Source: Chroogloeocystis siderophila 5.2 s.c.1
Lineage (GTDB): Bacteria; Cyanobacteriota; Cyanobacteriia; Cyanobacteriales; Chroococcidiopsidaceae
NCBI RefSeq assembly: GCF_001904655.1
Contig: NZ_MRCC01000010.1
Span: 124,001-188,000, forward strand
Reading direction: 5' to 3'
Length of the DNA: 64,000 nucleotides
The notes under the pieces are model-generated. The model was not told where the DNA came from, searched no databases, and saw nothing but the letters and a program-made list of their open reading frames with translations. Positions 1 to 64,000 of this stretch are shown here, piece after piece. Numbering within the stretch: the first letter of the stretch is position 1; every line of letters starts with the position of its first letter. The translations under genes were made by a program, and so were the position numbers.

Positions 1-425
1 AAAGAATCGCGCCAGGTAGGGCGCTTTCCGGAGAAGCCCAAGCCGCAATCAACGATTGGCAAGGACAAATTCGCGCGCGACAAAACTGGCAAGAAGCACG
101 CACGACAGCGCTACAAGGTACGCCAGAGGCATTGGCACAAGCAATTCGGCTGGCTAATCGCGTCCCGCGAACTAGCCCATTGCGTGCAAATGTCAATCCT
201 GCGATCGCGCAATGGAGTCAGCAGTTATTTAATCTAGCGTTGAGTCGCGGTCAGTATGATATTCCTGGTGGAATTGCGATCGCCAGAAGAATTCCCCCTG
301 GAACCGATGCGTATCGCGCTGCGCAACAACAAATTATTGCCTGGGAAAAATTTTTAAATCCTGAACCTGTCGTAGTACCAACAATAACACCAACACCAAC
401 ATCAACTCCGCAACTGCCGCAATAG
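1..425 (+). CDS. unknown protein with W-containing repeats (3' end only)
   Basis: The reading frame is open from the left edge (codons begin at base 3), so the gene starts outside the window and about 140 C-terminal residues are visible. I do not recognise the family. The visible part holds about three degenerate repeats of roughly 45-50 residues, each with an R-I/V-(A/P)-P or R-V-P turn followed by an Ala/Gln-rich helix ending in I-x-x-W (RIAPGRALSGEAQAAINDWQ, then RVPRTSPLRAN..IAQWS, then RIPPGTDAYRAAQQQIIAWE). The C-terminus is a Pro/Thr-rich tail (TPTPTSTPQLPQ). Such helical repeats suggest a scaffold or envelope protein, but this is only inference. Codon use and a HIP1 site inside it look native. 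Confidence 0.7.
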   Translation, partial: RIAPGRALSGEAQAAINDWQGQIRARQNWQEARTTALQGTPEALAQAIRLANRVPRTSPLRANVNPAIAQWSQQLFNLALSRGQYDIPGGIAIARRIPPGTDAYRAAQQQIIAWEKFLNPEPVVVPTITPTPTSTPQLPQ

Positions 426-529
426 GTTAGATACTCTGCTTAGAGTAGTTGCCCTTCTTAAGTTGCATGAATTAAGATTCACAAAGTCGCCTTATGGCTA
501 CGGCATAACCTCAAAATTGACATATTGGC

Positions 530-2305
530 ATGAGAAGCCTTGGTCCACTTGTTGCACCGGAGCAAAAAGCGAGTAAACAGTTACCGACACTACGGCGTTT
601 TTTAGGGTATGTGCAACCCTATCGTAAAGAAGTCCCTATTGCCCTCAGCTTAGTCGCAATTGGTGCAGCTTCGCAATCGCTTGGTCCTTTTTTGGTTGGT
701 TGGTCAATTGATAATTTAATTGCCCAAGATAACTTGCAAGGCTTACTTTTGATGCTTGTATTACTTGTGGGTGTTTACGTTGGCGGAATTATGGCAATCC
801 GCGCCCAAATTATCCGTGTCGGCTGGATCGTTCAACGCCTACTCGCGCAATTACGTAAAGATATTTTTACAAAAGTTCAAAGTTTACCGATCAGTTTCTT
901 CGATCAAAGTGAAGCTGGAGATTTAATGAGCCGCTTGCTCAACGATGTCAGTGTCGTAAATCAGGCGTTTGGACAAACGATCGCCCAAATGTTGGGTAAC
1001 TTATTCAGCTTGGTAGGAATTGTCATTGCGATGTTCCTCATTAACCTGCGACTAGGGATAGTGAGTAACTTGGTTGTCCCATTGATGCTTGTCACCACCG
1101 GCTTATTTTCGCGCTGGGCGAGGAAACGATTTCGCGTGACACGACAGACAATTGGGGAACTTTCGACTAAAATCGAGGAAGATATTAGTAGCGTGCGCGA
1201 AGCTCAAGCCTTTAATCGCGTGCGGCTAAATATTGCAGAATTTAAAGCTTTGAATGCGGCAAACCGCGACGCTAACATCGATGCAGTCGCAATTACCGCT
1301 GCTTTTTTACCATCCATTGACTTTCTCAATACACTAGCAACTGCTGGAGTTCTCGCTTATGGCGGCTATTTAGCGGTGACAGGAGCAGCAACAGTTGGAA
1401 CTGTAACGGCATTTTTACTTTACGTACAGCAGTTTTTTCGTCCAATTCAGATTTTGAGTCAGTTTTATACGCAAGCTCAATCAGCGTTAGCCGCAGTTGA
1501 GCGCATTTTCCTGTTACTCGACGAACCTGCTCAACTTAATGATGCACCCGATGCGATCGCAATGCCACCTATTCGCGGAGAGGTGACATTCGAGCGAGTT
1601 TCCTTTGGTTACAAACCCAATCAGCTTGTCCTCAAAGACGTGAGCCTTCGTGCGAAACCAGGACAAACAATCGCATTAGTTGGACCTACAGGAGCAGGAA
1701 AAAGTACTATTATTAACTTAATTCTGCGATACTATGATGTCACGAGTGGAGCCATTAAAATTGATGGCATTGATATCCGTAAAGTAACGCAGGCAAGCTT
1801 ACGGAAACAAATTGGATTCGTTTTGCAAGACAATATCTTATTTAGTGGCACAGTTGCCGAAAACATTGCTTTTGGTCGTCCTGATGCTACACAAGCCGAA
1901 ATTGAAGCAGCGGCGCAAGTCGCTAACGTTCATGAGTTTATTACCAGTTTGCCCCAGGGATACGCAACGCTATTAGGGGCAAAAGGTGCAAACCTTAGCA
2001 AAGGACAGCGACAACTACTGAGTATTGCGCGTGCTGTTTTAGTCAACCCGCGAATTCTGATTTTAGATGAAGCGACAAGCAGCATTGATACGCGTACCGA
2101 AGCTTTAGTTCAAGAAGCGATCGACCGATTATTAAGTGAGCGTACTAGCTTTGTGATTGCTCATCGTCTCAGCACGGTTACGCAAGCAGATCAGGTATTA
2201 GTGATTCAACAAGGTCAAATTATTGAAGGTGGTACACATAGCGAGTTAATTGCGCAAGGTGGAGTTTATGCAAATCTTTACGCGCTGCAATTAGGGGCAG
2301 CTTAA
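530..2305 (+). CDS. ABC exporter, fused membrane and ATPase domains (MdlB/MsbA-like)
   Basis: A 591-residue half-transporter of the exporter type. An N-terminal membrane domain (about residues 25-320, hydrophobic segments near 35-60, 70-95, 155-200, 260-300) is followed by a nucleotide-binding domain (about 350-585). Walker A is GPTGAGKST, Walker B ILILDEATS, and the H-loop IAHRLST. The signature reads NLSKGQRQ rather than LSGGQ, a tolerated variation. It probably forms a homodimer, or a heterodimer with another half-transporter, in the inner membrane; the substrate (lipid, drug or peptide) cannot be read from sequence. The stop overlaps the convergent MocA-like gene by 4 bases. A second exporter of the same architecture lies at 55593-57335 but is not adjacent. 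Confidence 0.9.
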   Translation: MRSLGPLVAPEQKASKQLPTLRRFLGYVQPYRKEVPIALSLVAIGAASQSLGPFLVGWSIDNLIAQDNLQGLLLMLVLLVGVYVGGIMAIRAQIIRVGWIVQRLLAQLRKDIFTKVQSLPISFFDQSEAGDLMSRLLNDVSVVNQAFGQTIAQMLGNLFSLVGIVIAMFLINLRLGIVSNLVVPLMLVTTGLFSRWARKRFRVTRQTIGELSTKIEEDISSVREAQAFNRVRLNIAEFKALNAANRDANIDAVAITAAFLPSIDFLNTLATAGVLAYGGYLAVTGAATVGTVTAFLLYVQQFFRPIQILSQFYTQAQSALAAVERIFLLLDEPAQLNDAPDAIAMPPIRGEVTFERVSFGYKPNQLVLKDVSLRAKPGQTIALVGPTGAGKSTIINLILRYYDVTSGAIKIDGIDIRKVTQASLRKQIGFVLQDNILFSGTVAENIAFGRPDATQAEIEAAAQVANVHEFITSLPQGYATLLGAKGANLSKGQRQLLSIARAVLVNPRILILDEATSSIDTRTEALVQEAIDRLLSERTSFVIAHRLSTVTQADQVLVIQQGQIIEGGTHSELIAQGGVYANLYALQLGAA

Positions 2306-2898
2306 TCTTGGATTTGTAAAGCAGCTTGATAAGCTTCTGGCGTGTTGAGATCGAGCAAAACTTCTGGAGTGTCAAAGTTTACGCGCTGAATCTGTGTATA
2401 AAATGTTTGGACAACTTGACGTAGACCTAAGTTTGCTTCACTGATATTTTCTAGATGCGATCGCACTGACGCCGAAAATAATAATGGATGACCTAACTTG
2501 CCTTGACAGAGAGGTGCAGTAATAGGTACGCTAGGAGAAGATAGGTGTGCTTGAAGTAATCGTTGATAGATCCAACTACTTCTTGGTTGATCGACTGCTG
2601 AAATAAATAAATAATCGAATTGTTGTACGTGCTTTAATCCTGTCAAGATCGAACTGACTTTTCCAGCGCTAGGAGTATGGTTAATCGCTACGATAGTTCC
2701 TTCTGGAAGTTGCGTTTGTTTGAAATTATGCAACCCCAGTACAACAATAGGCACAATCTTGGCAAGAGATAGTTGCTCAACTTGATACGACAACAAACTT
2801 TTAGCATTTCGCCAAGGTAAGCTAGCTTTACAGGTACCCATCCGGCTGGATGCACCTGCTGCCAAAATTAATGCAAAGCAATTAAAAGTTTGTGCCAT
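2302..2898 (-). CDS. MobA/MocA-like nucleotidyltransferase
   Basis: A 198-residue protein of the MobA-like NTP-transferase fold. It opens with the nucleotide-binding motif LILAAGASSRMG followed by K-A-S-L-P-W, and has the VDQP metal-site motif in the middle, both typical of MocA/PucB/YgfJ enzymes that attach CMP or GMP to molybdopterin. Because a molybdenum hydroxylase and its XdhC maturation factor lie 3.4 kb away at 6271-10826, a role as molybdenum cofactor cytidylyltransferase for that enzyme is plausible. That link is inference, since the gene is separated from them by three unrelated genes on the other strand. It converges on the upstream exporter with a 4-base overlap. Confidence 0.8.
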   Translation of the reverse strand: MAQTFNCFALILAAGASSRMGTCKASLPWRNAKSLLSYQVEQLSLAKIVPIVVLGLHNFKQTQLPEGTIVAINHTPSAGKVSSILTGLKHVQQFDYLFISAVDQPRSSWIYQRLLQAHLSSPSVPITAPLCQGKLGHPLLFSASVRSHLENISEANLGLRQVVQTFYTQIQRVNFDTPEVLLDLNTPEAYQAALQIQD

Positions 2899-2933
2899 GA
2901 CTCATGACGAATTAACAATTATTCAGTCATTCT

Positions 2934-3653
2934 ATGATTCTGCAAAAACCAACAAAAAACCTCACAATCACCTGGGAACCTCTTCCAGATGACTTTGTGT
3001 TACCTGACGATCCTGTGGAGAATATTCAACAACCATCCCTTGCTGCGGCACTTACAGACGCATTAGGAGCCGCAGGATATATCCAACCAAATATGCTCAT
3101 TGGCTCAAACTTTGGTTTAGTTGCGACGATAAATAAGAAAATTGTCGTCAAAGCGCCTGATTGGTTTTATGTGCCTCACGTCCAACCCGTACCACCAGAA
3201 GTAATTCGTCGCAGCTATACCCCACATCTCGAAGGCGATGCAGTGGCTGTTGTCATGGAGTTCCTCTCGCAAGAAGAAGGCGGTGAGTTATCGATACGCT
3301 CAACACCGCCCTATGGCAAGCTTTATTTCTACGAACAGGTTCTTCAAGTACCTACTTATGTCACTTATGACCCGTACGAACGAAGTTTAGAGGTACGATA
3401 TCTAGAAGAAGGCAAGTACGTTTTACATCGACCTGATGCTAACGGACGCTATTGGATTCCGCAGTTAGAGTTATTTTTAGGAATATGGTACGGCGAGCGA
3501 CTGTGCCAGACAACCAATTGGCTGCGCTGGTGGGATGTTGAAGGTAATCTACTGCTGTGGAGTGCTGAACAAGCCGAACAAGAACGACAGCGTGCCGAAC
3601 TTTTGGCAGCTAAATTACGTGAATTAGGGGTTGATCCAGATGCATTGCACTAA
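2934..3653 (+). CDS. Uma2 family (DUF820) endonuclease-like protein
   Basis: A 239-residue member of the Uma2/DUF820 family, which is greatly expanded in cyanobacteria and has a PD-(D/E)xK nuclease-type fold. Family features visible are a PDW/VVKAPDWFYVP strand, the catalytic-type V-V-M-E-F-L-S segment, then KLYFYEQVLQVPTYVTYDP, and a C-terminal Glu/Arg-rich helix (EQAEQERQRAELLAAKLRELG) ending in LGVDPDALH. Biological role is unknown; these genes often occur as scattered copies. A decayed relative sits at 11518-12207 on the opposite strand. Confidence 0.85.
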   Translation: MILQKPTKNLTITWEPLPDDFVLPDDPVENIQQPSLAAALTDALGAAGYIQPNMLIGSNFGLVATINKKIVVKAPDWFYVPHVQPVPPEVIRRSYTPHLEGDAVAVVMEFLSQEEGGELSIRSTPPYGKLYFYEQVLQVPTYVTYDPYERSLEVRYLEEGKYVLHRPDANGRYWIPQLELFLGIWYGERLCQTTNWLRWWDVEGNLLLWSAEQAEQERQRAELLAAKLRELGVDPDALH

Positions 3654-3786
3654 GTCGAGCAAGCGATCGCACTTTGCGCGTAAATTGTAGACACCGAAAG
3701 TAAGCTGCACTCTAAGATAATGATAGTCGCTACTTTTGCCCAAGGATGCGGCGGAGATTATTGTTGAGTGTTAGCGCAATAAATTT

Positions 3787-5052
3787 ATGGTGTATTGGAT
3801 AACAGCGATTGGTTGGGGAGTAGGTTCGATTCTCTGGGCAGAAATCGTGCGAGATTTTTATCATTTACTATCGCATCGCGTGCCAGTATTGTATCGACAG
3901 CACGTATGGCATCATCGTGTTTTTCGGCGGGATTTGACGTTTGCAAGTGCGGCGATTTATCGTCAGGCACAGTGGCGCAATGATTTTCCTGAATGCATTG
4001 TGATGTTAATACTCAGCCTAGTATTGTGGTGGGTGTGTTTAGTATGGACACCTGCGTATCAATGGGTAGCTTTAGCAGGGACAATTTACACATTAGGATT
4101 TCTTGTTAGCTGTATAGCCCGTGGAAGTGGTAGTGAATGGGCGCGAGAAGTTACCGATGTCACGCATAAACCAGGACAGTTTTTATCGCCGCCTGCAACT
4201 TGGTTTGTGAATCGTCCTTATCACTGGCGGCATCATTTTGATGATGACCAAGCTTATTATTGTGGTACTTTGACTTTGATGGATAAGTTGATGGGTACAG
4301 CACTTGCGCTGAAAGGAAAGAAAATTGCAGTTACTGGCGCATCGGGAACTTTAGGAAAAGCTTTGTTACTCCACTTGCATCAAGCAGGCGCGAAGGTATT
4401 TGCGCTGAGTTCGCATTCCGAAACAATTACTTTAACAATCAACGACGAACCTTTTGGAGTAAAGACAATTACTTGGAAGGTGGGACAAGAAGCGGAACTT
4501 GCAGAATTTTTAAAGAAAATCGATATCCTTATTCTGAATCATGGCATTAATGTCCACGGTGAAAGAACTCCTGAAGCAATTTCTAAGTCTTATGAAGTTA
4601 ATACTTTTTCGAGTTGGCGGTTGATGGAATTATTTTTTACCAATATCCGCACAAACGAAGACATTGCGTTAAAAGAAGTGTGGGTAAATACGTCTGAAGC
4701 CGAAGTTAGTCCAGCGTTTAGCCCTTTGTATGAACTTTCTAAACGTGCTTTAGGCGATCTAGTCACATTACGCCGTTTAGATGCGCCGTGTGTTGTCAGA
4801 AAACTGATTTTGGGACCATTTAAGAGTAATTTAAATCCAATAGGAGTTATGTCAGGCGATCGCGTCGCTCGACAAATTATTGCTTTAGCAAAGCGCGATG
4901 TCCGTAACATCATCGTTACAGTTAATCCGCTGACTTATCTCCTGTTCCCCATCAAAGAATTCTGCACATCAATGTATTTCAGATTCTTTAGTCGTGCTGA
5001 AACTGCTCATCCAGAAGTAGAAGCGCAAAATGATCTTTTTGGTAATGGGTAA
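3787..5052 (+). CDS. bifunctional sterol desaturase-like / short-chain dehydrogenase fusion
   Basis: A 421-residue fusion. The first ~165 residues are hydrophobic with His clusters typical of the fatty acid hydroxylase/sterol desaturase superfamily (HVWHHRVFRRD near residue 39 and RPYHWRHHFDD near 148), which would bind a di-iron centre at the membrane. From about residue 178 a short-chain dehydrogenase follows, with the Rossmann motif VTGASGTLGKA and a YELSK (YxxxK) active-site motif near 318. This architecture is known from cyanobacterial genomes as a bifunctional sterol desaturase/short-chain dehydrogenase; the substrate is unknown. The stop codon falls inside an interspersed repeat (5040-5099), so the native C-terminus may have been altered by the repeat. 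Confidence 0.88.
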   Translation: MVYWITAIGWGVGSILWAEIVRDFYHLLSHRVPVLYRQHVWHHRVFRRDLTFASAAIYRQAQWRNDFPECIVMLILSLVLWWVCLVWTPAYQWVALAGTIYTLGFLVSCIARGSGSEWAREVTDVTHKPGQFLSPPATWFVNRPYHWRHHFDDDQAYYCGTLTLMDKLMGTALALKGKKIAVTGASGTLGKALLLHLHQAGAKVFALSSHSETITLTINDEPFGVKTITWKVGQEAELAEFLKKIDILILNHGINVHGERTPEAISKSYEVNTFSSWRLMELFFTNIRTNEDIALKEVWVNTSEAEVSPAFSPLYELSKRALGDLVTLRRLDAPCVVRKLILGPFKSNLNPIGVMSGDRVARQIIALAKRDVRNIIVTVNPLTYLLFPIKEFCTSMYFRFFSRAETAHPEVEAQNDLFGNG

Positions 5053-5099
5053 GTGGTAATCGGTATGATTGCCAATGACCAATGACCAGTTACCAATTC
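5040..5099. repeat. GGTAATGGGTAA-type imperfect inverted repeat
   Basis: The left arm (GGTAATGGGTAAGTGGTAAT) and right arm (GCCAATGACCAATGACCAGT) are imperfect reverse complements made of short G-G-T-A-A-T and A-C-C-A-A-T units. Repeats of this kind are common between cyanobacterial genes. It spans the end of the desaturase/SDR gene and the space before hisC, and could act as a weak terminator or is simply a mobile palindromic repeat. Confidence 0.55.
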
Positions 5100-5120
5100 A
5101 CGTTTATTTTCACCCACTTT

Positions 5121-6170
5121 ATGAGTTTCTTTCGTGCTGCTGTTGATGCAATGACAGGTTACATTCCTGGAGAACAACCTAAACCAGGAACACCGATTAT
5201 TAAGCTCAACACTAATGAAAATCCTTATCCACCATCGCCGCAAGCAATTGAGGTACTACGCAATCTAGACAGCGAGTGGTTGCGCCGCTATCCCGATCCA
5301 TTTGCAAAAGATTTCTGTCGTGCTGTCAGTGAGGCTTTGGGTGTACCTGCGGATTGGGTAATTGTAGGCAATGGTAGCGATGAGTTGCTGAATGTCATTA
5401 TACGGGCGAGTGCCGAGGGAAGCGATCGCAAAGTTGTTTATCCAATGCCTACGTATGTTCTGTATCGTACGTTAGCCACAATGCAACCTGCGGAGGTTGT
5501 GGAAATCGATTATCCCGCAGATTTTCAACTACCTATTGACGAACTTGTAAAGGCTAAGGGTGCAGTGACATTTATTGCTTCGCCGAATAGTCCTTCGGGT
5601 CATTTGGTTCCGCTTGCAGACTTGCGCGAACTCGCACAACAACTGACGGGTATTTTAGTGATTGACGAGGCGTATACTGATTTTGCAGAGTACTCGGCTT
5701 TACCACTCGTGCGAGAATTTGAAAATGCAATTATTTTACGAACACTATCGAAAGGATATTCATTAGCAGGGTTGCGGATGGGTTTTGGCATTGCTCATCC
5801 GCAGTTACTTGCGGGATTATTCAAAATTAAAGATAGCTACAACATTGATGCGATCGCAACTGCTGTCGGTACGGCTGCGATGCGCGATCAGGCTTACAAA
5901 AATGCGTGTGCTGAAAAAGTGAAGAAGTCGCGCACTAAACTGATGGTAGAACTTAAAAATCTGGGATTCACGGTTCTCGATTCGCAAGCAAATTTTGTTT
6001 TGGCAACTCCACCGCAAGGAAACGCTGAACAGTTATATTTAGCATTGAAAACGCGGGGAATTTTGGTACGATATTTTAAGCAATTTGGATTAGAAGATAA
6101 GTTGCGAATTACGGTTGGGACGGATGAACAAAATCAAACTTTGATTGAGGCGTTGGTGAGTTTGATGTAG
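5121..6170 (+). CDS. hisC: histidinol-phosphate aminotransferase
   Basis: A PLP-dependent class I/II aminotransferase of the HisC family, which transaminates imidazole-acetol phosphate with glutamate in histidine synthesis. Seen: KLNTNENPYPPSP near the N-terminus, the substrate motif WLRRYPDP, GNGSDELLN, SPNSPSG and the PLP-lysine motif LRTLSKGYSLAGLRMG. An ATG at 5082 is in frame but adds 13 residues (TSYQFTFIFTHF) coming partly from repeat sequence. I choose the ATG at 5121, giving MSFFRAAVDAMTGYIPG as in typical HisC proteins and 349 residues, the usual length. No other his gene is adjacent. Confidence 0.9.
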   Translation: MSFFRAAVDAMTGYIPGEQPKPGTPIIKLNTNENPYPPSPQAIEVLRNLDSEWLRRYPDPFAKDFCRAVSEALGVPADWVIVGNGSDELLNVIIRASAEGSDRKVVYPMPTYVLYRTLATMQPAEVVEIDYPADFQLPIDELVKAKGAVTFIASPNSPSGHLVPLADLRELAQQLTGILVIDEAYTDFAEYSALPLVREFENAIILRTLSKGYSLAGLRMGFGIAHPQLLAGLFKIKDSYNIDAIATAVGTAAMRDQAYKNACAEKVKKSRTKLMVELKNLGFTVLDSQANFVLATPPQGNAEQLYLALKTRGILVRYFKQFGLEDKLRITVGTDEQNQTLIEALVSLM

Positions 6171-6195
6171 TAATTTTGAGTCAGATTTTTTTGAA

Positions 6196-6238
6196 ACGAA
6201 CCACAGAGTCGCAGAGATCGCAGAGGAAAGAGTTAAGG
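6196..6238 (+). repeat. CGAACCACAGAG-type interspersed repeat, copy 1
   Basis: Sequence of the form aacgaaccacagag-N-cgcagag-N-cgcagagg-aaagagtta, lying between hisC and xdhC. Two relatives occur in the window: one inside the xdhC coding region (6791-6866) and one at 48296-48343. The shared core is AACGAACC(A/G)CAGA followed by CGCAGAG units. Confidence 0.7.
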
Positions 6239-6270
6239 AGGGATTCGCATGAAGTGAGGGTGGCGTTTGT

Positions 6271-7284
6271 TTAAGTGAAAATGGTTGTAGTGACTGCATT
6301 GGATAAGGATTTAGCTGTACCACCACGACGCACTTTGATTAATTCGGCACAAATACTTACTGCGATTTCTTCAGGTGTCAAAGCACCGATATCTAACCCA
6401 ATGGGTGCATAAAGTGATGCTAATACTTTTGGGGGATATCCTTCTTGTTGCAATTGCTGACGTACAAGGTGTACTCGCTTGCGCGAACCAATCATCCCAA
6501 TATACTTTGCTGGTGTTTTTAGTAGAAACCGTAAAGCTTCTAGATCGTGTTGAATTCCCCGCGTCACTAGTGCAACATACTGTGAATTTAATGCACAAGT
6601 TAACGCCAATGTCAAGGGTTGAGCAATCACCGCATTCGCTTGGGGAAACCTTTCACGTGTAGCAAATTCAGCGCGATCGTCAACTACAGTCACCCGAAAC
6701 CCAATCATCGCTGCGATCGCTGCCAAAGGAACCGCAACATGACCCGCCCCCACAATCAACAGCGTTGGTAACGGCATCAAAACCTCTCTAAAAGCTCCTC
6801 CTCTGCGTTCTCTGCGTACGCCAGTTGACACCTCCGCACGGGACTGGCTCCTCTGTGGTTCGTTATCCCCAACCTCCAAATAAGGTTGCAAATCCCCTGA
6901 AAACGGCATCACCAAAGTCTCACACCCACCACTTGACAAAACTTCAATAATTTGCTCTACTAACTTAATCGCCTCATCTCCACTCCAACGTTCCAGCCAA
7001 ACTTGCATTGCCCCACCACAAACCCCCTGAGTTTTGCGCTGCGACGCCCCAGATAAATCGATTTCTACAACTTGTTTCTCACCCGTTACCAAAACTTCTA
7101 AAGCTTGGCGAATGACTTTAGCTTCCCCAGCACCACCGCCAATTGTGCCAATCGTGCGATCGCGACATACGAGCATTTTTGCCCCTACCTCACGCGGAAC
7201 TGAACCAGTGACACTCACAACCGTGGCAAGAACAACTGAATCTTGTCGTAAGGCTTGCGCCATTTGTTGATAAAATTCAAGCAT
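6271..7284 (-). CDS. xdhC: XdhC family molybdenum hydroxylase maturation factor
   Basis: XdhC proteins bind molybdenum cofactor, assist its sulfuration and insert it into xanthine dehydrogenase. The 337-residue protein has the N-terminal XdhC/CoxI domain (VLATVVSVTGSVPREVGAKM, GGAGEAKVI, GVCGGAMQVWLE) and a C-terminal Rossmann domain (TLLIVGAGHVAVPLAAIA; later ALVTRGIQHDLEAL and YIGMIGSRKRV). About 27 residues between the two domains are encoded by an interspersed repeat at 6791-6866 that keeps the frame. It is the last gene of the operon and overlaps the upstream molybdenum subunit by 8 bases, so translation is probably coupled. Confidence 0.9.
   Translation of the reverse strand: MLEFYQQMAQALRQDSVVLATVVSVTGSVPREVGAKMLVCRDRTIGTIGGGAGEAKVIRQALEVLVTGEKQVVEIDLSGASQRKTQGVCGGAMQVWLERWSGDEAIKLVEQIIEVLSSGGCETLVMPFSGDLQPYLEVGDNEPQRSQSRAEVSTGVRRERRGGAFREVLMPLPTLLIVGAGHVAVPLAAIAAMIGFRVTVVDDRAEFATRERFPQANAVIAQPLTLALTCALNSQYVALVTRGIQHDLEALRFLLKTPAKYIGMIGSRKRVHLVRQQLQQEGYPPKVLASLYAPIGLDIGALTPEEIAVSICAELIKVRRGGTAKSLSNAVTTTIFT
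6791..6866 (-). repeat. interspersed repeat inserted in frame within xdhC (copy 2, with nested palindrome)
   Basis: On the minus strand the ends read aacgaaccacagagg and agagaacgcagagg, matching copies at 6196 and 48296. Between them sits a second element with inverted ends GCCAGT (6820-6825) and ACTGGC (6843-6848). Together they encode an Arg/Glu/Ser-rich linker (from EPQRSQSRAEV to RRERRGGAF) in xdhC that has no counterpart in the usual two-domain layout. Confidence 0.7.
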
Positions 7285-10012
7285 TCAAGGCTTTCCACAC
7301 TCGTTCAGGCGTCATGGGAATCTGAGTTAGTCGCACACCTGTTGCATGAGCAACGGCATTGGCGATCGCAGCTGCGGTACAATTAGTGCCAATTTCTCCG
7401 ATACCTTTTGCACCAAACGGACCATAAGGATCGGGCTGTTCAACTAAAAAGATTTCCATTTGCGGTGTATCTTTGGCAGTAGGTAGGCGATATGTTCGGA
7501 GTGCTGGATTTAGAATTTTTCCTGAATCATTAATGAGTAATTCCTCAGACAATGCATAACCTAAACCCATGACAATTCCGCCTGTCGCTTGTCCGTGACA
7601 GATTCTTGGATTAATTGCAGTACCAACATCAATGGCTTGTATGCAACGCAGAACGTTGATTCTACCTGTTTCGGTATCAACTTCGACTTCCGCCCCTTGC
7701 ACTGCAAATGTCAAAGATGATTCACTCGCGGCGTGTTCGACTTCGACAACAAAAGGTTGTTGATTGCGAGTGACAAGTTCTTGTAGTGTTATTTCTTGTT
7801 GTGGGGCAAGTGCTTTGTCTGCAGTGAGTGTGATATTTTCAGGTTGAGTTTCGAGAACTTTAGCTGCAAATTCCAAGATCTGCGATCGCATTGCAACTGC
7901 GGCTTTATTCACAGCTTTACCTGATATATAAGTTGTTGCTGACGCATACGAACCCGCATCGAAGGGCGTATGATGCGTGTCACCTGCAATCATTTCAATA
8001 TCTGCAACTGTGACACCCAGAACCTGCGCCGCAATTTGTCGTAATGATGTATCCGCACCCGTACCAACGTCAACCGCCCCAGTTCTTAATTCATATTTCC
8101 CATCGTTTTTTAAGGATAACTTCACTCCTGCGCTATGAATTTTTGCCAAGCCACTTCCTTGCATTGATACGGCAAATCCCACACCACGCCGCAGATGTCC
8201 ATTAATATTAGGCTGCATTCCAGGAACGTAATTTAAGGCTTGCGTGACTTTACTAAAACATTCGGGTACGCCATAGCTACCAATCAAGTGAAAATGGTCG
8301 TGCGCTTCTTCGCGTCCGAGGCGAATGATATCGTGAGGTTGAATAATATTTTTCTGACGCAATTCTACTGGATCAATTCCCAGTTTCTCGGCAATTTCGT
8401 CCATTTGCAACTCAACCGCAAAGGTTCCCTGCGTTGCACCGTAGCCGCGAAACGCCCCAGCAGGCATTGTATTCGTGTAAACTGATAACCCAAGAAATCG
8501 CTGATGCGGACACCGATATAAACCTAGTGGGTAGCAACCTGTCAAGAAAACAACCGTAGGCGCGTGATTGCCATACGCCCCTGTATTAGCGATCGCTTCC
8601 ATCTCTTGCGCGACTAGCGTACCATCAGCTTTGACTCCGGTTTTTACTCTAACCTGCATTGCATGACGGCTATTAGTGGCTGTAAATTCCTCTTCGCGTG
8701 TAAATTCCCATTGCACAGGCTTTCCGGTGTGCAACGTTGCTAAAACGCATAAATCTTCAGTGAGAATTTCTTGTTTATTACCAAATCCTCCACCAATTTG
8801 AGTTTTAAAAACGCGAACTTTGTCTTTTGGTAAATCAAATAGCTGCGCAAGAACTCTTTGCGTGTGAAATGGAACTTGCGTACTTGATCGCACTACTAAT
8901 GTTCCGTCTTCTTCTAACCAACTTGTGCTGATGTGCGGTTCTAAATGAACGTGTTGGACAGCTGGTAAGTAGTAAGTATTTTCAACAATTAAATCAGCTT
9001 CAGCAAAGCCTTCTGCAATATCATGCTTTCCCAGTGTGACTTTAGCTGCGATGTTGCGTTGAGGATCGTAAATTTGTGATGACTCAGGTTCATCATGAAT
9101 CACAATCTTGCAATTCATTGCTTTGACAGGATCGATTATATGAGGAAGAATTTCGTAATCGACTTCAATGAGGTGACACGCTTGAGTTGCGATCGCCACC
9201 GATTCTGCAACAACCACTGCAACGCGATCGCCAACAAACCGAACTTTATTATCTAATAAATAGTGATCGAGAGGATCGGGTACTGGATCGGCGTGTCCTG
9301 CTGTTGTATAAGGTTTACGGGGAACGTCTTCATAGGTAAAAACTGCATGAACGCCAGAAAGGGCTTTGGCTTTTTCGGTGTCAATTTTACGAATACGCGC
9401 GTGGGGATAGGGCGATCGCACTGCTTTAATATGTAGTAACCCAGGTGGCGACCAATCTGCTGTATAATTTGCTGTACCTTTAACAATTGCTGGTCCATCT
9501 TGTTTAGGAACACTTTGCCCTACTGAAGGGGTGAGGGGTGGAGTTGTTTCTTGTGATTTCTCCTGATTTTTTGTCTCAGCGTGCAATAAAATACTTTCAA
9601 CAATTGCTTCGTATCCGGTACAGCGACACAAATTACCATCTAAAGCTTTACGTAGTTCAGCTAGGGAATTAAATTGCAACTTCGCCGCACTCATAATCAT
9701 TCCTGGAGTGCAAAATCCACATTGAAAACCTTGTTTTTCGAGAAAAGCTTGCTGGATTGGTGCTAATTCATCTACTGCTAGTCCTTCAATAGTTGTGACG
9801 TCATGTCCCTCTAGCTTCATGACTGGATAGATACAGCTATGAACAGGTTTGTCATCAACCCATACCGTGCAACTTCCACAATCACCCGATTCACAAACGC
9901 GATGTACCCCTACCCAACCAAGATCGCGCAATAAAGTTAATAAGCTTGTCCCTGGAGGACAACTTTCAGTGTATGTTTTGCCATTAACTTGAAAAGTTAG
10001 TGGTTCTTGCAT
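7277..10012 (-). CDS. xanthine dehydrogenase-type hydroxylase, fused 2Fe-2S and molybdopterin subunits
   Basis: A 911-residue fusion. Residues 1-150 are the iron-sulfur subunit: plant-type [2Fe-2S] ligands CESGDCGSC plus a later Cys, then the second cluster CGFCTPG and CRCTGY. A linker (about 150-170, KNQEKSQETTPP) leads to the molybdopterin subunit with IGGGFGNKQE, AFRGYGATQG, GAVDVGTGADTS and the C-terminal GPFGAKGIGEIG carrying the catalytic Glu. Usually these subunits are separate genes. The active-site strings differ from classical xanthine dehydrogenases (GGGFGGKE, AFRGFGG), so the exact purine or N-heterocycle substrate is uncertain; the adjacent uraD argues for purine breakdown. It lies 4 bases after the FAD gene and overlaps xdhC by 8. 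Confidence 0.92.
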   Translation of the reverse strand: MQEPLTFQVNGKTYTESCPPGTSLLTLLRDLGWVGVHRVCESGDCGSCTVWVDDKPVHSCIYPVMKLEGHDVTTIEGLAVDELAPIQQAFLEKQGFQCGFCTPGMIMSAAKLQFNSLAELRKALDGNLCRCTGYEAIVESILLHAETKNQEKSQETTPPLTPSVGQSVPKQDGPAIVKGTANYTADWSPPGLLHIKAVRSPYPHARIRKIDTEKAKALSGVHAVFTYEDVPRKPYTTAGHADPVPDPLDHYLLDNKVRFVGDRVAVVVAESVAIATQACHLIEVDYEILPHIIDPVKAMNCKIVIHDEPESSQIYDPQRNIAAKVTLGKHDIAEGFAEADLIVENTYYLPAVQHVHLEPHISTSWLEEDGTLVVRSSTQVPFHTQRVLAQLFDLPKDKVRVFKTQIGGGFGNKQEILTEDLCVLATLHTGKPVQWEFTREEEFTATNSRHAMQVRVKTGVKADGTLVAQEMEAIANTGAYGNHAPTVVFLTGCYPLGLYRCPHQRFLGLSVYTNTMPAGAFRGYGATQGTFAVELQMDEIAEKLGIDPVELRQKNIIQPHDIIRLGREEAHDHFHLIGSYGVPECFSKVTQALNYVPGMQPNINGHLRRGVGFAVSMQGSGLAKIHSAGVKLSLKNDGKYELRTGAVDVGTGADTSLRQIAAQVLGVTVADIEMIAGDTHHTPFDAGSYASATTYISGKAVNKAAVAMRSQILEFAAKVLETQPENITLTADKALAPQQEITLQELVTRNQQPFVVEVEHAASESSLTFAVQGAEVEVDTETGRINVLRCIQAIDVGTAINPRICHGQATGGIVMGLGYALSEELLINDSGKILNPALRTYRLPTAKDTPQMEIFLVEQPDPYGPFGAKGIGEIGTNCTAAAIANAVAHATGVRLTQIPMTPERVWKALNA

Positions 10013-10016
10013 AAAT

Positions 10017-10826
10017 CTAAAATTCCAAAAGCGATCTTCTCATCAAAACTTTGGTAATGTGTTGCCGATAAGCTGCACTTGCGGCATAGTCTTCAATAAA
10101 ATCATTTGATAGTACTTGTGCGTTAAGAGCTTCCCCGATTTCATCTAATGTAGGAATATGGGAAAATTCCACAACGCGAGGTGTTGGCACGCAAGCACCT
10201 AAACCAAATCTTACTTGTGATGTTTGCGGATTATAGGCTGCAACTACTATTGATATTGCAATTCCTGCGGTTGCAATACAAACTCGTTGATAACTAATAT
10301 GCCATGTTAGACTCTCTTGCGGAATTGAGATTCTGCGTAAAACTTCACCTGGCTGTAGAACTGTTTGCTGTACCCCAGTTTGAAAATCTTTAGCAGCAAC
10401 AAAACGCGGCGCAGCTTGAGGATGCCAAATTTCATACTTTGCGTCTAGTGCTACCATTGCAGGAGCAAACGTACTTGCTGGTATTGCTAAACAAATGTTG
10501 CCTCCTACTGTTGCCATGTTGGTAACTTTAAAAGAAGCCAGTTCGTCAACTGCACGAAACAACGCTTTAACACCTGTCCAATGTTCTGGAAAATTCCACT
10601 GACGCAACTTTGTCATTATGCAAGTTGCACCAATTACTAATCCTTCAGTGGTAACTTCAATTTCAGACCAATCGAATTTTTCTAAATCTACTAATACTCT
10701 TAAATCAGGTTGTGATTGACTAAATACCCACGTTCCACCAGCTAGCCAAGACCATCCTTGTGACCAGTTTACGACTGTTTCTAAATTTTGGGGACGTAAG
10801 TAAGTCTGAATATTATGTAAGTCCAT
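10017..10826 (-). CDS. FAD-binding subunit of xanthine dehydrogenase family
   Basis: A 269-residue member of the CoxM/XdhB flavoprotein family that passes electrons from the Fe-S clusters to NAD or another acceptor. Seen: WLAGGTWVFSQSQPDLRVLVDL (FAD pyrophosphate binding), the ATVGGNIC motif near residue 105 and the C-terminal domain ending YRQHITKVLMRRSL. The 4-base gaps on both sides place it in one operon with uraD and the fused Fe-S/Mo subunit. Confidence 0.9.
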   Translation of the reverse strand: MDLHNIQTYLRPQNLETVVNWSQGWSWLAGGTWVFSQSQPDLRVLVDLEKFDWSEIEVTTEGLVIGATCIMTKLRQWNFPEHWTGVKALFRAVDELASFKVTNMATVGGNICLAIPASTFAPAMVALDAKYEIWHPQAAPRFVAAKDFQTGVQQTVLQPGEVLRRISIPQESLTWHISYQRVCIATAGIAISIVVAAYNPQTSQVRFGLGACVPTPRVVEFSHIPTLDEIGEALNAQVLSNDFIEDYAASAAYRQHITKVLMRRSLLEF

Positions 10827-10830
10827 TTAA

Positions 10831-11337
10831 CTATTTGTCATCAATAACTTCCTGTAGGCGAAACAAAGCTATTTTTTCTATTTCTGCTAAAACTGTTTGT
10901 AATTCTGTTGCCTTTGAATTTTCTAATCTTTGAGAAAAGCTAGCTAAAATGCTTTTTTTTGTGTGATTTCTAACAGCAACAATAAAAGGAAAGTTAAATT
11001 TTTCTTTATATGCTTGGTTAAGGTAGTTAAATTTATCGTACTCTTCTAGAGTAAGTTGATCTAAACCAACTTTAGCTTGCTCTTTAACTGAGGCTTCAGC
11101 CATTTTAGCTTTAGCACCTAAGTCAGGATGAGCACAAATAAGGGCAAGTTTTTCAACGTCACTCGCCTCACGAACGACATTAACCATACTTTGATGTATC
11201 ATCTCTACATCAGTAAATGGTTTTTTAGCCCAAGCTTTCGCTGCAACCCAAGGAGAATCCTCGAATATCCATCCTAACGCTGCTACAAAGTCATCCTGAT
11301 TCATCTGATTTAACTCAGATAGCGAAGTCATCCACAT
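10831..11337 (-). CDS. uraD: 2-oxo-4-hydroxy-4-carboxy-5-ureidoimidazoline decarboxylase
   Basis: OHCU decarboxylase, the third step of urate oxidation that yields S-allantoin. The all-helical 168-residue protein has the catalytic His motif LICAHPDLG, the S-x-x-E-Q motif (EASVKEQAKVGLDQL) and F-P-F-I-V-A-V-R-N. Two ATG codons (11337, 11331) are possible and a TTG lies just before; the first ATG is given. First gene of the purine operon. No urate oxidase or hydroxyisourate hydrolase lies in the window, so they must be elsewhere or be replaced. The 180 bases upstream hold no NtcA box that I can see. Confidence 0.92.
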   Translation of the reverse strand: MWMTSLSELNQMNQDDFVAALGWIFEDSPWVAAKAWAKKPFTDVEMIHQSMVNVVREASDVEKLALICAHPDLGAKAKMAEASVKEQAKVGLDQLTLEEYDKFNYLNQAYKEKFNFPFIVAVRNHTKKSILASFSQRLENSKATELQTVLAEIEKIALFRLQEVIDDK

Positions 11338-11517
11338 CAACCTCGATCTTTACCAATATTGTTTGAGATTCAAGATTTGACTCTACAGCAAAAGTCACGA
11401 TCTATTTGGATGATTTTATACAGTTTACCAACTCAGGTTTTTGTATTAGGTAGTCATTACAAAGTTTTGAATATGGAATTTGAGGTTTGAGTCAATTCTA
11501 TTCAAAATTCAAATTCA

Positions 11518-12207
11518 TCATTCATCAGGATCGATACCTTGAGAACGCAATATTTCTGCTAGGCGTTCTGCACGTTGGCGTTCAGTTTCCGCACGTTCAT
11601 CACCTGTGGCAATCAAACTACCATCGCGATCGCACCAACGAGATGCCATCCCATAGCGTTAATCCTAAACCCACTGGTTCCATCCAAGTTGTTTCTAAAG
11701 GAGTGTAACTTGTACCTCTTAACTCATGAACTCGGAGGGGGCGATCGCCTAATTGCTGCAAAGGATCGTAAACAACGTAGTAAGCCACACCAACGCAGGC
11801 ATAGTCTTTCATCTTACTCCCCAGTTCGTTGCCTACTGTGTTAGAAACTATTTCAATCACAACTTCTGGTGGCTTACCAATTATTCAAGTAAAGTAAGAA
11901 CGGTTCTTCTTTTATTGCCAATCTTGTGGAACTTCTACATCTAAGCTAAGTAAGACATCAGGTACTATGGCTGGTTTGTTGACTGTATGGAACAAACCAA
12001 CATTTGCGGTAGCTAAAAAAGGATCACTTGGTTTCCACGAACTATATAAACAACTCGTCAACAGTCGTTGCTGTTTTTCTGCAAGCAGGTTGATAGGAGT
12101 ATCGTCTTCTGTCACCAAATGCCTAATATCAGGTTCTTCCACCTACTCAGCCCATTCAGCCGATCGCCTAGAGGAACTCGAATTTGCTTGAGTTGCAGTG
12201 TCACCAT
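11518..12207 (-). pseudogene. Uma2 family (DUF820) pseudogene
   Basis: Reading on the minus strand from an ATG at 12207 (MVTLQLKQIRVPLGDRL), family-like segments appear in successive frames: EEPDIRHLVTEDDTPINLL to LSLDVEVPQDW (12142-11912), then PPEVVIEIVSN to GLTLWDG (to about 11640), then CDRDGSLIATGDERAE ending SQGIDPDE at 11518. Changes of frame fall near 12140, at 11905-11920, near 11880 and near 11635, with stops in each frame. The order and content equal a full Uma2 protein, so this is a single decayed gene, not several small ones. An intact family member is at 2934-3653. Confidence 0.85.
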
Positions 12208-12291
12208 ATTACTGTGGGTTTTAGATAGATGTATTTTAGCGAAATTGATTAGAGTAAACTGTTTACTACAATTTTTAGAAGAGAATGAATT

Positions 12292-12552
12292 ATGACAATT
12301 ACAGATAAGATGCGACGATCACTTCCTGTACCTCCTGGAAGCTTTGGTTTACCCGTTATTGGTGAAACTCTCAGTTTTTTGCACGATCCAAATTTTATGC
12401 AGCGGCGACAGCAGCAACACAGAAATATCCACAAAACTCATGTCTTTGGTCGTCCTACTGTTGTTATGATTGGCGCAGAGGCGAATCGCTTTTTGTTTGG
12501 TAACGAGATCTGTATGTCGCGATTACGGCGGTCATCAAATTTGTATTATTAG
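12292..12552 (+). pseudogene. cytochrome P450 N-terminal fragment (CYP120-like)
   Basis: The first ~70 residues (RRSLPVPPGSFGLPVIGETL, then FLHDPNFMQRR, FGRPTVVMIGAEANRFLF) are the proline-rich N-terminus and first strands of a cyanobacterial P450 of the CYP120 type. Homology stops near base 12505 after F-L-F-G-N-E, and the frame ends 15 residues later. The I-helix, ExxR and haem Cys loop, about 370 residues, are absent, so no enzyme can be made. A different relic begins at the break. Confidence 0.8.
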
Positions 12553-12736
12553 TATTGAGCGCAGTGCAAAGAATTATTGGGAATACAAAGCGGCAATGAG
12601 TGTGGCTGGTGTAAAACAACCGATAGCAATATATAATTGTCGCGATCGCCTCAAATTACAAAATAAAAAATCTGTACAATTTAGTGATAGTGACCCTAGT
12701 TATTTGATATGTAGTTTTTTCAAAAACCATCAGTGA
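12500..12736 (+). pseudogene. relic of an unknown small protein joined to the P450 fragment
   Basis: In the frame following the P450 break, a stretch reads DYGGHQICIISIERSAKNYW, then EYKAAMSVAGVKQPIAIYNC and SVQFSDSDPSYLI, ending at a stop at 12736. It has a conserved-protein feel (alternating strand pattern, SDSDPSY near the end), but no natural start, and its N-terminus merges with P450 sequence. I do not recognise the family. Most likely the remainder of a second gene joined by deletion. Confidence 0.4.
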
Positions 12737-12766
12737 TATTCAAGTAAATAAAGCTGTTAAGAATAT

Positions 12767-12868
12767 CTATTTCTTTGGTGTGGCAAATACGCGCCACATA
12801 ACAAAAACTGTAAAACCTATATAAAATAGTACAGTTAACCAATCTTGCCAACTACTGTAATCATTCAT
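12767..12868 (-). CDS. possible 33-residue single-span membrane peptide
   Basis: ATG at 12868 to TAG at 12767, a frame too short for most gene finders. The peptide has a polar N-terminus (MNDYSSWQDW), one hydrophobic span (LTVLFYIGFTVFVMW) and a basic end (RVFATPKK), the organisation of small membrane subunits or accessory peptides. It follows the copper-storage-like gene on the same strand, separated by a strong hairpin (12885-12912). No good ribosome-binding site is visible, which lowers confidence. No family recognised. Confidence 0.4.
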   Translation of the reverse strand: MNDYSSWQDWLTVLFYIGFTVFVMWRVFATPKK

Positions 12869-12873
12869 TTGTT

Positions 12874-12912
12874 TACAAAAAATTAAGTGTCAGTTTTAAA
12901 AAACTCACACTT
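12874..12912 (-). terminator. intrinsic terminator after the Cys-rich protein gene
   Basis: A near-perfect palindrome, AAGTGT-G-AGTTTT-TT-AAAACT-G-ACACTT on the minus strand (12912-12885), is followed by AATTTTTT. It begins 13 bases after the stop of the gene at 12925 and would end that transcript. Confidence 0.75.
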
Positions 12913-12924
12913 TTTACATTCACA

Positions 12925-13260
12925 TTATGCTGCCATTTCGTGACAAAGTTGAGCGCAGCGACGACAAGATTCAGCACAACGTTGACAGTGTTCGTCATCA
13001 TGCTTTTCACATTCGCTAGCACAGCGATCGCACGCTTGGGCACAAACACCACACATTTGCTTGTGAAGTTCCGAACGACGTGACATTAAGCGGGCGCAGA
13101 GGGCGCAAGTATCAGCGCAATCGCGACATCGCTTAATACATTCAGCCATCATCTGCACCATGTCTTCACTCAAGCAAGCATCAGCACAGTATTCACAATC
13201 GCGCAGACAATCGAGACATGCTTGAATACACGCGTCAAGTTGAGATTGCGCAGTCGTCAT
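12925..13260 (-). CDS. Cys-rich four-helix bundle copper-binding protein (Csp3-like)
   Basis: A 111-residue cytosolic protein with no signal peptide, rich in CxxC and CxxxC spacings along helices (CIQACLDCLRDCEYCADAC, CIKRCRDCADTCALC, CGVCAQACDRCASEC, CQRCAESCRRCAQLC). This is the pattern of the copper storage proteins Csp3/DUF326, in which Cys pairs line the core of a four-helix bundle and hold many Cu(I) ions. The ATG at 13260 is preceded by GGAGG at proper spacing; a TTG two codons upstream is less likely. Separate from the upstream icd by a 160-base spacer with a hairpin. Probably buffers copper needed for plastocyanin and oxidase, by family inference. Confidence 0.85.
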   Translation of the reverse strand: MTTAQSQLDACIQACLDCLRDCEYCADACLSEDMVQMMAECIKRCRDCADTCALCARLMSRRSELHKQMCGVCAQACDRCASECEKHDDEHCQRCAESCRRCAQLCHEMAA

Positions 13261-13324
13261 ATTCAACCTCCAATTTTACAGCGTTCTTCTTATTTCAATG
13301 TGACACACGCGCATGAAATGAGGA

Positions 13325-13366
13325 GGACACTGTGTTGCGGGGTTTCCCCCGTTATAGCAAGTGTCC
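13325..13366. repeat. double inverted repeat between icd and the Cys-rich gene
   Basis: Outer arms GGACACT (13325-13331) and AGTGTCC (13360-13366) enclose an inner hairpin CGGGG-TTTC-CCCCG (13338-13351). It has no run of T after it on either strand, so it is more like an intergenic palindromic repeat or mRNA-stabilising element than a classical terminator. Confidence 0.5.
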
Positions 13367-13421
13367 GGTGATGAAATTATCCTAGTTGAATTCACCCTAA
13401 AAAATGACACGAGTCAGTATG

Positions 13422-14843
13422 TTACTGAAAATGTTTGATAATCGCTGCAGCAAACTCGGAACACTTGAGTGGTTCGACGGGTGGTTCCATTAACCGCGCT
13501 AAATCGTAGGTGACTTGACGGTTAGCGATCGCATCACTAATTCCTTGTTTGATCAAATCTGCGGCTTCTTGCCAACCCATATACTCTAACATCATCACCC
13601 CCGATAGAATAACCGAACCAGGGTTAATTCGGTCTAATCCGGCGTGTTTTGGCGCTGTACCGTGTGTGGCTTCAAAAATCGCGCATTCGTCGCCAATATT
13701 AGCTCCTGGTGCCATACCAAGCCCGCCAACGACAGCTGCTGCTGCATCCGAAACGTAGTCACCGTTAAGGTTCATTGTCGCTAATACCGAGTACTCATCA
13801 GGGCGTGTCTGGAGTTGTTGGAAAACGCTATCAGCAATGCGATCATTTACCATTACCTTATCTTTCCATTGCCCGTTACCGTGCGTAGACCAGATAGCAT
13901 TAAGAACTTTTTCAATTTCTTGACAAATTACTGCTTGCTTTTCTGCTGTAAGTGCATTATATCCTGGTTCAATTAGCTGAGCATTTTCTGCGACCGAAAT
14001 ATCAGGGTTGGCTTCTTGATTACTCAAAATCCAAGATTCGCGTTCGGTAACGCACTCACTGCGAAACTCGGTTGTTGCTAACTCGTAGCCCCAATCGCGG
14101 AAGGCACCTTCGGTATATTTCATAATATTGCCCTTATGCACCAAAGTTACCGTTTGCTGATTTTTCGGCAAACGGAGGGCGTGTCGAATTGCCCGACGAA
14201 TCAAGCGCTGAGAACCCGTTTTGCTAATTGGTTTAATCCCAATTCCCGAATCGAGTCGAATCTGTTTTTTACCATGTTCAGGGCTTGCAGGAATCAACTC
14301 ATTATTGAGTAAATTGATAATTCGCTCTGCCATTTCCGTACCCTGACGCCACTCGATTCCGAGATAAATATCTTCGGTATTTTCGCGATAGATAATGACG
14401 TCAAGCTTTTCAGGGTATTTGTGCGGTGAAGGTGTGCCTTGGTAGTAGCGACAAGGACGTACACACGCGTACAAATCGTTAATTTGTCGCAGCGCAACGT
14501 TGAGTGAGCGAATTCCGCCGCCTACAGGTGTTGTTAAAGGTCCTTTGATTGCGACACCGTATTCTTTAATTGCTTGCAACGTGTCTTCAGGAAGATACTG
14601 ATACGTTCCATAAACCTCACACGCTTCATCACCAGCGTATACTTTAAACCAGCTAATTTGTCGCTTTCCTTGATAGGCAGTTTGCACAGCCGCGTCAATT
14701 ACCTTTTGACTCGCAGGCCAAATATCAACACCTGTACCATCACCACGAATAAAGGGAATAATGGGATTATCGGGTACTATAGGTTCACCATTCTCAAACG
14801 TAATGCGCGAACCGGTATCGGGTGGGGTAATCTTCTCGTACAT
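13422..14843 (-). CDS. icd: NADP-dependent isocitrate dehydrogenase
   Basis: Converts isocitrate to 2-oxoglutarate, which in cyanobacteria is the carbon skeleton for ammonium assimilation and the nitrogen-status signal. The 473-residue protein has [18 protein letters not shown], the phosphorylation/substrate loop [13 protein letters not shown], the YRENTEDIY motif, [15 protein letters not shown] and the NADP-binding segment [12 protein letters not shown]. Length matches cyanobacterial enzymes, which are longer than the E. coli one. Divergent from gun4 across 305 bases. No perfect GTAN8TAC NtcA box was found in that spacer. Confidence 0.95.
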
Positions 14844-15034
14844 GATCTCAAACTCCTAGAGGGTGGCTGTTACAGATGCTGGGTAATGAACACCGCTACA
14901 AAAAATCCTTCTTTGGAAGGCTACCAGATTTCATGTTTGATGTAACAGCATTTTTCACCAAGTTCTGACAAGCTTAAGCAATTTTGAGTTTTAGAATGAA
15001 AAACTTTAGCGCGTGTCGGGTAAAACATGAGTTT

Positions 15035-15060
15035 AATCATCGATGTTATAAGCGATGATT
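15035..15060. promoter_or_regulatory. perfect 8-bp inverted repeat in the icd-gun4 divergent spacer
   Basis: AATCATCG (15035-15042) and CGATGATT (15053-15060) are perfect reverse complements separated by 10 bases. The centre lies about 100 bases before gun4 and 205 before icd. The arm length and spacing fit a dimeric regulator operator; no known regulator is recognised. Confidence 0.4.
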
Positions 15061-15148
15061 TGCGATCGCGTTCGACGATGACTACGCGTAGACACCCACT
15101 GTCAGGTTACATTAATGATCGAGCCGTAACCGCGATCCTTATAAGGGC

Positions 15149-15865
15149 ATGACTGATCCAACTACCGCTTTCGACACAAATTTCGACGTTTCTGCTTTAG
15201 CTTTGCAGTTAACTACAGGGTCGGAAACAGTACAAGCGCAGACCGTTGAGAAACTGGCTACACTCGGCACTGTGGGTGAAGAACTGCTAATGAAATTTTT
15301 ACTGCAACGCCAATCTCACCCACCTACCTGGATTGATGGTAAAGCTTACCAAGTTCTCTACAGCGCTGAATCGCCAGAAACAAAAGAGTTTCTCCAAACA
15401 AATTTCCCAACTGGGATTGTACAACTCAATTCAGAGCAAGGTATTGACTACACTTTGTTGCAAAAACTATTAGCAGACCAAGATTTTCAGGCTGCTGATC
15501 GTCTTACGTTACAAAAGCTTTGCGAATTAGCAGGACCTGCTGCGGTTCAAAGAAAATGGTTATATTTTACCGAAGTAGAAAACTTTACCAGCACTGATCT
15601 ACAAACGATCAACAACTTGTGGTTAATTCACTCTGAGGGCAAATTTGGTTTTTCAGTTCAACGCGAAATTTGGCTTGGTGTCGGTAAAAACTGGGAAAAG
15701 CTTTGGCCCAAAATTGGCTGGAAATCAGGCAAAAATTGGACTCGCTATCCTAACGAGTTTACTTGGAATCTCAGCGCTCCTAGAGGTCACTTACCTTTAT
15801 CCAATCAACTACGCGGCGTGCGGGCTATGGCATCGTTGCTAGCGCATCCAGCGTGGGAGCGTTGA
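15149..15865 (+). CDS. gun4: GUN4 domain protein, Mg-chelatase regulator
   Basis: GUN4 binds protoporphyrin IX and Mg-protoporphyrin and stimulates Mg-chelatase, the entry step to chlorophyll. The 238-residue protein has the N-terminal helical bundle (residues ~15-85, VSALALQLTTGSETVQAQ) of cyanobacterial Gun4 and the C-terminal GUN4 core: DYTLLQKLLADQDFQAAD, then TINNLWLIHSEGKFGFSVQ and WKSGKNWTRYPNEFTWNLSA. Length equals that of characterised cyanobacterial proteins. A candidate operator (15035-15060) lies upstream. Confidence 0.93.
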   Translation: MTDPTTAFDTNFDVSALALQLTTGSETVQAQTVEKLATLGTVGEELLMKFLLQRQSHPPTWIDGKAYQVLYSAESPETKEFLQTNFPTGIVQLNSEQGIDYTLLQKLLADQDFQAADRLTLQKLCELAGPAAVQRKWLYFTEVENFTSTDLQTINNLWLIHSEGKFGFSVQREIWLGVGKNWEKLWPKIGWKSGKNWTRYPNEFTWNLSAPRGHLPLSNQLRGVRAMASLLAHPAWER

Positions 15866-16021
15866 GCATTAAGAAATAGAATGGTCTTTTAAAGTTTCTT
15901 TCAGGCTTCTTACCCCAGCGCGATCGTTCTTTTAAAGATTGTTCATCTCTAGGGCGGATTGGGAATCTTAGAAGAAGTAGAAACCCGAATCCCAGGGTTG
16001 GATCAAACACATTTATGATTT

Positions 16022-17620
16022 ATGTTCAATATTGCGCTAGGGGTGATCACAGTGGAGCCTGAGAGAAAAATAACACAGGAGCTAGAACAGCATTTAAAAG
16101 TCTTCTCAGATTTAGGTAGCTTAGAAACTCAAACAATTCCGATTTTTGATGCAGCTACTCAAACATCTGCTGATTTTTTAGAAGTTCCGATTTGCGTTCT
16201 AGGATTTTTAAATCAGAGCAGTTTTCAGTTTAGATCAGCCGTCGGTTTGTCGCGACTAGGATTGAGAAGTAAAATTGCTCAAGAGCGTCAACTCTCAAGA
16301 CAAGAAGCTTTTGTGGCGCACGTGGTCGAAAACCACAAGATTTTAGCAATCGATGACACACTCAACTTCGATCCGGTTTTTGCTAATAGTGTCTTAGTAC
16401 AGCAATATGGTATCCGTGCCTATTTAGGCGCACCACTGGTAAATTTGTCAGGGCAATGCTTGGGTGCGATCGCCGTTATGGATCTCAAACCACGCAATTT
16501 TACGCTGCGAGACATGAAGTTTTTAGAACTCATGGCATGCTGGAGTATGAGTGAACTTGAACGTCACCAATTGCTTAAGGGTATTAATCCTGCTACTCCT
16601 TATCTTGCGATTTCCCCAGAACAAGCAAACACTGCTGACACAGTTCCAACTAACAGTTACGTAAATTCTCAGCCTACTGCAACACTCACTAATACTGATG
16701 ACCAAATAACGCACACCCTATCTACCGAACAAGAAAACGGCGAATATCTTTCTACTAACCAAGTCAAACTTGAACTACTTTCACAGCTAACACAAGAATT
16801 ACGCACACCGTTGACCTCAGTATTAGGAATGGCGAGTGTTGTCAGTCGCGAAATTTATGGTCCTTTAACGACTAAGCAAAAGGAATACTTAGAAATTATT
16901 GAGAATAGCGGACGTCACTTATTAACTTTAGTGAATGAAATTTCCGAACTAGGAACGTTAGACAGCAATTTTGCTGCACTTAATCTCACTTCTGTAGAAA
17001 TAGAAATGCTATGTCAGCAAGTTATTAGTGCATTATCAGAGACAGCGAGACGGCGCGAACAACAAATTGATTTATCTTTAGAACCAGGACGCAGCCGCAT
17101 CTGGATTTTAGACAAAGACAAAATCAAGCAATTGTTATATCAGCTAGTATTTTATATTACTCAAGTTGCTGCGACTGGTAGCATAATTCATATTCATGTT
17201 TCCCATAAAAGTGACGGATTGCACTTTGCTATCTGGGCGTCTCATCCTTGGCTAGAACAAGGTTTAACTCAAGCAGAACCCACAATTTGTCAGATCTTAC
17301 CTTTTTGTGCTGAGCAAGGTGCCGCAGTTGATAGCATTCAGGTACAGTCATCAAATGGCGATCGCTTGTCTGTTCTCACCAATGCTGGATGTACTACTAA
17401 TTTAACGGAGGCAGAAGCGGCACAATCAAACTCAATTGTGCAAAAGCACAATCCGCTAGAAGGAATTTACCACTCTAGTAACAGTTTACGTTTGCTCTTA
17501 AGTTGCGACCTGGCAAAATTACATGGCGGAAAAATAAATCTTCAAGGAACACCCGAATCAGGCTATCGTTATGTAGTTGTTCTACCTGAGCTTACGGCTT
17601 CTACAAAAAAAACTATTTAG
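16022..17620 (+). CDS. GAF domain histidine-kinase-like protein lacking the phosphoacceptor His
   Basis: A 532-residue soluble protein: an N-terminal GAF domain (about 45-185), a variable linker rich in Thr/Asn (200-245) and a histidine-kinase-like region (about 255-525). Where kinases carry S-H-E-L-R-T-P-L, this protein reads QLTQELRTPLTSVLGMA: Gln replaces the phospho-accepting His. The ATPase half is also poor: the N-box position reads IKQLLYQLVFYITQ without the Asn, and no DxGxG box is visible, although a final segment (LRLLLSCDLAKLHGGKINLQ) recalls the G2 region. It is therefore likely a pseudokinase that senses via GAF and acts by protein contacts, not autophosphorylation. The frame is intact, so it is not a decaying gene. 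Confidence 0.85.
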   Translation: MFNIALGVITVEPERKITQELEQHLKVFSDLGSLETQTIPIFDAATQTSADFLEVPICVLGFLNQSSFQFRSAVGLSRLGLRSKIAQERQLSRQEAFVAHVVENHKILAIDDTLNFDPVFANSVLVQQYGIRAYLGAPLVNLSGQCLGAIAVMDLKPRNFTLRDMKFLELMACWSMSELERHQLLKGINPATPYLAISPEQANTADTVPTNSYVNSQPTATLTNTDDQITHTLSTEQENGEYLSTNQVKLELLSQLTQELRTPLTSVLGMASVVSREIYGPLTTKQKEYLEIIENSGRHLLTLVNEISELGTLDSNFAALNLTSVEIEMLCQQVISALSETARRREQQIDLSLEPGRSRIWILDKDKIKQLLYQLVFYITQVAATGSIIHIHVSHKSDGLHFAIWASHPWLEQGLTQAEPTICQILPFCAEQGAAVDSIQVQSSNGDRLSVLTNAGCTTNLTEAEAAQSNSIVQKHNPLEGIYHSSNSLRLLLSCDLAKLHGGKINLQGTPESGYRYVVVLPELTASTKKTI

Positions 17621-17705
17621 CATTCGGCGGGGGTGTTGTGTGTAAAGAATTGATTCGCTATAATCGCAAGCTTATATTTCTAGGCAAGTTTTTAACGAAT
17701 ATGTC

Positions 17706-17785
17706 GTTACTAGTTCTTATATCATTCCGGCTAAATAACCAGAATATCGGTATCGTTACGCTGTTACTAGTGGGTAGTTACTAGT
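17706..17785. repeat. three GTTACTAGT repeats upstream of ictB
   Basis: GTTACTAGT occurs at 17706, 17763 and 17777 in the 276-base spacer before ictB. The inner ACTAGT is itself palindromic. They could be binding sites for a regulator of the downstream gene, or chance microrepeats in AT-rich sequence. Confidence 0.35.
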
Positions 17786-17896
17786 TGACCATTTTGTTAA
17801 CACTACTCAACCGGATTTGATATTAGCAAGCAACATTATGCAAAGCTTGTAGGACTTAAGCATATAAGAAACTTAACACCCCTCCAGAATTTCATC

Positions 17897-19309
17897 ATGA
17901 ATACATTTTGGCAAAAATTTACCTTAACTCATGTTCCGCTGCAAGATTGGCGCAGCGGAAGTTACTTACACCAATCAGTAGTTGGGATATTACGTTCGTG
18001 GCGACAAAGTAGCTTGCTGATGCAGTGGGCAGATGAAATTGCAGCAGTACTTTTGAGCTTAGTATTTGTCTTAGCACCTTTTGTATCGAGTACGCTTGTC
18101 GGCTTACTTTTAGCTGCTTGTGGCGGTTTTTGGTTATTGATTACTCTTACCGATCTCCGCGATCAGGCTAAGTTAACTCCTGTCCACCTCATCGTTTTAC
18201 TTTACTGGGGAATTGCAACTGTCGCGACTGCGTTATCACCAGTAAAAACCGCAGCTTTTGTCGGATGGACAAAGCTAACATTGTATCTCTTAATGTTCGC
18301 TCTAGCTGCAAGAGTTTTGCGCTCGTCGCGAATTCGTAGTTGGATGATTGCAATCTACTTACACGTAGCACTCATCGTCAGTGTCTACGGACTACGACAA
18401 TGGTTTTTTGGCGCAACTGCACTCGCAACTTGGGTAGATCCTGAGTCACCTTTATCGAAAACAACTCGCGTTTACAGTTATCTAGGTAATCCTAATTTAC
18501 TTGCAGCATATCTTTTACCCGCGATCGCCTTGAGTGCAATGGCGATTTTTGCTTGGCGCGGCTGGATTCCTAAAGCTCTAGCACTCACAATGTTTTTAGT
18601 CAATAATATTTGTTTAGTCTTAACATTTAGTCGCGGTGGCTGGATTGGCTTACTTGCGCTGGCTGTCAGTTTGTTGGTGTTGCTTGTATACTGGTTGAGC
18701 ATTCAACTACCACCTTTTTGGCGCAAGTGGTCATTACCCATTTTATTGGCGGGGATGCTGAGTGTTTTAATTCTAGCGATATTATTTGTAGAGCCTGTAC
18801 GCGATCGCTTCTTGAGTATTTTTGCAGGACGCGGCGACAGCAGCAACAACTTCCGTATCAACGTTTGGCTAGCTGTCATTGAGATGATTCGCGATCGCCC
18901 AATTATAGGAATTGGTCCTGGCAATAATGCTTTTAACTTAGTTTATCCACTCTACCAACAGCCTAAATATACTGCGTTGAGCGCCTACTCTGTTCCGCTA
19001 GAAATTGCGGTAGAAACTGGTTTAATTGGTTTATTCTGTTTTTTGTGGTTAATTGTTGTCCTCTTTAGTCAAGGATTAACGCAGTTGCAGCGCTTACGTC
19101 AACAAAATACGCGAGAAGGATTTTGGTTAATGGCGGCGATCACAATTATGGTAGGTATGCTAGCCCACGGAACTGTAGATACCGTTTGGTATCGACCCGA
19201 AGTTAGTACGTTATGGTGGTTGACCGTTGCTGTAATTGCGAGTTATCTTCATGCTCCCGCATCACAGCCAACACAAATTAACCCTGCAACAGTTACACAA
19301 CAAACTTAA
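17897..19309 (+). CDS. ictB: IctB family membrane protein (O-antigen ligase-like)
   Basis: A 470-residue polytopic membrane protein with about ten to twelve hydrophobic segments. IctB was first linked to inorganic carbon accumulation in Synechococcus, though it belongs to the WzyC/RfaL O-antigen ligase superfamily and transport has not been proven. Seen: the loop YSYLGNPNLLAAYLLP, LTFSRGGWIGLLA, the long periplasmic part with FRINVWLAVIEMIRDRP and GIGPGNNAFNLVYPLYQ, and LAHGTVDTVWYRPEV. These are the hallmark strings of cyanobacterial IctB proteins. A strong terminator follows. Confidence 0.88.
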   Translation: MNTFWQKFTLTHVPLQDWRSGSYLHQSVVGILRSWRQSSLLMQWADEIAAVLLSLVFVLAPFVSSTLVGLLLAACGGFWLLITLTDLRDQAKLTPVHLIVLLYWGIATVATALSPVKTAAFVGWTKLTLYLLMFALAARVLRSSRIRSWMIAIYLHVALIVSVYGLRQWFFGATALATWVDPESPLSKTTRVYSYLGNPNLLAAYLLPAIALSAMAIFAWRGWIPKALALTMFLVNNICLVLTFSRGGWIGLLALAVSLLVLLVYWLSIQLPPFWRKWSLPILLAGMLSVLILAILFVEPVRDRFLSIFAGRGDSSNNFRINVWLAVIEMIRDRPIIGIGPGNNAFNLVYPLYQQPKYTALSAYSVPLEIAVETGLIGLFCFLWLIVVLFSQGLTQLQRLRQQNTREGFWLMAAITIMVGMLAHGTVDTVWYRPEVSTLWWLTVAVIASYLHAPASQPTQINPATVTQQT

Positions 19310-19344
19310 TACACATCTATCAATTTATTCGATAACAAAACAAA

Positions 19345-19374
19345 GCCTTGGGTATATGAATTCCAAGGCTTTTT
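19345..19374 (+). terminator. intrinsic terminator after ictB
   Basis: Stem GCCTTGG (19345-19351) with CCAAGGC (19363-19369), 11-base loop, then TTTTT. It lies 36 bases after the ictB stop and 108 bases before the end of the convergent small gene. Confidence 0.85.
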
Positions 19375-19481
19375 CAGATTCAACGTATCTTATCTACTTC
19401 CCTATCAGTTTTTATCGCGCTTTTGTATACGCAGAACTGTTTTGATGCACCCTAAAGATCGGAGAGTAGAAGCAAAATACC

Positions 19482-19796
19482 TTACGGTTCACGGTACGTA
19501 GAGGAAGTTGTGGTTCCTACGGTATCAGGTTCGCGATAACGATTCGGTTCTGATTTACGACCACCTGCTAAACCTGCTAAACCTGCTAAACCAATTAAAC
19601 CTAGCCAACCCCAATCAAATCCTTCGTTTGTTTCAGTAGTCGTTGTTGTGGTCGGTGCGGTCGTAGTAGTCGTACCTGTTGTTCCTGGGGCAGTATTGGT
19701 TGTTTGTGCCGCTACAGGAAGCGTAGAAGGTAGAACTGCTAAGCTTAAACCTAGTACACTAGCACCAAATATTTTAGATAACTGAGAACGTTTCAT
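19482..19796 (-). CDS. secreted WGxxGxxG small protein
   Basis: A 104-residue protein with a signal peptide (MKRSQLSKIFGASVLGLSLA to PVAAQ), a low-complexity Thr tract (TTTTTAPTTTTTTE), then the short hydrophobic WGWLGLIGLAGLAGLAGG segment that defines the cyanobacterial WGxxGxxG family, and a basic polar tail with RYREP repeated. The segment resembles a C-terminal membrane anchor or sorting signal, but here 25 residues follow it. Probably anchored at the cell envelope; function unknown. Confidence 0.8.
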   Translation of the reverse strand: MKRSQLSKIFGASVLGLSLAVLPSTLPVAAQTTNTAPGTTGTTTTTAPTTTTTTETNEGFDWGWLGLIGLAGLAGLAGGRKSEPNRYREPDTVGTTTSSTYREP

Positions 19797-19957
19797 AGCT
19801 ACAAACTCCTTGTCTCATCTCTCAATCCCTACCTTAACGATTGAGTACTTGAGTAAAATCACCCTTGAGCTATAAACCTTAGTCTTTCTGATGTACTACT
19901 CAAGAAATACGTTTCTAAATACAGGTTAGTTTACTTCTATCCTAAGGTGAAATGTAC

Positions 19958-20422
19958 CTAATAGTTCTTCATAGCTCTTTGAATGTCTCGCTGGTCTTGA
20001 CGACGCTTTAAATCTTCACGTTTATCATGGAGTTTTTTCCCTCTGCCAAGCGCAATGCTAACTTTGACTAAGCCTCGTTTCAAATACATCTTCAATGGTA
20101 CTAAGGTTAAGCCTTGCTGTTCCACTTTTCCGATGAGCTTGCGAATTTCTTCTTTGTGCAACAATAACTTACGTGTCCGGCGCGGCTCATGATTGAAGTA
20201 TTGTCCGCTACCTGTGTAAGGCGATATATTGACATTGAGTAACCAGGCTTCACCATTACGAATTAAAGCATAGCCATCTTGTAAGTTAACTTTACCTTGC
20301 CTTACTGACTTGACTTCTGTTCCCGTCAGTTGAACGCCTGCTTCATACGTTTCTAGTATCTCGTAAAGAAAACGCGCCTGCCGATTTTCGCTAATAACTT
20401 TATATCCGTCGTTGTCACTCAT
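19958..20422 (-). CDS. smpB: SsrA-binding protein SmpB
   Basis: SmpB carries tmRNA to stalled ribosomes in trans-translation. The 154-residue protein has the OB-fold core (ISENRQARFLYEILETYEAG, LTGTEVKSVRQGKVNLQDGY, NVNISPYTGSGQYFNHEP, RTRKLLLHKEEIRKL) and the basic C-terminal tail (GRGKKLHDKREDLKRRQ to AMKNY). The ATG at 20422 gives MSDNDGYKVISENRQ, the usual beginning; an upstream non-ATG start would add 11 atypical residues. No ssrA (tmRNA) gene was recognised nearby. Confidence 0.95.
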   Translation of the reverse strand: MSDNDGYKVISENRQARFLYEILETYEAGVQLTGTEVKSVRQGKVNLQDGYALIRNGEAWLLNVNISPYTGSGQYFNHEPRRTRKLLLHKEEIRKLIGKVEQQGLTLVPLKMYLKRGLVKVSIALGRGKKLHDKREDLKRRQDQRDIQRAMKNY

Positions 20423-20455
20423 TGAAGATTCCCACTGCCAACGGTAGATAAACAC

Positions 20456-20993
20456 TACCTTCCTTTAACTGAAGTTAGCACTTTTCTACGACGCTTGGGC
20501 ATACTTTAGCAAGATTATAGTTACAAACTCCGCTGATACTACTCCTTGAGCGTCAAACAAGTATGATTTATCGTTAGATGCTCTACCGTACTAAGCAAAA
20601 TTCTTAAAACATATTAATTCGTAATAGTTTGACAAAATTATACATAGGCAAATAAATTTTTCTTACGAGTTGATAAAGCACTATTTCTTGCTTATATATT
20701 ATTGATGTGATTGTTTCACTCCCAATTATTTTTCCTGCCTCTAAGAACAGATATTCAGTTAATTAAATAGCATTATAACCTCTATTTAGGGATGCCGAGC
20801 TTTTAGTTTTCATATTAAAAGATTATTTGATATACCATTTTACATTAAATAATTAATTAATACATAAAAACTATACTTTGTGTCGCTACTTAATTAACCA
20901 AATCTGTTGCAATAACTATTTAAAGTTATTAATAATTAATAAATCACTCTTAGTTTTTATAAACTCTAAAAAATCTTCAAAAGGAGATGAAAT
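20456..20993. other. AT-rich spacer, 540 bases, no gene seen
   Basis: Lies between divergent smpB and the AGE-like gene. It is markedly AT-rich, without HIP1 sites or a convincing open frame. The last bases contain AAAAGGAGATGAAAT, a good ribosome-binding site for the gene at 20994. No tRNA, hairpin terminator or repeat was recognised. Confidence 0.6.
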
Positions 20994-22511
20994 ATGCTAA
21001 GCAGTTTATTGTTAAAAGCTTCTGCCTTTAGTCTTTGTTTCTTGTTTGGAATAGCAACTGAAGTCTTTGCTAAACAATTTGATGAATCTACTCCAGCAAT
21101 CCAAACGAGTAAAAATGAATTAAAACTTGCAGCATTCAATCCAGGAGTCATCAATAATTTACCTTCTGGACAAAGATGGCTACGACACGTTAACCAAGAA
21201 ATTATGCCATTTTGGACAATGCAGTCTGCCCTTGGCAACCCTGTAGGAAATTTTCCTACTTTTCGCTGTAATAATGGTTCGCTTTGGAATCCTAATAAAC
21301 CTTGCCCAGAAATTTTGAACGCGTCATCTTGGATTAAAAACGATCTTAATAAAGAATATATCGTAGCTAAGGCTCGGCAAACTTATGTTTATGGTGTTGC
21401 CTATCATCTTACTGGTAATGAAAGAATGCTTCAACTCGCGAGAAACGGAGTCAACTACATTAGAAAAAATGCGTTTGAAAATAATGGAAGTGTAGCAACT
21501 TATTTAGAAAATGGCATTCCTGGTCCTGCCGAACCGCAAAGAGATACTCAACACTTAGCATATGCTGGATTAGGTTTATCATTTTACTATTATTTGACTC
21601 GCGATGAAAATGTTTTACAGGATATTATTAAGCTTAAAAATAATATCTTTAACAATTACTACGATCCTAATTTAGGAATGCTGAAGTGGAGTCAAGTATC
21701 AAATATGAAGGATCTGACAGCACAACTTGATCAGCTAAATACTTATATGGTTTTAGTAACTCCTTTATTGCCAGAACCTCTCCAATCCCAATGGAAAGCA
21801 GATATGTTAAAAATTGTACAAATTATGAATGACAATTTTTATAGCACTAAACATAATTTATATTGGCGGCGAGGAAATGTAGATGAAAGTTTTTCAAACG
21901 TAGATTTGGGGCATACCTGTAAAGCTTTTTGGTTTATCTATTTAGTAGGAAAAATGACTAGTAATACAGGTTTAATGTCGTTTTCTGAAATTCAAGCTCC
22001 TAAAGTTTTGCAAAAAGCTTATATTAAGAATACTGGTTCTTGGGCAACGCTACTAAAACCTGATGGTTCTATTGATATTAATGGTAAGAAAGTCTCGTGG
22101 ATGTACAACGAAATGAATCAAATGGCAGCCACTTTGAGTTTAAGCAATCCGGCTTTAACTGAATATTTAGTCCAAACCTATAATTTTTGGTTAAACAATA
22201 TGGTGGACTATCAATATTATGAAACTTATCCCGAAGTGACCGCATCAGGTGGCAAAGTCCAATATCGTCCCAAAATAGACGCGTGGAATCATGGTTATCA
22301 TGCTGTGGAACAAGCATTAGTTGCTTACATAACAACTCAAGCCCTGCAAAATAAGCCTGTAGTTCTTCATTATGCTTATAAAGGACAGCCATCAACAGAA
22401 AGTATTCGTCCTTATTTTTATGCAGGACTAATTCAAAATCAGCAAATAAGTAACTTGAATACTTTTCCGAATCGTAAAAGATACAAAATTACATTTACTA
22501 ATATTCAGTAA
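20994..22511 (+). CDS. secreted AGE family (N-acylglucosamine 2-epimerase-like) protein
   Basis: A 505-residue protein with a Sec signal peptide (about 1-26, LLLKASAFSLCFLFGIATEVFA) and a long (alpha/alpha)6-barrel domain. Family-like strings include LRHVNQEIMPFWTMQSALG, RQTYVYGVAYHLTGNERML, DTQHLAYAGLGLSFYYYLT, VDLGHTCKAFWFIYLVG, YETYPEVTA and DAWNHGYHAVEQALVAYI. AGE enzymes interconvert sugars such as N-acetylglucosamine/mannosamine or glucose/mannose in the cytoplasm; an exported member is unusual and might act on exopolysaccharide or as a lyase/hydrolase of similar fold. A strong AAGGAG site precedes it. Gene and flanks are AT-rich and lack HIP1 sites, unlike neighbours, hinting at transfer. 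Confidence 0.75.
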   Translation: MLSSLLLKASAFSLCFLFGIATEVFAKQFDESTPAIQTSKNELKLAAFNPGVINNLPSGQRWLRHVNQEIMPFWTMQSALGNPVGNFPTFRCNNGSLWNPNKPCPEILNASSWIKNDLNKEYIVAKARQTYVYGVAYHLTGNERMLQLARNGVNYIRKNAFENNGSVATYLENGIPGPAEPQRDTQHLAYAGLGLSFYYYLTRDENVLQDIIKLKNNIFNNYYDPNLGMLKWSQVSNMKDLTAQLDQLNTYMVLVTPLLPEPLQSQWKADMLKIVQIMNDNFYSTKHNLYWRRGNVDESFSNVDLGHTCKAFWFIYLVGKMTSNTGLMSFSEIQAPKVLQKAYIKNTGSWATLLKPDGSIDINGKKVSWMYNEMNQMAATLSLSNPALTEYLVQTYNFWLNNMVDYQYYETYPEVTASGGKVQYRPKIDAWNHGYHAVEQALVAYITTQALQNKPVVLHYAYKGQPSTESIRPYFYAGLIQNQQISNLNTFPNRKRYKITFTNIQ

Positions 22512-22703
22512 AGTACGGATTTGTGTTTATGTAAAACAGCTTGTGTTAATAATAATTGCTAAAAAAACTCTACACTTGTATACGAGTTGAATTGTATAAA
22601 TTTACCACAGCTAATAACTAATTTTATCAAAGCACAAATCAGTCAAGTTAATAGCTTGAGCAAAAAGCAGTTTAATTGTTGAAGGAAAAGTGCAAAAATA
22701 TGG

Positions 22704-23441
22704 ATGTTTGAGGAAACTATAAACAAAGACAAGAGGAAAACTGTGCATTTATTGATTCCAGCCGCTGGAATAGGGCGTCGGATGGGGAGCGATCGCAATA
22801 AACTACTTTTGTCGTTGCGATCGCAGCCCTTACTTTCCTGGACACTCCTTGCCGCCGAAGCCAGTCAACAAATTAGTTGGATAGGTATTATTGCACAACC
22901 ATCCGATTGGTTAGATATCAAAGAAATTTTGGCAAACGTATCGCTGACTAAACCGACGCAATTGATTGCAGGGGGAACAACACGTCAAGAATCTGTTTAT
23001 AACGGCTTGCAGGCGCTGCCAGGCGACGCAAAACAAGTTTTGATTCACGATGGGGCGCGGTGTCTAGCGACTCCTGAATTACTCGATCGCTGTGCTGTGG
23101 AAATTCGCCATTGTTCGGGTTTAATCGCGGCGATTCCGGTAAAAGATACAATTAAAGTTGTTGATGCAGCGCTCAATATTCAAAGTACACCTGAAAGGCG
23201 ATACCTTTGGGCAGCACAAACCCCACAAGCTTTTGATGTGGAAAAACTCAAACAATGTCACGAACAAGCACGCCGCCAAGCCTGGGAAGTGACCGATGAT
23301 GCTGCGTTGTTTGAAAAATGTGGGTTAACTGTCAAAATTGTGGAAGGAGAAGAAACAAACCTCAAGCTGACAACTCCGGTAGATTTAGCGATCGCAGAAT
23401 TTATTCTGCAACAAAGGCTACAAGATGTCACAACTTGTTAA
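22704..23441 (+). CDS. ispD: 2-C-methyl-D-erythritol 4-phosphate cytidylyltransferase
   Basis: Third step of the MEP isoprenoid pathway, feeding carotenoids, chlorophyll phytol and quinones. The 245-residue protein has the CTP-binding AAGIGRRMGSDRNKLLLSL, GGTTRQESVYNGL, LIHDGARCLATPELL, IPVKDTIKVV and the C-terminal AAQTPQAF and TDDAALFEKCG. The first ~12 residues (FEETINKDKRK) are an unusual leader; a GTG at 22743 (VHLLIPAAG) is an alternative start. It overlaps thiL by 17 bases. Confidence 0.93.
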   Translation: MFEETINKDKRKTVHLLIPAAGIGRRMGSDRNKLLLSLRSQPLLSWTLLAAEASQQISWIGIIAQPSDWLDIKEILANVSLTKPTQLIAGGTTRQESVYNGLQALPGDAKQVLIHDGARCLATPELLDRCAVEIRHCSGLIAAIPVKDTIKVVDAALNIQSTPERRYLWAAQTPQAFDVEKLKQCHEQARRQAWEVTDDAALFEKCGLTVKIVEGEETNLKLTTPVDLAIAEFILQQRLQDVTTC

Positions 23442-24435
23442 AGACCTAGGCGAAAAAGCGCTGTTAGAGCGATTGCAGCAATTTTGTCTGCCAGAAGTTG
23501 TTGGCGATGATGCAGCAGTCATTGCAACGCAACCAGGAAAATCTTTGGTTGTGACAACCGATATGTTGGTCGATGGAGTTCATTTTAGCGATCGCACGAC
23601 CTCTGCTGAAGATGCTGGGTGGCGGGCTGCTGCGGCTAACTTATCTGACTTAGCAGCGATGGGCGCTTCCCCTTTAGGAATTACAATTGCTTTGGGCATT
23701 CCTGGCGATACTTCGATTACTTGGATTGAGCAACTCTATCAAGGAATCACTCAATGCTTGCAAAAGTTTGCTACTGCGGTAATTGGTGGCGATGTCTGTC
23801 GTTCTTCCGTAAAAACTATCGCAATTACAGCATTTGGCGAAGTTCACTCTGAGTATACTATTCGCCGTTCTACTGCTCAAGTTGGAGATGCGATCGTCGT
23901 TACTGGTGTACATGGTGCTTCGCGTGCTGGATTAGAGCTATTGCTACAGCCAGAATCAAGGCAAAAGTTGAGTAGCAGCGCCCAAAAAAAGCTGATTCAA
24001 GCGCATCAACGCCCTCAACCTCGATTAGATGTGCTACCTGTCTTATGGGAGGTAATATGTCAAACCGCAAATACCAACGCTCATATTCATGTTGCGGGAA
24101 TGGACAGTAGTGACGGCTTGGCTGATGCTGTGTTGCAAATATGTCAGATGAGTCAAGTAGGCGCAAGAGTTGAACGCAGCTTTATTCCCCTTCCCGATGA
24201 GCTGAAAAACTGGTCATTTCAGCAAGCCTTGGATTGGGCGTTGTATGGTGGTGAGGATTTCGAGTTAGTTTTATGCTTACCTCCCGATCTAGCCCAAGTG
24301 TTGGTAGAGCGCTTAGGTAACGGTGCTGCGATTGTTGGTGAGATTACAGATGATTCTGAAGTTTATCTCGTCGATTATACAGGAAAAAACCCCGATGAAG
24401 TTCTTAGCTTCAAACGGGGATTTCAACATTTTTAA
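23425..24435 (+). CDS. thiL: thiamine-monophosphate kinase
   Basis: Phosphorylates thiamine monophosphate to the active diphosphate. The 336-residue ATP-grasp-unrelated PurM-type protein shows GDDAAVIATQPGKSLVVTTD, DMLVDGVHF, AAANLSDLAAMGASPLG, VIGGDVCRSS, VTGVHGASRAGLELLL and MDSSDGLADAV, then YGGEDFELVLCLP. The start overlaps the ispD end by 17 bases, so the two are probably co-translated. A hairpin overlaps the 3' end. Confidence 0.93.
   Translation: MSQLVKDLGEKALLERLQQFCLPEVVGDDAAVIATQPGKSLVVTTDMLVDGVHFSDRTTSAEDAGWRAAAANLSDLAAMGASPLGITIALGIPGDTSITWIEQLYQGITQCLQKFATAVIGGDVCRSSVKTIAITAFGEVHSEYTIRRSTAQVGDAIVVTGVHGASRAGLELLLQPESRQKLSSSAQKKLIQAHQRPQPRLDVLPVLWEVICQTANTNAHIHVAGMDSSDGLADAVLQICQMSQVGARVERSFIPLPDELKNWSFQQALDWALYGGEDFELVLCLPPDLAQVLVERLGNGAAIVGEITDDSEVYLVDYTGKNPDEVLSFKRGFQHF
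24390..24433 (+). terminator. possible terminator overlapping the end of thiL
   Basis: CCCCG (24390-24394) and CGGGG (24415-24419) with inner GAAG/CTTC pairing lie within the last codons of thiL; ATTTC and CATTTTT, then GTTTTTTA, follow. It would act on the ispD-thiL transcript ahead of the convergent gap2. Confidence 0.5.
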
Positions 24436-24486
24436 GTTTTTTACTCTAGAGCGATATCAGTATCAATTCCTGACCTGTCGCACTAC

Positions 24487-25500
24487 CTATTTCCACTTCT
24501 GGGCGACAAGTTCAGCTAAATCTAACACACGCTGACTGTAGCCCCATTCGTTGTCATACCATGCCATGACTTTTACCATGTCACCACCCATAACTAAGGT
24601 CAAACTAGCATCGACAATTGAGGAGGCATCATGACCTTGATAATCTGAGGAAACGAGTGGTAAGTCACTGTATGCCAAAATACCTTTGAGCGAGTTTTCC
24701 GCAGCATCTTGAAGTGCTTGGTTAACTTCTTCTGCAAAAGTTGCTTTCTCGACTTGAATGACAAAATCTACCATGGATACGTTGGGAGTGGGTACGCGCA
24801 ACGCAACGCCATTAAGCTTACCCTTAAGATCTGGCAAGACTAGGGCAACTGCTTTAGCGGCTCCTGTCGAAGTTGGGACAATGTTCATCGCCGCTGCTCT
24901 GGCTCGGCGTACATCACGGTGACTCGCATCAAGTAAACGCTGATCTCCTGTGTAGCTGTGCGTCGTGGTCATTGTGCCTTTAATGATGCCAAATTTTTCA
25001 TGGAGAACTTTGGCGATCGGCGCAAGACAGTTAGTCGTACAACTTGCGTTGCTGATGATCGTGTGTTTATCGTGGTCGTAGTCATGATGATTCACACCAA
25101 CGACGAACGTACCATCATCGTTTTTTCCTGGAGCAGTAATCAGAACTTTTTTAGCGCCAGCGTTTAAATGCTTTGTTGCCCCTTCTCGGCTGGTAAAAAC
25201 ACCTGTTGATTCAATAATCAGGTCAATTTCCCATTCTTTCCAAGGCAAGTTTTCTGGATTGCGATCTGATGTGCATTTAACGGTCTTGCCATTAACAATG
25301 ATTGAATTATCATCTGCACTGATATCAGCATTTTTTAACGTCCCCAGCATCGTGTCATACTTCAGCAAGTGAGCGTTGGTTCGTGGGTCAGAAGTATCGT
25401 TGATAGCGACGAGATCGATGTTGCTATTTTCTCGACCTACCCAACAGCGCATAAAGTTGCGCCCGATGCGTCCAAAACCGTTGATCGCGACTCTAATCAC
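24487..25500 (-). CDS. gap2: glyceraldehyde-3-phosphate dehydrogenase, Gap2 type
   Basis: The 337-residue enzyme has [17 protein letters not shown], the active-site [46 protein letters not shown] and [12 protein letters not shown]. The length and strings such as [16 protein letters not shown] identify the Gap2 group, which uses NADPH or NADH in the Calvin cycle, instead of glycolytic Gap1. Monocistronic between convergent thiL and nadD. Upstream 127 bases are AT-rich without a recognised regulator site. Confidence 0.93.
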
Positions 25501-25627
25501 AGCGTCTTGCCCTCTGGTATCTACTAAACAATGATTACCTATTCTTGAAGCAGATCATATCGCAAAGGGTGATACATTATAACTTGCGCATGGCAAGACT
25601 ATAAAAAACATTAGAATTTATCAAAAA

Positions 25628-26278
25628 TTAACGTGAATAGAGCTTGTGTTTTTTGATGTAAAGTCGCACAGCTTCTGGCACTAGATAACGAATTGACAAG
25701 CGATCGCGGCACAATGCCCGAATTAAGCTTGATGAAATTCCAACGTATGGTAGATGCAAGATCTGCCAGTCAATGCTCAACCCTTGTGATTCTAATTTTT
25801 GCACAATTTGTTCGCAAAGTAACTGACTGTGGGTTGCGATCGCTTTAGACTGCTCTAGCTTGAGCGTTGCTGGTAGGCGGGGCGCGACTAACCATTGACA
25901 TTCGGCCACAAGTTCTTGATGACGATACCAACGTGGCAAAGTCTCAAACGCATCTAAACCAACAATCCAAGACCATTGAGTATTAGGGTGAAGCGTTTTG
26001 AGGTCGATGAGTGTCTGAATCGCATAAGATTTTTCAGTACAATTTACCGTTGCGGGAGCAATTTTAAACGCCGGATTATCGGCGATCGCCATTTGCACCA
26101 TTTGCCAACGATGCTCGAAGGCTGTTGCATTTTTGTAGTGTGGATAGCGTGTCGGAACCCAAATGACTTGCTTGAGATTAGCTTGGCTGACAGCGGCTTC
26201 TGCAATCAGCAAATGTCCCCAATGTACTGGATCGAAAGTGCCTCCCAAAATTCCTACTTTATGCCTTGAGTACTGCAT
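25628..26278 (-). CDS. nadD: nicotinate-nucleotide adenylyltransferase
   Basis: Adenylates nicotinate mononucleotide in NAD synthesis. Seen: VGILGGTFDPVHWGHLLIAE (HxGH-type nucleotide motif HWGH), VPTRYPHYKN, WSWIVGLDAFETLPRWYRH and the C-terminal VGISSSLIRALCRDRLSIRYLVP carrying the ISSSxIR motif. The ATG at 26278 gives MQYSRHKVGILGG and 216 residues; a TTG nine codons upstream is less likely. Divergent from murC. Confidence 0.92.
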   Translation of the reverse strand: MQYSRHKVGILGGTFDPVHWGHLLIAEAAVSQANLKQVIWVPTRYPHYKNATAFEHRWQMVQMAIADNPAFKIAPATVNCTEKSYAIQTLIDLKTLHPNTQWSWIVGLDAFETLPRWYRHQELVAECQWLVAPRLPATLKLEQSKAIATHSQLLCEQIVQKLESQGLSIDWQILHLPYVGISSSLIRALCRDRLSIRYLVPEAVRLYIKKHKLYSR

Positions 26279-26569
26279 TGAATCGCGCGGCGCATTAAGG
26301 TTCAAAAGTTAGTATCGCTAATTTTTAACTTTAGTGATTTAATACAGGGCAAATGATTCACTCAGGATATAACGACAGCTATTTGTCCGCCAGAAAAATG
26401 ACTTCCTATTTCTTAAGGAGTGTACTGAAGCTGAAAAAGTAGCAATAAATATAACTCTACGTAGAGCAAGAAATCTCGAGGAAGAGAGTTCCCGAAAAAA
26501 AGAAATTCTTGATATGATATCGCCTAACATTTGTGCAGTATGCTGTGGTGTGGTGTGGAAGGAGCAAAA

Positions 26570-28090
26570 ATGCTACTGAATTCTATTGATTTTAGCGGTA
26601 AGCCATTTCATTTTATTGGTATTGGCGGCATCGGTATGTCTGCCCTTGCGTATATTCTTGCTAAGCGGAACATACCTGTATCAGGATCAGATATTCGTTC
26701 GAGTCATATTACGCAACGATTGCAGGCATTAGGGATTAATATTTTTGACAAGCAAGAAGCGACAAATTTGACATTTTTCCTCCCACAAAATTCTCCTGAT
26801 TGTCAAGAATTGCTAACGCCGAGAAGCCGAGCAAATAGTACTTCGGTACTAATAACACCTTATAACTCAGTAGAAAGTATAACTACCAATACACACACAA
26901 GTTTACCGCAAGTTATTTGTTCAACTGCTATTAATACAGCTAATTTAGAGTATCGCGCCGCCCTTGATTTGGGGTGTCCTATATTTCATCGCGCCGACCT
27001 TTTAGCAGCACTTATTAAAGATTATCAAAGTATTGCTGTTGCGGGAACGCACGGTAAAACAACGACAAGTAGCATGATTGGCTATATGCTACTGCAAGCA
27101 GGACTTGACCCGACAATTGTTGTTGGTGGCGAAGTGAATGCTTGGGAAGGAAATGCCAGACTAGGATATAGCGAATATCTTGTCGCGGAAGCGGACGAAT
27201 CGGACGGTTCTCTCGTGAAACTTTCTGCGGCGATTGGTGTTGTTACTAATATTGAATTGGATCATCCTGATCACTATGGGACGTTAGAAGACGTTGTACA
27301 AACGTTCCAAGTATTTGCCGATCGCTGTCAAACGTTAGTCGGGTGCATTGATTGTGAAACTGTACGCGATCGCCTCCACCCGACGATTAGCTATAGCCTT
27401 AATCCTGATACCAACGCCGACTATACTGTTACCGATATCGAGTACAGCGCAGAGGGTACGACCGCACGCGTCTGGGAGAAAGGAGAAGTGCTAGGTGTCC
27501 TTAACCTCCGGCTGTTAGGTCAGCATAACCTCAGTAATGCGCTAGCTGCGCTCGCGGTTGGTAGATTGCTAGGGTTAGACTTTGCAACAATTTCCGCTAG
27601 TATCGCCTCGTTTACAGGCGCTCGCCGTCGCTTTGAAATGCGCGGAGAAACGAACGGTATTTTATTTATCGATGACTACGCGCATCACCCAAGCGAAATT
27701 CGTGCTACTCTAGCTGCGGCTCGTTTACAGGCAAAAGAAAACATCAAGATCGTTGCGGTGTTTCAACCACATCGTTACAGTCGCACGCTGGCGTTTTTAC
27801 CAGAGTTTGCTCAATCGTTTAACCATGCTGATATTGCGGTAATTAGCGAGATTTACAGTGCTGGCGAATTTAATTTAGGGCAAATTAGTGGAGAGAAACT
27901 TGCAGCGATGGTAGCCGAACATCATCCGCAAGTGAGCTTTCAGCCTACTTTGACGGCGGTTTGTGAATACCTCACTCAAACGTTACAGCCAGGAGACATA
28001 GCCCTATTTCTTGGGGCTGGAAATTTAAATCAAGTTATTCCAGAGGTGATGAACTCGATTCGCCAATCAAGGAGAGCCGAAAAGCTGTGA
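26570..28090 (+). CDS. murC: UDP-N-acetylmuramate--L-alanine ligase
   Basis: First amino acid addition in peptidoglycan synthesis. The protein has HFIGIGGIGMSALAYILA, the ATP loop VAGTHGKTTTSSM, EADESDGSLVKL, NIELDHPDHY, LGQHNLSNALAALAV, IDDYAHHPSEIRATL, FQPHRYSRT and LGAGNLNQV. GGAAGGAGC just before 26570 sets this start (506 residues); a more upstream ATG at 26531 would add 13 residues with Cys and Trp that look non-coding. Between the N-terminal Rossmann part and CSTAI there is an about 45-residue Ser/Thr/Pro-rich insertion (about 70-115). murB follows 88 bases later. Confidence 0.95.
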   Translation: MLLNSIDFSGKPFHFIGIGGIGMSALAYILAKRNIPVSGSDIRSSHITQRLQALGINIFDKQEATNLTFFLPQNSPDCQELLTPRSRANSTSVLITPYNSVESITTNTHTSLPQVICSTAINTANLEYRAALDLGCPIFHRADLLAALIKDYQSIAVAGTHGKTTTSSMIGYMLLQAGLDPTIVVGGEVNAWEGNARLGYSEYLVAEADESDGSLVKLSAAIGVVTNIELDHPDHYGTLEDVVQTFQVFADRCQTLVGCIDCETVRDRLHPTISYSLNPDTNADYTVTDIEYSAEGTTARVWEKGEVLGVLNLRLLGQHNLSNALAALAVGRLLGLDFATISASIASFTGARRRFEMRGETNGILFIDDYAHHPSEIRATLAAARLQAKENIKIVAVFQPHRYSRTLAFLPEFAQSFNHADIAVISEIYSAGEFNLGQISGEKLAAMVAEHHPQVSFQPTLTAVCEYLTQTLQPGDIALFLGAGNLNQVIPEVMNSIRQSRRAEKL

Positions 28091-28178
28091 TCGGCAAGAA
28101 AGCTTAATTTGTTGATTGTTCGCTTTCGTGGTTTAAATTTATTCTCCTCATATCTCCACCTCGATTTATTGTGCTGTT

Positions 28179-29198
28179 ATGAATATTTCGCAAGCAAACC
28201 TGGATTCTATCGATAGTAAGGCTTCGCCTTTAATTGTGACAAAAGTACAGCAATTAAGCGCTAGTGAGGCTAAATCTATATATTTACCTAATACTAACTG
28301 TGTTATCAAATCGCAAATTCCGCTAGCAACGCTGACCTCGTTTCGCGTCGGTGGTCCGGCACAATGGTATGTCGCACCTCGTAATCTAGCAGAATTACAA
28401 GCAAGTTTTGCGTGGGCTAACGCCGAAGGTTTAGCTGTAACACTATTAGGTGCAGGTTCTAATTTACTCGTCAGCGATCGCGGAATTTCTGGGTTAGTCA
28501 TTGGGACGCGTCATTTGCGTCATACTGAATTTAACTTCATGACTGGTCAAGTCACAGTTGCTGCGGGAGAACCTTTACCACGTTTAGCATGGCAAGCGGC
28601 TGAACGCGGTTGGCAAGGCTTAGAATGGGCTGTAGGTATTCCTGGTAGTGTCGGGGGCGCGGTAGTCATGAACGCTGGCGCGCATAAAAGCTGTATCGCT
28701 GATATCTTGGTAAGCGCTCAGGTTCTTTCTCCTAACGGTGAGGTAGAAACGCTCGCGCCGGAACAATTAGAATACCGCTATCGGACATCGGTACTGCAAG
28801 CAAATATCGCTGCTGGCTTGGGTAAACCTCTACGTTTAGTAACTCAAGCCACCTTTCAACTGCAACCAGGTGCTGACCCTGAGCAAGTTCTAGCAACTAC
28901 TAGCCAACACCTCGAACAACGCCGCACAAGCCAACCGTACCATTTGCCAAGTTGTGGTAGCGTGTTCCGCAATCCTTTACCGTATACTGCTGGATGGTTA
29001 ATCGAGCAAACAGGTCTTAAAGGCTACAAAATCGGTGGCGCACAAATCGCTGAACGCCACGCCAACTTTATTCTTAACTGTGGCGGTGCTAAAGCCAGCG
29101 ACATTTTGCAGTTAGTTAACCATATTCAAGACCAAGTACAGCAGCATTGGTCTATTTTGTTAGAGCCAGAAGTAAAAATCTTGGGTGAATTTGACTAG
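28179..29198 (+). CDS. murB: UDP-N-acetylmuramate dehydrogenase (UDP-N-acetylenolpyruvoylglucosamine reductase)
   Basis: Flavoenzyme that reduces UDP-GlcNAc-enolpyruvate to UDP-MurNAc. The 339-residue protein has TSFRVGGPAQWYVAPRN, LLGAGSNLLVSDRGISGLVI, GLEWAVGIPGSVGGAVVMNA, YRYRTS, PSCGSVFRNP and the C-terminal LEPEVKILGEF. The first ~45 residues are a variable extension. Follows murC in the same direction, as in many cyanobacteria. Confidence 0.95.
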   Translation: MNISQANLDSIDSKASPLIVTKVQQLSASEAKSIYLPNTNCVIKSQIPLATLTSFRVGGPAQWYVAPRNLAELQASFAWANAEGLAVTLLGAGSNLLVSDRGISGLVIGTRHLRHTEFNFMTGQVTVAAGEPLPRLAWQAAERGWQGLEWAVGIPGSVGGAVVMNAGAHKSCIADILVSAQVLSPNGEVETLAPEQLEYRYRTSVLQANIAAGLGKPLRLVTQATFQLQPGADPEQVLATTSQHLEQRRTSQPYHLPSCGSVFRNPLPYTAGWLIEQTGLKGYKIGGAQIAERHANFILNCGGAKASDILQLVNHIQDQVQQHWSILLEPEVKILGEFD

Positions 29199-29237
29199 AA
29201 AAAGCAGGAATCAGGATGATTTTCTGACTTGTCTACA

Positions 29238-29270
29238 CCCCTGACCTCCGACCTCTGACCTCCGACCCCT
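29238..29270. repeat. CTGACCTCCGACCT repeat, copy 1
   Basis: Pyrimidine-rich run of CTGACCTCCGAC and CTCTGACCTCC units between murB and ybaB. A second copy lies at 29886-29918. Short repeats of this type are widespread between cyanobacterial genes. Confidence 0.6.
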
Positions 29271-29353
29271 TTACAAATCCTCTCAACTCGATATCAGGGC
29301 ATCTATAATTTAATGGAACTTTGTATCCAATTTGCAACGCGGTCAATCTTTAT

Positions 29354-29704
29354 ATGACACAAGGAAAAGGTTTTGGCTTCGGTATAGGGAAAATGAAAGA
29401 ACTAGCCGATGCTTTTAAAAAGGCACAACAAGTACAAGAAGGTGCCAAAAGGCTGCAAGAAGAACTTGAGCAAATGCAGATCGCTGGCGAAGCTGGCGGT
29501 GGGTTAGTTAAGGTCGTCCTTAGCGGTAATCAAGAGCCTCAGAGTGTTGAAATAGCCCCAGAAGCACTCAATGAAGGCGCAGAAGTACTTTCGGATCTAG
29601 TCACCATAGCTATGAAAGATGCTTACAACAAATCTACCGCTACAATGCGCGAACGCATGGAAGAATTAACAAGCGGTTTAGAATTGCCAGGAATGGGAAT
29701 GTAA
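29354..29704 (+). CDS. YbaB/EbfC family nucleoid-associated protein
   Basis: A 116-residue DNA-binding protein of the YbaB/EbfC family, which forms dimers that coat DNA. Seen: [55 protein letters not shown], and [16 protein letters not shown]. The ATG at 29354 is chosen; a TTG 11 codons upstream gives an atypical leader with a Cys. Located after murC-murB, a common cyanobacterial order. Confidence 0.9.
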
Positions 29705-29885
29705 ACTAAGAGCTAGGGGCGAGGAGCAACGGGGGAGTGAAAGAGTAACTAGTGGAAGAGTTTTGGAAAGCGAAGAAAGATGTTAGAGGCATTTATTAAA
29801 AGAAGTGTTTTAACTTATAACTCTCTTAAACTCATCACTCTCAACGAGTAACTCATCACTCTAACTACTATCCTCTGCTTTCCAT

Positions 29886-29918
29886 CCCCTGAACTCCGAC
29901 CTCTGACCTCTAACTCCT
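29886..29918. repeat. CTGACCTCCGACCT repeat, copy 2
   Basis: CTGAACTCCGACCTCTGACC followed by TCTAACTCCTC, directly upstream of the phosphatase start at 29923. It matches the copy at 29238. The preceding 29780-29880 stretch also has repeated ACTCATCACTCT units. Confidence 0.6.
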
Positions 29919-29922
29919 CAAA

Positions 29923-30414
29923 ATGCCTTACAAACTGCTATTTGTTTGTCTTGGAAATATCTGTCGTTCTCCGGCAGCGGAGAATATCATGAATCATCTA
30001 CTTGATGAGGAAAACCTCAACGGAAGTATTATCTGTGACTCAGCAGGTACAGGTGGTTATCACATCGGAAGTCCACCAGATCGACGCATGGCGATCGCCG
30101 CAGCAAGTAAGTTGGGAATTAAACTCCAAGGAAATGCACGGAAGTTACAGAAGTCTGATTTGGAAGAATTTGATTTAATTCTGGCAATGGACCGCGAAAA
30201 TTACCAAGATATTCTCGCACTTGATCGCACTGGTCAATATCGCGAGAAAGTACGGTTAATGTGTGACTATTGCTCGCAGCATAACATTGAAGAAGTCCCA
30301 GACCCTTATTATGGAGGCGCACAAGGCTTTAACTACGTTATTGATATTCTCCTTGATGCTTGCACTGGCTTACTTCAAGAAGTTAAAGACGTATCATCCT
30401 TGAATCATCATTAG
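29923..30414 (+). CDS. low-molecular-weight protein-tyrosine phosphatase
   Basis: A 163-residue LMW-PTP. The P-loop VCLGNICRSPAAE near residue 8 carries the nucleophilic Cys and Arg, and the general acid is in VPDPYYGG near residue 128. Cyanobacterial members of this type dephosphorylate tyrosine on targets that include exopolysaccharide kinases and photosystem-related proteins; the target here is unknown. Monocistronic, followed by two hairpins. Confidence 0.92.
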   Translation: MPYKLLFVCLGNICRSPAAENIMNHLLDEENLNGSIICDSAGTGGYHIGSPPDRRMAIAAASKLGIKLQGNARKLQKSDLEEFDLILAMDRENYQDILALDRTGQYREKVRLMCDYCSQHNIEEVPDPYYGGAQGFNYVIDILLDACTGLLQEVKDVSSLNHH

Positions 30415-30501
30415 ACCTACTGCATGAATGTGATTGTGAATAAATTCGCAACTAATTAAAGCCTGTCTACTTCCGTGGACTGACTATTAAAAGTCTTGTT
30501 T

Positions 30502-30548
30502 AAGTGTACCTTCGGACACTTTGTTTTGTAGTCCCCAACTTCAGTTGG
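30502..30548 (+). terminator. terminator region between the phosphatase and response regulator genes
   Basis: AAGTGT (30502-30507) pairs with ACACTT (30516-30521), with inner CC/GG, followed by TTGTTTTGT. A second palindrome, CCAACT-TC-AGTTGG (30535-30548), follows at once. The two genes converge here, so the element may stop both transcripts. Confidence 0.65.
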
Positions 30549-30578
30549 AAGGCATTTGTGATTCATGCAGGAAGTCTA

Positions 30579-31241
30579 TTATTGTAATAGGCGGTATTTC
30601 ATCACAAAACCAACTAATTCGGCACGATTACTCGTTGAGGTTTTCCGAAACAAGCTACTGACATATTTTTCAACTGTACGCGGACTGAGGTGCAATCGAC
30701 TGCCAATTTCAGCGTTGGAAAGACCGTGCGTTAGTAAAACGGCGACTTGTTGTTCGCGTTGAGTTAGCTTGATAGGAACTTCTAGCGTTTCCCCTTCGTG
30801 TCCTACTAAAGTGTGGGAATTCACCCGTAAACCTTCTTCGTACGACAAACGTGCCTCTGATTGAATAATTTGCGATCGCTCTAGCAAATTACGAATCGCA
30901 GCACCAAGTTCATTTAATTCAAAAGGTTTAGGTAGATATAAATCAGCCCCTGATTGATAACCAGCGATTCTTTCTTCGGTTTTATTTCTTGCTGTTAAAA
31001 ATATCACAGGTAACAAGCGAAACTTGGGATGCTGACGAACATGACGCACTAACTCATAGCCATTCATTCGTGGCATGACAATATCTGTCACCATTAAGTG
31101 AGGATGGTATGTTTCTACCATCGCCAACGCTTCTTGACCATCAGCGGCTGTTAGCACTGAATAGCCAGACATTTCCAAGTAGTCGCTGATCGACAAACGA
31201 GTTCCGAGATCGTCATCAACGACGAGAAGCGTCAAAGGCAT
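30579..31241 (-). CDS. NarL-type response regulator (receiver plus LuxR helix-turn-helix)
   Basis: A 220-residue transcriptional regulator. The receiver domain (about 1-120) has LLVVDDD, the phospho-Asp in MVTDIVMPRMNGYELV, IFLTARNK and YLPKPF. The C-terminal LuxR-type DNA-binding domain (about 155-215) reads LTQREQQVAVLLTHGLSNAE and LSPRTVEKYVSSLFRKT. It resembles the Ycf29-like regulators of cyanobacteria and red algal plastids. The ATG at 31241 begins right at the receiver; a TTG 10 codons upstream is less likely. No partner kinase is adjacent. The 302 bases up to ureB hold no other gene that I can see. Confidence 0.9.
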   Translation of the reverse strand: MPLTLLVVDDDLGTRLSISDYLEMSGYSVLTAADGQEALAMVETYHPHLMVTDIVMPRMNGYELVRHVRQHPKFRLLPVIFLTARNKTEERIAGYQSGADLYLPKPFELNELGAAIRNLLERSQIIQSEARLSYEEGLRVNSHTLVGHEGETLEVPIKLTQREQQVAVLLTHGLSNAEIGSRLHLSPRTVEKYVSSLFRKTSTSNRAELVGFVMKYRLLQ

Positions 31242-31543
31242 GGATAATACGTAGTTAGCATTTCTAACCAAGGAACATATCGAAATTGGTGCATTCTACA
31301 ACCGCAAGTACATATAAAGGTTGTTCATACATTGTATTAATAATCTTAAACTAAAGCTAATAATTCATCTTCTAACAAAGGTTAGGTTTGAAATTTAAAC
31401 AAAAAATCACTCTTCACGCTGATTGTTTCCACTTATGGTTATGAGCGATACTCTAATAAAAAATTACCACTCGATAAAAATCAATATAAGAATCAAGTGG
31501 AAAGCTGATTGATGTGATTGCGATAAATTATTAAACGTGCAGT

Positions 31544-31855
31544 TTAGCCCTCTAACGCGCCGTTAACTCTACCATTGAAGCCATAGATGTGACGACTGCC
31601 AACTACAGGGACTAAAACCACTTCTTTCTCGTCTCCAGGTTCAAAGCGTACTGCTGTACCCGCAGGAATATCCAGCCGCATCCCGCGCGATCGCGCACGA
31701 TCAAAGTCTAACGCTTGATTTACTTCATAAAAATGAAAGTGCGAACCAACTTGAATCGGGCGATCGCCGCGATTAGCAACTTTAATTCGTAGGGTTTGAC
31801 GCCCCGCATTGAGTTCTATATCACCTTGTTGTACTAACAACTCTCCTGGAATCAT
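31544..31855 (-). CDS. ureB: urease beta subunit
   Basis: A 103-residue protein with the full UreB fold: [55 protein letters not shown] and [11 protein letters not shown]. Structural subunit of the nickel urease that hydrolyses urea to ammonia. It lies 327 bases downstream of ureA on the same strand, unusually far. The catalytic alpha subunit gene ureC, which normally follows, is not here: the next gene downstream is an unrelated response regulator. Confidence 0.95.
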
Positions 31856-32182
31856 TGCGCTTCGATTAATGTAGACGTTCTTGAATTCTACTCTTCTATT
31901 TATTTCAGGACAAACTCATAGCACTTAATTAGCTAAGAGTGAATTTTCAAACTCTAAAATTGTTCACATTTCATTATATCAGCGGATAATTTTGCTTTGT
32001 TATAACTATTCTTTTTCTGTTACTTGCAGCAATGGCTAACGTTTCAAGCATTGTAGCTTTGATAAACAAATAACCGATTTCCTATTTAATTAAATACAAA
32101 AAATCGAAATTAGAGGAAACTTCTACGCGCCACTATCGCCCTATGTCTTCGTTATTGAAAAATCAAATATGTACAGTTTAAA
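31856..32182. other. 327-base AT-rich spacer separating ureA from ureB
   Basis: No open frame, hairpin or repeat that I can recognise. Such a gap is unusual inside a urease structural operon and may carry a separate promoter for ureB. Confidence 0.5.
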
Positions 32183-32485
32183 TCAGCGAATGGGATTATG
32201 AACGGTGACGAGTTTTGTTCCATCAGGAAATGTTGCTTCAACTTGCACTTCTAGTATCATTTCCGCGACACCATCCATGACTTCTGCGCGGGTTAACAAA
32301 TTTGTACCAAAACTCATCAATTCTGCAACCGTACGTCCGTCGCGCGCGCCTTCTAAAATTGCCGCAGAAATATAGGCTACCGCTTCAGGATAATTTAATT
32401 TTAAGCCTCGTTGTTTGCGTCGTTCGGCGAGTAAAGCAGCAGTAAAAATAAGTAGCTTATCTTTTTCTTGTGGTGTCAGTTGCAT
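32183..32485 (-). CDS. ureA: urease gamma subunit
   Basis: A 100-residue UreA, exactly the family length when the ATG at 32485 is used: [57 protein letters not shown] and the [14 protein letters not shown] end. Starts 5 bases after the stop of ureD, so the two are co-transcribed. Confidence 0.96.
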
Positions 32486-32490
32486 AAAAG

Positions 32491-33357
32491 TCAGTTCCTT
32501 TCGATTTGCCAAACTCGCGATTGATAGCCTGGTTTTCCTAGCGAAGATAATCGTAGCAAATGCCAAATTTCAGTAAACCATTGGCGCACCTCAGTTGTCG
32601 AGTCACCGCGATAGCGACAGAGTAAACCTGTCGTTAAGCGCGTAACACCGGCTTCGCCTTGGTTCAGCGTGGATAACATTCTCACCTTTTCTACCACGTC
32701 AGGTGATACAGGTTGTCCAATCCAAACAAAACTGCCAATGATCGATTTTCCAGCTAAACCATGAGGGCTATCGATAACTTTCGCATCTGGGCGTAACTGT
32801 TGGCGATCTATCCATAAAGGACGTTGTTGCTGCCAAACTTCGGTATGCGATCGCCAGTTTCCCTGTAAAAACTTCTCTCCCCTAGCACTGCGACCAAAGC
32901 GGGTAATTTCCCAGCCTGTCCAGGTAGCACCAGGTGCTAATTCTACACGTAAATCCTGCCGATAGATTGCACCATTAAACACAATAGTTTCTTGCGGAAA
33001 CCACTCTAAGCAAGCATTACTGTCAACTTGTACCTGAATATTCTGCCCGGCTTCCCAGCCATTACTGCGATAAATCTTACTGGCAGCGGCGGTTGTAATA
33101 AGTGTGTGCGCTTTTTGTTGTAGGTGAAAATTAAGCGAAAGCTTGTCGCCACCGACAACACCACCAGCGGTGTGTAAAATGACGCTATGACAAACTTCTG
33201 CTCCTTCGGGATAAAAAGGTCTTTGGACTTTTAACGGTGCTTGCATTTGTTGGTGAGTTACTGTCGTCGCACCATCAACCCAGTTATACACCATATTTAA
33301 GCTACCGTGCCAAGAATTAGGCTCCTGAGAATTGTTGAGTTCTAGCAAGCGCGACAT
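32491..33357 (-). CDS. ureD: urease accessory protein UreD
   Basis: UreD is the first chaperone to bind apo-urease and scaffolds UreF/UreG for nickel insertion. The 288-residue protein has [60 protein letters not shown] and [14 protein letters not shown]. First gene of the ureDA(B) unit. No perfect NtcA box is visible in its 230-base upstream region. UreE, UreF and UreG are not in the window. Confidence 0.94.
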
Positions 33358-33591
33358 ATTTTGATGACCTTATGCAGGTAGTGTGACACGTTAGGCACAA
33401 ATCTTTTGAATTCTATAGCGTAAATTTGCTTAATTATAAAATTTGAAATCATGAACCTAGCAAGCTTTCTCAGTAAGAACTCGGTTGGATGCTTTGCTAA
33501 GTTAGCGCTAGTTTTGTTGTCATGGTGAATTATCTACAATCTGCAATTATGTCATCAGTAAATATGAAACGAAGTCATCCATTGACGGACT

Positions 33592-34779
33592 ATGTATTTT
33601 AGTTTGCGACAATGGAGCATAATTGGCAGCTTGAGCATATGGATATTAGCAGCAACTCAATCAAACGCTGCTACTGGGAAGTTTTCCCTTTCAGTTCCCA
33701 ATTCTGGGGGAGAACCTACAGAAAAACGTCTGTTCACTGGGGATAGCGGGGCAAGTCACACTCTGTCCAATATTAATTGCTGCACCTGAAAACTTCAATC
33801 CCAGCCTGCGATCGCCGCCGCCACTACCACCAAAACCTCCACAAGATTTAAGCGTACCACCTACAGTTACCGAATCAACGACAGCACCTGTTTTAGAAAG
33901 TATTCAAACTGACTTTCGCCATCAGACAGATAACTTTGGCGATCGCAATTTATTGATTGAGCCAACAATCCAGTTTCGTCTATCTAATGATGCAACTCTC
34001 ACGTTCAAGACAGGATTTAATTACTTTGACGAACCGACTCTTGCATCGATTACAAATATTCCGTTTCAAGTAGGATGGGCGGGAAAAGTTGGTGAGATGA
34101 CACTACAAACCGCAGTGGCGGTTGATATATTTGATCGTCTACCGCCAGCACTCAATTTTAGTGCGAAACTTGATGCTCCAATTGTCGTAAAAGTTGCACC
34201 TTCCGGTGAATTGCGATCAGGTGTTGTGTTATCAGCGGCTTTGGAACAGGGTTCGTATAAATTTAATGCGCAAACGTTAGAAAATCAAATTACAGCTTGG
34301 CGATTGGAACCAAGTTTATATTGGCAAATTGATCGCGATACCAGCTTTTTTTTTCGACATTGCGCTGGGGTAGTTACAACGATGGTAATTCAGAGTGGCA
34401 ATCTTTTAGTCGGTTAGAGCGTCAATTTGGTCAATTTAGCGTTGCAGCAAATTTATTCACTTGGAATTATACAAACGACTTTGAACGCACGAGTGGTTGC
34501 TTTTCGCTACCAGATTTTTTAGTTTATAACGCTGAGGTAGCTTGGGAAGGAGACGTTTTTAATTTTTTACGTTGCCGACTTGCGGCTAATTTAGGACAAC
34601 AACGCCTGCGAGGAGAAATGGACAACGCGAATAGTTATCAAGCGCGATGTACAGCAAAAATTTCTAATGATATTGAAGCAGACCTTGATTATAGCTTTAG
34701 TAACGCCCGCAATCAAGATACTGGCGGTAGTGCTTACGGTGGCAGTTCGCTAACAGGTCAAGTGCGGATTAGCTTTTAG
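33592..34779 (+). pseudogene. frameshifted cell-envelope (outer-membrane-like) protein gene
   Basis: Three segments in two frames form one protein. Bases 33592-~33725 encode a signal peptide (LRQWSIIGSLSIWILAATQS) and VPNSGGEPTE. From there the +1 frame continues without stop (VTLCPILIAAPENFNPSL, proline-rich PPPLPPKPPQDLSVPPT, VESIQ-TDFRHQTDNFGD, TIQFRLSNDATLTFKTGFNY, to DRDTSFF at ~34350). After an eight-T run at 34346-34353 it shifts back (LRWGSYNDGNSEWQSFSRLE to LTGQVRISF at 34779). Alternating hydrophobic residues and the aromatic end RISF fit a beta-barrel. Family not recognised. Whether the two shifts are decay, sequencing error at homopolymers (A5, T8) or phase variation cannot be told. 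Confidence 0.7.
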
Positions 34780-35069
34780 TGTCGGTGTATTGATTCTATT
34801 TTGCGACTGGGAAGAATAAAGTTGTAAGGCGGGTCAAGTGCAATTGCAAACTTAATGAGGCTTCACTTTCATGAATTCTGATAAAGCTAATAATATGCTT
34901 TAGCATTCATTATTATTTAAGTACTGAATTGAGGTGAATGAATATCATGTTGAAGAAAACGTAAATAAGTCATTATTTATGTAAAATCCCTGTATTTATA
35001 TCTTGCCGATAAATTAAATCAATGCCAAAATAGCAAAGTGAAAATAAGTTGACAATAAAACTAAAAACT

Positions 35070-35393
35070 ATGAATTCTATCAAAATTGTGCAGCCTTTAG
35101 GTATTTTAGATGGTATTAGAGGTAATCAATTTCGGCGAGAAGTTAGTGATGTCGTTGCTGCTGGTGCTGATATTGTATTAATTGATCTGCAAAAGGTGAA
35201 TTTTATTGATAGTTCTGGTTTAGGAGCTTTAGTTTCTGCAATGAAAACAGTACGTAGTGCTGGTGGGAAACTATTTGTTTGTTCAGTCAACAATCAGGTA
35301 AAAATGTTATTTGAACTAACAAAAATGGATCGCGTTTTTGAGGTTTTTGCCGATCAAGATGAATTTAATCAAAGAGTCTTAGCCAACAAGTAG
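35070..35393 (+). CDS. STAS domain anti-sigma factor antagonist
   Basis: A 107-residue stand-alone STAS protein of the SpoIIAA/RsbV type. The key helix start VNFIDSSGLGALVSAMKTVR holds the phospho-acceptor Ser in the D-S-S-G-L-G motif. Such proteins bind and sequester an anti-sigma kinase when unphosphorylated. The ATG at 35070 is taken; a TTG seven codons upstream (35049) is possible. Its likely partners follow: a PP2C phosphatase (35614-36786) and an RsbW-like kinase (36889-37329). Confidence 0.9.
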   Translation: MNSIKIVQPLGILDGIRGNQFRREVSDVVAAGADIVLIDLQKVNFIDSSGLGALVSAMKTVRSAGGKLFVCSVNNQVKMLFELTKMDRVFEVFADQDEFNQRVLANK

Positions 35394-35613
35394 TTGATTT
35401 TCTCATATTTATAGAAAATAAGATTATTTTGCTCAATTTAACTGAACAAAATAATGATTTACATTAAAATTATTCAACTTTTGGACTTTCTCAATTGTTA
35501 CTTGAAATAACCAATATGTACAAAATTTTCTAAATATTTAGTAACCCAATCAGCAAGATTTTAAAGTAGTAGTGAGTAATTTCGTATAATTTCATAATTA
35601 GGTTCAAATCGAA

Positions 35614-36786
35614 TCACTTAAAATTAATTCTTATTAAAGAAAGGTCATCATCAAAATTATTGCCATGATTTAAAGCTTGAAGCTGGTTTAGGATCTGCTT
35701 CAAATGTATGTTTTGTTGGTGTGAATCGACTATCAACCGGATGAAGGCTTTTTTTCCCCAAATCCTACCATCAGGTTGAAAAATTTCGTAAGCGCCATCA
35801 CTAAAAATATATACAGTACTCTTTTCTTGTAAATATATAACGTCTTGTTCAAATTCAGTCTCAGGTAAAAAGCCGATAGGTAAACCTGATGAATCTAACT
35901 GCTTGACTTGCAGATTTGCAGTCGTACTTGCTAATAAAATAGCGGGTGGATGACCAGCACTAGCATAACTAAGTTGGCGCTGAATGCGATTATATACTCC
36001 ATACCAGATTGTGAAGTATTTTTCGCCATGGTCGCTCATTTGAAAAGTGTTATTCAGCGATTTTAAAACTGCATTAGGTTGATAAAAATTGGTGTTAGGC
36101 AAAGATTGCGATCGCAACATATTTAGTACTGACACAGATAGCAATGCTGAACCTACACCGTGTCCTGAAACATCGAGTAAATAAATAACTAAATGCTGGT
36201 CATCTAACCAGTAGTAATCAAAGCAATCGCCTCCGAGTTGCGTGGAAGGAATAAATAAGCTTTCGGTTGTTACAGTTCCTTTAAGGGGTGCAGGAAGAAG
36301 CGATCGCACATAGCTACTTGCTTCGGCTAATTCGGTTTCTAAAAGTTGTTTTTGATGTTGTAAATCTTGATTGAGTTTTTCTAAAGATTGCTTTTGGGCT
36401 TGTAAATCTTGATTGAGTTGATATAAACGTAATCCTGCTCGTACTCGTGCTTTTAATTCATTGACGTCAATTGGTTTCGCTAAGAAATCATCGGCTCCCG
36501 CATCAAGCCCCATGATTCGATCTTCAACTTTTCCACGTGCAGTGAGTAGAATAAAAAAAGTCGTAGCTAGTTTTGGATTAGCTTTGATTAAACGACATAC
36601 ATCCAGTCCATTCAAATGAGTCATCATCCAATCACAAATAATTAGCGCTGGATGTATTTGTTGTGCTTGGCTAATTCCCGCTTCACCATCACTAACAACT
36701 ATGACATCATAGCCTTGGTTTTGTAATGCTCTTTTGAGGACTACTCGAATTGTAGGATCGTCATCAATAATGAGGATTTTAAACAT
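35614..36786 (-). CDS. receiver-PP2C phosphatase (RsbU/RsbP-like)
   Basis: A 390-residue response regulator whose output is a serine phosphatase. The receiver (1-120) has ILIIDDD, phospho-Asp in LIICDWMMTHLNGLDV, LLTARG and FLAKPID. A coiled coil (about 125-160, repeated LNQDLQ-QKQ-LE units) links to the PPM/PP2C domain (about 170-388) with metal-binding Asp residues in GGDCFDYYW, LLDVSGHGVGSALLS, IFSDGAYE and FDDDLSLIRI. In partner switching it would dephosphorylate the STAS protein when phosphorylated by a histidine kinase; the giant kinase at 37309-42927 is the nearest candidate. Divergent from the RsbW-like gene with about 100 bases between. Confidence 0.92.
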   Translation of the reverse strand: MFKILIIDDDPTIRVVLKRALQNQGYDVIVVSDGEAGISQAQQIHPALIICDWMMTHLNGLDVCRLIKANPKLATTFFILLTARGKVEDRIMGLDAGADDFLAKPIDVNELKARVRAGLRLYQLNQDLQAQKQSLEKLNQDLQHQKQLLETELAEASSYVRSLLPAPLKGTVTTESLFIPSTQLGGDCFDYYWLDDQHLVIYLLDVSGHGVGSALLSVSVLNMLRSQSLPNTNFYQPNAVLKSLNNTFQMSDHGEKYFTIWYGVYNRIQRQLSYASAGHPPAILLASTTANLQVKQLDSSGLPIGFLPETEFEQDVIYLQEKSTVYIFSDGAYEIFQPDGRIWGKKAFIRLIVDSHQQNIHLKQILNQLQALNHGNNFDDDLSLIRINFK

Positions 36787-36888
36787 AAAAAAAATAAATA
36801 TTCACGTGTGTAAAAACTTATTAATTTTGCTTTAGTGATTTAAATCTGCTATAGTTTATATATTATTTAAAATTTGGTTGATTGACAA

Positions 36889-37329
36889 TTGTTTAACAAA
36901 ATAAATCTCCAAGTTAATACCGATCTTTCAGTTGCATCGCAGGTTATTTCATGGTTTGAGCAATTAAATTATCCAGAGAATACTGATATAAAAATATGGT
37001 GGCAGTGTCAAACATTGCTACAAGAAGGTTTTACGAATATTGTCGAGCACGCGCATCGAGGGCTGCCTAAAGAAACTCCGATTTTATTAGAAGCAATCAG
37101 AAATACTGAGGCAATAGAAATTTATATTTGGGCATACGGTGTAGCGTTTGACATAGAGCAAAAACTCAAAGAACTTCCTGAGATTGAAAAAAATGAGGGT
37201 GAGAGAGGACGCGGTTTGAAGATTATGTCTTTACTCGCGGATGAGATCAGCTATACACGTGTAGCAGGCGATCGCTACTGCTTGTATATGAAAAAAAAAC
37301 TGCATAACTTAAACATTTTGAGCGATTAA
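36889..37329 (+). CDS. RsbW-like serine kinase / anti-sigma factor (TTG start)
   Basis: A 146-residue GHKL-type ATPase of the SpoIIAB/RsbW group. Seen: [18 protein letters not shown] (N-box with Glu and Asn), [15 protein letters not shown] (degenerate G1 region, D-x-G replaced by Y-G-V) and [20 protein letters not shown] (G2 box). No ATG is available: an in-frame TGA lies two codons before the TTG at 36889 and the next Met is far inside. The TTG start is therefore forced, perhaps keeping expression low. Its last 21 bases overlap the convergent giant kinase gene. Confidence 0.88.
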
Positions 37330-40300
37330 AAAACTTTGAAGACGCTTATTAAATGCTTCAATTTCTGCGGCTAACTCATTAGCACCTATCATATTTTGAC
37401 TGCGCATTTTTTGTTCAAGTGTTGCAGCAGCTACGTGCATAGGTGTAGCTCCAACATTAGCGCTAGCACCTTTAAGATGATGGGCTTGTTGCTCAATTTG
37501 CTGCAAATCAGCGTTAGCAATTGCTGTTTTTAAGATTTCCAAACGTGCTTGGGTATCTTCAACAAACATCTGTAATAATTCAATTTCAAATTCTTTGCTA
37601 CCTTCTGAAAGTTGATGCAGTTGTTGCCAGTCAATTAAGCGAACGACAGAATTAGTTATTGTGTCTTGCTGTACAGTTGCTGCTTGTTCTAAATGACAAC
37701 TCCAACGCTCTACTACCGCAGCTAACTTTTCTTTGATGACTGGTTTGCTAAGATAATCATTCATCCCTGCATCGAGACACCTTTGTTGGTCTTCTTGCAT
37801 TGCATTAGCTGTCATTGCCACAATGATTGGTTGTCGCTCATTCGCAAAACGGCTTTTTCCCCAGCGGCGAATTTCGATTGTTGCTGCGATACCATCAAGA
37901 GTTGGCATTTGGCAATCCATCAAAATTAAGTCGTAGGGATTTTTTTCAATTAGGTCTAAAACTTCCTGTCCATTTGCAGCAACATCAGCAGTATATCCCA
38001 AAGCTTGAAGTTGCTTGAGCGCGACTTTTTGATTAATTAAGTTATCTTCAGCTAGCAAAATTTTTAGTTTAGATGTATGATTTGGTGATTCAGTGGAAGC
38101 TAGTAGTTGGGGGGCGATCGCATGATTATTTGCACTACTTAAACGGTTTAGCTCAGTTTGCGCTTCTAAGCGAGTCATAATAGTATTTAGCAATTTGTAA
38201 GGAACTTTTTCTAGTAGTGCCAACACTTCTTTGCCATTTGTGGCAATATCTGCGGTGTAGCTTAAGCTGCGGAGTTGATATTTGTCGTTAACCGCAATTG
38301 TTGAAGTAGCTTGAGAATCTGAAGCGGAATTTGCTGCATCAAGGTTGAAATTAAATCGGCTTTCCAAAATATTTGTAATTGTGTTGAGTAATCGCGATGA
38401 CTTTACTGGTTTCGATAAGTAGGCTGCAAATCCAATTTTTTTTGCCTGTTGTACCTCATCACGTTGATTAGTAGAAGTAAGCATAATCAGCGGTAAATCT
38501 GCCAGTTTAGGGTTCGCTTTGATTTGTACACCCAAAATTAAGCCATTAATTTCGGGCATTTGCATATCAATTAAGGCAAAATCATATGGTGTGTTCTGCT
38601 GCGAGGCATGAAGTAAGGTATTGATGGCAACCACAGCATTTTCCGCCTCATCGACGTGCATACCCCAGCGCGTCGCTTGATGGTAAATTACTTTACGATT
38701 AGTTGCATTATCGTCAACGACTAACAAGCGCAGATTGGGCAAATCTTGCAAGCCTTGTATTGGTTGAATCAAATCGATTTGTTTGGTAAACGGAATTTCA
38801 AACCAAAACTTTGAGCCTAAGCCTACTTGACTTTCAACGCCAATTTCTCCACCCATTAAAGTAACAAGTTGCCTGCAAATCGCCAGCCCTAAACCAGTAC
38901 CGCCATACTTACGAGTCGTAGAAGCATCTACTTGGGTAAAAGGGGAAAAAAGATTGTGCTGATCTTCAAGACTAATGCCAATTCCTGTATCTGCAACTGT
39001 AAAGCGGATTCTTGCAGTGGTAGAAGTTTCTGATTGTAACTCGGCGCTGACTACGACCTCTCCATTACTCGTAAATTTAATCGCATTGTTAATTAAGTTA
39101 GTTAGAACTTGCCTTAGTCGTCCAGCATCTCCTTGAAGACGGGTAGGTACGTTGTGATAAATCAGTCCGGCAATTTCTACGTCTTTTGTGTGGGCTTGAG
39201 GCGCAAGTAATTCTAATATCTCGTCGATACACGTTGATAAATCAAAATTAAGTGTTTCCAACTTTATTTCCCCAGCTTCGAGTTTGGAAAGATCCAAAAT
39301 CTCGTTGATCAAACTAAGTAGCGCATCTCCGCTAGTGCGAATTGTTTGGAGAAAATCTCGTTGTTCGGGTGTGAGAGGAGTATCTAAGAGTAAGCCTGTC
39401 ATTCCTAACACCGCATTCATCGGCGTCCGAATTTCATGACTCATATTAGCGAGAAAGGAACTTTTTGCTTGGGACGCTAATTCGGCTTGGCGATGCACAA
39501 TTTCAAGTTCTTGACGCTGGCGGGTTTCGGCTTCGAGAAGCTGGGCTTGGGCGAGGGCAATACCGACTTGATCGGCAAGTTGGCGGAGGAGATCAATTTC
39601 AAAGCGATTCCATTGTCTGAGATCCGAACATTGATGAACAATGAGCAAGCCGCATAATTCTTCTTTTAAAAGAATCGGGACAACTAAATTGGCTTTGACA
39701 CCAAATTGTGCGAGGAGTTCGATGTGTTTTGACTGAACCTCGGCGATTTCAATGTCTGCAATGCTTTGTGGTTGTATTTGGCGGTATTGCTGGAGGTGAT
39801 ACTGTTGGAGGTATTCTTCCTGGAAGTAGGAATCAGTAAGATGTTGCCCGCGAATCGTCGGTAATTCAGGAACAACAGCTTCAGCAACAATGCTACCAAC
39901 ACCATCAGGTGTGACATGGTAAATTAAAACGCGGTCAGTTTGGAGAATCTTTTGAACTTCAGTAACGGTCGTTTGGAGAATGTCTTCAATTTGTAGCGAC
40001 TGACGAATTTTGAGTGTGATTTCCGTGAAGAGTTGCGATCGCTGCGTTTGCAGTTGCAGTTGTTCCTCGGTTTGTTTTTGTTCGGTGATATCAATCGCCA
40101 CCCCACCGAGTAATTGCTGTCCAGCGGCGTCGTTGATGGGAAATTTGAAGCATAACCAATAGCGCCACTGTCCGTCAGGAGTCGGAATATACTCGATGAA
40201 CTCAACGGTTTGTCCTGTTGCAAGAACTGCCAGATCGTTTTCTCGCAACTGTTGTGCTGTTTCTTCTGGCAGCCAATTAATATCTACCGTACCTTGCATA

Positions 40301-42927
40301 TCGGCAAGTTTTACATTAAAAGCGCGTTCTAGTGGTTCGTTGACGTAAAGATAACGTCCTTGTACATCTTTAATAAACGCGGTGACTGGGCTATTGTTCA
40401 TAAAGGTTTTGAAGCGTTCTTCACTTTCGCGGAGTGCCGATAAAGCTTGTTCGCGTTCGGTAATATCGCTTGCAATTGTCATAAACCCAGTGATGTTATC
40501 TTGAGAATCGCGTAAGGGTGTGATTGACAGCAGAATAGGAAAGCGGCTGGCATCTTTGCGGATGTAAGATAATTTATATTCGTTGATCGCGCCATAACAT
40601 GCCTTTGTCACAAGTTCATTAAATAGCCAACTCATGATATTCGTTGATTGAAAAGACTCGCCAATCAATTGGGCAATTTCATCAACATCGTGAAATATGA
40701 TTGGTGTCGTTTGACCTATAACTTCTGCGGAAGTGTATTTTAACCATTGCTGCGCGCACTTATTGAAGGTTGTAATTGTGCCATCTAAATCTGTAGAAAT
40801 AATTGCATAGTTGGCGCTGTCTAAAATTGCGTGTTGCAACGTCATTGTTTTTTGCAAAGTTTCCTCTGCCAGTTTACGCCTTATAAACTGACCGATTTGG
40901 CTACCAATTGCAGCCATCATTTGTAGCAAGTCGGCATCTGGTTCCTGAATTTTGCGGTTAAAGACAACCATCACGCCGAGTTTTTCGTTACCGTTATGAA
41001 TCGGGAAACCTAAGACACTATGTAATCCTACTTTGAGCGCAATTTCTGTACGATGAAATTCTCGATCTTGGCTAATATCAGTCATCCAAATCGGTTCTCC
41101 ACTATCCCAGACGCGCCCAGGTAGTCCAACTCCAGGGGTAAATTTTGTTTGTGCGATCGCCTCAAACTCTTCTACTGCTACCAGTGATGGTCGATGCCAA
41201 ATATGCACGCAGTATAGTACATTCGTTTGTGAATCTATGCTCCACAGTTCGCCGAGATCCCAATCGACGCTTTCGCAGATTGCTTGCAGCAGTTTTGGAG
41301 TTGCAATGTTTAGTGTTGCTGACTCTGCCAAGACGCGTGTGACGGCGTGTTGTGCTGCTAAGCGCTGTTCGGCACGTTTGCGTTCGGTAATATCAATTCC
41401 AGTACTGACGATATATTCGATTTCATCATGAGCATCAAGTAACACGTTACTCGACCACGCAATCCAGCGGTGACGTTTATCCTTTGTTACCCAACAGCAT
41501 TCATATTCATTAGGAAATTGCGCCGTCTTGATGCTGCTGAACGTTGCTTTGATAGGTTCAACGTCTTCGGGTAACAGCAGTACATTCCAAAAGTATCTAC
41601 CTCGGACTTCATCGAACGAGTAACCCGTTGTTTGCTCACAGGAAGCGTTGAAGCGCACAATTTGTCCGTGCGAGTTGAGAACAATAACTAATGCACTAGC
41701 AGTGTCAACCACTGCAGAAATAAAGTTGCGTTCTGTTTCAAGTGACTCCTCAATCTGCTTGCGTTGTGTAAATTCGCAGTAGATTAAATAGTAAACATAC
41801 GTAAGAATCACAAAAATGATAAAAATAGCGCTCGTCAGTGTAATTAGCGTATTGCGGACACTCGTCTGTTCAGAAGTTGATTGTTGCTGTAAGCTTGTTT
41901 TTTCCACATTTTCGATCTCGCGGATATACTCGCGAATAATATCCATCAGATCCTTTGCTTTATTCTTTGCAACTAATTTTGCAGCTGTTTCAAATCCTTG
42001 ATTTTGGCGCGCATCAATTGTTGTTTTCAGTAACTTTAGTTTACTGTTAATCAGTGATTCAATTTTATAAACTTGCGCGCTTTGTTCAAATTGATTTGCC
42101 GTTAACTGCTTAAGCTTTTGAATTTTTTGCGGTATATTTTTTAGTGCCGTATGATATGGCTGTAGATAAGCGTTTTGTCCCGTAATAATATAGCCACGTT
42201 GTCCAGTTTCAGCATCCTTAGCGTAAGAAAGCAACTCTTCTAAAAGATAAATTTTTGTTTGAGTTTGCGTGACTTGATGGCTATTTTTGATCAGTCCTTT
42301 GATGCTGTAATAAGAAACAGTACCAATCAAAACTAAAATTAACGATGCTAAACTAAATCCGCTAGCGATCTTTTTAAAAAACTGCTGGCGAGTTTTCTGC
42401 AAACGAGTTTTCTCACTACGAACTAGCAATAAATCAGCTAAGTTGCGTTTAAGTTCGAGTAGCTTGAGGACTTGACGACCGAGTAGCCGCAAGGCTTCTA
42501 CCTGTTTCGAACTAAGTTCGCGCGGTACTTTGTCAATTACACACAGCGATCCCAAAGCATATCCTTCAGGATTCACTAAGGGGACGCCAGCGTAAAACCG
42601 GATGCAAGGATCTGATGTAACAAAAGGATTGGTAGCAAAGCGATCATCAGCTGTGGCATCTGGTACGAGCAATACATCTTGTTCTAAAATGGTATGAGCG
42701 CAAAAGGCAATATCACGCGGAGATTGTAGCTCATCTATACCTAGTTTTGATTTAAACCACTGACGATTTGCATCAATAAGGCTAATCAACGCGATTGGAG
42801 TTCCGCATATATATGCAGCTAGGCGCGTCAGTTCATCAAAGGCAACTTCGTTTGGCGTGTCAAGAATTTTGTACTGCAACAATGCTTCAAGTCGTTGTGC
42901 TTCATTCTTAGGTAATGGTGCTTTCAT
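37309..42927 (-). CDS. giant GAF/CHASE3/PAS hybrid histidine kinase with two receivers and HPt
   Basis: An 1872-residue membrane sensor. Approximate order: GAF (20-160), membrane span (190-212), CHASE3 periplasmic domain (215-355, with [12 protein letters not shown]), membrane span (362-382), PAS (395-515), GAF (535-680), PAS (690-815), PAS (820-940), GAF (960-1125), HisKA with [13 protein letters not shown] (~1159), HATPase (N-box [25 protein letters not shown]), receiver 1 (~1397, [20 protein letters not shown]), a degenerate receiver piece (~1547-1585), receiver 2 (~1619, [20 protein letters not shown]) and an HPt domain with AHHLKGAS (~1814). A complete phosphorelay in one chain. Its neighbours form a partner-switching set, so its HPt may phosphorylate the receiver-PP2C protein; that pairing is inference. 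Confidence 0.93.
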
Positions 42928-43177
42928 GAAACCTTTACGTCCAATTCGCTCAAATTAATGCTTTTGATGCAATGAAGTACTAATGAAGTACTTATGTAGA
43001 GATGTAACTATGAGCTATGCAAATTTCACGTGGTTGCATGGCAGTCAGTGTCACAGTCGTCGGTGAAAACAAGTGCTAAGTGTATAATTCCCTCACATTG
43101 TTGATTTCTCACACCGATAGTAAAGGTGAAAAATTAAAAATTAGAGTCAACTCATAAGTCAACAGATTTCGTAGTTG

Positions 43178-43191
43178 GTAACTAACGCTAC
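43178..43191. promoter_or_regulatory. candidate NtcA binding site upstream of formamidase
   Basis: GTA-ACTAACGC-TAC is a perfect GTAN8TAC palindrome, the recognition site of the nitrogen regulator NtcA, 70 bases before the formamidase ATG. A loose -10-like TTATCT lies about 27 bases downstream. Chance of one such site in this 333-base spacer is about 8 percent by base counting, so the case rests partly on the nitrogen-related gene behind it. The rest of 42928-43177 shows only a short direct repeat (TGAAGTACT, ATGAAGTACT) near 42975. Confidence 0.5.
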
Positions 43192-43260
43192 GGTTTACAC
43201 GTGTCAATTGCTGCACGATTATCTGCAGCACGTTTTCATCGGTGTTCAGTGGAGGATGCT

Positions 43261-44436
43261 ATGCCAGAAATTCTCTTCAAAGTTGACCTAAATAAGCCAT
43301 TTATTGAGCAAGACTTAGTAGGTCATAATCGCTGGCATCCTGATATTCCGGCCGTTGCTTCAGTGAATCCAGGGTCTGTCTTTCGGATCGAGTGCAAAGA
43401 CTGGACTGATGGACAAATTGAAAATAACGATAGCCCAGACGATGTGCGTGATGTTGACTTGAGTATGGTTCACGTTTTGAGTGGACCAATCTGGGTCAAT
43501 GGCGCGGAACCTGGAGATATTCTGGTTGTTGACTTGCTGGATGTGGGAACGCTACCCGATTACGAATGGGGCTTTACAGGAATCTTTGCGCGAGAAAATG
43601 GCGGTGGCTTCTTGACAGAACACTTTCCCACCGCCCAAAAAGCGATTTGGGATATCCAAGGTATTTACACGCGATCGCGTCACATTCCTGATGTGAGATT
43701 TGCGGGAATTCCGCATCCTGGCTTAATCGGGTGCGCGCCTTCGACGGAATTACTAGCACAGTGGAATAAGCGCGAAGCTGATTTAGTCGCAACCAATCCG
43801 AACCGCATTCCACCTTTAGCAAATTTACCTAATCCTAAAAATGCGATTCTAGGTTCCCTCAAAGGTGCAGAATACGACCGAGTAGCCCAAGAAGCTGCAA
43901 GAACTGTACCACCCCGCGAACACGGTGGTAACTGTGATATCAAGAATTTATCAAAAGGTTCGCGAATTTATTTTCCTGTGTATGTTGAAGGCGCAAAACT
44001 CTCGATGGGAGATATTCATTTTTCGCAAGGTGATGGTGAAATTACCTTCTGTGGCGCAATTGAAATGGCGGGGTATCTCGATCTTCACGTCGATTTAATT
44101 AAAGGTGGAGTTGCTAAATACGGACTCACAAATCCTATTTTCAAACCAGGTCCAGTTGAGCCACGATATTCTGAGTACTTGGTGTTTGAAGGTATTTCTG
44201 TCGATGAATTTTCCGGCGAACAGTATTATTTAGATGCACACGTTGCCTATCGCCGCGCTTGTTTGAACGCGATCGAGTATTTTAAAAAGTTCGGCTACAC
44301 TGGCGAACAAATTTATCTACTTTTAGGTTCTGCACCCGTTGAAGGACGAATTAGTGGAATTGTTGATATTCCCAACGCTTGTTGCACGATCGCAATTCCC
44401 ACTGCAATCTTTGAAAGAAATGTTTTGCCGTCATAA
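43261..44436 (+). CDS. fmdA: formamidase / acetamidase family
   Basis: A 391-residue FmdA_AmdA enzyme that hydrolyses formamide or other short amides to ammonia. Seen: IPAVASVNPGSVFRIECKDW, VHVLSGPIWVNGAEPGDILV, EHGGNCDIKNLSKGSRIYFP (active-site region), LSMGDIHFSQGDGEITFCGA and the C-terminal YLLLGSAPVEGRISGIVDIP. GGAGG eight bases before the ATG at 43261 defines the start; a GTG 20 codons upstream opens the frame earlier but gives a non-family leader. Preceded by a candidate NtcA box and followed by a FmdB-like gene 30 bases on. Confidence 0.93.
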   Translation: MPEILFKVDLNKPFIEQDLVGHNRWHPDIPAVASVNPGSVFRIECKDWTDGQIENNDSPDDVRDVDLSMVHVLSGPIWVNGAEPGDILVVDLLDVGTLPDYEWGFTGIFARENGGGFLTEHFPTAQKAIWDIQGIYTRSRHIPDVRFAGIPHPGLIGCAPSTELLAQWNKREADLVATNPNRIPPLANLPNPKNAILGSLKGAEYDRVAQEAARTVPPREHGGNCDIKNLSKGSRIYFPVYVEGAKLSMGDIHFSQGDGEITFCGAIEMAGYLDLHVDLIKGGVAKYGLTNPIFKPGPVEPRYSEYLVFEGISVDEFSGEQYYLDAHVAYRRACLNAIEYFKKFGYTGEQIYLLLGSAPVEGRISGIVDIPNACCTIAIPTAIFERNVLPS

Positions 44437-44466
44437 CTGTTAGCAATTAGCAAAAGAGAAGTATTC

Positions 44467-44736
44467 ATGCCATTATACGAATTTCGTTGCGATACCTGCG
44501 GATCTTTTGAAACCTGGCGCAGTATGGCACAAGCTAGCGAACCAATGTTGTGTCCGAGTTGCGATACTCTGGCACAAAGAATCTACTCAGTCGCTGGTTT
44601 AATTCTCACACCGTCAACTTCTTTGAGTCGTCGAATCGAACAAAGTGCTGAACCAAAAGTTCAACAGCGTCAATCACAATCGCATTCACACCATCATAAG
44701 CATCATCACGGGCGACCTTGGATGATTGGTCATTAA
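44467..44736 (+). CDS. fmdB: FmdB-type zinc-ribbon protein with His-rich tail
   Basis: An 89-residue protein. The N-terminal zinc ribbon has MPLYEFRCDTCGSFETW and MLCPSCDTLAQRIYS, two CxxC pairs. The C-terminus is a Gln/Ser/His-rich stretch (QSQSHSHHHKHHHGRP) that could bind nickel, zinc or copper. Genes of this family follow formamidase in Methylophilus and cyanobacteria and are thought to regulate or help it; the mechanism is not established. Spaced 30 bases after fmdA, so one operon. Confidence 0.9.
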   Translation: MPLYEFRCDTCGSFETWRSMAQASEPMLCPSCDTLAQRIYSVAGLILTPSTSLSRRIEQSAEPKVQQRQSQSHSHHHKHHHGRPWMIGH

Positions 44737-44836
44737 TTTAAAAATAGTAGTAGATAGGATTTTGTTTCCAGAATACGTCAACACTATATAATTAGGTTTG
44801 GCGATCGCTTAAGTGTTTCTTACCTCATATTGGCAA

Positions 44837-45868
44837 TCATTTTGCTAGCAAATCCAAAAACTTAGTTAATTCATACAATGAATGACAGGTGAATACAGTC
44901 TTATTACTTGTGATTTGCCACAAAGTTTGTTGAGATTTGGATATCACCTCTATTAAAATTTGCGTTTGTGTAGCGTCTCCTACAGAAGAGAACTCAGGTT
45001 TAACTAGAAAACCTAATCTTTGTAAAGCACGAGTAGTCCATACAGATGCAATACCTTCACCGATTAAATGAACTTCTCCTTTAAGAGGACTATGAAGGCG
45101 AAATCCTCCAGAAAAAACATCAAACTCTACACCTTCAGTGCAAAAAGTATCAGCAAATGCACCACTTAAAACCAAATCCTCTGGTGCGCCAACGTGTAGA
45201 ATACCATTAGCTGTTAATAGCCAAACTCGATCAGCAAGGCGTAAAACCAAATCTAAATCATGAGTGGTAAGGAGTATTGCTTGATTGGTTTCTCGTACTA
45301 ACTGGCGCAACAATTGCATCAATTCTACCCGTCTCGGTAAATCTAGAAATGCTGCTGGCTCATCTAGTAACATCACAAGAGGTGATTGAGCCAAAGCACG
45401 CGCAATCATAATTTTTTGTCGTTCACCATCACTGAGTTCGCTAACTTGGCGTAGTGCTAAGTGTGTTGCACCGACAGCTTCTATTGCCCAATTGATGATC
45501 GCTTGATCTTGGGATGTTAACTTTCCCCACCAGTCAGTGTAAGGATATCGTCCTAAACTCACCAAAGTATAGGCTGACATCTGTGCATTAACTTTTTCTG
45601 TAAGTACCAAACTCAAACGTTTTGCTAATTCTTGTGGTGATAACTTATAAACATTTTCTCCTAAAAGCTGCACTTCACCTGCAATGGGGGGCTGCATTCC
45701 GGCAAGCGATCGCAGTAATGTAGACTTACCTGCACCGTTGGGACCTAATAAACAAACCAGTTCCCCAGCTTGCAAAGAAACAGAAATATCCGCTACTACA
45801 CTCCGAACAGTTTTCTGCGTTTTGTAACCAATAGTCAAGTTATGAGTTGTTAAAATCGCGTCATTCAT
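44837..45868 (-). CDS. ABC transporter ATPase, FecE/BtuD type, with C-terminal extension
   Basis: A 343-residue ATPase of the iron-siderophore/cobalamin importer group. Seen: LLGPNGAGKSTLLRSLAG (Walker A), VSELSDGERQKIMIARAL (signature LSDGE), VMLLDEPAAFLDLP (Walker B) and LLTTHDLDLVLRLAD (H-loop). After residue ~255 comes an extra domain of about 85 residues (VHLIGEGIASVWTTRALQRL to LYELTKFLDLLAK) absent from standard BtuD/FecE proteins of about 260. Overlaps the permease gene by 4 bases (ATGA), so translationally coupled. Last gene of the Fur-box unit. Confidence 0.92.
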   Translation of the reverse strand: MNDAILTTHNLTIGYKTQKTVRSVVADISVSLQAGELVCLLGPNGAGKSTLLRSLAGMQPPIAGEVQLLGENVYKLSPQELAKRLSLVLTEKVNAQMSAYTLVSLGRYPYTDWWGKLTSQDQAIINWAIEAVGATHLALRQVSELSDGERQKIMIARALAQSPLVMLLDEPAAFLDLPRRVELMQLLRQLVRETNQAILLTTHDLDLVLRLADRVWLLTANGILHVGAPEDLVLSGAFADTFCTEGVEFDVFSGGFRLHSPLKGEVHLIGEGIASVWTTRALQRLGFLVKPEFSSVGDATQTQILIEVISKSQQTLWQITSNKTVFTCHSLYELTKFLDLLAK

Positions 45869-46950
45869 GTAGGAAATTTTTGGGAATTACGCCGCAGAAT
45901 CACCCAAGTCACAACAGGAGTTCCAAGCAATGCAGTAATAGCATTTAAAGGTAGAACCATCTGACTTCCCCAAAATTGAGAAAACAAATCTGCAATTAAT
46001 GCTAAAATTGCCCCCATGATTGCTACCCCAGGAATTAAGATTCGATGGTCTGAAGTATAAAAAATATTACGGCATAGATGGGGAATTGCCACACCTAAAA
46101 AGGCAATAGGACCACAAAAAGCAGTAATTGCTCCTGCTAATATAGATGCACTTGAAATAACAAAAAGTCTAGTGTGTTGCACTGTTGATCCTAGGCTACG
46201 TGCATAAGATTCACCTAGCAAAAGTGCATTGAGAGGTTTTGACAGTAACACTGCTACCAATAACCCCAAAAGTATCACTGGAGTTAAAATAGTTAACTGT
46301 CTCCAAGTTATACCAGCAAAACTGCCAAAAGTCCACATTAAATAATTTTGAATGCGTTCCTGGGAGCTAAATTGGAGTAAAATACTCACAATTGCACTAG
46401 TAGCATACCCAAACAATAAACCTAAAATTAATAGCGTCATTGTGTCTTGTACTCGGTGAGACACAACTAGCATTATTCCTAACACTGATGCAGCGCCAAT
46501 ACTTGCGGCTATAACTAAACCCAAATCTCCAATAACTCCCCATTCTACAAGTAGTGTTTGTGTTGTCGTAGTTGCTGTTAACACAACTAAAGCTACACCT
46601 AAACTTGCACCAGAACTAATTCCCAACACAAAAGGTCCAGCCAAGGGATTTTTAAATAGAGTTTGCATTTGCAAGCCACTCACACCTAAAGCTGCACCTG
46701 CTAGAGTTGCAGTTAAGGCTTTGGGTAATCTAAACTTGAGAATAATATTAGTCCATGTCATTTTTTCGGGTTCTTGTCCGAGTAAAATATTAATGACTTC
46801 ATAAATAGGAATATTAATTGAGCCTAAAACTAAGTCTATTAAGAATGCGAAAATTAAACCCACAATTAAAATCGGAAAAACGAGGTTTTTTATAGTTTTA
46901 TCTTTCGAGTATATTAATAATTTTTGAATCCTAGATTTATCATTGAACAT
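45865..46950 (-). CDS. FecCD/BtuC type permease
   Basis: A 361-residue inner-membrane permease with about ten hydrophobic helices. Family strings: FRLPKALTATLAGAALGVSG, FKNPLAGPFVLGISSGASLG, YLMWTFGSFAGITWRQL, ARSLGSTVQHTR and GPIAFLGVAIPHLCR (contact loop for the ATPase). Forms the channel for an iron-siderophore, haem or corrinoid importer; the substrate cannot be chosen from this chain alone. Starts on the last base of the binding-protein stop (TAATG) and overlaps the ATPase gene. Confidence 0.93.
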   Translation of the reverse strand: MFNDKSRIQKLLIYSKDKTIKNLVFPILIVGLIFAFLIDLVLGSINIPIYEVINILLGQEPEKMTWTNIILKFRLPKALTATLAGAALGVSGLQMQTLFKNPLAGPFVLGISSGASLGVALVVLTATTTTQTLLVEWGVIGDLGLVIAASIGAASVLGIMLVVSHRVQDTMTLLILGLLFGYATSAIVSILLQFSSQERIQNYLMWTFGSFAGITWRQLTILTPVILLGLLVAVLLSKPLNALLLGESYARSLGSTVQHTRLFVISSASILAGAITAFCGPIAFLGVAIPHLCRNIFYTSDHRILIPGVAIMGAILALIADLFSQFWGSQMVLPLNAITALLGTPVVTWVILRRNSQKFPT

Positions 46951-48236
46951 TATTTTACATATGCTAAATCGAAGTTTTCTCTAGTTTCTCCTAGGAAAGG
47001 TAAATAAAGTGCAGTACTGCTTGGGATAATTTTGCGGTAATAAAATAGCTGATGATTAGGTAATACTTCTGGATGCAGTATCTTAATCAAATCAGATAGA
47101 ACAATATCTGGATTACTAATTCCTCCTTCCCAGTAATCATTACCACCACTTTCATTGACACGGGCGTTATTATTGTAAAGGTTGCCTGTTTTCACAGCCT
47201 TAAAATAAGTATAGCGATTATCTTCAGCTACTAAATCTTTTACACTCTGCCATGATTGGCTAAAATTTAACCAGTAATCGGCATTAGCGGCCCGTTCCAA
47301 AACAACCTCAAAAGATAGAGGTAAACTACCAGACGATCTATTGTCCTTCCATAGATAATTTCCTCCTGCATCAGCAAGATAAGTAGCTACATAACTTTTA
47401 CCTCCAGGCATATACCAAGTCCCTTTAAAATTAAATCCGACAAATACAGTCGGACGATTTTTTACAAATTTAGCTTTTTGCGCAATTTGTTCATATTTAT
47501 TAGTAATCTCCTTAAATATTTCTTCTGCTTGCTTCTCTTGATTAAAAAATAAAGCAATGAATTTGATCCATTCACTTCTTCCCAATGGTGTATCTTCCAT
47601 ATACTCCGCATTTATAGCTACTTTCAAGCCAACTTCCGAGAGTTTTGTATAGCTATCAGTTTGAGAATTTCCTGTTCCGTAAGTTGTAATCAAGTCAGGA
47701 TTTAACTCTAATAATTTCTCAACATCAAGATTAGTATTGTTCCCTACTTCTACAATACCTGCTTTGATTTTTTCTACTACTTCTGGTGTATTTACTTGTT
47801 TACTATTACTAATGCCCACAAGCTTATCAACTACACCTAACTTGGCTAAATGGGGCAAATGGGTAGTGGATAGAGCAACTATAGAATTTATTGGTATTGT
47901 AATGACCTGTGCTTGATTAAATTCTTTCGGTATAGGAGTTCCACATTGAACTAAAATATATTGAAAACCTGTCTTGGCATCCTGCCAAGGATTTTTAACA
48001 GTAACGATTTTGTAATGTTTGTGATACTCTACTGCCAATCCTGTAGCATGAGTAATTTTAATTTTATTAGGAAAGTAGTCAATGTTAGAGTCGTAGTTTT
48101 GAACACAGGTGTTATCGTTGGTAGTATTAGATGTATAAATTTCTATATTATGGCAAGCAACAATTAAAGTTGCTATTAAGCATACTTGATATAAAACTTT
48201 AATGGTTTTAGAGGCAAGTTTTTTTATCAATTTCAT
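46950..48236 (-). CDS. periplasmic binding lipoprotein, FepB/BtuF type
   Basis: Substrate-binding protein of the importer. With the ATG at 48236 it begins MKLIKKLASKTIKVLYQVCL and has a lipobox (LIVAC) near residue 29, so it is a lipoprotein of about 428 residues. The class III binding fold is seen in VALSTTHLPHLAKLGVVDKL, LELNPDLITTYGTGN, GRSEWIKFIALFFNQEKQAE and the helix-linked C-lobe. An upstream start would read 41 more residues through an interspersed repeat (48296-48343) and is unlikely. FepB-like proteins bind ferric siderophores; BtuF binds cobalamin. The sequence does not decide. Confidence 0.9.
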   Translation of the reverse strand: MKLIKKLASKTIKVLYQVCLIATLIVACHNIEIYTSNTTNDNTCVQNYDSNIDYFPNKIKITHATGLAVEYHKHYKIVTVKNPWQDAKTGFQYILVQCGTPIPKEFNQAQVITIPINSIVALSTTHLPHLAKLGVVDKLVGISNSKQVNTPEVVEKIKAGIVEVGNNTNLDVEKLLELNPDLITTYGTGNSQTDSYTKLSEVGLKVAINAEYMEDTPLGRSEWIKFIALFFNQEKQAEEIFKEITNKYEQIAQKAKFVKNRPTVFVGFNFKGTWYMPGGKSYVATYLADAGGNYLWKDNRSSGSLPLSFEVVLERAANADYWLNFSQSWQSVKDLVAEDNRYTYFKAVKTGNLYNNNARVNESGGNDYWEGGISNPDIVLSDLIKILHPEVLPNHQLFYYRKIIPSSTALYLPFLGETRENFDLAYVK

Positions 48237-48295
48237 GCGCGAGGTTTTAAAAAGAGCAACTATAGCGATCCTATTTAAGTTGTGCGACTTTTGGG

Positions 48296-48343
48296 AAACG
48301 AACCGCAGAAACGCAGAGGACACAGAGAAAAGAGTTAGAGAAA
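48296..48343 (+). repeat. CGAACCACAGAG-type interspersed repeat, copy 3
   Basis: Reads aaacgaaccgcagaaacgca then gaggacacagagaaaagagttag, very like copy 1 at 6196-6238. It lies in the 119-base spacer between the [2Fe-2S] protein gene and the binding protein gene, in the middle of the putative operon. Confidence 0.7.
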
Positions 48344-48355
48344 GTTTCTCACAAA

Positions 48356-49237
48356 TCATTTAGGATTGCTATATATCGATGATGGATAGCAATGTTCTGT
48401 AACTTTTTTGCCTTTCGCTAAATGTTCATTGACGATAGTTTCAGCTACATTTGGATTAACACAAGTGTACCAAGTTCTATCATCCGAGTAAAATACTACT
48501 GGTCCTTGTTGACAAACTTCTAAACAGCCAGATGTTCTTACTTCTACATCTACACCAGCTTTTTCTACTGCTGATTTTAAAGCATTAAATGTATGTTGCC
48601 ATTTGCCTGAAGGAAGACAGCGAGTAGAAGTACAAACGGAGATATAAGAATGTTTCAGGGGATTTTTGGTAAACGGTATTGGTTTTTTACCTAATACATA
48701 AATATCTCTTAATTCCTGATAAAGAGCTAATTTTGTTAAATCAGGTTTACCTTCTGGTAATAAGTTTTCACCATCCACTAAAGGATTAGGTAATAAAATA
48801 GTCATCAATTGCTCATCTGCACCATTCCAAAATTGAATTCCCCAACTTCTCGGATGACCTTTTGTATTAAAACGACGATAAAAAGCAGCACGACTGACTT
48901 GACGTTGTTTTCTTAATTCTACAGGTGTCTTGCAAAGTGGTCCCCCCAAATTAGCCTCAATACACAAGTGTAAATGCCAGCCTTCAGCCGCTACCGTCAG
49001 ATATCCATCATAGAGAATACAAAGCTTTGGTGGAGCATTAAATTCTAACTCCAAAACACTACCTTGGACAATATGACCTACCCCTACTTGAGACCAATGT
49101 TGCTCAAACAAAGTATAGAGTAGCGATGACAAAACATCACTACTACAATCAAAATATTCATACTCAACTGATCCATTTGTAGATGCCTCAGTCACAACTT
49201 GATTTACAGGTGTCACCCAACAATTAAATTCAACCAT
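48356..49237 (-). CDS. protein with C-terminal thioredoxin-like [2Fe-2S] ferredoxin domain
   Basis: A 293-residue two-part protein. The N-terminal ~190 residues (FDCSSDVLSSLLYTLFEQHW, LCILYDGYLTVAAEGWHLHL, RAAFYRRFNTKGHPRSWGIQ) belong to a domain I do not recognise. The C-terminal ~95 residues form a thioredoxin-like ferredoxin with four Cys: CTSTRC then CLEVC followed by QQGPVVFYSDDRTWYTCVNP. Such proteins accompany TonB receptors and corrinoid or metal uptake genes in cyanobacteria. It sits 39 bases after the receptor gene and before the binding protein. A role in reducing or releasing the imported metal complex is plausible inference. Confidence 0.82.
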   Translation of the reverse strand: MVEFNCWVTPVNQVVTEASTNGSVEYEYFDCSSDVLSSLLYTLFEQHWSQVGVGHIVQGSVLELEFNAPPKLCILYDGYLTVAAEGWHLHLCIEANLGGPLCKTPVELRKQRQVSRAAFYRRFNTKGHPRSWGIQFWNGADEQLMTILLPNPLVDGENLLPEGKPDLTKLALYQELRDIYVLGKKPIPFTKNPLKHSYISVCTSTRCLPSGKWQHTFNALKSAVEKAGVDVEVRTSGCLEVCQQGPVVFYSDDRTWYTCVNPNVAETIVNEHLAKGKKVTEHCYPSSIYSNPK

Positions 49238-49276
49238 TTAAAACTCTCCTGCACGGCTTTGCGTAAAACAAAACTA

Positions 49277-51409
49277 TTAAAACGTAGAACTCAACCCAAC
49301 TTGAAAAACCCTTCCCCCGTCTGGAAAACCAGGAAACAACTGATAACGCTGGTTAAAGAGATTATCTATACTACCTGTCAATACCAATGTATCGCTTAGA
49401 GGCGCACGCATTTTAAAATCCAAAGTAGTATAACCTGATAAAAACTCTGTGTTGATATTGTTAATTGGGTATCCGCTTAAAGAATTCATTAGTAACGCCA
49501 AATATAAACCTTCAGGATTTTCATAAGAAACTCCCAAATTTAATTTATCCGCACCGACAAATCGTAATTCTTGATTGATTTCAGCAGGATTGGCACTTTC
49601 TAAAATGCGCGGATTATTGGCTGTATAGTTAGCAAATGCGTAGACGTTTCTTATCAACTGCAAATTTAAAGATGCTTCAATTCCTGTAGTTTGTACTAAG
49701 CCGATATTTTCAAAAGTGCCTGTATTGCCATTTACAGGTGGGATTAGCCTTGTAAAAGCAATTGTATCAGATACTCTGTTACTAAAAAAGGTTAACCGTA
49801 GTAAGCCAATATTACCCAATCTTTGGTCAATACCAATATCAAAACTATCGCCTCTTTCGGGTTTGAGTGCTGGATTACCAATGTTAGTAGGATTATTGTT
49901 AAATAAATTAGCAATAGTCGGTGCGCGGAAATTTATAATGTAGTTAGCTCGGAGTGTAGTAGAATCAAATAAATCTAACTTTGCACCTATTGATGGTGAT
50001 GTGAATGAACCGTTCACCAAGCTACTAAAATCTTGACGTATACCTAAATTAAGACTAAAACTGGGAGTTAAATTAGTTTCATATTTGGCAAAAATTGCCC
50101 CTTGACTTATCCCATCGTCATAATTTTCTCTGGTTATGTTTGTATCATAACTAAAGGTTGTATTGCGGACATTGGTATTGCGGTAATCAAAGCCATATAA
50201 AATTTGATTATTGATAAGATTCCAACTGTGTGTAGCTTGCATTCCATAAGAGGCTTGATTCGTATCAAATCGATTTTGAGATGTCAGCGTATTACTGCGG
50301 TTATCAAAACGAGTATTAAGAAAATCAGCATAAACTCTGACTGTTAATAACGAATTATCCCCACTCCCTAATTGGGAGTTCCAGGTTAAATCTGTGAGAA
50401 TTTGGTCTGTGTATTTGCGATTATTCTCGGTAAGCGAATTGAAAAATCCTTGACCAAATTCGGGTTCAGGAATGGGGACTCCTCCTGGTACTCCTTGTTC
50501 TTTACCTAAGTATAGAGTTGATAGAGTTAAAGTGTTGCGCGTGCCTAAATTTGTTTCGAGTTTGATATTAAAGTTGTTATAGAGGGCATCATTATTGGCT
50601 CTAGTTCCCTCAAAATTGGCTTCAGGAATTACAAAAGGATAATTATTTTGTGCTTGAGTGCGGTTGTAACCTACAACCCAAGAAATGTCACCTATTGTTC
50701 CACTATTCTGAACAATTTGTTGGTTTAACCCATAAGCCCCAAGGTTAACATTGGCTTCCGTGATAATTTCACCTGTGGGACGACGAGTGACAATATTAAT
50801 TACTCCACCGATCGCATCTGAACCGTAGAGTGTAGAACCGCCACCTGGTAAAACTTCCACCCTTTCGATATTATCGGTGGTAAATTCTGAAAGGTCGAAA
50901 CCGCCACCGCCGAGGTTGTTAATCGGTCTACCATCCAGCAATATTAATACTTGACCTGTATTAGCACCTCGAATAAATTGACCGCTTAATGCATTAACTT
51001 CTGTCCCAACTGTACCATCACCCAAGATTCCAGGCAAAAATCGTAGTGCTTCCCTAACAGTTCTAGCACCCTGTGCTTTCATTTCTTCATTCGTAATCAC
51101 GTAAACTGGACGGGTGGAATCTTGTACTGTTCCCTCGCGGCGAAAGGGTGAAAATACGGGTTCATTTAACAGTTTGTCGATGACAGTTAGTTCAATATCG
51201 GCTGCTTGTTCTTCTGTCGCTTCTGGGGTGTTTTTAGGTGTTACTGCAACTGGTTGTAGGTACGAAGCCGAATTTTTGTGCCTGGGAAACTCAGATAATT
51301 GGGTGATTTCTGTGGCTATAGTGTTGTCATTGCCGTATATTATCCCCAAAGCAACAGTCAAACTAGACACAACAACTTGAATAATACTGGTAATAGAATG
51401 AGTAGACAT
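49277..51409 (-). CDS. TonB-dependent outer-membrane receptor
   Basis: A 710-residue receptor. After a signal peptide (about 1-32) and a linker, a TonB-box-like segment (IELTVIDKLL) precedes the plug domain: VYVITNEEMKAQGARTVREA, QFIRGANTGQVLILLDGRPI, ERVEVLPGGGSTLYGSDAIG, GGVINIVTRRPTG. The barrel shows LRANYIINFRAPTIANLFNN, NPALKPERGDSFDIGID and the end GRVFQVGLSSTF with terminal Phe. The form is BtuB/FepA-like. Ferric siderophore or cobalamin are both possible; a strong Fur box 91 bases upstream favours iron. No HIP1 site is seen in the gene. Confidence 0.93.
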   Translation of the reverse strand: MSTHSITSIIQVVVSSLTVALGIIYGNDNTIATEITQLSEFPRHKNSASYLQPVAVTPKNTPEATEEQAADIELTVIDKLLNEPVFSPFRREGTVQDSTRPVYVITNEEMKAQGARTVREALRFLPGILGDGTVGTEVNALSGQFIRGANTGQVLILLDGRPINNLGGGGFDLSEFTTDNIERVEVLPGGGSTLYGSDAIGGVINIVTRRPTGEIITEANVNLGAYGLNQQIVQNSGTIGDISWVVGYNRTQAQNNYPFVIPEANFEGTRANNDALYNNFNIKLETNLGTRNTLTLSTLYLGKEQGVPGGVPIPEPEFGQGFFNSLTENNRKYTDQILTDLTWNSQLGSGDNSLLTVRVYADFLNTRFDNRSNTLTSQNRFDTNQASYGMQATHSWNLINNQILYGFDYRNTNVRNTTFSYDTNITRENYDDGISQGAIFAKYETNLTPSFSLNLGIRQDFSSLVNGSFTSPSIGAKLDLFDSTTLRANYIINFRAPTIANLFNNNPTNIGNPALKPERGDSFDIGIDQRLGNIGLLRLTFFSNRVSDTIAFTRLIPPVNGNTGTFENIGLVQTTGIEASLNLQLIRNVYAFANYTANNPRILESANPAEINQELRFVGADKLNLGVSYENPEGLYLALLMNSLSGYPINNINTEFLSGYTTLDFKMRAPLSDTLVLTGSIDNLFNQRYQLFPGFPDGGRVFQVGLSSTF

Positions 51410-51499
51410 TTATAAGCTAAGCAAATAAAAGTTTGGCGAATTAAAAAAGAAAGCGTGCAACTCAACCACAAAAGTGGTGTTGGAAGAAAGCTAGCGTTT

Positions 51500-51518
51500 G
51501 ATAATCATAATCATTATT
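51500..51518. promoter_or_regulatory. Fur box upstream of the TonB receptor
   Basis: Plus strand GATAATCATAATCATTATT matches the classical 19-base Fur consensus GATAATGATAATCATTATC at 17 of 19 positions. It lies 91 bases before the receptor ATG and 50 bases beyond the stop of the methyltransferase gene, exactly where a promoter for the receptor unit is expected. Iron repression through Fur is the direct prediction. Confidence 0.85.
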
Positions 51519-51568
51519 GCATGCGAGATGGCTGTTTACGTTAGCGATCGCTCAACGTTCCCAAGAAA

Positions 51569-52444
51569 TCACCCCAAGCGACTGGGTATTAATGATGAAT
51601 TCTGCCAGAGTTGGATTTGATAACACAGATGGCTATCAAAAATGGCGCGTGCTGCTAACCCTTCGACAATCGGCTTTTCTAGCCAACGATTAAATGCCCA
51701 ACGCCCAAGTGTGTATAACGGCGGAAGTGCGATCGCCACGACATCAGCAATGTATTTAACAGTAGTCAGCCCAAAAGTACGGAAGTTATCAACACATAAA
51801 TCAATTGTTGGCGCAACTTGAGTTGAGATGTCCTCAGACTTGATTAACTTAAATCCAGCTTGGATCAAAGCCGTGTGAAGTTTGCTAGCTACATGACAAT
51901 TAGAAAAAATGCCCTCTCGATATTCCGCATCAGAACGCATCATATCTGCAAGCAACAGGTAGCCACCACTACTTAGTAAACGAGCCGCACCTTGAGCTAA
52001 ATCTTCAACAGCAATATATTGGCTACTTTCACTGAACAAAAGGAGATCGTAGAAGTGTGATGTGTGAAAATCTTCAAATCTTGTTAAATAGAAAAGTACT
52101 TGATTGTTAGTATTTTTGATAAACCTTTCTTGTTGAAGTGTATCAGGGGCTAACCCCTCGACAATAAAACCGCGATCGCACAAATACGCTGCATTACCAC
52201 CGATACCACAACCTACGTCAAGCACAGTTTTTATACCTTCTGGGATAAAACTCATTAACTTCGCTGCATAGGCTTCCTGGGCTGCACGTAAGCGAGTTAG
52301 AGTCAATTCCTCTCCTTTTTCCGGTAGTGGTTCCCAATACCCGTAATGAAGATAGGAGGAATTTGTGAGTCCTATATAATAATCTATCGCTGCATTTTGG
52401 TAGCGAGTTGGTTTGGGAATATTAGTTGCTTTTGGCTTGATCAT
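51569..52444 (-). CDS. class I SAM-dependent methyltransferase
   Basis: A 291-residue methyltransferase with motif I VLDVGCGIGGNAAYLCDRG near residue 72, post-motif ADMMRSDAEYREGIF and an N-terminal substrate-side region (AIDYYIGLTNSSYLHYGYW) resembling tocopherol, sarcosine and related small-molecule methyltransferases. The substrate is unknown. It is the last of three tightly spaced genes (18 and 20 base gaps) behind a cobalamin riboswitch, which suggests action on a corrinoid or metallophore pathway, or compensation for B12 limitation. Confidence 0.85.
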   Translation of the reverse strand: MIKPKATNIPKPTRYQNAAIDYYIGLTNSSYLHYGYWEPLPEKGEELTLTRLRAAQEAYAAKLMSFIPEGIKTVLDVGCGIGGNAAYLCDRGFIVEGLAPDTLQQERFIKNTNNQVLFYLTRFEDFHTSHFYDLLLFSESSQYIAVEDLAQGAARLLSSGGYLLLADMMRSDAEYREGIFSNCHVASKLHTALIQAGFKLIKSEDISTQVAPTIDLCVDNFRTFGLTTVKYIADVVAIALPPLYTLGRWAFNRWLEKPIVEGLAARAIFDSHLCYQIQLWQNSSLIPSRLG

Positions 52445-52462
52445 TAAGGCACACAGTAAATG

Positions 52463-52915
52463 TTAGGTGATTAGGCTTGGTTGAAATTCTTCCCATCGTT
52501 TGCACACTTGTTCGTAACAATTGAGTGGAGTAATCTTTAGCTGATGTAAGAGATTGACTTCAATTTGAGGATAAGCTTTTAGCATTAAAACAATGTCTTG
52601 ATGGGGATTGTATGTTGCAACTGCGGGGAGAATAGAGGAAATTATTGATGAGCTAGTAGATTGCGATCGCAAGTAACACTCAATCAGATTAGAAGGCATA
52701 AATTGAAGTGTGAAGGAAATTGTATCGAGATTTGTCATTGTAGAGTAAGTAACAGAGGTGTCCACATCACAAATGACAACTCCCCGCCCAAATGACTCAA
52801 ATCCCCGCCATGCTGCGTAGCCTATTACCAGCAAATTATTATGAATAAAGTTATTTTGCCAGTAGCCAAAATTTCCTTGCCAGATACTATCAGATAATCG
52901 CACCTGCTTCCTCAC
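52463..52915 (-). CDS. unknown protein in the riboswitch operon (GTG start)
   Basis: A 150-residue protein that I do not recognise. It has an aromatic N-terminal part (SIWQGNFGYWQNNFIHNNLL, YAAWRGFESFGRGVVICDVD), a middle strand-rich part and a helical C-terminus (CYEQVCKRWEEFQPSLIT). No signal peptide or membrane span. GTG at 52915 is the only sensible start because the nearby ATG is out of frame and stops after four codons. Gaps of 20 and 18 bases to its neighbours put it in the operon of the DUF1636 protein and the methyltransferase. Confidence 0.72.
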   Translation of the reverse strand: MRKQVRLSDSIWQGNFGYWQNNFIHNNLLVIGYAAWRGFESFGRGVVICDVDTSVTYSTMTNLDTISFTLQFMPSNLIECYLRSQSTSSSIISSILPAVATYNPHQDIVLMLKAYPQIEVNLLHQLKITPLNCYEQVCKRWEEFQPSLIT

Positions 52916-52935
52916 TTTGGAGTCATCGTTGTTTG

Positions 52936-53334
52936 TTAATTCCTATTAGAACTAGCAGCAATATTTATGGGTGGAATCTTTGCTAAAATACTTTTTTTTA
53001 GGGGGTCTGGTCGTTCCGACCAAGGCAAAGAACCGTCAGATTTAGTGTAATATTGAGTTGCACATTCGAGGATCGCTGGCGCACTTTCCTCTTTTGGTAA
53101 ATCTCCAAAAAGATACGTTAACTTTGCTTCGGCGGCAAAGGCAATAACACAAGCACGATTGCAAGCACTCATACATTTTACGGCTTGAATGGAAAATTGA
53201 TGCTGCAATTCCCAAGTTTGTGCTAATTCCTGAAGTTGTTGTAACAGTTGTTGTCCACCACTCTCACCAACACGATTGCCATCTTGCCACACGCTGGCAC
53301 AGGTCGTGCAGATAAATAAAGTATGTTTGTTCAT
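52936..53334 (-). CDS. DUF1636 family Cys-rich metal-binding protein
   Basis: A 132-residue protein of the DUF1636 family, thought to adopt a thioredoxin-like [2Fe-2S] fold. Ligand candidates are CTTCASVW at the N-terminus and KCMSACNRACVIAF in the middle, followed by AAEAKLTYLFGDLP. In many bacteria DUF1636 genes lie in cobalamin-related clusters and under B12 riboswitches, which agrees with the riboswitch upstream here. First gene of a three-gene unit. The biochemical role is not established. Confidence 0.88.
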   Translation of the reverse strand: MNKHTLFICTTCASVWQDGNRVGESGGQQLLQQLQELAQTWELQHQFSIQAVKCMSACNRACVIAFAAEAKLTYLFGDLPKEESAPAILECATQYYTKSDGSLPWSERPDPLKKSILAKIPPINIAASSNRN

Positions 53335-53674
53335 TGATTTTGAAAGATATAGAATGAATTTTGAAGCGCAGACATGAAAAATTATCTTAGTTGTGCTGCG
53401 ACTGTTTCAGGCGATCGCAAGCTAGTCTAATACTACGGCTGCATGAGAAAAATAAGCTTTTTGGCTAAACTCTATACTAAAAATAGTCGTGTGTATTCAA
53501 AATACGCACTTTGAGTCAGTTAATTTAGTTAAGTTAAAGATTCAACACTTGCAATTAATTAAGTCCTAACAATCAATTGCTTTTTGGTTGGTAGTTGTAT
53601 ATTCTCAAGCAGACTGGATAAATTCTTATGCTTATAAATCATCTGTACCTCGCAGATAGATAGGTAGAGTTTTT
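53335..53674 (-). other. 340-base leader between riboswitch and first gene
   Basis: AT-rich leader with no open frame of note. Directly after the aptamer the minus strand can form ATCTG-CGAGGTA-CAGAT (about 53641-53657), a candidate expression-platform hairpin, but it lacks a T run. One HIP1 site lies near 53410. The long leader is unusual for a B12 riboswitch and might hide a small RNA or a second promoter. Confidence 0.45.
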
Positions 53675-53872
53675 TTCGGCGGGCATTCTGACTTTAGATA
53701 GTTTTGAGCGATTTTTGATTTGAGAAATTCTGAATCTTGAGTTTTGTTGACTCATAATTCATTTAAATTCAACCTTTGTCACTCATTACTTCTTTCACAG
53801 CTGCGGGACAATGTCGGATTTACACCGAGCTTTCCCCGTTACCTCTAATGGCTGACCCCCATTAGAACCGAA
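53675..53872 (-). promoter_or_regulatory. cobalamin (B12) riboswitch
   Basis: On the minus strand the conserved core reads AACGGGGAAAGCTCGGTGTA then AATCCGACATTGTCCCGCAG and CTGTGA (53840-53795), the hallmark GGGAA, GGTGxAAATCC and CCCGCxxCTGTGA elements. The B12 box AGTCAGAATGCCCGCC lies at 53693-53678. The ends TTCGG (53872-53868) and CCGAA (53679-53675) can pair as P1, and CTAATG/CATTAG form a hairpin in between. The peripheral part between CTGTGA and the B12 box is about 100 nucleotides. It faces the DUF1636 gene and should repress it when adenosyl- or methyl-cobalamin is abundant. Confidence 0.93.
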
Positions 53873-54034
53873 TTATTGATTACCTAATAGTAGCACGATT
53901 TATGGTTCACAGCTTGGGCAATCGCACTAAGAAATAATACATCTTAGTCTGCAATGAACTATGTGAGCGCAAAACCGAGCATCTTTACATAACTTAATAT
54001 TAAAATAATGTAAGTTATTACTTTTGCTTAACCT

Positions 54035-55546
54035 ATGCCAAACCTTCAGAAAGGCAGTAGCAAATCTCGGATTATTGTAATTGGTGCTGGAATTGGTGGA
54101 CTCACCGCAGGTGCATTATTAGCGCATCGTGGCTATCAAGTGTTGGTTGTAGATCAAGCATTAGTTCCAGGAGGGTGTGCTTCTACATTTAAGCGCAAGG
54201 GATTTACCTTTGATGTAGGTGCAACGCAAGTAGCGGGACTCGAACCTGGAGGAATTCATCATCGCATCTTTAGTGAACTTGAAATTGATTTACCACACGC
54301 AACTCCTTGCGATCCGGCGTGTGCAGTCTATCTCCCTGGAGAAACACAGCCGATTAACGTATGGCGCGATGCCAAAAAGTGGCAAACCGAACGTCAGCGG
54401 CAATTTCCTGGTAGCGAACCATTTTGGCAGTTAATCGCAACTTTATTTAAAGCAAGCTGGGCATTTCAGGGACGCGATCCGGTATTACCACCGCGCAATA
54501 TGTGGGATTTGTGGCAACTTGCAACGGCGGTACGCCCTGGAACTTTAGTGACGTTACCGTTTACTTTGATGACGGTAGGTGATGCGCTACGGGCGTATGG
54601 CTTAGGAAACGATGAGCGCTTGAGAACATTTTTAGATTTGCAACTCAAGCTTTATTCGCAGGTGGATGCAGAAGAAACCGCATTACTTTACGCGGCGACG
54701 GCGTTGAGCGTATCGCAGTTACCACAGGGATTGTATCATCTAGAAGGCAGTATGCAGGTGTTGAGTGATCGCCTCGTATCTGCTGTAGAAAGAGACGGCG
54801 GCAAACTCCTGATGCGCCATACAGTAGAACAGATCCAAGTAGAAAATAATAAAGCAACTGGTGTCGTTATCCGCGATCAAAAAACAGGTGAAACTTGGAC
54901 AGAACTAACCGACCATGTTGTTACGAACGTTACGGTGCAAAACTTGGTACAGTTGTTAGGTAAAAATGCTCCTAGTGGTTACAAAAAACGCGTAGACAAA
55001 TTACCCCAAGCTTCCGGTGCGTTTGTCGTGTACTTGGGTGTAGAAGAAAGCGCGGTTCCGGTTGGATGTCCGCCGCATCTGCAATTTATGTATGATGCTG
55101 ATGGTCCGATTGGCGACAATAATTCGTTGTTTGTTTCGGTAAGTCGTCCTGGTGACGGTCGCGCTCCAGAAGGAAAAAGAACAATTATTGCTTCTTCGTT
55201 TGTCGATCCGTTACCGTGGTGGCGCTGTCATGATTATGCGGCAATAAAAGCGAAGTATACGCAAGAGGCAATTTCTAAACTTGGTCAATTTTTCCATTTA
55301 ACACCAGAAACGATTATTCACGTAGAAGCTGCAACGCCGCGCACTTTTGCTAGATACACAGCAAGAGATCAAGGTATTGTTGGTGGTATTGGTCAACGAA
55401 TACCAACTTTTGGTCCGTTTGGTTTTGCCAATCGGACTCCTATTAAGCACTTATGGTTAGTCGGTGACTCAACGCATCCAGGGGAAGGAACTGCGGGTGT
55501 AAGTTACTCGGCATTAACAGTCGTTAGGCAGATCGAGAGCTTTTGA
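54035..55546 (+). CDS. crtD: carotenoid C-3',4' desaturase (CrtD-like)
   Basis: A 503-residue phytoene-desaturase family flavoenzyme. The FAD-binding Rossmann motif is IVIGAGIGGLTAGALLAHRG, followed by PGGCASTFKRKGFTFDVGAT; the C-terminal motif HLWLVGDSTHPGEGTAGVSY binds FAD. Length and internal strings (GLEPGGIHHRIFSEL, GLYHLEGSMQVLSD) match cyanobacterial CrtD, which desaturates C-3',4' in myxol glycoside (myxoxanthophyll) synthesis. Divergent from the riboswitch operon across 163 bases. Confidence 0.85.
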   Translation: MPNLQKGSSKSRIIVIGAGIGGLTAGALLAHRGYQVLVVDQALVPGGCASTFKRKGFTFDVGATQVAGLEPGGIHHRIFSELEIDLPHATPCDPACAVYLPGETQPINVWRDAKKWQTERQRQFPGSEPFWQLIATLFKASWAFQGRDPVLPPRNMWDLWQLATAVRPGTLVTLPFTLMTVGDALRAYGLGNDERLRTFLDLQLKLYSQVDAEETALLYAATALSVSQLPQGLYHLEGSMQVLSDRLVSAVERDGGKLLMRHTVEQIQVENNKATGVVIRDQKTGETWTELTDHVVTNVTVQNLVQLLGKNAPSGYKKRVDKLPQASGAFVVYLGVEESAVPVGCPPHLQFMYDADGPIGDNNSLFVSVSRPGDGRAPEGKRTIIASSFVDPLPWWRCHDYAAIKAKYTQEAISKLGQFFHLTPETIIHVEAATPRTFARYTARDQGIVGGIGQRIPTFGPFGFANRTPIKHLWLVGDSTHPGEGTAGVSYSALTVVRQIESF

Positions 55547-55592
55547 ACAACACTAGTCACTAGATACTCTTTCACTCACTACTCACCCCTAG

Positions 55593-57335
55593 CTAGGCTG
55601 TTGTTGGTTGTTTCATTTGCGACTCTAGAATTGAACCATACAGTGTACTAGTGCGCATCAAATCCTCATGCGTTCCTTGGGCGACTAAGTGTCCTTTGTC
55701 CATGAGTAAGATGCGATCAGCGTTGCGGACAGTGCTGATTCTTTGGGCAATGACAAAAGATGTGCAAGTTTTGCGGCGCATTAAGTCATCTAAAGCTTCT
55801 TGAATATCAGCCGCTGTTTTGGCATCAACTGCTGAGGTACTATCATCCAGAATTAAAATGCGGTAGTTGGTGAGGAGAGTTCGCGCGATCGCAATTCTTT
55901 GTTTTTGTCCTCCTGATAACCCTAAACCGCGTTCGCCGACAGTTGTATCGTAGCCATCGGGTAAACTCGCGATAAAGTCATGGATTTGAGCCGTTTTAGC
56001 AACGTCGATGACTTTTTCTAAGGGGGCATTTGGTTCTGCGTAAGCAATATTATCGCGAATCGTACCAGAAAAGAGCGTTGTTTCTTGAAAGACAATACCA
56101 ATGTGCGATCGCAAGCTTTCTAACTGAAAATCGCGCACGTCACGCCCGTCAATTCGGACAGCGCCGGCGGTGACATCGTAGAAGCGAGGGATGAGGTTCA
56201 TAATCGTACTTTTACCCGAACCTGTCATGCCGAGGATGGCGATTAATTCTTGAGGTTTAGTTTCAAACGAAATGCCTTTGAGAGCCTCTGTCGTCGCTCC
56301 TGGATAGCGGAAATGGACATTTTCAAAGGTGATACGACCCCCACATTTTTCAAACGGTACAGCATGAGGGCGATCGCTAATTTCAATTTCCGCATCGACA
56401 ACTTCATAGACACGTTCAGCAGAAGCAGCAGCTTGGGCGATCGCAGGGGCGGCGAAACCAATGAGTAAGATTGGTTGCAGGATAAATAATAGATAAGAGT
56501 TAAACGCGACTAATTCACCAATCGAAAATGTCCCGCCAATCACCTGAATTCCACCGACACCAACAACAATAACAGTGATTAGGTTACTGAGTAGAAAAAT
56601 CCACGGAAACGTATTGCGAATCGCGGCGATCGTCTTCATATTAACCTTCACCAAGTCATCGTTTAGCTTGGTATACCGCGCCATTTCTATCGGTTCGCGC
56701 ACAAAAGCTTTGACAACACGAACTCCAAAAATATTCTCTTGCAAAACTGCATTGAGATCTCCAAGTCGTTCTTGTACTTGACCAAACAGCTTTTGATTTT
56801 TAATGAGAAATCGTGCTAAGATCATCGCAGCGATGGGAACTAAACCCAACGTAATTAATGCTAATTGCCAGTTCATCATAATTAGAATCGTTGCGATGGT
56901 GATTAACGTGACGACAGCACCAACCACTTGAATCAAACTTGTCCCGACAAAAGTCCTAATTTGTTCGACATCGCTGGTAATCCGCGTCAGTAACTGCGAA
57001 GTTTGTGCTTGATCGTGATAACTAAAACTGAGATTCTGGATTTTTCTAAAAATTATGTTGCGCAAATCGTAGGCGACGCCTTGGGAAACCTTTTCTGCCC
57101 AAAAAGTTTGTCCAAAATTAAATAAGCCGCGCCCGATCGCGACCAAAACCATCGCGCCAGCAACTTCAAAAATGACTTGATAGTCGAAGCTAGCAATACC
57201 TTGGTCAATACCCCAGCGAAATAGTTGCGGAGTAATAGCATTCGCTGCTGTTAGCAGTAATAAGCTAATTAATGCTCCAGTCGTAATCAGCCAGTAATAT
57301 TTGAGACTTCCGAGGACGCGGTTGAGAGATTGCAT
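55593..57335 (-). CDS. ABC exporter, fused membrane and ATPase domains (MsbA-like)
   Basis: A half-transporter of about 580 residues from the ATG at 57335 (MQSLNRVLGSLKYYWLITTG); an alternative upstream non-ATG start would add 28 residues including Cys-rich unlikely sequence. Six membrane helices (about 15-300) lead to the ATPase: Walker A LGMTGSGKSTIMNLIPRFYD, signature LGLSGGQKQRIAIART, Walker B RILILDDSTSAVD and H-loop VIAQRIST. Walker B has the non-standard D-D instead of D-E, so the catalytic Glu is replaced by Asp and ATP hydrolysis may be weak; such half-transporters often pair with a partner. Substrate unknown. Confidence 0.9.
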   Translation of the reverse strand: MQSLNRVLGSLKYYWLITTGALISLLLLTAANAITPQLFRWGIDQGIASFDYQVIFEVAGAMVLVAIGRGLFNFGQTFWAEKVSQGVAYDLRNIIFRKIQNLSFSYHDQAQTSQLLTRITSDVEQIRTFVGTSLIQVVGAVVTLITIATILIMMNWQLALITLGLVPIAAMILARFLIKNQKLFGQVQERLGDLNAVLQENIFGVRVVKAFVREPIEMARYTKLNDDLVKVNMKTIAAIRNTFPWIFLLSNLITVIVVGVGGIQVIGGTFSIGELVAFNSYLLFILQPILLIGFAAPAIAQAAASAERVYEVVDAEIEISDRPHAVPFEKCGGRITFENVHFRYPGATTEALKGISFETKPQELIAILGMTGSGKSTIMNLIPRFYDVTAGAVRIDGRDVRDFQLESLRSHIGIVFQETTLFSGTIRDNIAYAEPNAPLEKVIDVAKTAQIHDFIASLPDGYDTTVGERGLGLSGGQKQRIAIARTLLTNYRILILDDSTSAVDAKTAADIQEALDDLMRRKTCTSFVIAQRISTVRNADRILLMDKGHLVAQGTHEDLMRTSTLYGSILESQMKQPTTA

Positions 57336-57471
57336 AAAATAATGTGTATCACACCTTATATTTATAATGAAATGCAAGCCGCTTCGGGCAAGTTGAGCGA
57401 TCAATGATTGCTGCTGCACGGAAAAACCATGCTAGATAAAAAATAGCAACCACGCAGGGTAAAGAACGTAG

Positions 57472-58116
57472 ATGAGTGCCAACGAGCGATACTACAGAGT
57501 TCTGGGACTAGAACCAGGTGCAACACTCGAAGAAGTGAACCAAGCTTATAAAGATTTGGCATTTATTTGGCATCCGGATCGGATTCCTAAAGATAATCCG
57601 CGACTGCAACAAAAAGCAAACGAGTTTCTCAAAGAAATTAATACAGCACGCGATCGCCTGCGATCGCATCTTCAACAAAAAACCGTCGCTACTCCACCGC
57701 CAGCCTCACCACCACCACCGTCATATCGCCCCCCTCGCCCGCAATCAAGTAATACTCGCTATTGGGGTGCAGATTTTAAACGCGCTAACTTGAAAGAAAA
57801 AGATCTTTCGGGTCGAGATTTTCGCAATGCTAATTTTACTGGTGCAAATCTCAGCGATGCTTTTATGCATAAAGTTAATCTCAGTGGCGCAAATTTATTT
57901 CAAGCGAATTTGTTTCGCGCGAATCTCTTGCAGGCTAACCTTAGTCATGCGAATCTTCGTGAAGCCAATTTAGTGGGTGCTGACTTGAGTGGTTCTGATT
58001 TAAGTGGTGCTGATTTACGCGGGGCACGGATTGGCGTTGGCGATCGCATTTTAGTCAAACTTACAGGTGCGCGTTTAACAGGAACGATTATGCCTGATGG
58101 CACAGTTCATCAGTAG
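57472..58116 (+). CDS. J-domain protein with pentapeptide repeats
   Basis: A 214-residue fusion. Residues 4-68 are a J domain (YYRVLGLEPGATLEEVNQAY, IWHPDRIP with the HPD signature) that would stimulate an Hsp70 ATPase. A proline-rich hinge (74-96, PPPASPPPPSYRPPRPQ) precedes about 20 pentapeptide repeats (100-200) of the A(D/N)Lxx kind, which fold into a right-handed beta helix (NFTGANLSDAFMHKVNLSGA). Such combinations are typical of cyanobacteria; client and partner are unknown. Confidence 0.9.
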   Translation: MSANERYYRVLGLEPGATLEEVNQAYKDLAFIWHPDRIPKDNPRLQQKANEFLKEINTARDRLRSHLQQKTVATPPPASPPPPSYRPPRPQSSNTRYWGADFKRANLKEKDLSGRDFRNANFTGANLSDAFMHKVNLSGANLFQANLFRANLLQANLSHANLREANLVGADLSGSDLSGADLRGARIGVGDRILVKLTGARLTGTIMPDGTVHQ

Positions 58117-58130
58117 TTGGTAATTAGTAA

Positions 58131-58369
58131 ATGCCTACAAATAGCCCAAGTCACGAATTCATCACATCGCTTGAAACTGATGGTATCCGATTTGTGCGAA
58201 GTCTCTGGTTTGACAACGCGAACATCATTCGCGGTAAAGCTGCACACGTCGGAATGCTACCGAATTACATCATAGTTCAGCATTAGTTGCTGCTGATCGC
58301 CAAATTGCTTTTCAATCGACAGTGCGCGCGATCACCCTCAAACACCACCTCAAAGCCTTGTTTTTATAA
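58131..58369 (+). pseudogene. glutamine synthetase family relic with internal deletion
   Basis: From an ATG at 58131 the frame reads SHEFITSLETDGIRFVRSLW then FDNANIIRGKAAHVGMLPNY, the N-terminal start of a glutamine synthetase-like enzyme. It meets a stop at about 58284. From about 58279 another frame reads ALVAADRQIAFQSTVRAITL and KHHLKALFL, which resembles the central part of the same family (R-A-x-A-L-K-H-x-L-K-A), ending at TAA 58369. About 200 residues between and the C-terminal catalytic region are missing. A decayed gene. Confidence 0.6.
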
Positions 58370-58556
58370 TCGTGATGCGTAAAGCCCCGTGCTGCAGTTG
58401 GGGGGTTGCTCTGCGAACAGGATAAATAAATTCATCCGTGATGTGAGTAATTAATGTATAAATTTCGGAATTTCAGCTTTTAGCCGTGACACTGTAGTTC
58501 ATTTGTACTACTATAGCAGTGACTTAGCAACTTACCTAAACTTGTCTTTAGCTAGC

Positions 58557-59066
58557 ATGAGAAGAATTAAAGCAAGACGCAAATACCTTTCCAAGCAAAG
58601 TACGCCCAGTAAGCGATCGCCACAATTGCCAATCCGCCAACCGCAGCAGAACAAAAACGCCATCCAACCAATCCAACCACAGCTACTATACGAAGATACG
58701 CCGCAACGAGCAACAGGATGGCAACGCCTAGCCGCACAAGCCCAAAGAATCAACCAAATGGCGGCAGAATTGGAAGATGCAATACTAGAGTTGAAAGTGA
58801 TCGCCAGTGAAGTAAATTGCGATCGCCTTGTTGACAAAAATCACGTGAAAAGCTCCTGTGAGTATTTCAAAACATCAGTTCCCTGTGTTAAACGTAAACA
58901 AGCAGGTACATTTGTCTTAACAACTCGCCAAGTTGATTTATTTCGTGCTGAACGCGAAGCCGCACAATTAGCAAATACACTACGCAGCCTCACTAAAAAG
59001 CGAAGAAAACTTATGTCAACATCACCGCAGCGAAACAAACTTGGTTTTCTCAGCTTGCATATTTAG
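58557..59066 (+). CDS. unknown basic protein with coiled-coil segment
   Basis: A protein of about 169 residues from the ATG at 58557 (MRRIKARRKYLSKQSTPSKR); a TTG at 58503 would add 18. The N-terminus is very basic and Pro/Gln-rich (LPIRQPQQNKNAIQPIQPQL), the middle is helical (RLAAQAQRINQMAAELEDAI), and the end is again basic (LRSLTKKRRKLM). Two or three Cys lie at about residues 90-112. The composition suggests a nucleic-acid-associated or cytoskeletal-type protein, but I recognise no family. Confidence 0.55.
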   Translation: MRRIKARRKYLSKQSTPSKRSPQLPIRQPQQNKNAIQPIQPQLLYEDTPQRATGWQRLAAQAQRINQMAAELEDAILELKVIASEVNCDRLVDKNHVKSSCEYFKTSVPCVKRKQAGTFVLTTRQVDLFRAEREAAQLANTLRSLTKKRRKLMSTSPQRNKLGFLSLHI

Positions 59067-59365
59067 CGCTGTTCACTAGAGCTAATATTAATTCTGGCTA
59101 CAGTCTCCACTTGTTAGCCTAAGAGTGTAATGACTAGTAAAGAAGTTACTCACCACTATTGAGCAAGTTTTTATCTATTCTAGATATATAGCAGTTAGCA
59201 ATTAGCTTTTTGGAAAGCTTTGTCTTGAAAACTCCCCTCAACGCTCTTAACCCGCGCACAGGAGTTTTCGCTGTGGCAACGGAGACTCAGGATTATAAAT
59301 GTCCTCATCTTAATACGTCTTGCTATAGCAGGGGTCAGGGTTAAACTTCCTTCAGGGAAATCACT

Positions 59366-59764
59366 ATGAGCATATATAGTGTCCTAACTCTATTGACTAG
59401 GGCTATACAAGAAAAAAACGAATATACGAATCTTAGAAGCCTTTTGAGGTACACAGTGTTAGCGCTACTCTGGATTATTGCTGTAGGTTTCATCCCGCCT
59501 TTACTTTCAGTATGGATTATGCGCCGTACTCAAAAAAGAATGCAAGCTGAGTTGAGACGGGCGATGACAGCAACAAATAGGATAAGGGCTAGGCGCTATC
59601 CGGTTTCTTTACCTCCAGATAGCTATTACCTAGAAGGAGTTGGGTATCTCATTGGTGACATTAGTTGTAGATTTAATGCGAGATCGCGTTATATTCGCTG
59701 TGCTGTCAACCCTGAAGGTCCTTGTCAGGGATGTCGTCACTACGAGCAAAAAGAGGAAGTCTGA
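59366..59764 (+). CDS. small membrane protein with Cys-containing C-terminus (DUF6464-like)
   Basis: A 132-residue protein with one hydrophobic span (about 30-52, LALLWIIAVGFIPPLLSVWI), a basic helix after it, and a conserved-looking C-terminal region GYLIGDISCRFNARSRYIRC then AVNPEGPCQGCRHYE. Four Cys (two isolated, then C-x-x-C) could form a small metal site. This pattern recalls a cyanobacterial family of unknown function (DUF6464, from memory). The 299 bases upstream have no visible gene. Confidence 0.65.
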   Translation: MSIYSVLTLLTRAIQEKNEYTNLRSLLRYTVLALLWIIAVGFIPPLLSVWIMRRTQKRMQAELRRAMTATNRIRARRYPVSLPPDSYYLEGVGYLIGDISCRFNARSRYIRCAVNPEGPCQGCRHYEQKEEV

Positions 59765-60113
59765 ATTAACAATAGAAATCAAAGCTTCTTATTATTGGTT
59801 AGTGAATGCAGAAGACAATCTTAGCTATATCGTCTGCGATCGCCTATTTATGGCTCAAACGACATAACTTCTTTTCCCGCTTCCGACATACAATATTTCT
59901 TTTGTCAATATTTTTTTTGATGTTAAACGAGTAAGCTGTTCAACAGAATAGCTACTTTTTTCTCTTTAAATATTAGACGTTGAGCATTTTTCCCTAAACT
60001 TTATATCATTATGCACTAAGTTGATAGGAAACTAAGCCATAGTGAGAAAACGTCGTTAAAAATCCCACAAATCAAACTTTTCGGCTTAATGTCACCTCAA
60101 TAGTTGAATTTTG
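59765..60113. other. 349-base AT-rich spacer, no gene seen
   Basis: Lies between the small membrane protein and the glycosyltransferase. A HIP1-like CTGCGATCGCC is at 59835, but no hairpin, repeat or credible open frame is seen. An ATG in good context at 60114 begins the next gene. Confidence 0.5.
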
Positions 60114-61946
60114 ATGAAACCGCAATCTCGCCAAATTAAGAATAGCAATCAACATCAACAGCTTTTTCGGATATCGTCAGTTGGTTGGCAAGTATTTCTT
60201 TTGTTAGGATGGATAATAGTTGGTAGTATTTTACGCTTGGTTAACCTAACAGCAAAACCTCCCTGGAACGATGAATTTGCTACTGTAGTTTTTAGTTTAG
60301 GGAATAGTTTTCGGACTGTTCCCATCGACCAAGCGATCGCCCTAGATACCCTTTTACAACCGCTACAGCCTAATCTCAACGCCGGAGTGAATGATGTCAT
60401 TCAGCATTTGATGAGTGAGAGTACGCATCCACCAATCTACTTTGTCCTCATGCATCTGTGGATGAAATTATTTTCTACCGATGATGAATTAGCTTCTTTT
60501 TGGGTAGCGCGATCGCTGAGTGTCATTTTCGGAGTTGCGACGATTCCAGCGATTTTTGGTTTGGGTTATTTAGCTTTTCGTTCGTTAATTGTCGGGCAAA
60601 TTGCAGCGGCAATGATGGTAGTGTCACCTTACGGGATTTATCAAGCGCAAGAAGCCCGCCATTATACTTTAGCTATTTTACTTGTTATTGCCTCTTTGTG
60701 TTGCTTAGTTTTAGCTATTCGTAATCTTCAGCGGCGCGAACGATTGCCAGTTTGGGTAGTATTACTTTGGGTGTTCATTAACGCTTTGGGCATTGCTGTT
60801 CACTACTTCTTTTTCTTGTCTATCTGCGCAACAGCACTTGTGCTTCTTAGTTTTTGGATTGAAGATTTTTACAATTGGATTAAACACAGAAATGAGCTTC
60901 AAAAAGTCCCTTATTTGCAGCAACGTAATTCGTTTATACTTACGCACTGGTATCGTATTTATACTGTCGCCATCAGTACTGTAATCTCTAGTTTAGTCTG
61001 GATTCCAGTATGGCAAAGTATACCTGATAACCAAGTAACACAATGGATTTTTGATGAAAATTCCTTTAATTTACTAGAAAGTATTCCTCAATTCCTAGCC
61101 TGGATAATTACAATGTTCGCCTTGCTACCTATTGAAGGTGCCAATGTACCAGTAATGCTATTCTTTGGGGCTGTATTAATTGGATATGTTGTCTGGCTGC
61201 TACCACTTATTATCAAAGGTATTCAAATACAAATAAGCTATCCCCCAACACGATGGGAAAATCAAGCGTTACTAAGATATTTTTTAGCGGCGATCACACT
61301 TGTGTTTACTATTTCTTTTAGCTTTGGTGCTGATTTAACTATTGCCGCAAGATACCATTTTTTCTATTTTCCTGTAGTTATAGTTTTATTAGCAGCAGCA
61401 GTCACTATCTGTTGGGATTCTAATAAAGTTTTAGAGTTTTTAGTATCAGTAGGAAATCTTCGCCAACAAACGTTAGTTTACTCGTTAAAATCAAAAGGCA
61501 AAAAAGTCGTTATTTTATTGTTTGTTATGGGATTATTGGGAAGTATCACAGTTCTCTCCAACTTCGCCTATCAAAAACCTGATCGCCCTGATTTATTAGT
61601 TCCAATTATAGAAAGAGTATCTCAGAATTCGACTCTTATTGCAACAACGCACTTTACTCACGAGCAAGTTGGTGAAATGATGGGGCTAGCATTAGAGTTT
61701 AAACACTATTATTCCCATAAAAATTCTTCTCCTAATTTTCCTTTATTTTTTTTAGCTCACTCAGAACAAAATTCTTCATCTATCAAAACTTTAGAAAAAA
61801 ATATATTACAACTACCAAAGCCGCTAAATTTATGGTTAGTTAACTTTTTTCCTACTATAGAACCGACAATAAGCGGTTGCTTAATTGACTCTGAAATTAG
61901 ACCGAAAATGAATGGTTACAAATATCGCCTGTATCATTGTTTGTAG
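60114..61946 (+). CDS. membrane glycosyltransferase, GT-C fold (PMT/ArnT-like)
   Basis: A 610-residue polytopic protein with about ten to twelve membrane helices. The first loop has the acidic motif PPWNDEFATVVFSLGN typical of GT-C dolichyl- or undecaprenyl-phosphate sugar transferases, and THPPIYFVLMHLWMK follows, as in PMT_2/ArnT-like proteins. YQAQEARHYTLAILL and AVHYFFFLSI appear in the next helices. Such enzymes move a sugar from a lipid carrier to lipid or protein outside the membrane. The acceptor is unknown. TTG-ATG doublet at 60111; the ATG is taken. The C-terminal ~140 residues form a soluble domain. Confidence 0.85.
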   Translation: MKPQSRQIKNSNQHQQLFRISSVGWQVFLLLGWIIVGSILRLVNLTAKPPWNDEFATVVFSLGNSFRTVPIDQAIALDTLLQPLQPNLNAGVNDVIQHLMSESTHPPIYFVLMHLWMKLFSTDDELASFWVARSLSVIFGVATIPAIFGLGYLAFRSLIVGQIAAAMMVVSPYGIYQAQEARHYTLAILLVIASLCCLVLAIRNLQRRERLPVWVVLLWVFINALGIAVHYFFFLSICATALVLLSFWIEDFYNWIKHRNELQKVPYLQQRNSFILTHWYRIYTVAISTVISSLVWIPVWQSIPDNQVTQWIFDENSFNLLESIPQFLAWIITMFALLPIEGANVPVMLFFGAVLIGYVVWLLPLIIKGIQIQISYPPTRWENQALLRYFLAAITLVFTISFSFGADLTIAARYHFFYFPVVIVLLAAAVTICWDSNKVLEFLVSVGNLRQQTLVYSLKSKGKKVVILLFVMGLLGSITVLSNFAYQKPDRPDLLVPIIERVSQNSTLIATTHFTHEQVGEMMGLALEFKHYYSHKNSSPNFPLFFLAHSEQNSSSIKTLEKNILQLPKPLNLWLVNFFPTIEPTISGCLIDSEIRPKMNGYKYRLYHCL

Positions 61947-62818
61947 TTTATAAATTGCATTATTTTTGCTCGTCCTAGCTGAGTAATGCTCTTTTTTTTA
62001 TCAAAAGACTTATTTATTATATAAAGTAAATATAATGAGAATCTGTAAAAAACATCTTTGATTGTTTTATATTTTTAGTTTCATAAGTAACTTGCAATAT
62101 CAGAAATACAGCATTTTTATTGAGAACTTAGGAGAAGCTAAGAGCAATCGTACTCTTTCCTAGCCTCTACCAAAACCGATAAATATGTAATACCATTTCA
62201 CCAAATAAAAACTACAAATCATTTCACCTCTGCCTCTCTGCTCCTCTACTGCCTATTTGTAGTAAATTCAAAGTGACATGATATAACTTCTTTTTTTTGC
62301 AGGCTACTGTCTTTACAGAAACGCAGTATCTTTGTCAAAAATCTATATAGCCTTCACTGCGGTGACATTTAAGTTATAAAATATACTTGAATACACGCAT
62401 ATGTGCTTTGTTGACTGTCAGCTTTCAGTCATGTCCGAATGTTTCTCTTGCATTCGACAATTCATTGTCGCTGTACGATCATTGTAAATACTCGACACTG
62501 ATGCTTGCGAAGCTCATGTATGCCTTGCTCAGATGATTAGATAATTGTCAAGGTCAAGCTAGACTACAGCTACTGTAAATAATATATATTGAGGTGCAAG
62601 AAATAATAGAAATATAAAGTAAATAGCAACAAAATGAAAATATCTCCAGTCTATTGATATCACTGATAAATTTACTCTGATTAGAAATAGCTATGTTATG
62701 TGAGAAACTAGATTAATAAAACTATAGTAATTAATTTACCTATTTCTTACATTTTGGCAAAGGCAAGACTTCAGCCTTAGATAGAACCTATCCAGATACT
62801 GTTCATTATAAGCAAAAC
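61947..62818. other. 872-base spacer, AT-rich, with three tandem hairpins
   Basis: No protein gene seen. Contents: a pyrimidine-rich microrepeat (CTCTGCCTCTCTGCTCCTCT) at about 62226-62245, and three consecutive inverted repeats at 62412-62470: TGACTG...CAGTCA (62412-62431), CGAATG...CATTCG (62436-62456) and CGACAAT-TC-ATTGTCG (62455-62470), the last two sharing two bases. No T-run follows them, so they are not simple terminators. Confidence 0.55.
62412..62470 (+). other. array of three adjacent stem-loops (candidate structured RNA)
   Basis: Stem 1: 62412-62417 with 62426-62431 (6 bp, 8-base loop). Stem 2: 62436-62441 with 62451-62456 (6 bp, 9-base loop). Stem 3: 62455-62461 with 62464-62470 (7 bp, 2-base loop). 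All pairs are perfect Watson-Crick. Stems 2 and 3 overlap by two bases, so they could exclude or partly coexist with one another. About 350 bases before the isomerase gene at 62819. Strand not determined. Confidence 0.4.
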
Positions 62819-63577
62819 ATGGAATCCACATCATTTTTGATAGTTGACGATCAACCAATCACTCTTTCTCAAGCACTTAAATATCTTCAAACATCTGGCA
62901 AGCTTCAACCTTTTATTTTAGAAATTCTCCGCCAACGAATACTAGAAACAGAACTAAACACACGCAAAGATCTTGAAATTAATCCTGGAGTCATTGAGCA
63001 AGCCATAATTGATTTTCGGTTGCAACAGCAACTCACTGACCCAAATATCTTTCAAGAGTGGTTGATAAACAATGGCTTAGACTATCCAACTTTTCACCAA
63101 CAAGTGGTTTTCAACTTCAAACTAGAAAAATTGAGAAATATTATTACTGAACCACGAGTGCAAGAGTATTTTATTGAGCAAAAGATTTTTCTAGACCGCG
63201 TGGTATTGTCTCGGATAGTGGTGAAGGAACAAGAATTAGCTGAAGAACTCAAAAGCCAAATTTTAGAAGGAGCTAGATTTGAGCAACTTGCTCAAGAGTA
63301 CTCGGTGACTGACGATCGCATTGTTAATGGGATGATGGGACCAATTAGTCGGGGTCAATTACCTGACGCGCTGCGGGCTTTAATTGAGTTAGTCAATCCT
63401 GGTGAAGTTGTAGGTCCCATAGAAATTGATGAATGGTATTGTCTATTTCGAGTTGAGCAATTCATTCCTGCTGCCTTGGAAGGGGCGGTTAAGCAAGAAT
63501 TAGAAAATCAGCTTTTTGAACAATGGCTTGGTGAAAAAATGCAGAAGCTGAATATTAAGCTGCAAGTAGATTCATAA
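62819..63577 (+). CDS. parvulin-type peptidylprolyl isomerase (SurA/PrsA-like, no signal peptide)
   Basis: A 252-residue protein. The N-terminal helical chaperone part (about 15-120, LEILRQRILETELNTRKDLE, VIEQAIIDFRLQQQLTDPN, FHQQVVFNFKLEKLRNI) resembles SurA N-domains; the parvulin domain (about 130-225) has VVLSRIVVKEQELAEELKSQ, FEQLAQEYSVTDDRIVNGMM and GPISRGQLPDALRALIELVN. It lacks a signal peptide, unlike SurA and PrsA, so it probably acts in the cytoplasm. Similar genes stand before type I exporters in cyanobacteria. The next gene, 276 bases on, may be such an exporter. Confidence 0.85.
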   Translation: MESTSFLIVDDQPITLSQALKYLQTSGKLQPFILEILRQRILETELNTRKDLEINPGVIEQAIIDFRLQQQLTDPNIFQEWLINNGLDYPTFHQQVVFNFKLEKLRNIITEPRVQEYFIEQKIFLDRVVLSRIVVKEQELAEELKSQILEGARFEQLAQEYSVTDDRIVNGMMGPISRGQLPDALRALIELVNPGEVVGPIEIDEWYCLFRVEQFIPAALEGAVKQELENQLFEQWLGEKMQKLNIKLQVDS

Positions 63578-63701
63578 AGCGTAGAGCGTGAGGTTATTAT
63601 TATCTTAGCAGATTTAGTAGCTTTAATCTAAATAAATTTTGTCAGGATACTAATAGCTAAAAAGAATGCGCAGACTCAATTTAAGAATTTCAAAAAAATA
63701 A

Positions 63702-63742
63702 TTTTGCAGCACTCGTTGCTACGCACTTAACGAGTGGCAAAA
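63702..63742. repeat. long inverted repeat between the isomerase and the edge gene
   Basis: TTTTGC-AG-CACTCGTT (63702-63717) and AACGAGTG-GCAAAA (63729-63742) pair over 14 positions with a two-base bulge, enclosing an 11-base loop. It lies 125 bases after the isomerase stop and 112 before the next ATG; a T tract is lacking, so a regulatory hairpin or mobile palindrome is as likely as a terminator. Confidence 0.5.
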
Positions 63743-63853
63743 CTATGTGATTTAGTAGTTTCACAAAGTTTTCAAAATTTACCACAGCCAATTGTATTCA
63801 ATGTGTCTTTCCTCGACTGCGATCGCAGGGTTTCTAGCTCTCATGAGGTTTCT

Positions 63854-64000
63854 ATGATTACGACAGATGAAATTAAAAACTTGATGTGGGATAAAGTACC
63901 CTTATCGTGTTTAAGTTCTGAAGAACAAGTTCAATTCCAACATCAAGCGGAGACGCGTAGCTATATACTCGGTGAAATTATTTGGTCTACCGACGGCGAA
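63854..64000 (+). CDS. start of a gene, possibly a cyclic-nucleotide-binding-domain ABC exporter
   Basis: Only 49 residues are present before the right edge, so this is partial. The ATG at 63854 opens MITTDEIKNLMWDKVPLSCL followed by SSEEQVQFQHQAETRSYILG and EIIWSTDGE. The pattern (polar helix, P-L-x-x-L, then a Y-x-L-G-E-x-I-W strand) is that of the regulator-like domain at the N-terminus of HetC-type peptidase-containing exporters. Identity depends mainly on context, as the isomerase upstream is of the kind found beside such exporters. Confidence 0.45.
   Translation, partial: MITTDEIKNLMWDKVPLSCLSSEEQVQFQHQAETRSYILGEIIWSTDGE

Follow-up and report, generated by a model that had tools for sequence, protein, structure and literature searches.

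A cobalamin riboswitch-led operon of Chroogloeocystis siderophila encodes P150, a conserved cyanobacterial protein with a predicted CcmS fold

The stretch of DNA that was analysed in this work (64,000 nucleotides, hereafter the window) contains a cobalamin riboswitch that is followed by three genes on the minus strand. These genes encode, in order, a DUF1636 protein, a small protein that we call P150, and a methyltransferase (MT). P150 belongs to a conserved family that is linked to cobalamin riboswitches and that is homologous to CcmS. We tentatively favour the explanation that the operon is a unit of the low-B12 response where P150 is a CcmS-fold adaptor that is off carboxysome duty and serves the enzymes made together with it. 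When cobalamin is scarce, the riboswitch would permit the production of DUF1636, P150, and MT. P150 would act as a small accessory or adaptor for enzymes produced under low B12, with MT as the most likely one in the window, and DUF1636 would supply a small redox or metal-binding partner. The adaptor role may have its precedent in CcmS, which itself binds a protein tail.

Operon layout and cobalamin riboswitch

The coordinates of the operon and its downstream genes are shown in Table 1. The aptamer is the sole Rfam element detected in the window, and no terminator-like site was found in the leader that separates it from the first gene. The initial annotation had claimed a riboswitch-led unit of three genes without any known B12-synthesis gene among them, and both claims are borne out. 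The reported spacing of 20 and 18 bases holds for the annotated open reading frames. However, an internal GTG at 52903 that is preceded by AGGAAG is the more likely start of P150 (146 aa) because the aligned relatives begin at the corresponding position, and the first gap would therefore be about 32 bases. The presence of the riboswitch suggests that B12 represses the operon.

The three genes are followed, after a gap of 160 bases 3' of MT, by five further co-directional genes that the initial annotation had missed when it set the extent of the operon. These genes encode a TonB receptor, a DUF7676-ferredoxin protein, and ABC uptake components. The Fur-box-like palindrome within this gap had likewise escaped the initial annotation. 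A strong terminator was sought after MT, and just a weak hairpin at 51586-51573 was found, which is no more than expected by chance.

Table 1. Positions of the operon and the neighbouring features in the window.
Feature	Start	End	Strand	Basis
Cobalamin riboswitch aptamer RF00174	53661	53887	-	Rfam 43.9 bits, gathering cut-off 31.5; full model length
Leader, aptamer to first gene	53335	53660	-	Sequence
DUF1636	52936	53334	-	132 aa, ATG start; PF07845 156.6 bits, cut-off 31.6
P150, type A, CcmS-fold (predicted)	52463	52903	-	Annotated open reading frame 52463-52915, 150 aa, GTG
MT, class I SAM methyltransferase	51569	52444	-	291 aa, ATG start
Fur-box-like palindrome	51500	51518	.	Gap between MT and TonB receptor genes; 17/19 to E. 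coli consensus
TonB-dependent receptor	49277	51409	-	Domain profile matches; part of the neighbouring block, which may be transcribed separately
DUF7676 fused to thioredoxin-like 2Fe-2S domain	48356	49237	-	PF24724 220 bits
Periplasmic binding protein, BtuF/FhuD superfamily	46950	48359	-	PF01497
Putative BtuC/FecD-type permease	45865	46950	-	Open reading frame resemblance and synteny with L050, L051, and L128
Putative BtuD/FecE-type ATPase	44837	45868	-	Open reading frame resemblance and synteny with L050, L051, and L128

Distribution and conservation of the P150 family

The initial annotation had placed the middle protein in no recognised family. This is confirmed by the Pfam and NCBIfam searches with P150, where no family was matched, and by the Pfam search with 40 members of the P150 family, where only chance-level matches were returned. 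P150 is present in 26 of the 292 cyanobacterial genomes (36 matches in the sampled genomes). When bacterial and archaeal genomes were scanned with a sensitivity that covers close relatives only, 36 P150 loci were identified, all of them cyanobacterial, and one scan of viral contigs identified no P150 relative. The P150 of Gloeocapsopsis crepidinum, which is close to the cyanobacterium of the window, is 92% identical. The members are mostly split into type A, which includes the P150 of the window, and type B (grouping support 82/81). Several operons encode one P150 of each type.

A total of 27 of the 36 matches are located at most 6 kb downstream of RF00174 on the same strand (0.06 expected), and the remaining matches are mostly at contig ends, fragments, or very divergent. 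The P150 alignment retains conserved columns over deep divergence. The search for relatives and their neighbours that had been proposed for the middle protein thus identified a genuine conserved cyanobacterial family that is linked to the riboswitch and is not lineage-specific noise.

P150 might also be a passenger that is retained by the structure of the operon and has no B12-specific role, which we consider improbable. Some lineages do keep MT or DUF1636 while P150 is absent or decayed. The DUF1636-MT pair is found behind a riboswitch without P150 in L140-L142, and P150 is decayed beside an intact MT in G039, G203:C158, and G167. P150 is therefore dispensable in places, which counts against the adaptor explanation as well. 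The passenger role, however, does not account well for the conserved columns, for the recurrence of P150 with varied partners nearly always behind a cobalamin riboswitch, or for the remnants of metE and P150 that occur together in G099.

Comparison of P150 with CcmS

CcmS is a chaperone of beta-carboxysome assembly that attaches, as a dimer, to the C-terminal tail of CcmK1, a protein of the shell (PMC11635287). The structure prediction that had been suggested for the middle protein was performed using AlphaFold2 on 40 relatives (pLDDT 81), and the predicted fold is that of CcmS (Foldseek E 2.6e-6; VIA Z 9.2/9.1; next unrelated row 4.3). The only clear matches to the model among PDB structures are two CcmS entries (9IUR and 8ZLH). 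Residues 9-143 of P150 superpose on CcmS (Slr1911) with a Z of 9.2 and 3.9 A over 117 aligned residues. The P150 profile also aligns collinearly and end to end with an alignment of CcmS orthologues from other genomes (hhalign probability 94.8, E 5.5e-8). In the PDB search with the single P150 profile, CcmS was matched only at an E of 0.65.

Both proteins are about 140 aa long and are confined to cyanobacteria. However, they share only 15% identity, P150 forms a separate clade on a long branch, and the P150 genes adjoin cobalamin-riboswitch genes and not ccm genes. Seven residues of CcmS contact CcmK1. P150 keeps Phe58, many type A members also keep Asp51, and the other five columns are changed. 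The residues of the CcmS dimer interface (Arg16, Asp20, Lys104, and Glu111) are replaced in P150 by Gln, Asn/Gln, Glu/Asp, and Pro/Ala/Lys, and most of the dimer salt bridges are not kept. The genome of the window encodes a separate CcmS besides P150, and no CcmS match was detected in the P150-bearing genomes G011, G033, G045, G085, and G089. P150 probably uses the CcmS fold on partners other than CcmK1, because the contact and dimer residues are changed, a separate CcmS is kept, and P150 is found elsewhere without CcmS. The P150 family looks like a branch of the CcmS fold that has been repurposed for the low-B12 response. The loss of most contact residues also counts against the adaptor explanation.

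The shared fold, the homology, and the presence of CcmS in the same genome would also be expected if P150 competes with CcmS for the CcmK1 tail and thereby links B12 status to carboxysomes. This is very improbable given the reduction of the CcmK1 contacts to Phe58 and a partly conserved Asp51, the genomes with P150 where no CcmS was matched, and the B12 genes that surround P150 in place of ccm genes.

Gene neighbourhoods of P150

The recurrent neighbours of P150 are MT, CbiO, metE, desaturase, cobW, DUF1636, DUF7676, and a Rieske protein. The B12-independent methionine synthase MetE is rare (19 of the 292 genomes), and 14 of these 19 genomes also have P150 (co-occurrence p = 3e-13). The start of the P150 gene overlaps the last 14-17 bases of metE in L071, L074, and L082, of cobW in L039 and L050 (Nostoc), and of a second methyltransferase gene in L073. 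The spacing between P150 and MT is constant at 18-19 bases in Gloeocapsopsis, Nostoc, and Microcoleus. These overlaps and the constant spacing suggest that P150 is coupled in translation to its metE, cobW, and MT neighbours. The initial annotation had read the anatomy and the novelty of the operon correctly, but the coupling of P150 relatives to metE, cobW, and cobalt-transport genes and the likeness of P150 to CcmS had been missed.

The plasmid operon of Picosynechococcus PCC 73109 (L146 3198-10800) is led by a cobalamin riboswitch, and its P150 gene overlaps the metE stop. The order is metE, P150 of type A, fatty-acid desaturase, MPBQ-like methyltransferase, UbiH-like FAD hydroxylase, and P150 of type B. 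The three enzymes encoded after metE point to a branch of the low-B12 response that would concern lipids or quinones and is so far undescribed. The operon of the window differs from this riboswitch-controlled metE system as it has no metE. In Halotia, the P150 paralogues likewise bracket enzyme genes (cobW-A-...-MT-B).

Several other arrangements were observed. P150 of types A and B bracket a putative small ribonucleotide reductase pair, as read from the sequence, in L082 (8608-11823) and L078, and this pair follows metE and a cobalamin riboswitch. In L147 (9807-10760), the genes of P150 type A and MT are separated by those of a Rieske protein and of a Cys-rich protein that looks exported, and the same arrangement is seen again in L045, L048, and L083. 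In G099 (L130, about 6250-8132), a metE fragment, a decayed P150, and an intact desaturase are arranged in a row, as if the genes of a low-B12 operon had been decaying together. In Nostoc, an MPBQ/MSBQ-methyltransferase-like gene is found downstream of a cobalamin riboswitch (L129 5588-7390; L050 3734-5465).

P150 is probably an accessory or adaptor of the enzymes encoded next to it. A broader form of the adaptor explanation, which is possible but which we hold with less confidence than the one for the operon of the window, is that P150 constitutes an unnamed CcmS-fold adaptor family that is switched by cobalamin riboswitches, often with A and B paralogues in one operon. The proposed clients would then be MetE, methyltransferases, CobW, desaturase, ribonucleotide reductase, and cobalt import. 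The metE gene of PCC 73109 is reported to relieve B12 auxotrophy when it is expressed in PCC 7002 (PMC8066212), and MetE may therefore not require P150. A tail of MetE or MT as the binding site of P150 was considered and rejected, as the C-termini of MetE and of MT with and without a P150 neighbour show no distinguishing tail. Both observations weigh against the adaptor explanation.

Cobalt supply and the genome setting

The main rival explanation is that P150 and DUF1636 handle Co(II), as chaperone or reductant, between import and cobaltochelatase, with MT as an auxiliary. We consider this unlikely, although it is the best placed of the rivals. It is in line with the riboswitch-led order P150-MT-CbiO that is kept in at least 12 Microcoleaceae loci, where CbiMNQ has its own riboswitch nearby (L131) or is directly upstream (L066), and with the Nostoc cobW genes that are overlapped by P150. 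The CbiO of the riboswitch-controlled CbiMNQO cobalt importer thus shares an operon with P150 and MT in Microcoleaceae, whereas the operon of the window has no Cbi transporter gene next to it. The other two cobalamin riboswitches of the genome precede HupE, of a cobalt transporter family, and a putative CbiX that was named from its sequence. CbiD is present in the genome, and MetE was searched for there and was not detected. On the other side, P150 is tied equally to metE, desaturase, and ribonucleotide reductase genes, none of which handles cobalt. The conserved Cys and aromatic residues of P150 are partly common to CcmS, so no obvious metal site has been added in P150.

The presence of CbiD together with the undetected MetE indicates that the cell probably makes its own corrinoid and needs B12 for methionine. 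It is therefore more likely that the operon copes with or relieves B12 or cobalt shortage than that it replaces MetH.

The methyltransferase MT

MT matches Methyltransf_11 (27.9 bits, cut-off 21.2) and Rossmann folds. Its model is nearest to GPP/FPP C6-methyltransferases (Z 25-26) within a broad fold group. The overall fold, which is the only aspect compared, is like that of the geranyl/farnesyl pyrophosphate C-methyltransferases BezA and GPPMT, but the identity is 16-18% and the family acts on many substrates. MT is below the cut-offs for the corrinoid protein-associated methyltransferase CpaM (NF043040; 27.6 against 180 bits) and for the DVU_1556 family methyltransferase (NF045667; 43.3 against 155 bits). 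No precorrin-methyltransferase domain was found in MT at E up to 1, and methylation of the corrin ring by MT was rejected on this basis. Close relatives of MT are found without a riboswitch nearby in nine genomes (L132-L139 and L143). The proposal of the initial annotation that MT modifies a corrinoid or a lower ligand is not supported, given the prenyl/lipid C-methyltransferase-like fold, the missing precorrin-methyltransferase domain, and these relatives. An attempt to read the substrate from the neighbours of solitary MT genes was abandoned, since the flanks looked unrelated between loci (judged by eye and only partly tested with profiles).

MT could alternatively be a B12-independent substitute for a cobalamin-dependent (radical SAM) lipid or isoprenoid methylase, so that the operon would be an isozyme switch like those that riboswitches usually control, with P150 as a helper of MT. 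The resemblance of MT to GPP/FPP C6-methyltransferases would fit such a switch, as would the MPBQ-like methyltransferase, fatty-acid desaturase, and UbiH-like FAD hydroxylase in other P150 operons. It is nonetheless rather improbable, and more so than cobalt handling is. The nine genomes keep close MT relatives away from riboswitches, no matching B12-dependent methylase was identified in the genome of the window, and the fold group is broad.

DUF1636

The six Cys of DUF1636 (9, 12, 54, 58, 62, and 91) are invariant among 11 relatives. DUF1636 is below the cut-off for PF01257, the thioredoxin-like [2Fe-2S] ferredoxin family (18.7 against 24.8 bits), and a relationship to this ferredoxin has been proposed earlier (PMC4520260). 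Comparison of positions indicates that DUF1636 is riboswitch-led in many genomes. A search of the available literature returned nothing on DUF1636 and cobalamin, COG5469 and cobalt, or Slr1911 by locus name.

Downstream uptake block and Fur-type box

The Fur-type site at the head of the uptake block is unique in the window, where 0.02 such sites are expected. The TonB receptor scores 151.4 bits against the BtuB model TIGR01779, below its cut-off of 599.7, and the siderophore and heme receptor models score this gene much like the BtuB model. In a close relative (L034), the three-gene unit is followed almost directly by a formamidase-like gene that lies beyond the uptake block in the window. The uptake block is missing from L034, where synteny holds otherwise, and is therefore a separable insertion. 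In the window, it may be under separate control, with iron or zinc as possible signals. In Anabaena, the gene of a related binding protein (alr4031) appears in a list of genes under Zur control (PMC6103462).

The Nostoc relatives have a homologous block with its own cobalamin riboswitch (L045 and L050) or after a riboswitch and DUF1636 (L128 and L147), and the uptake block therefore shares the B12 theme. The order of TonB receptor, DUF7676-2Fe-2S protein, and ABC importer recurs in Nostoc behind cobalamin riboswitches.

Implications

If the favoured explanation is true, the hypothetical protein beside metE would receive its first family assignment, including that in Picosynechococcus strains in which B12 independence is studied. 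The CcmS fold would not be confined to carboxysomes. In the broader form of the explanation, vitamin metabolism would have taken over the fold of a carboxysome chaperone for helpers that are specific to their clients. It would then become testable which proteins the CcmS fold recognises, and what cyanobacteria change at low B12 besides methionine synthesis.
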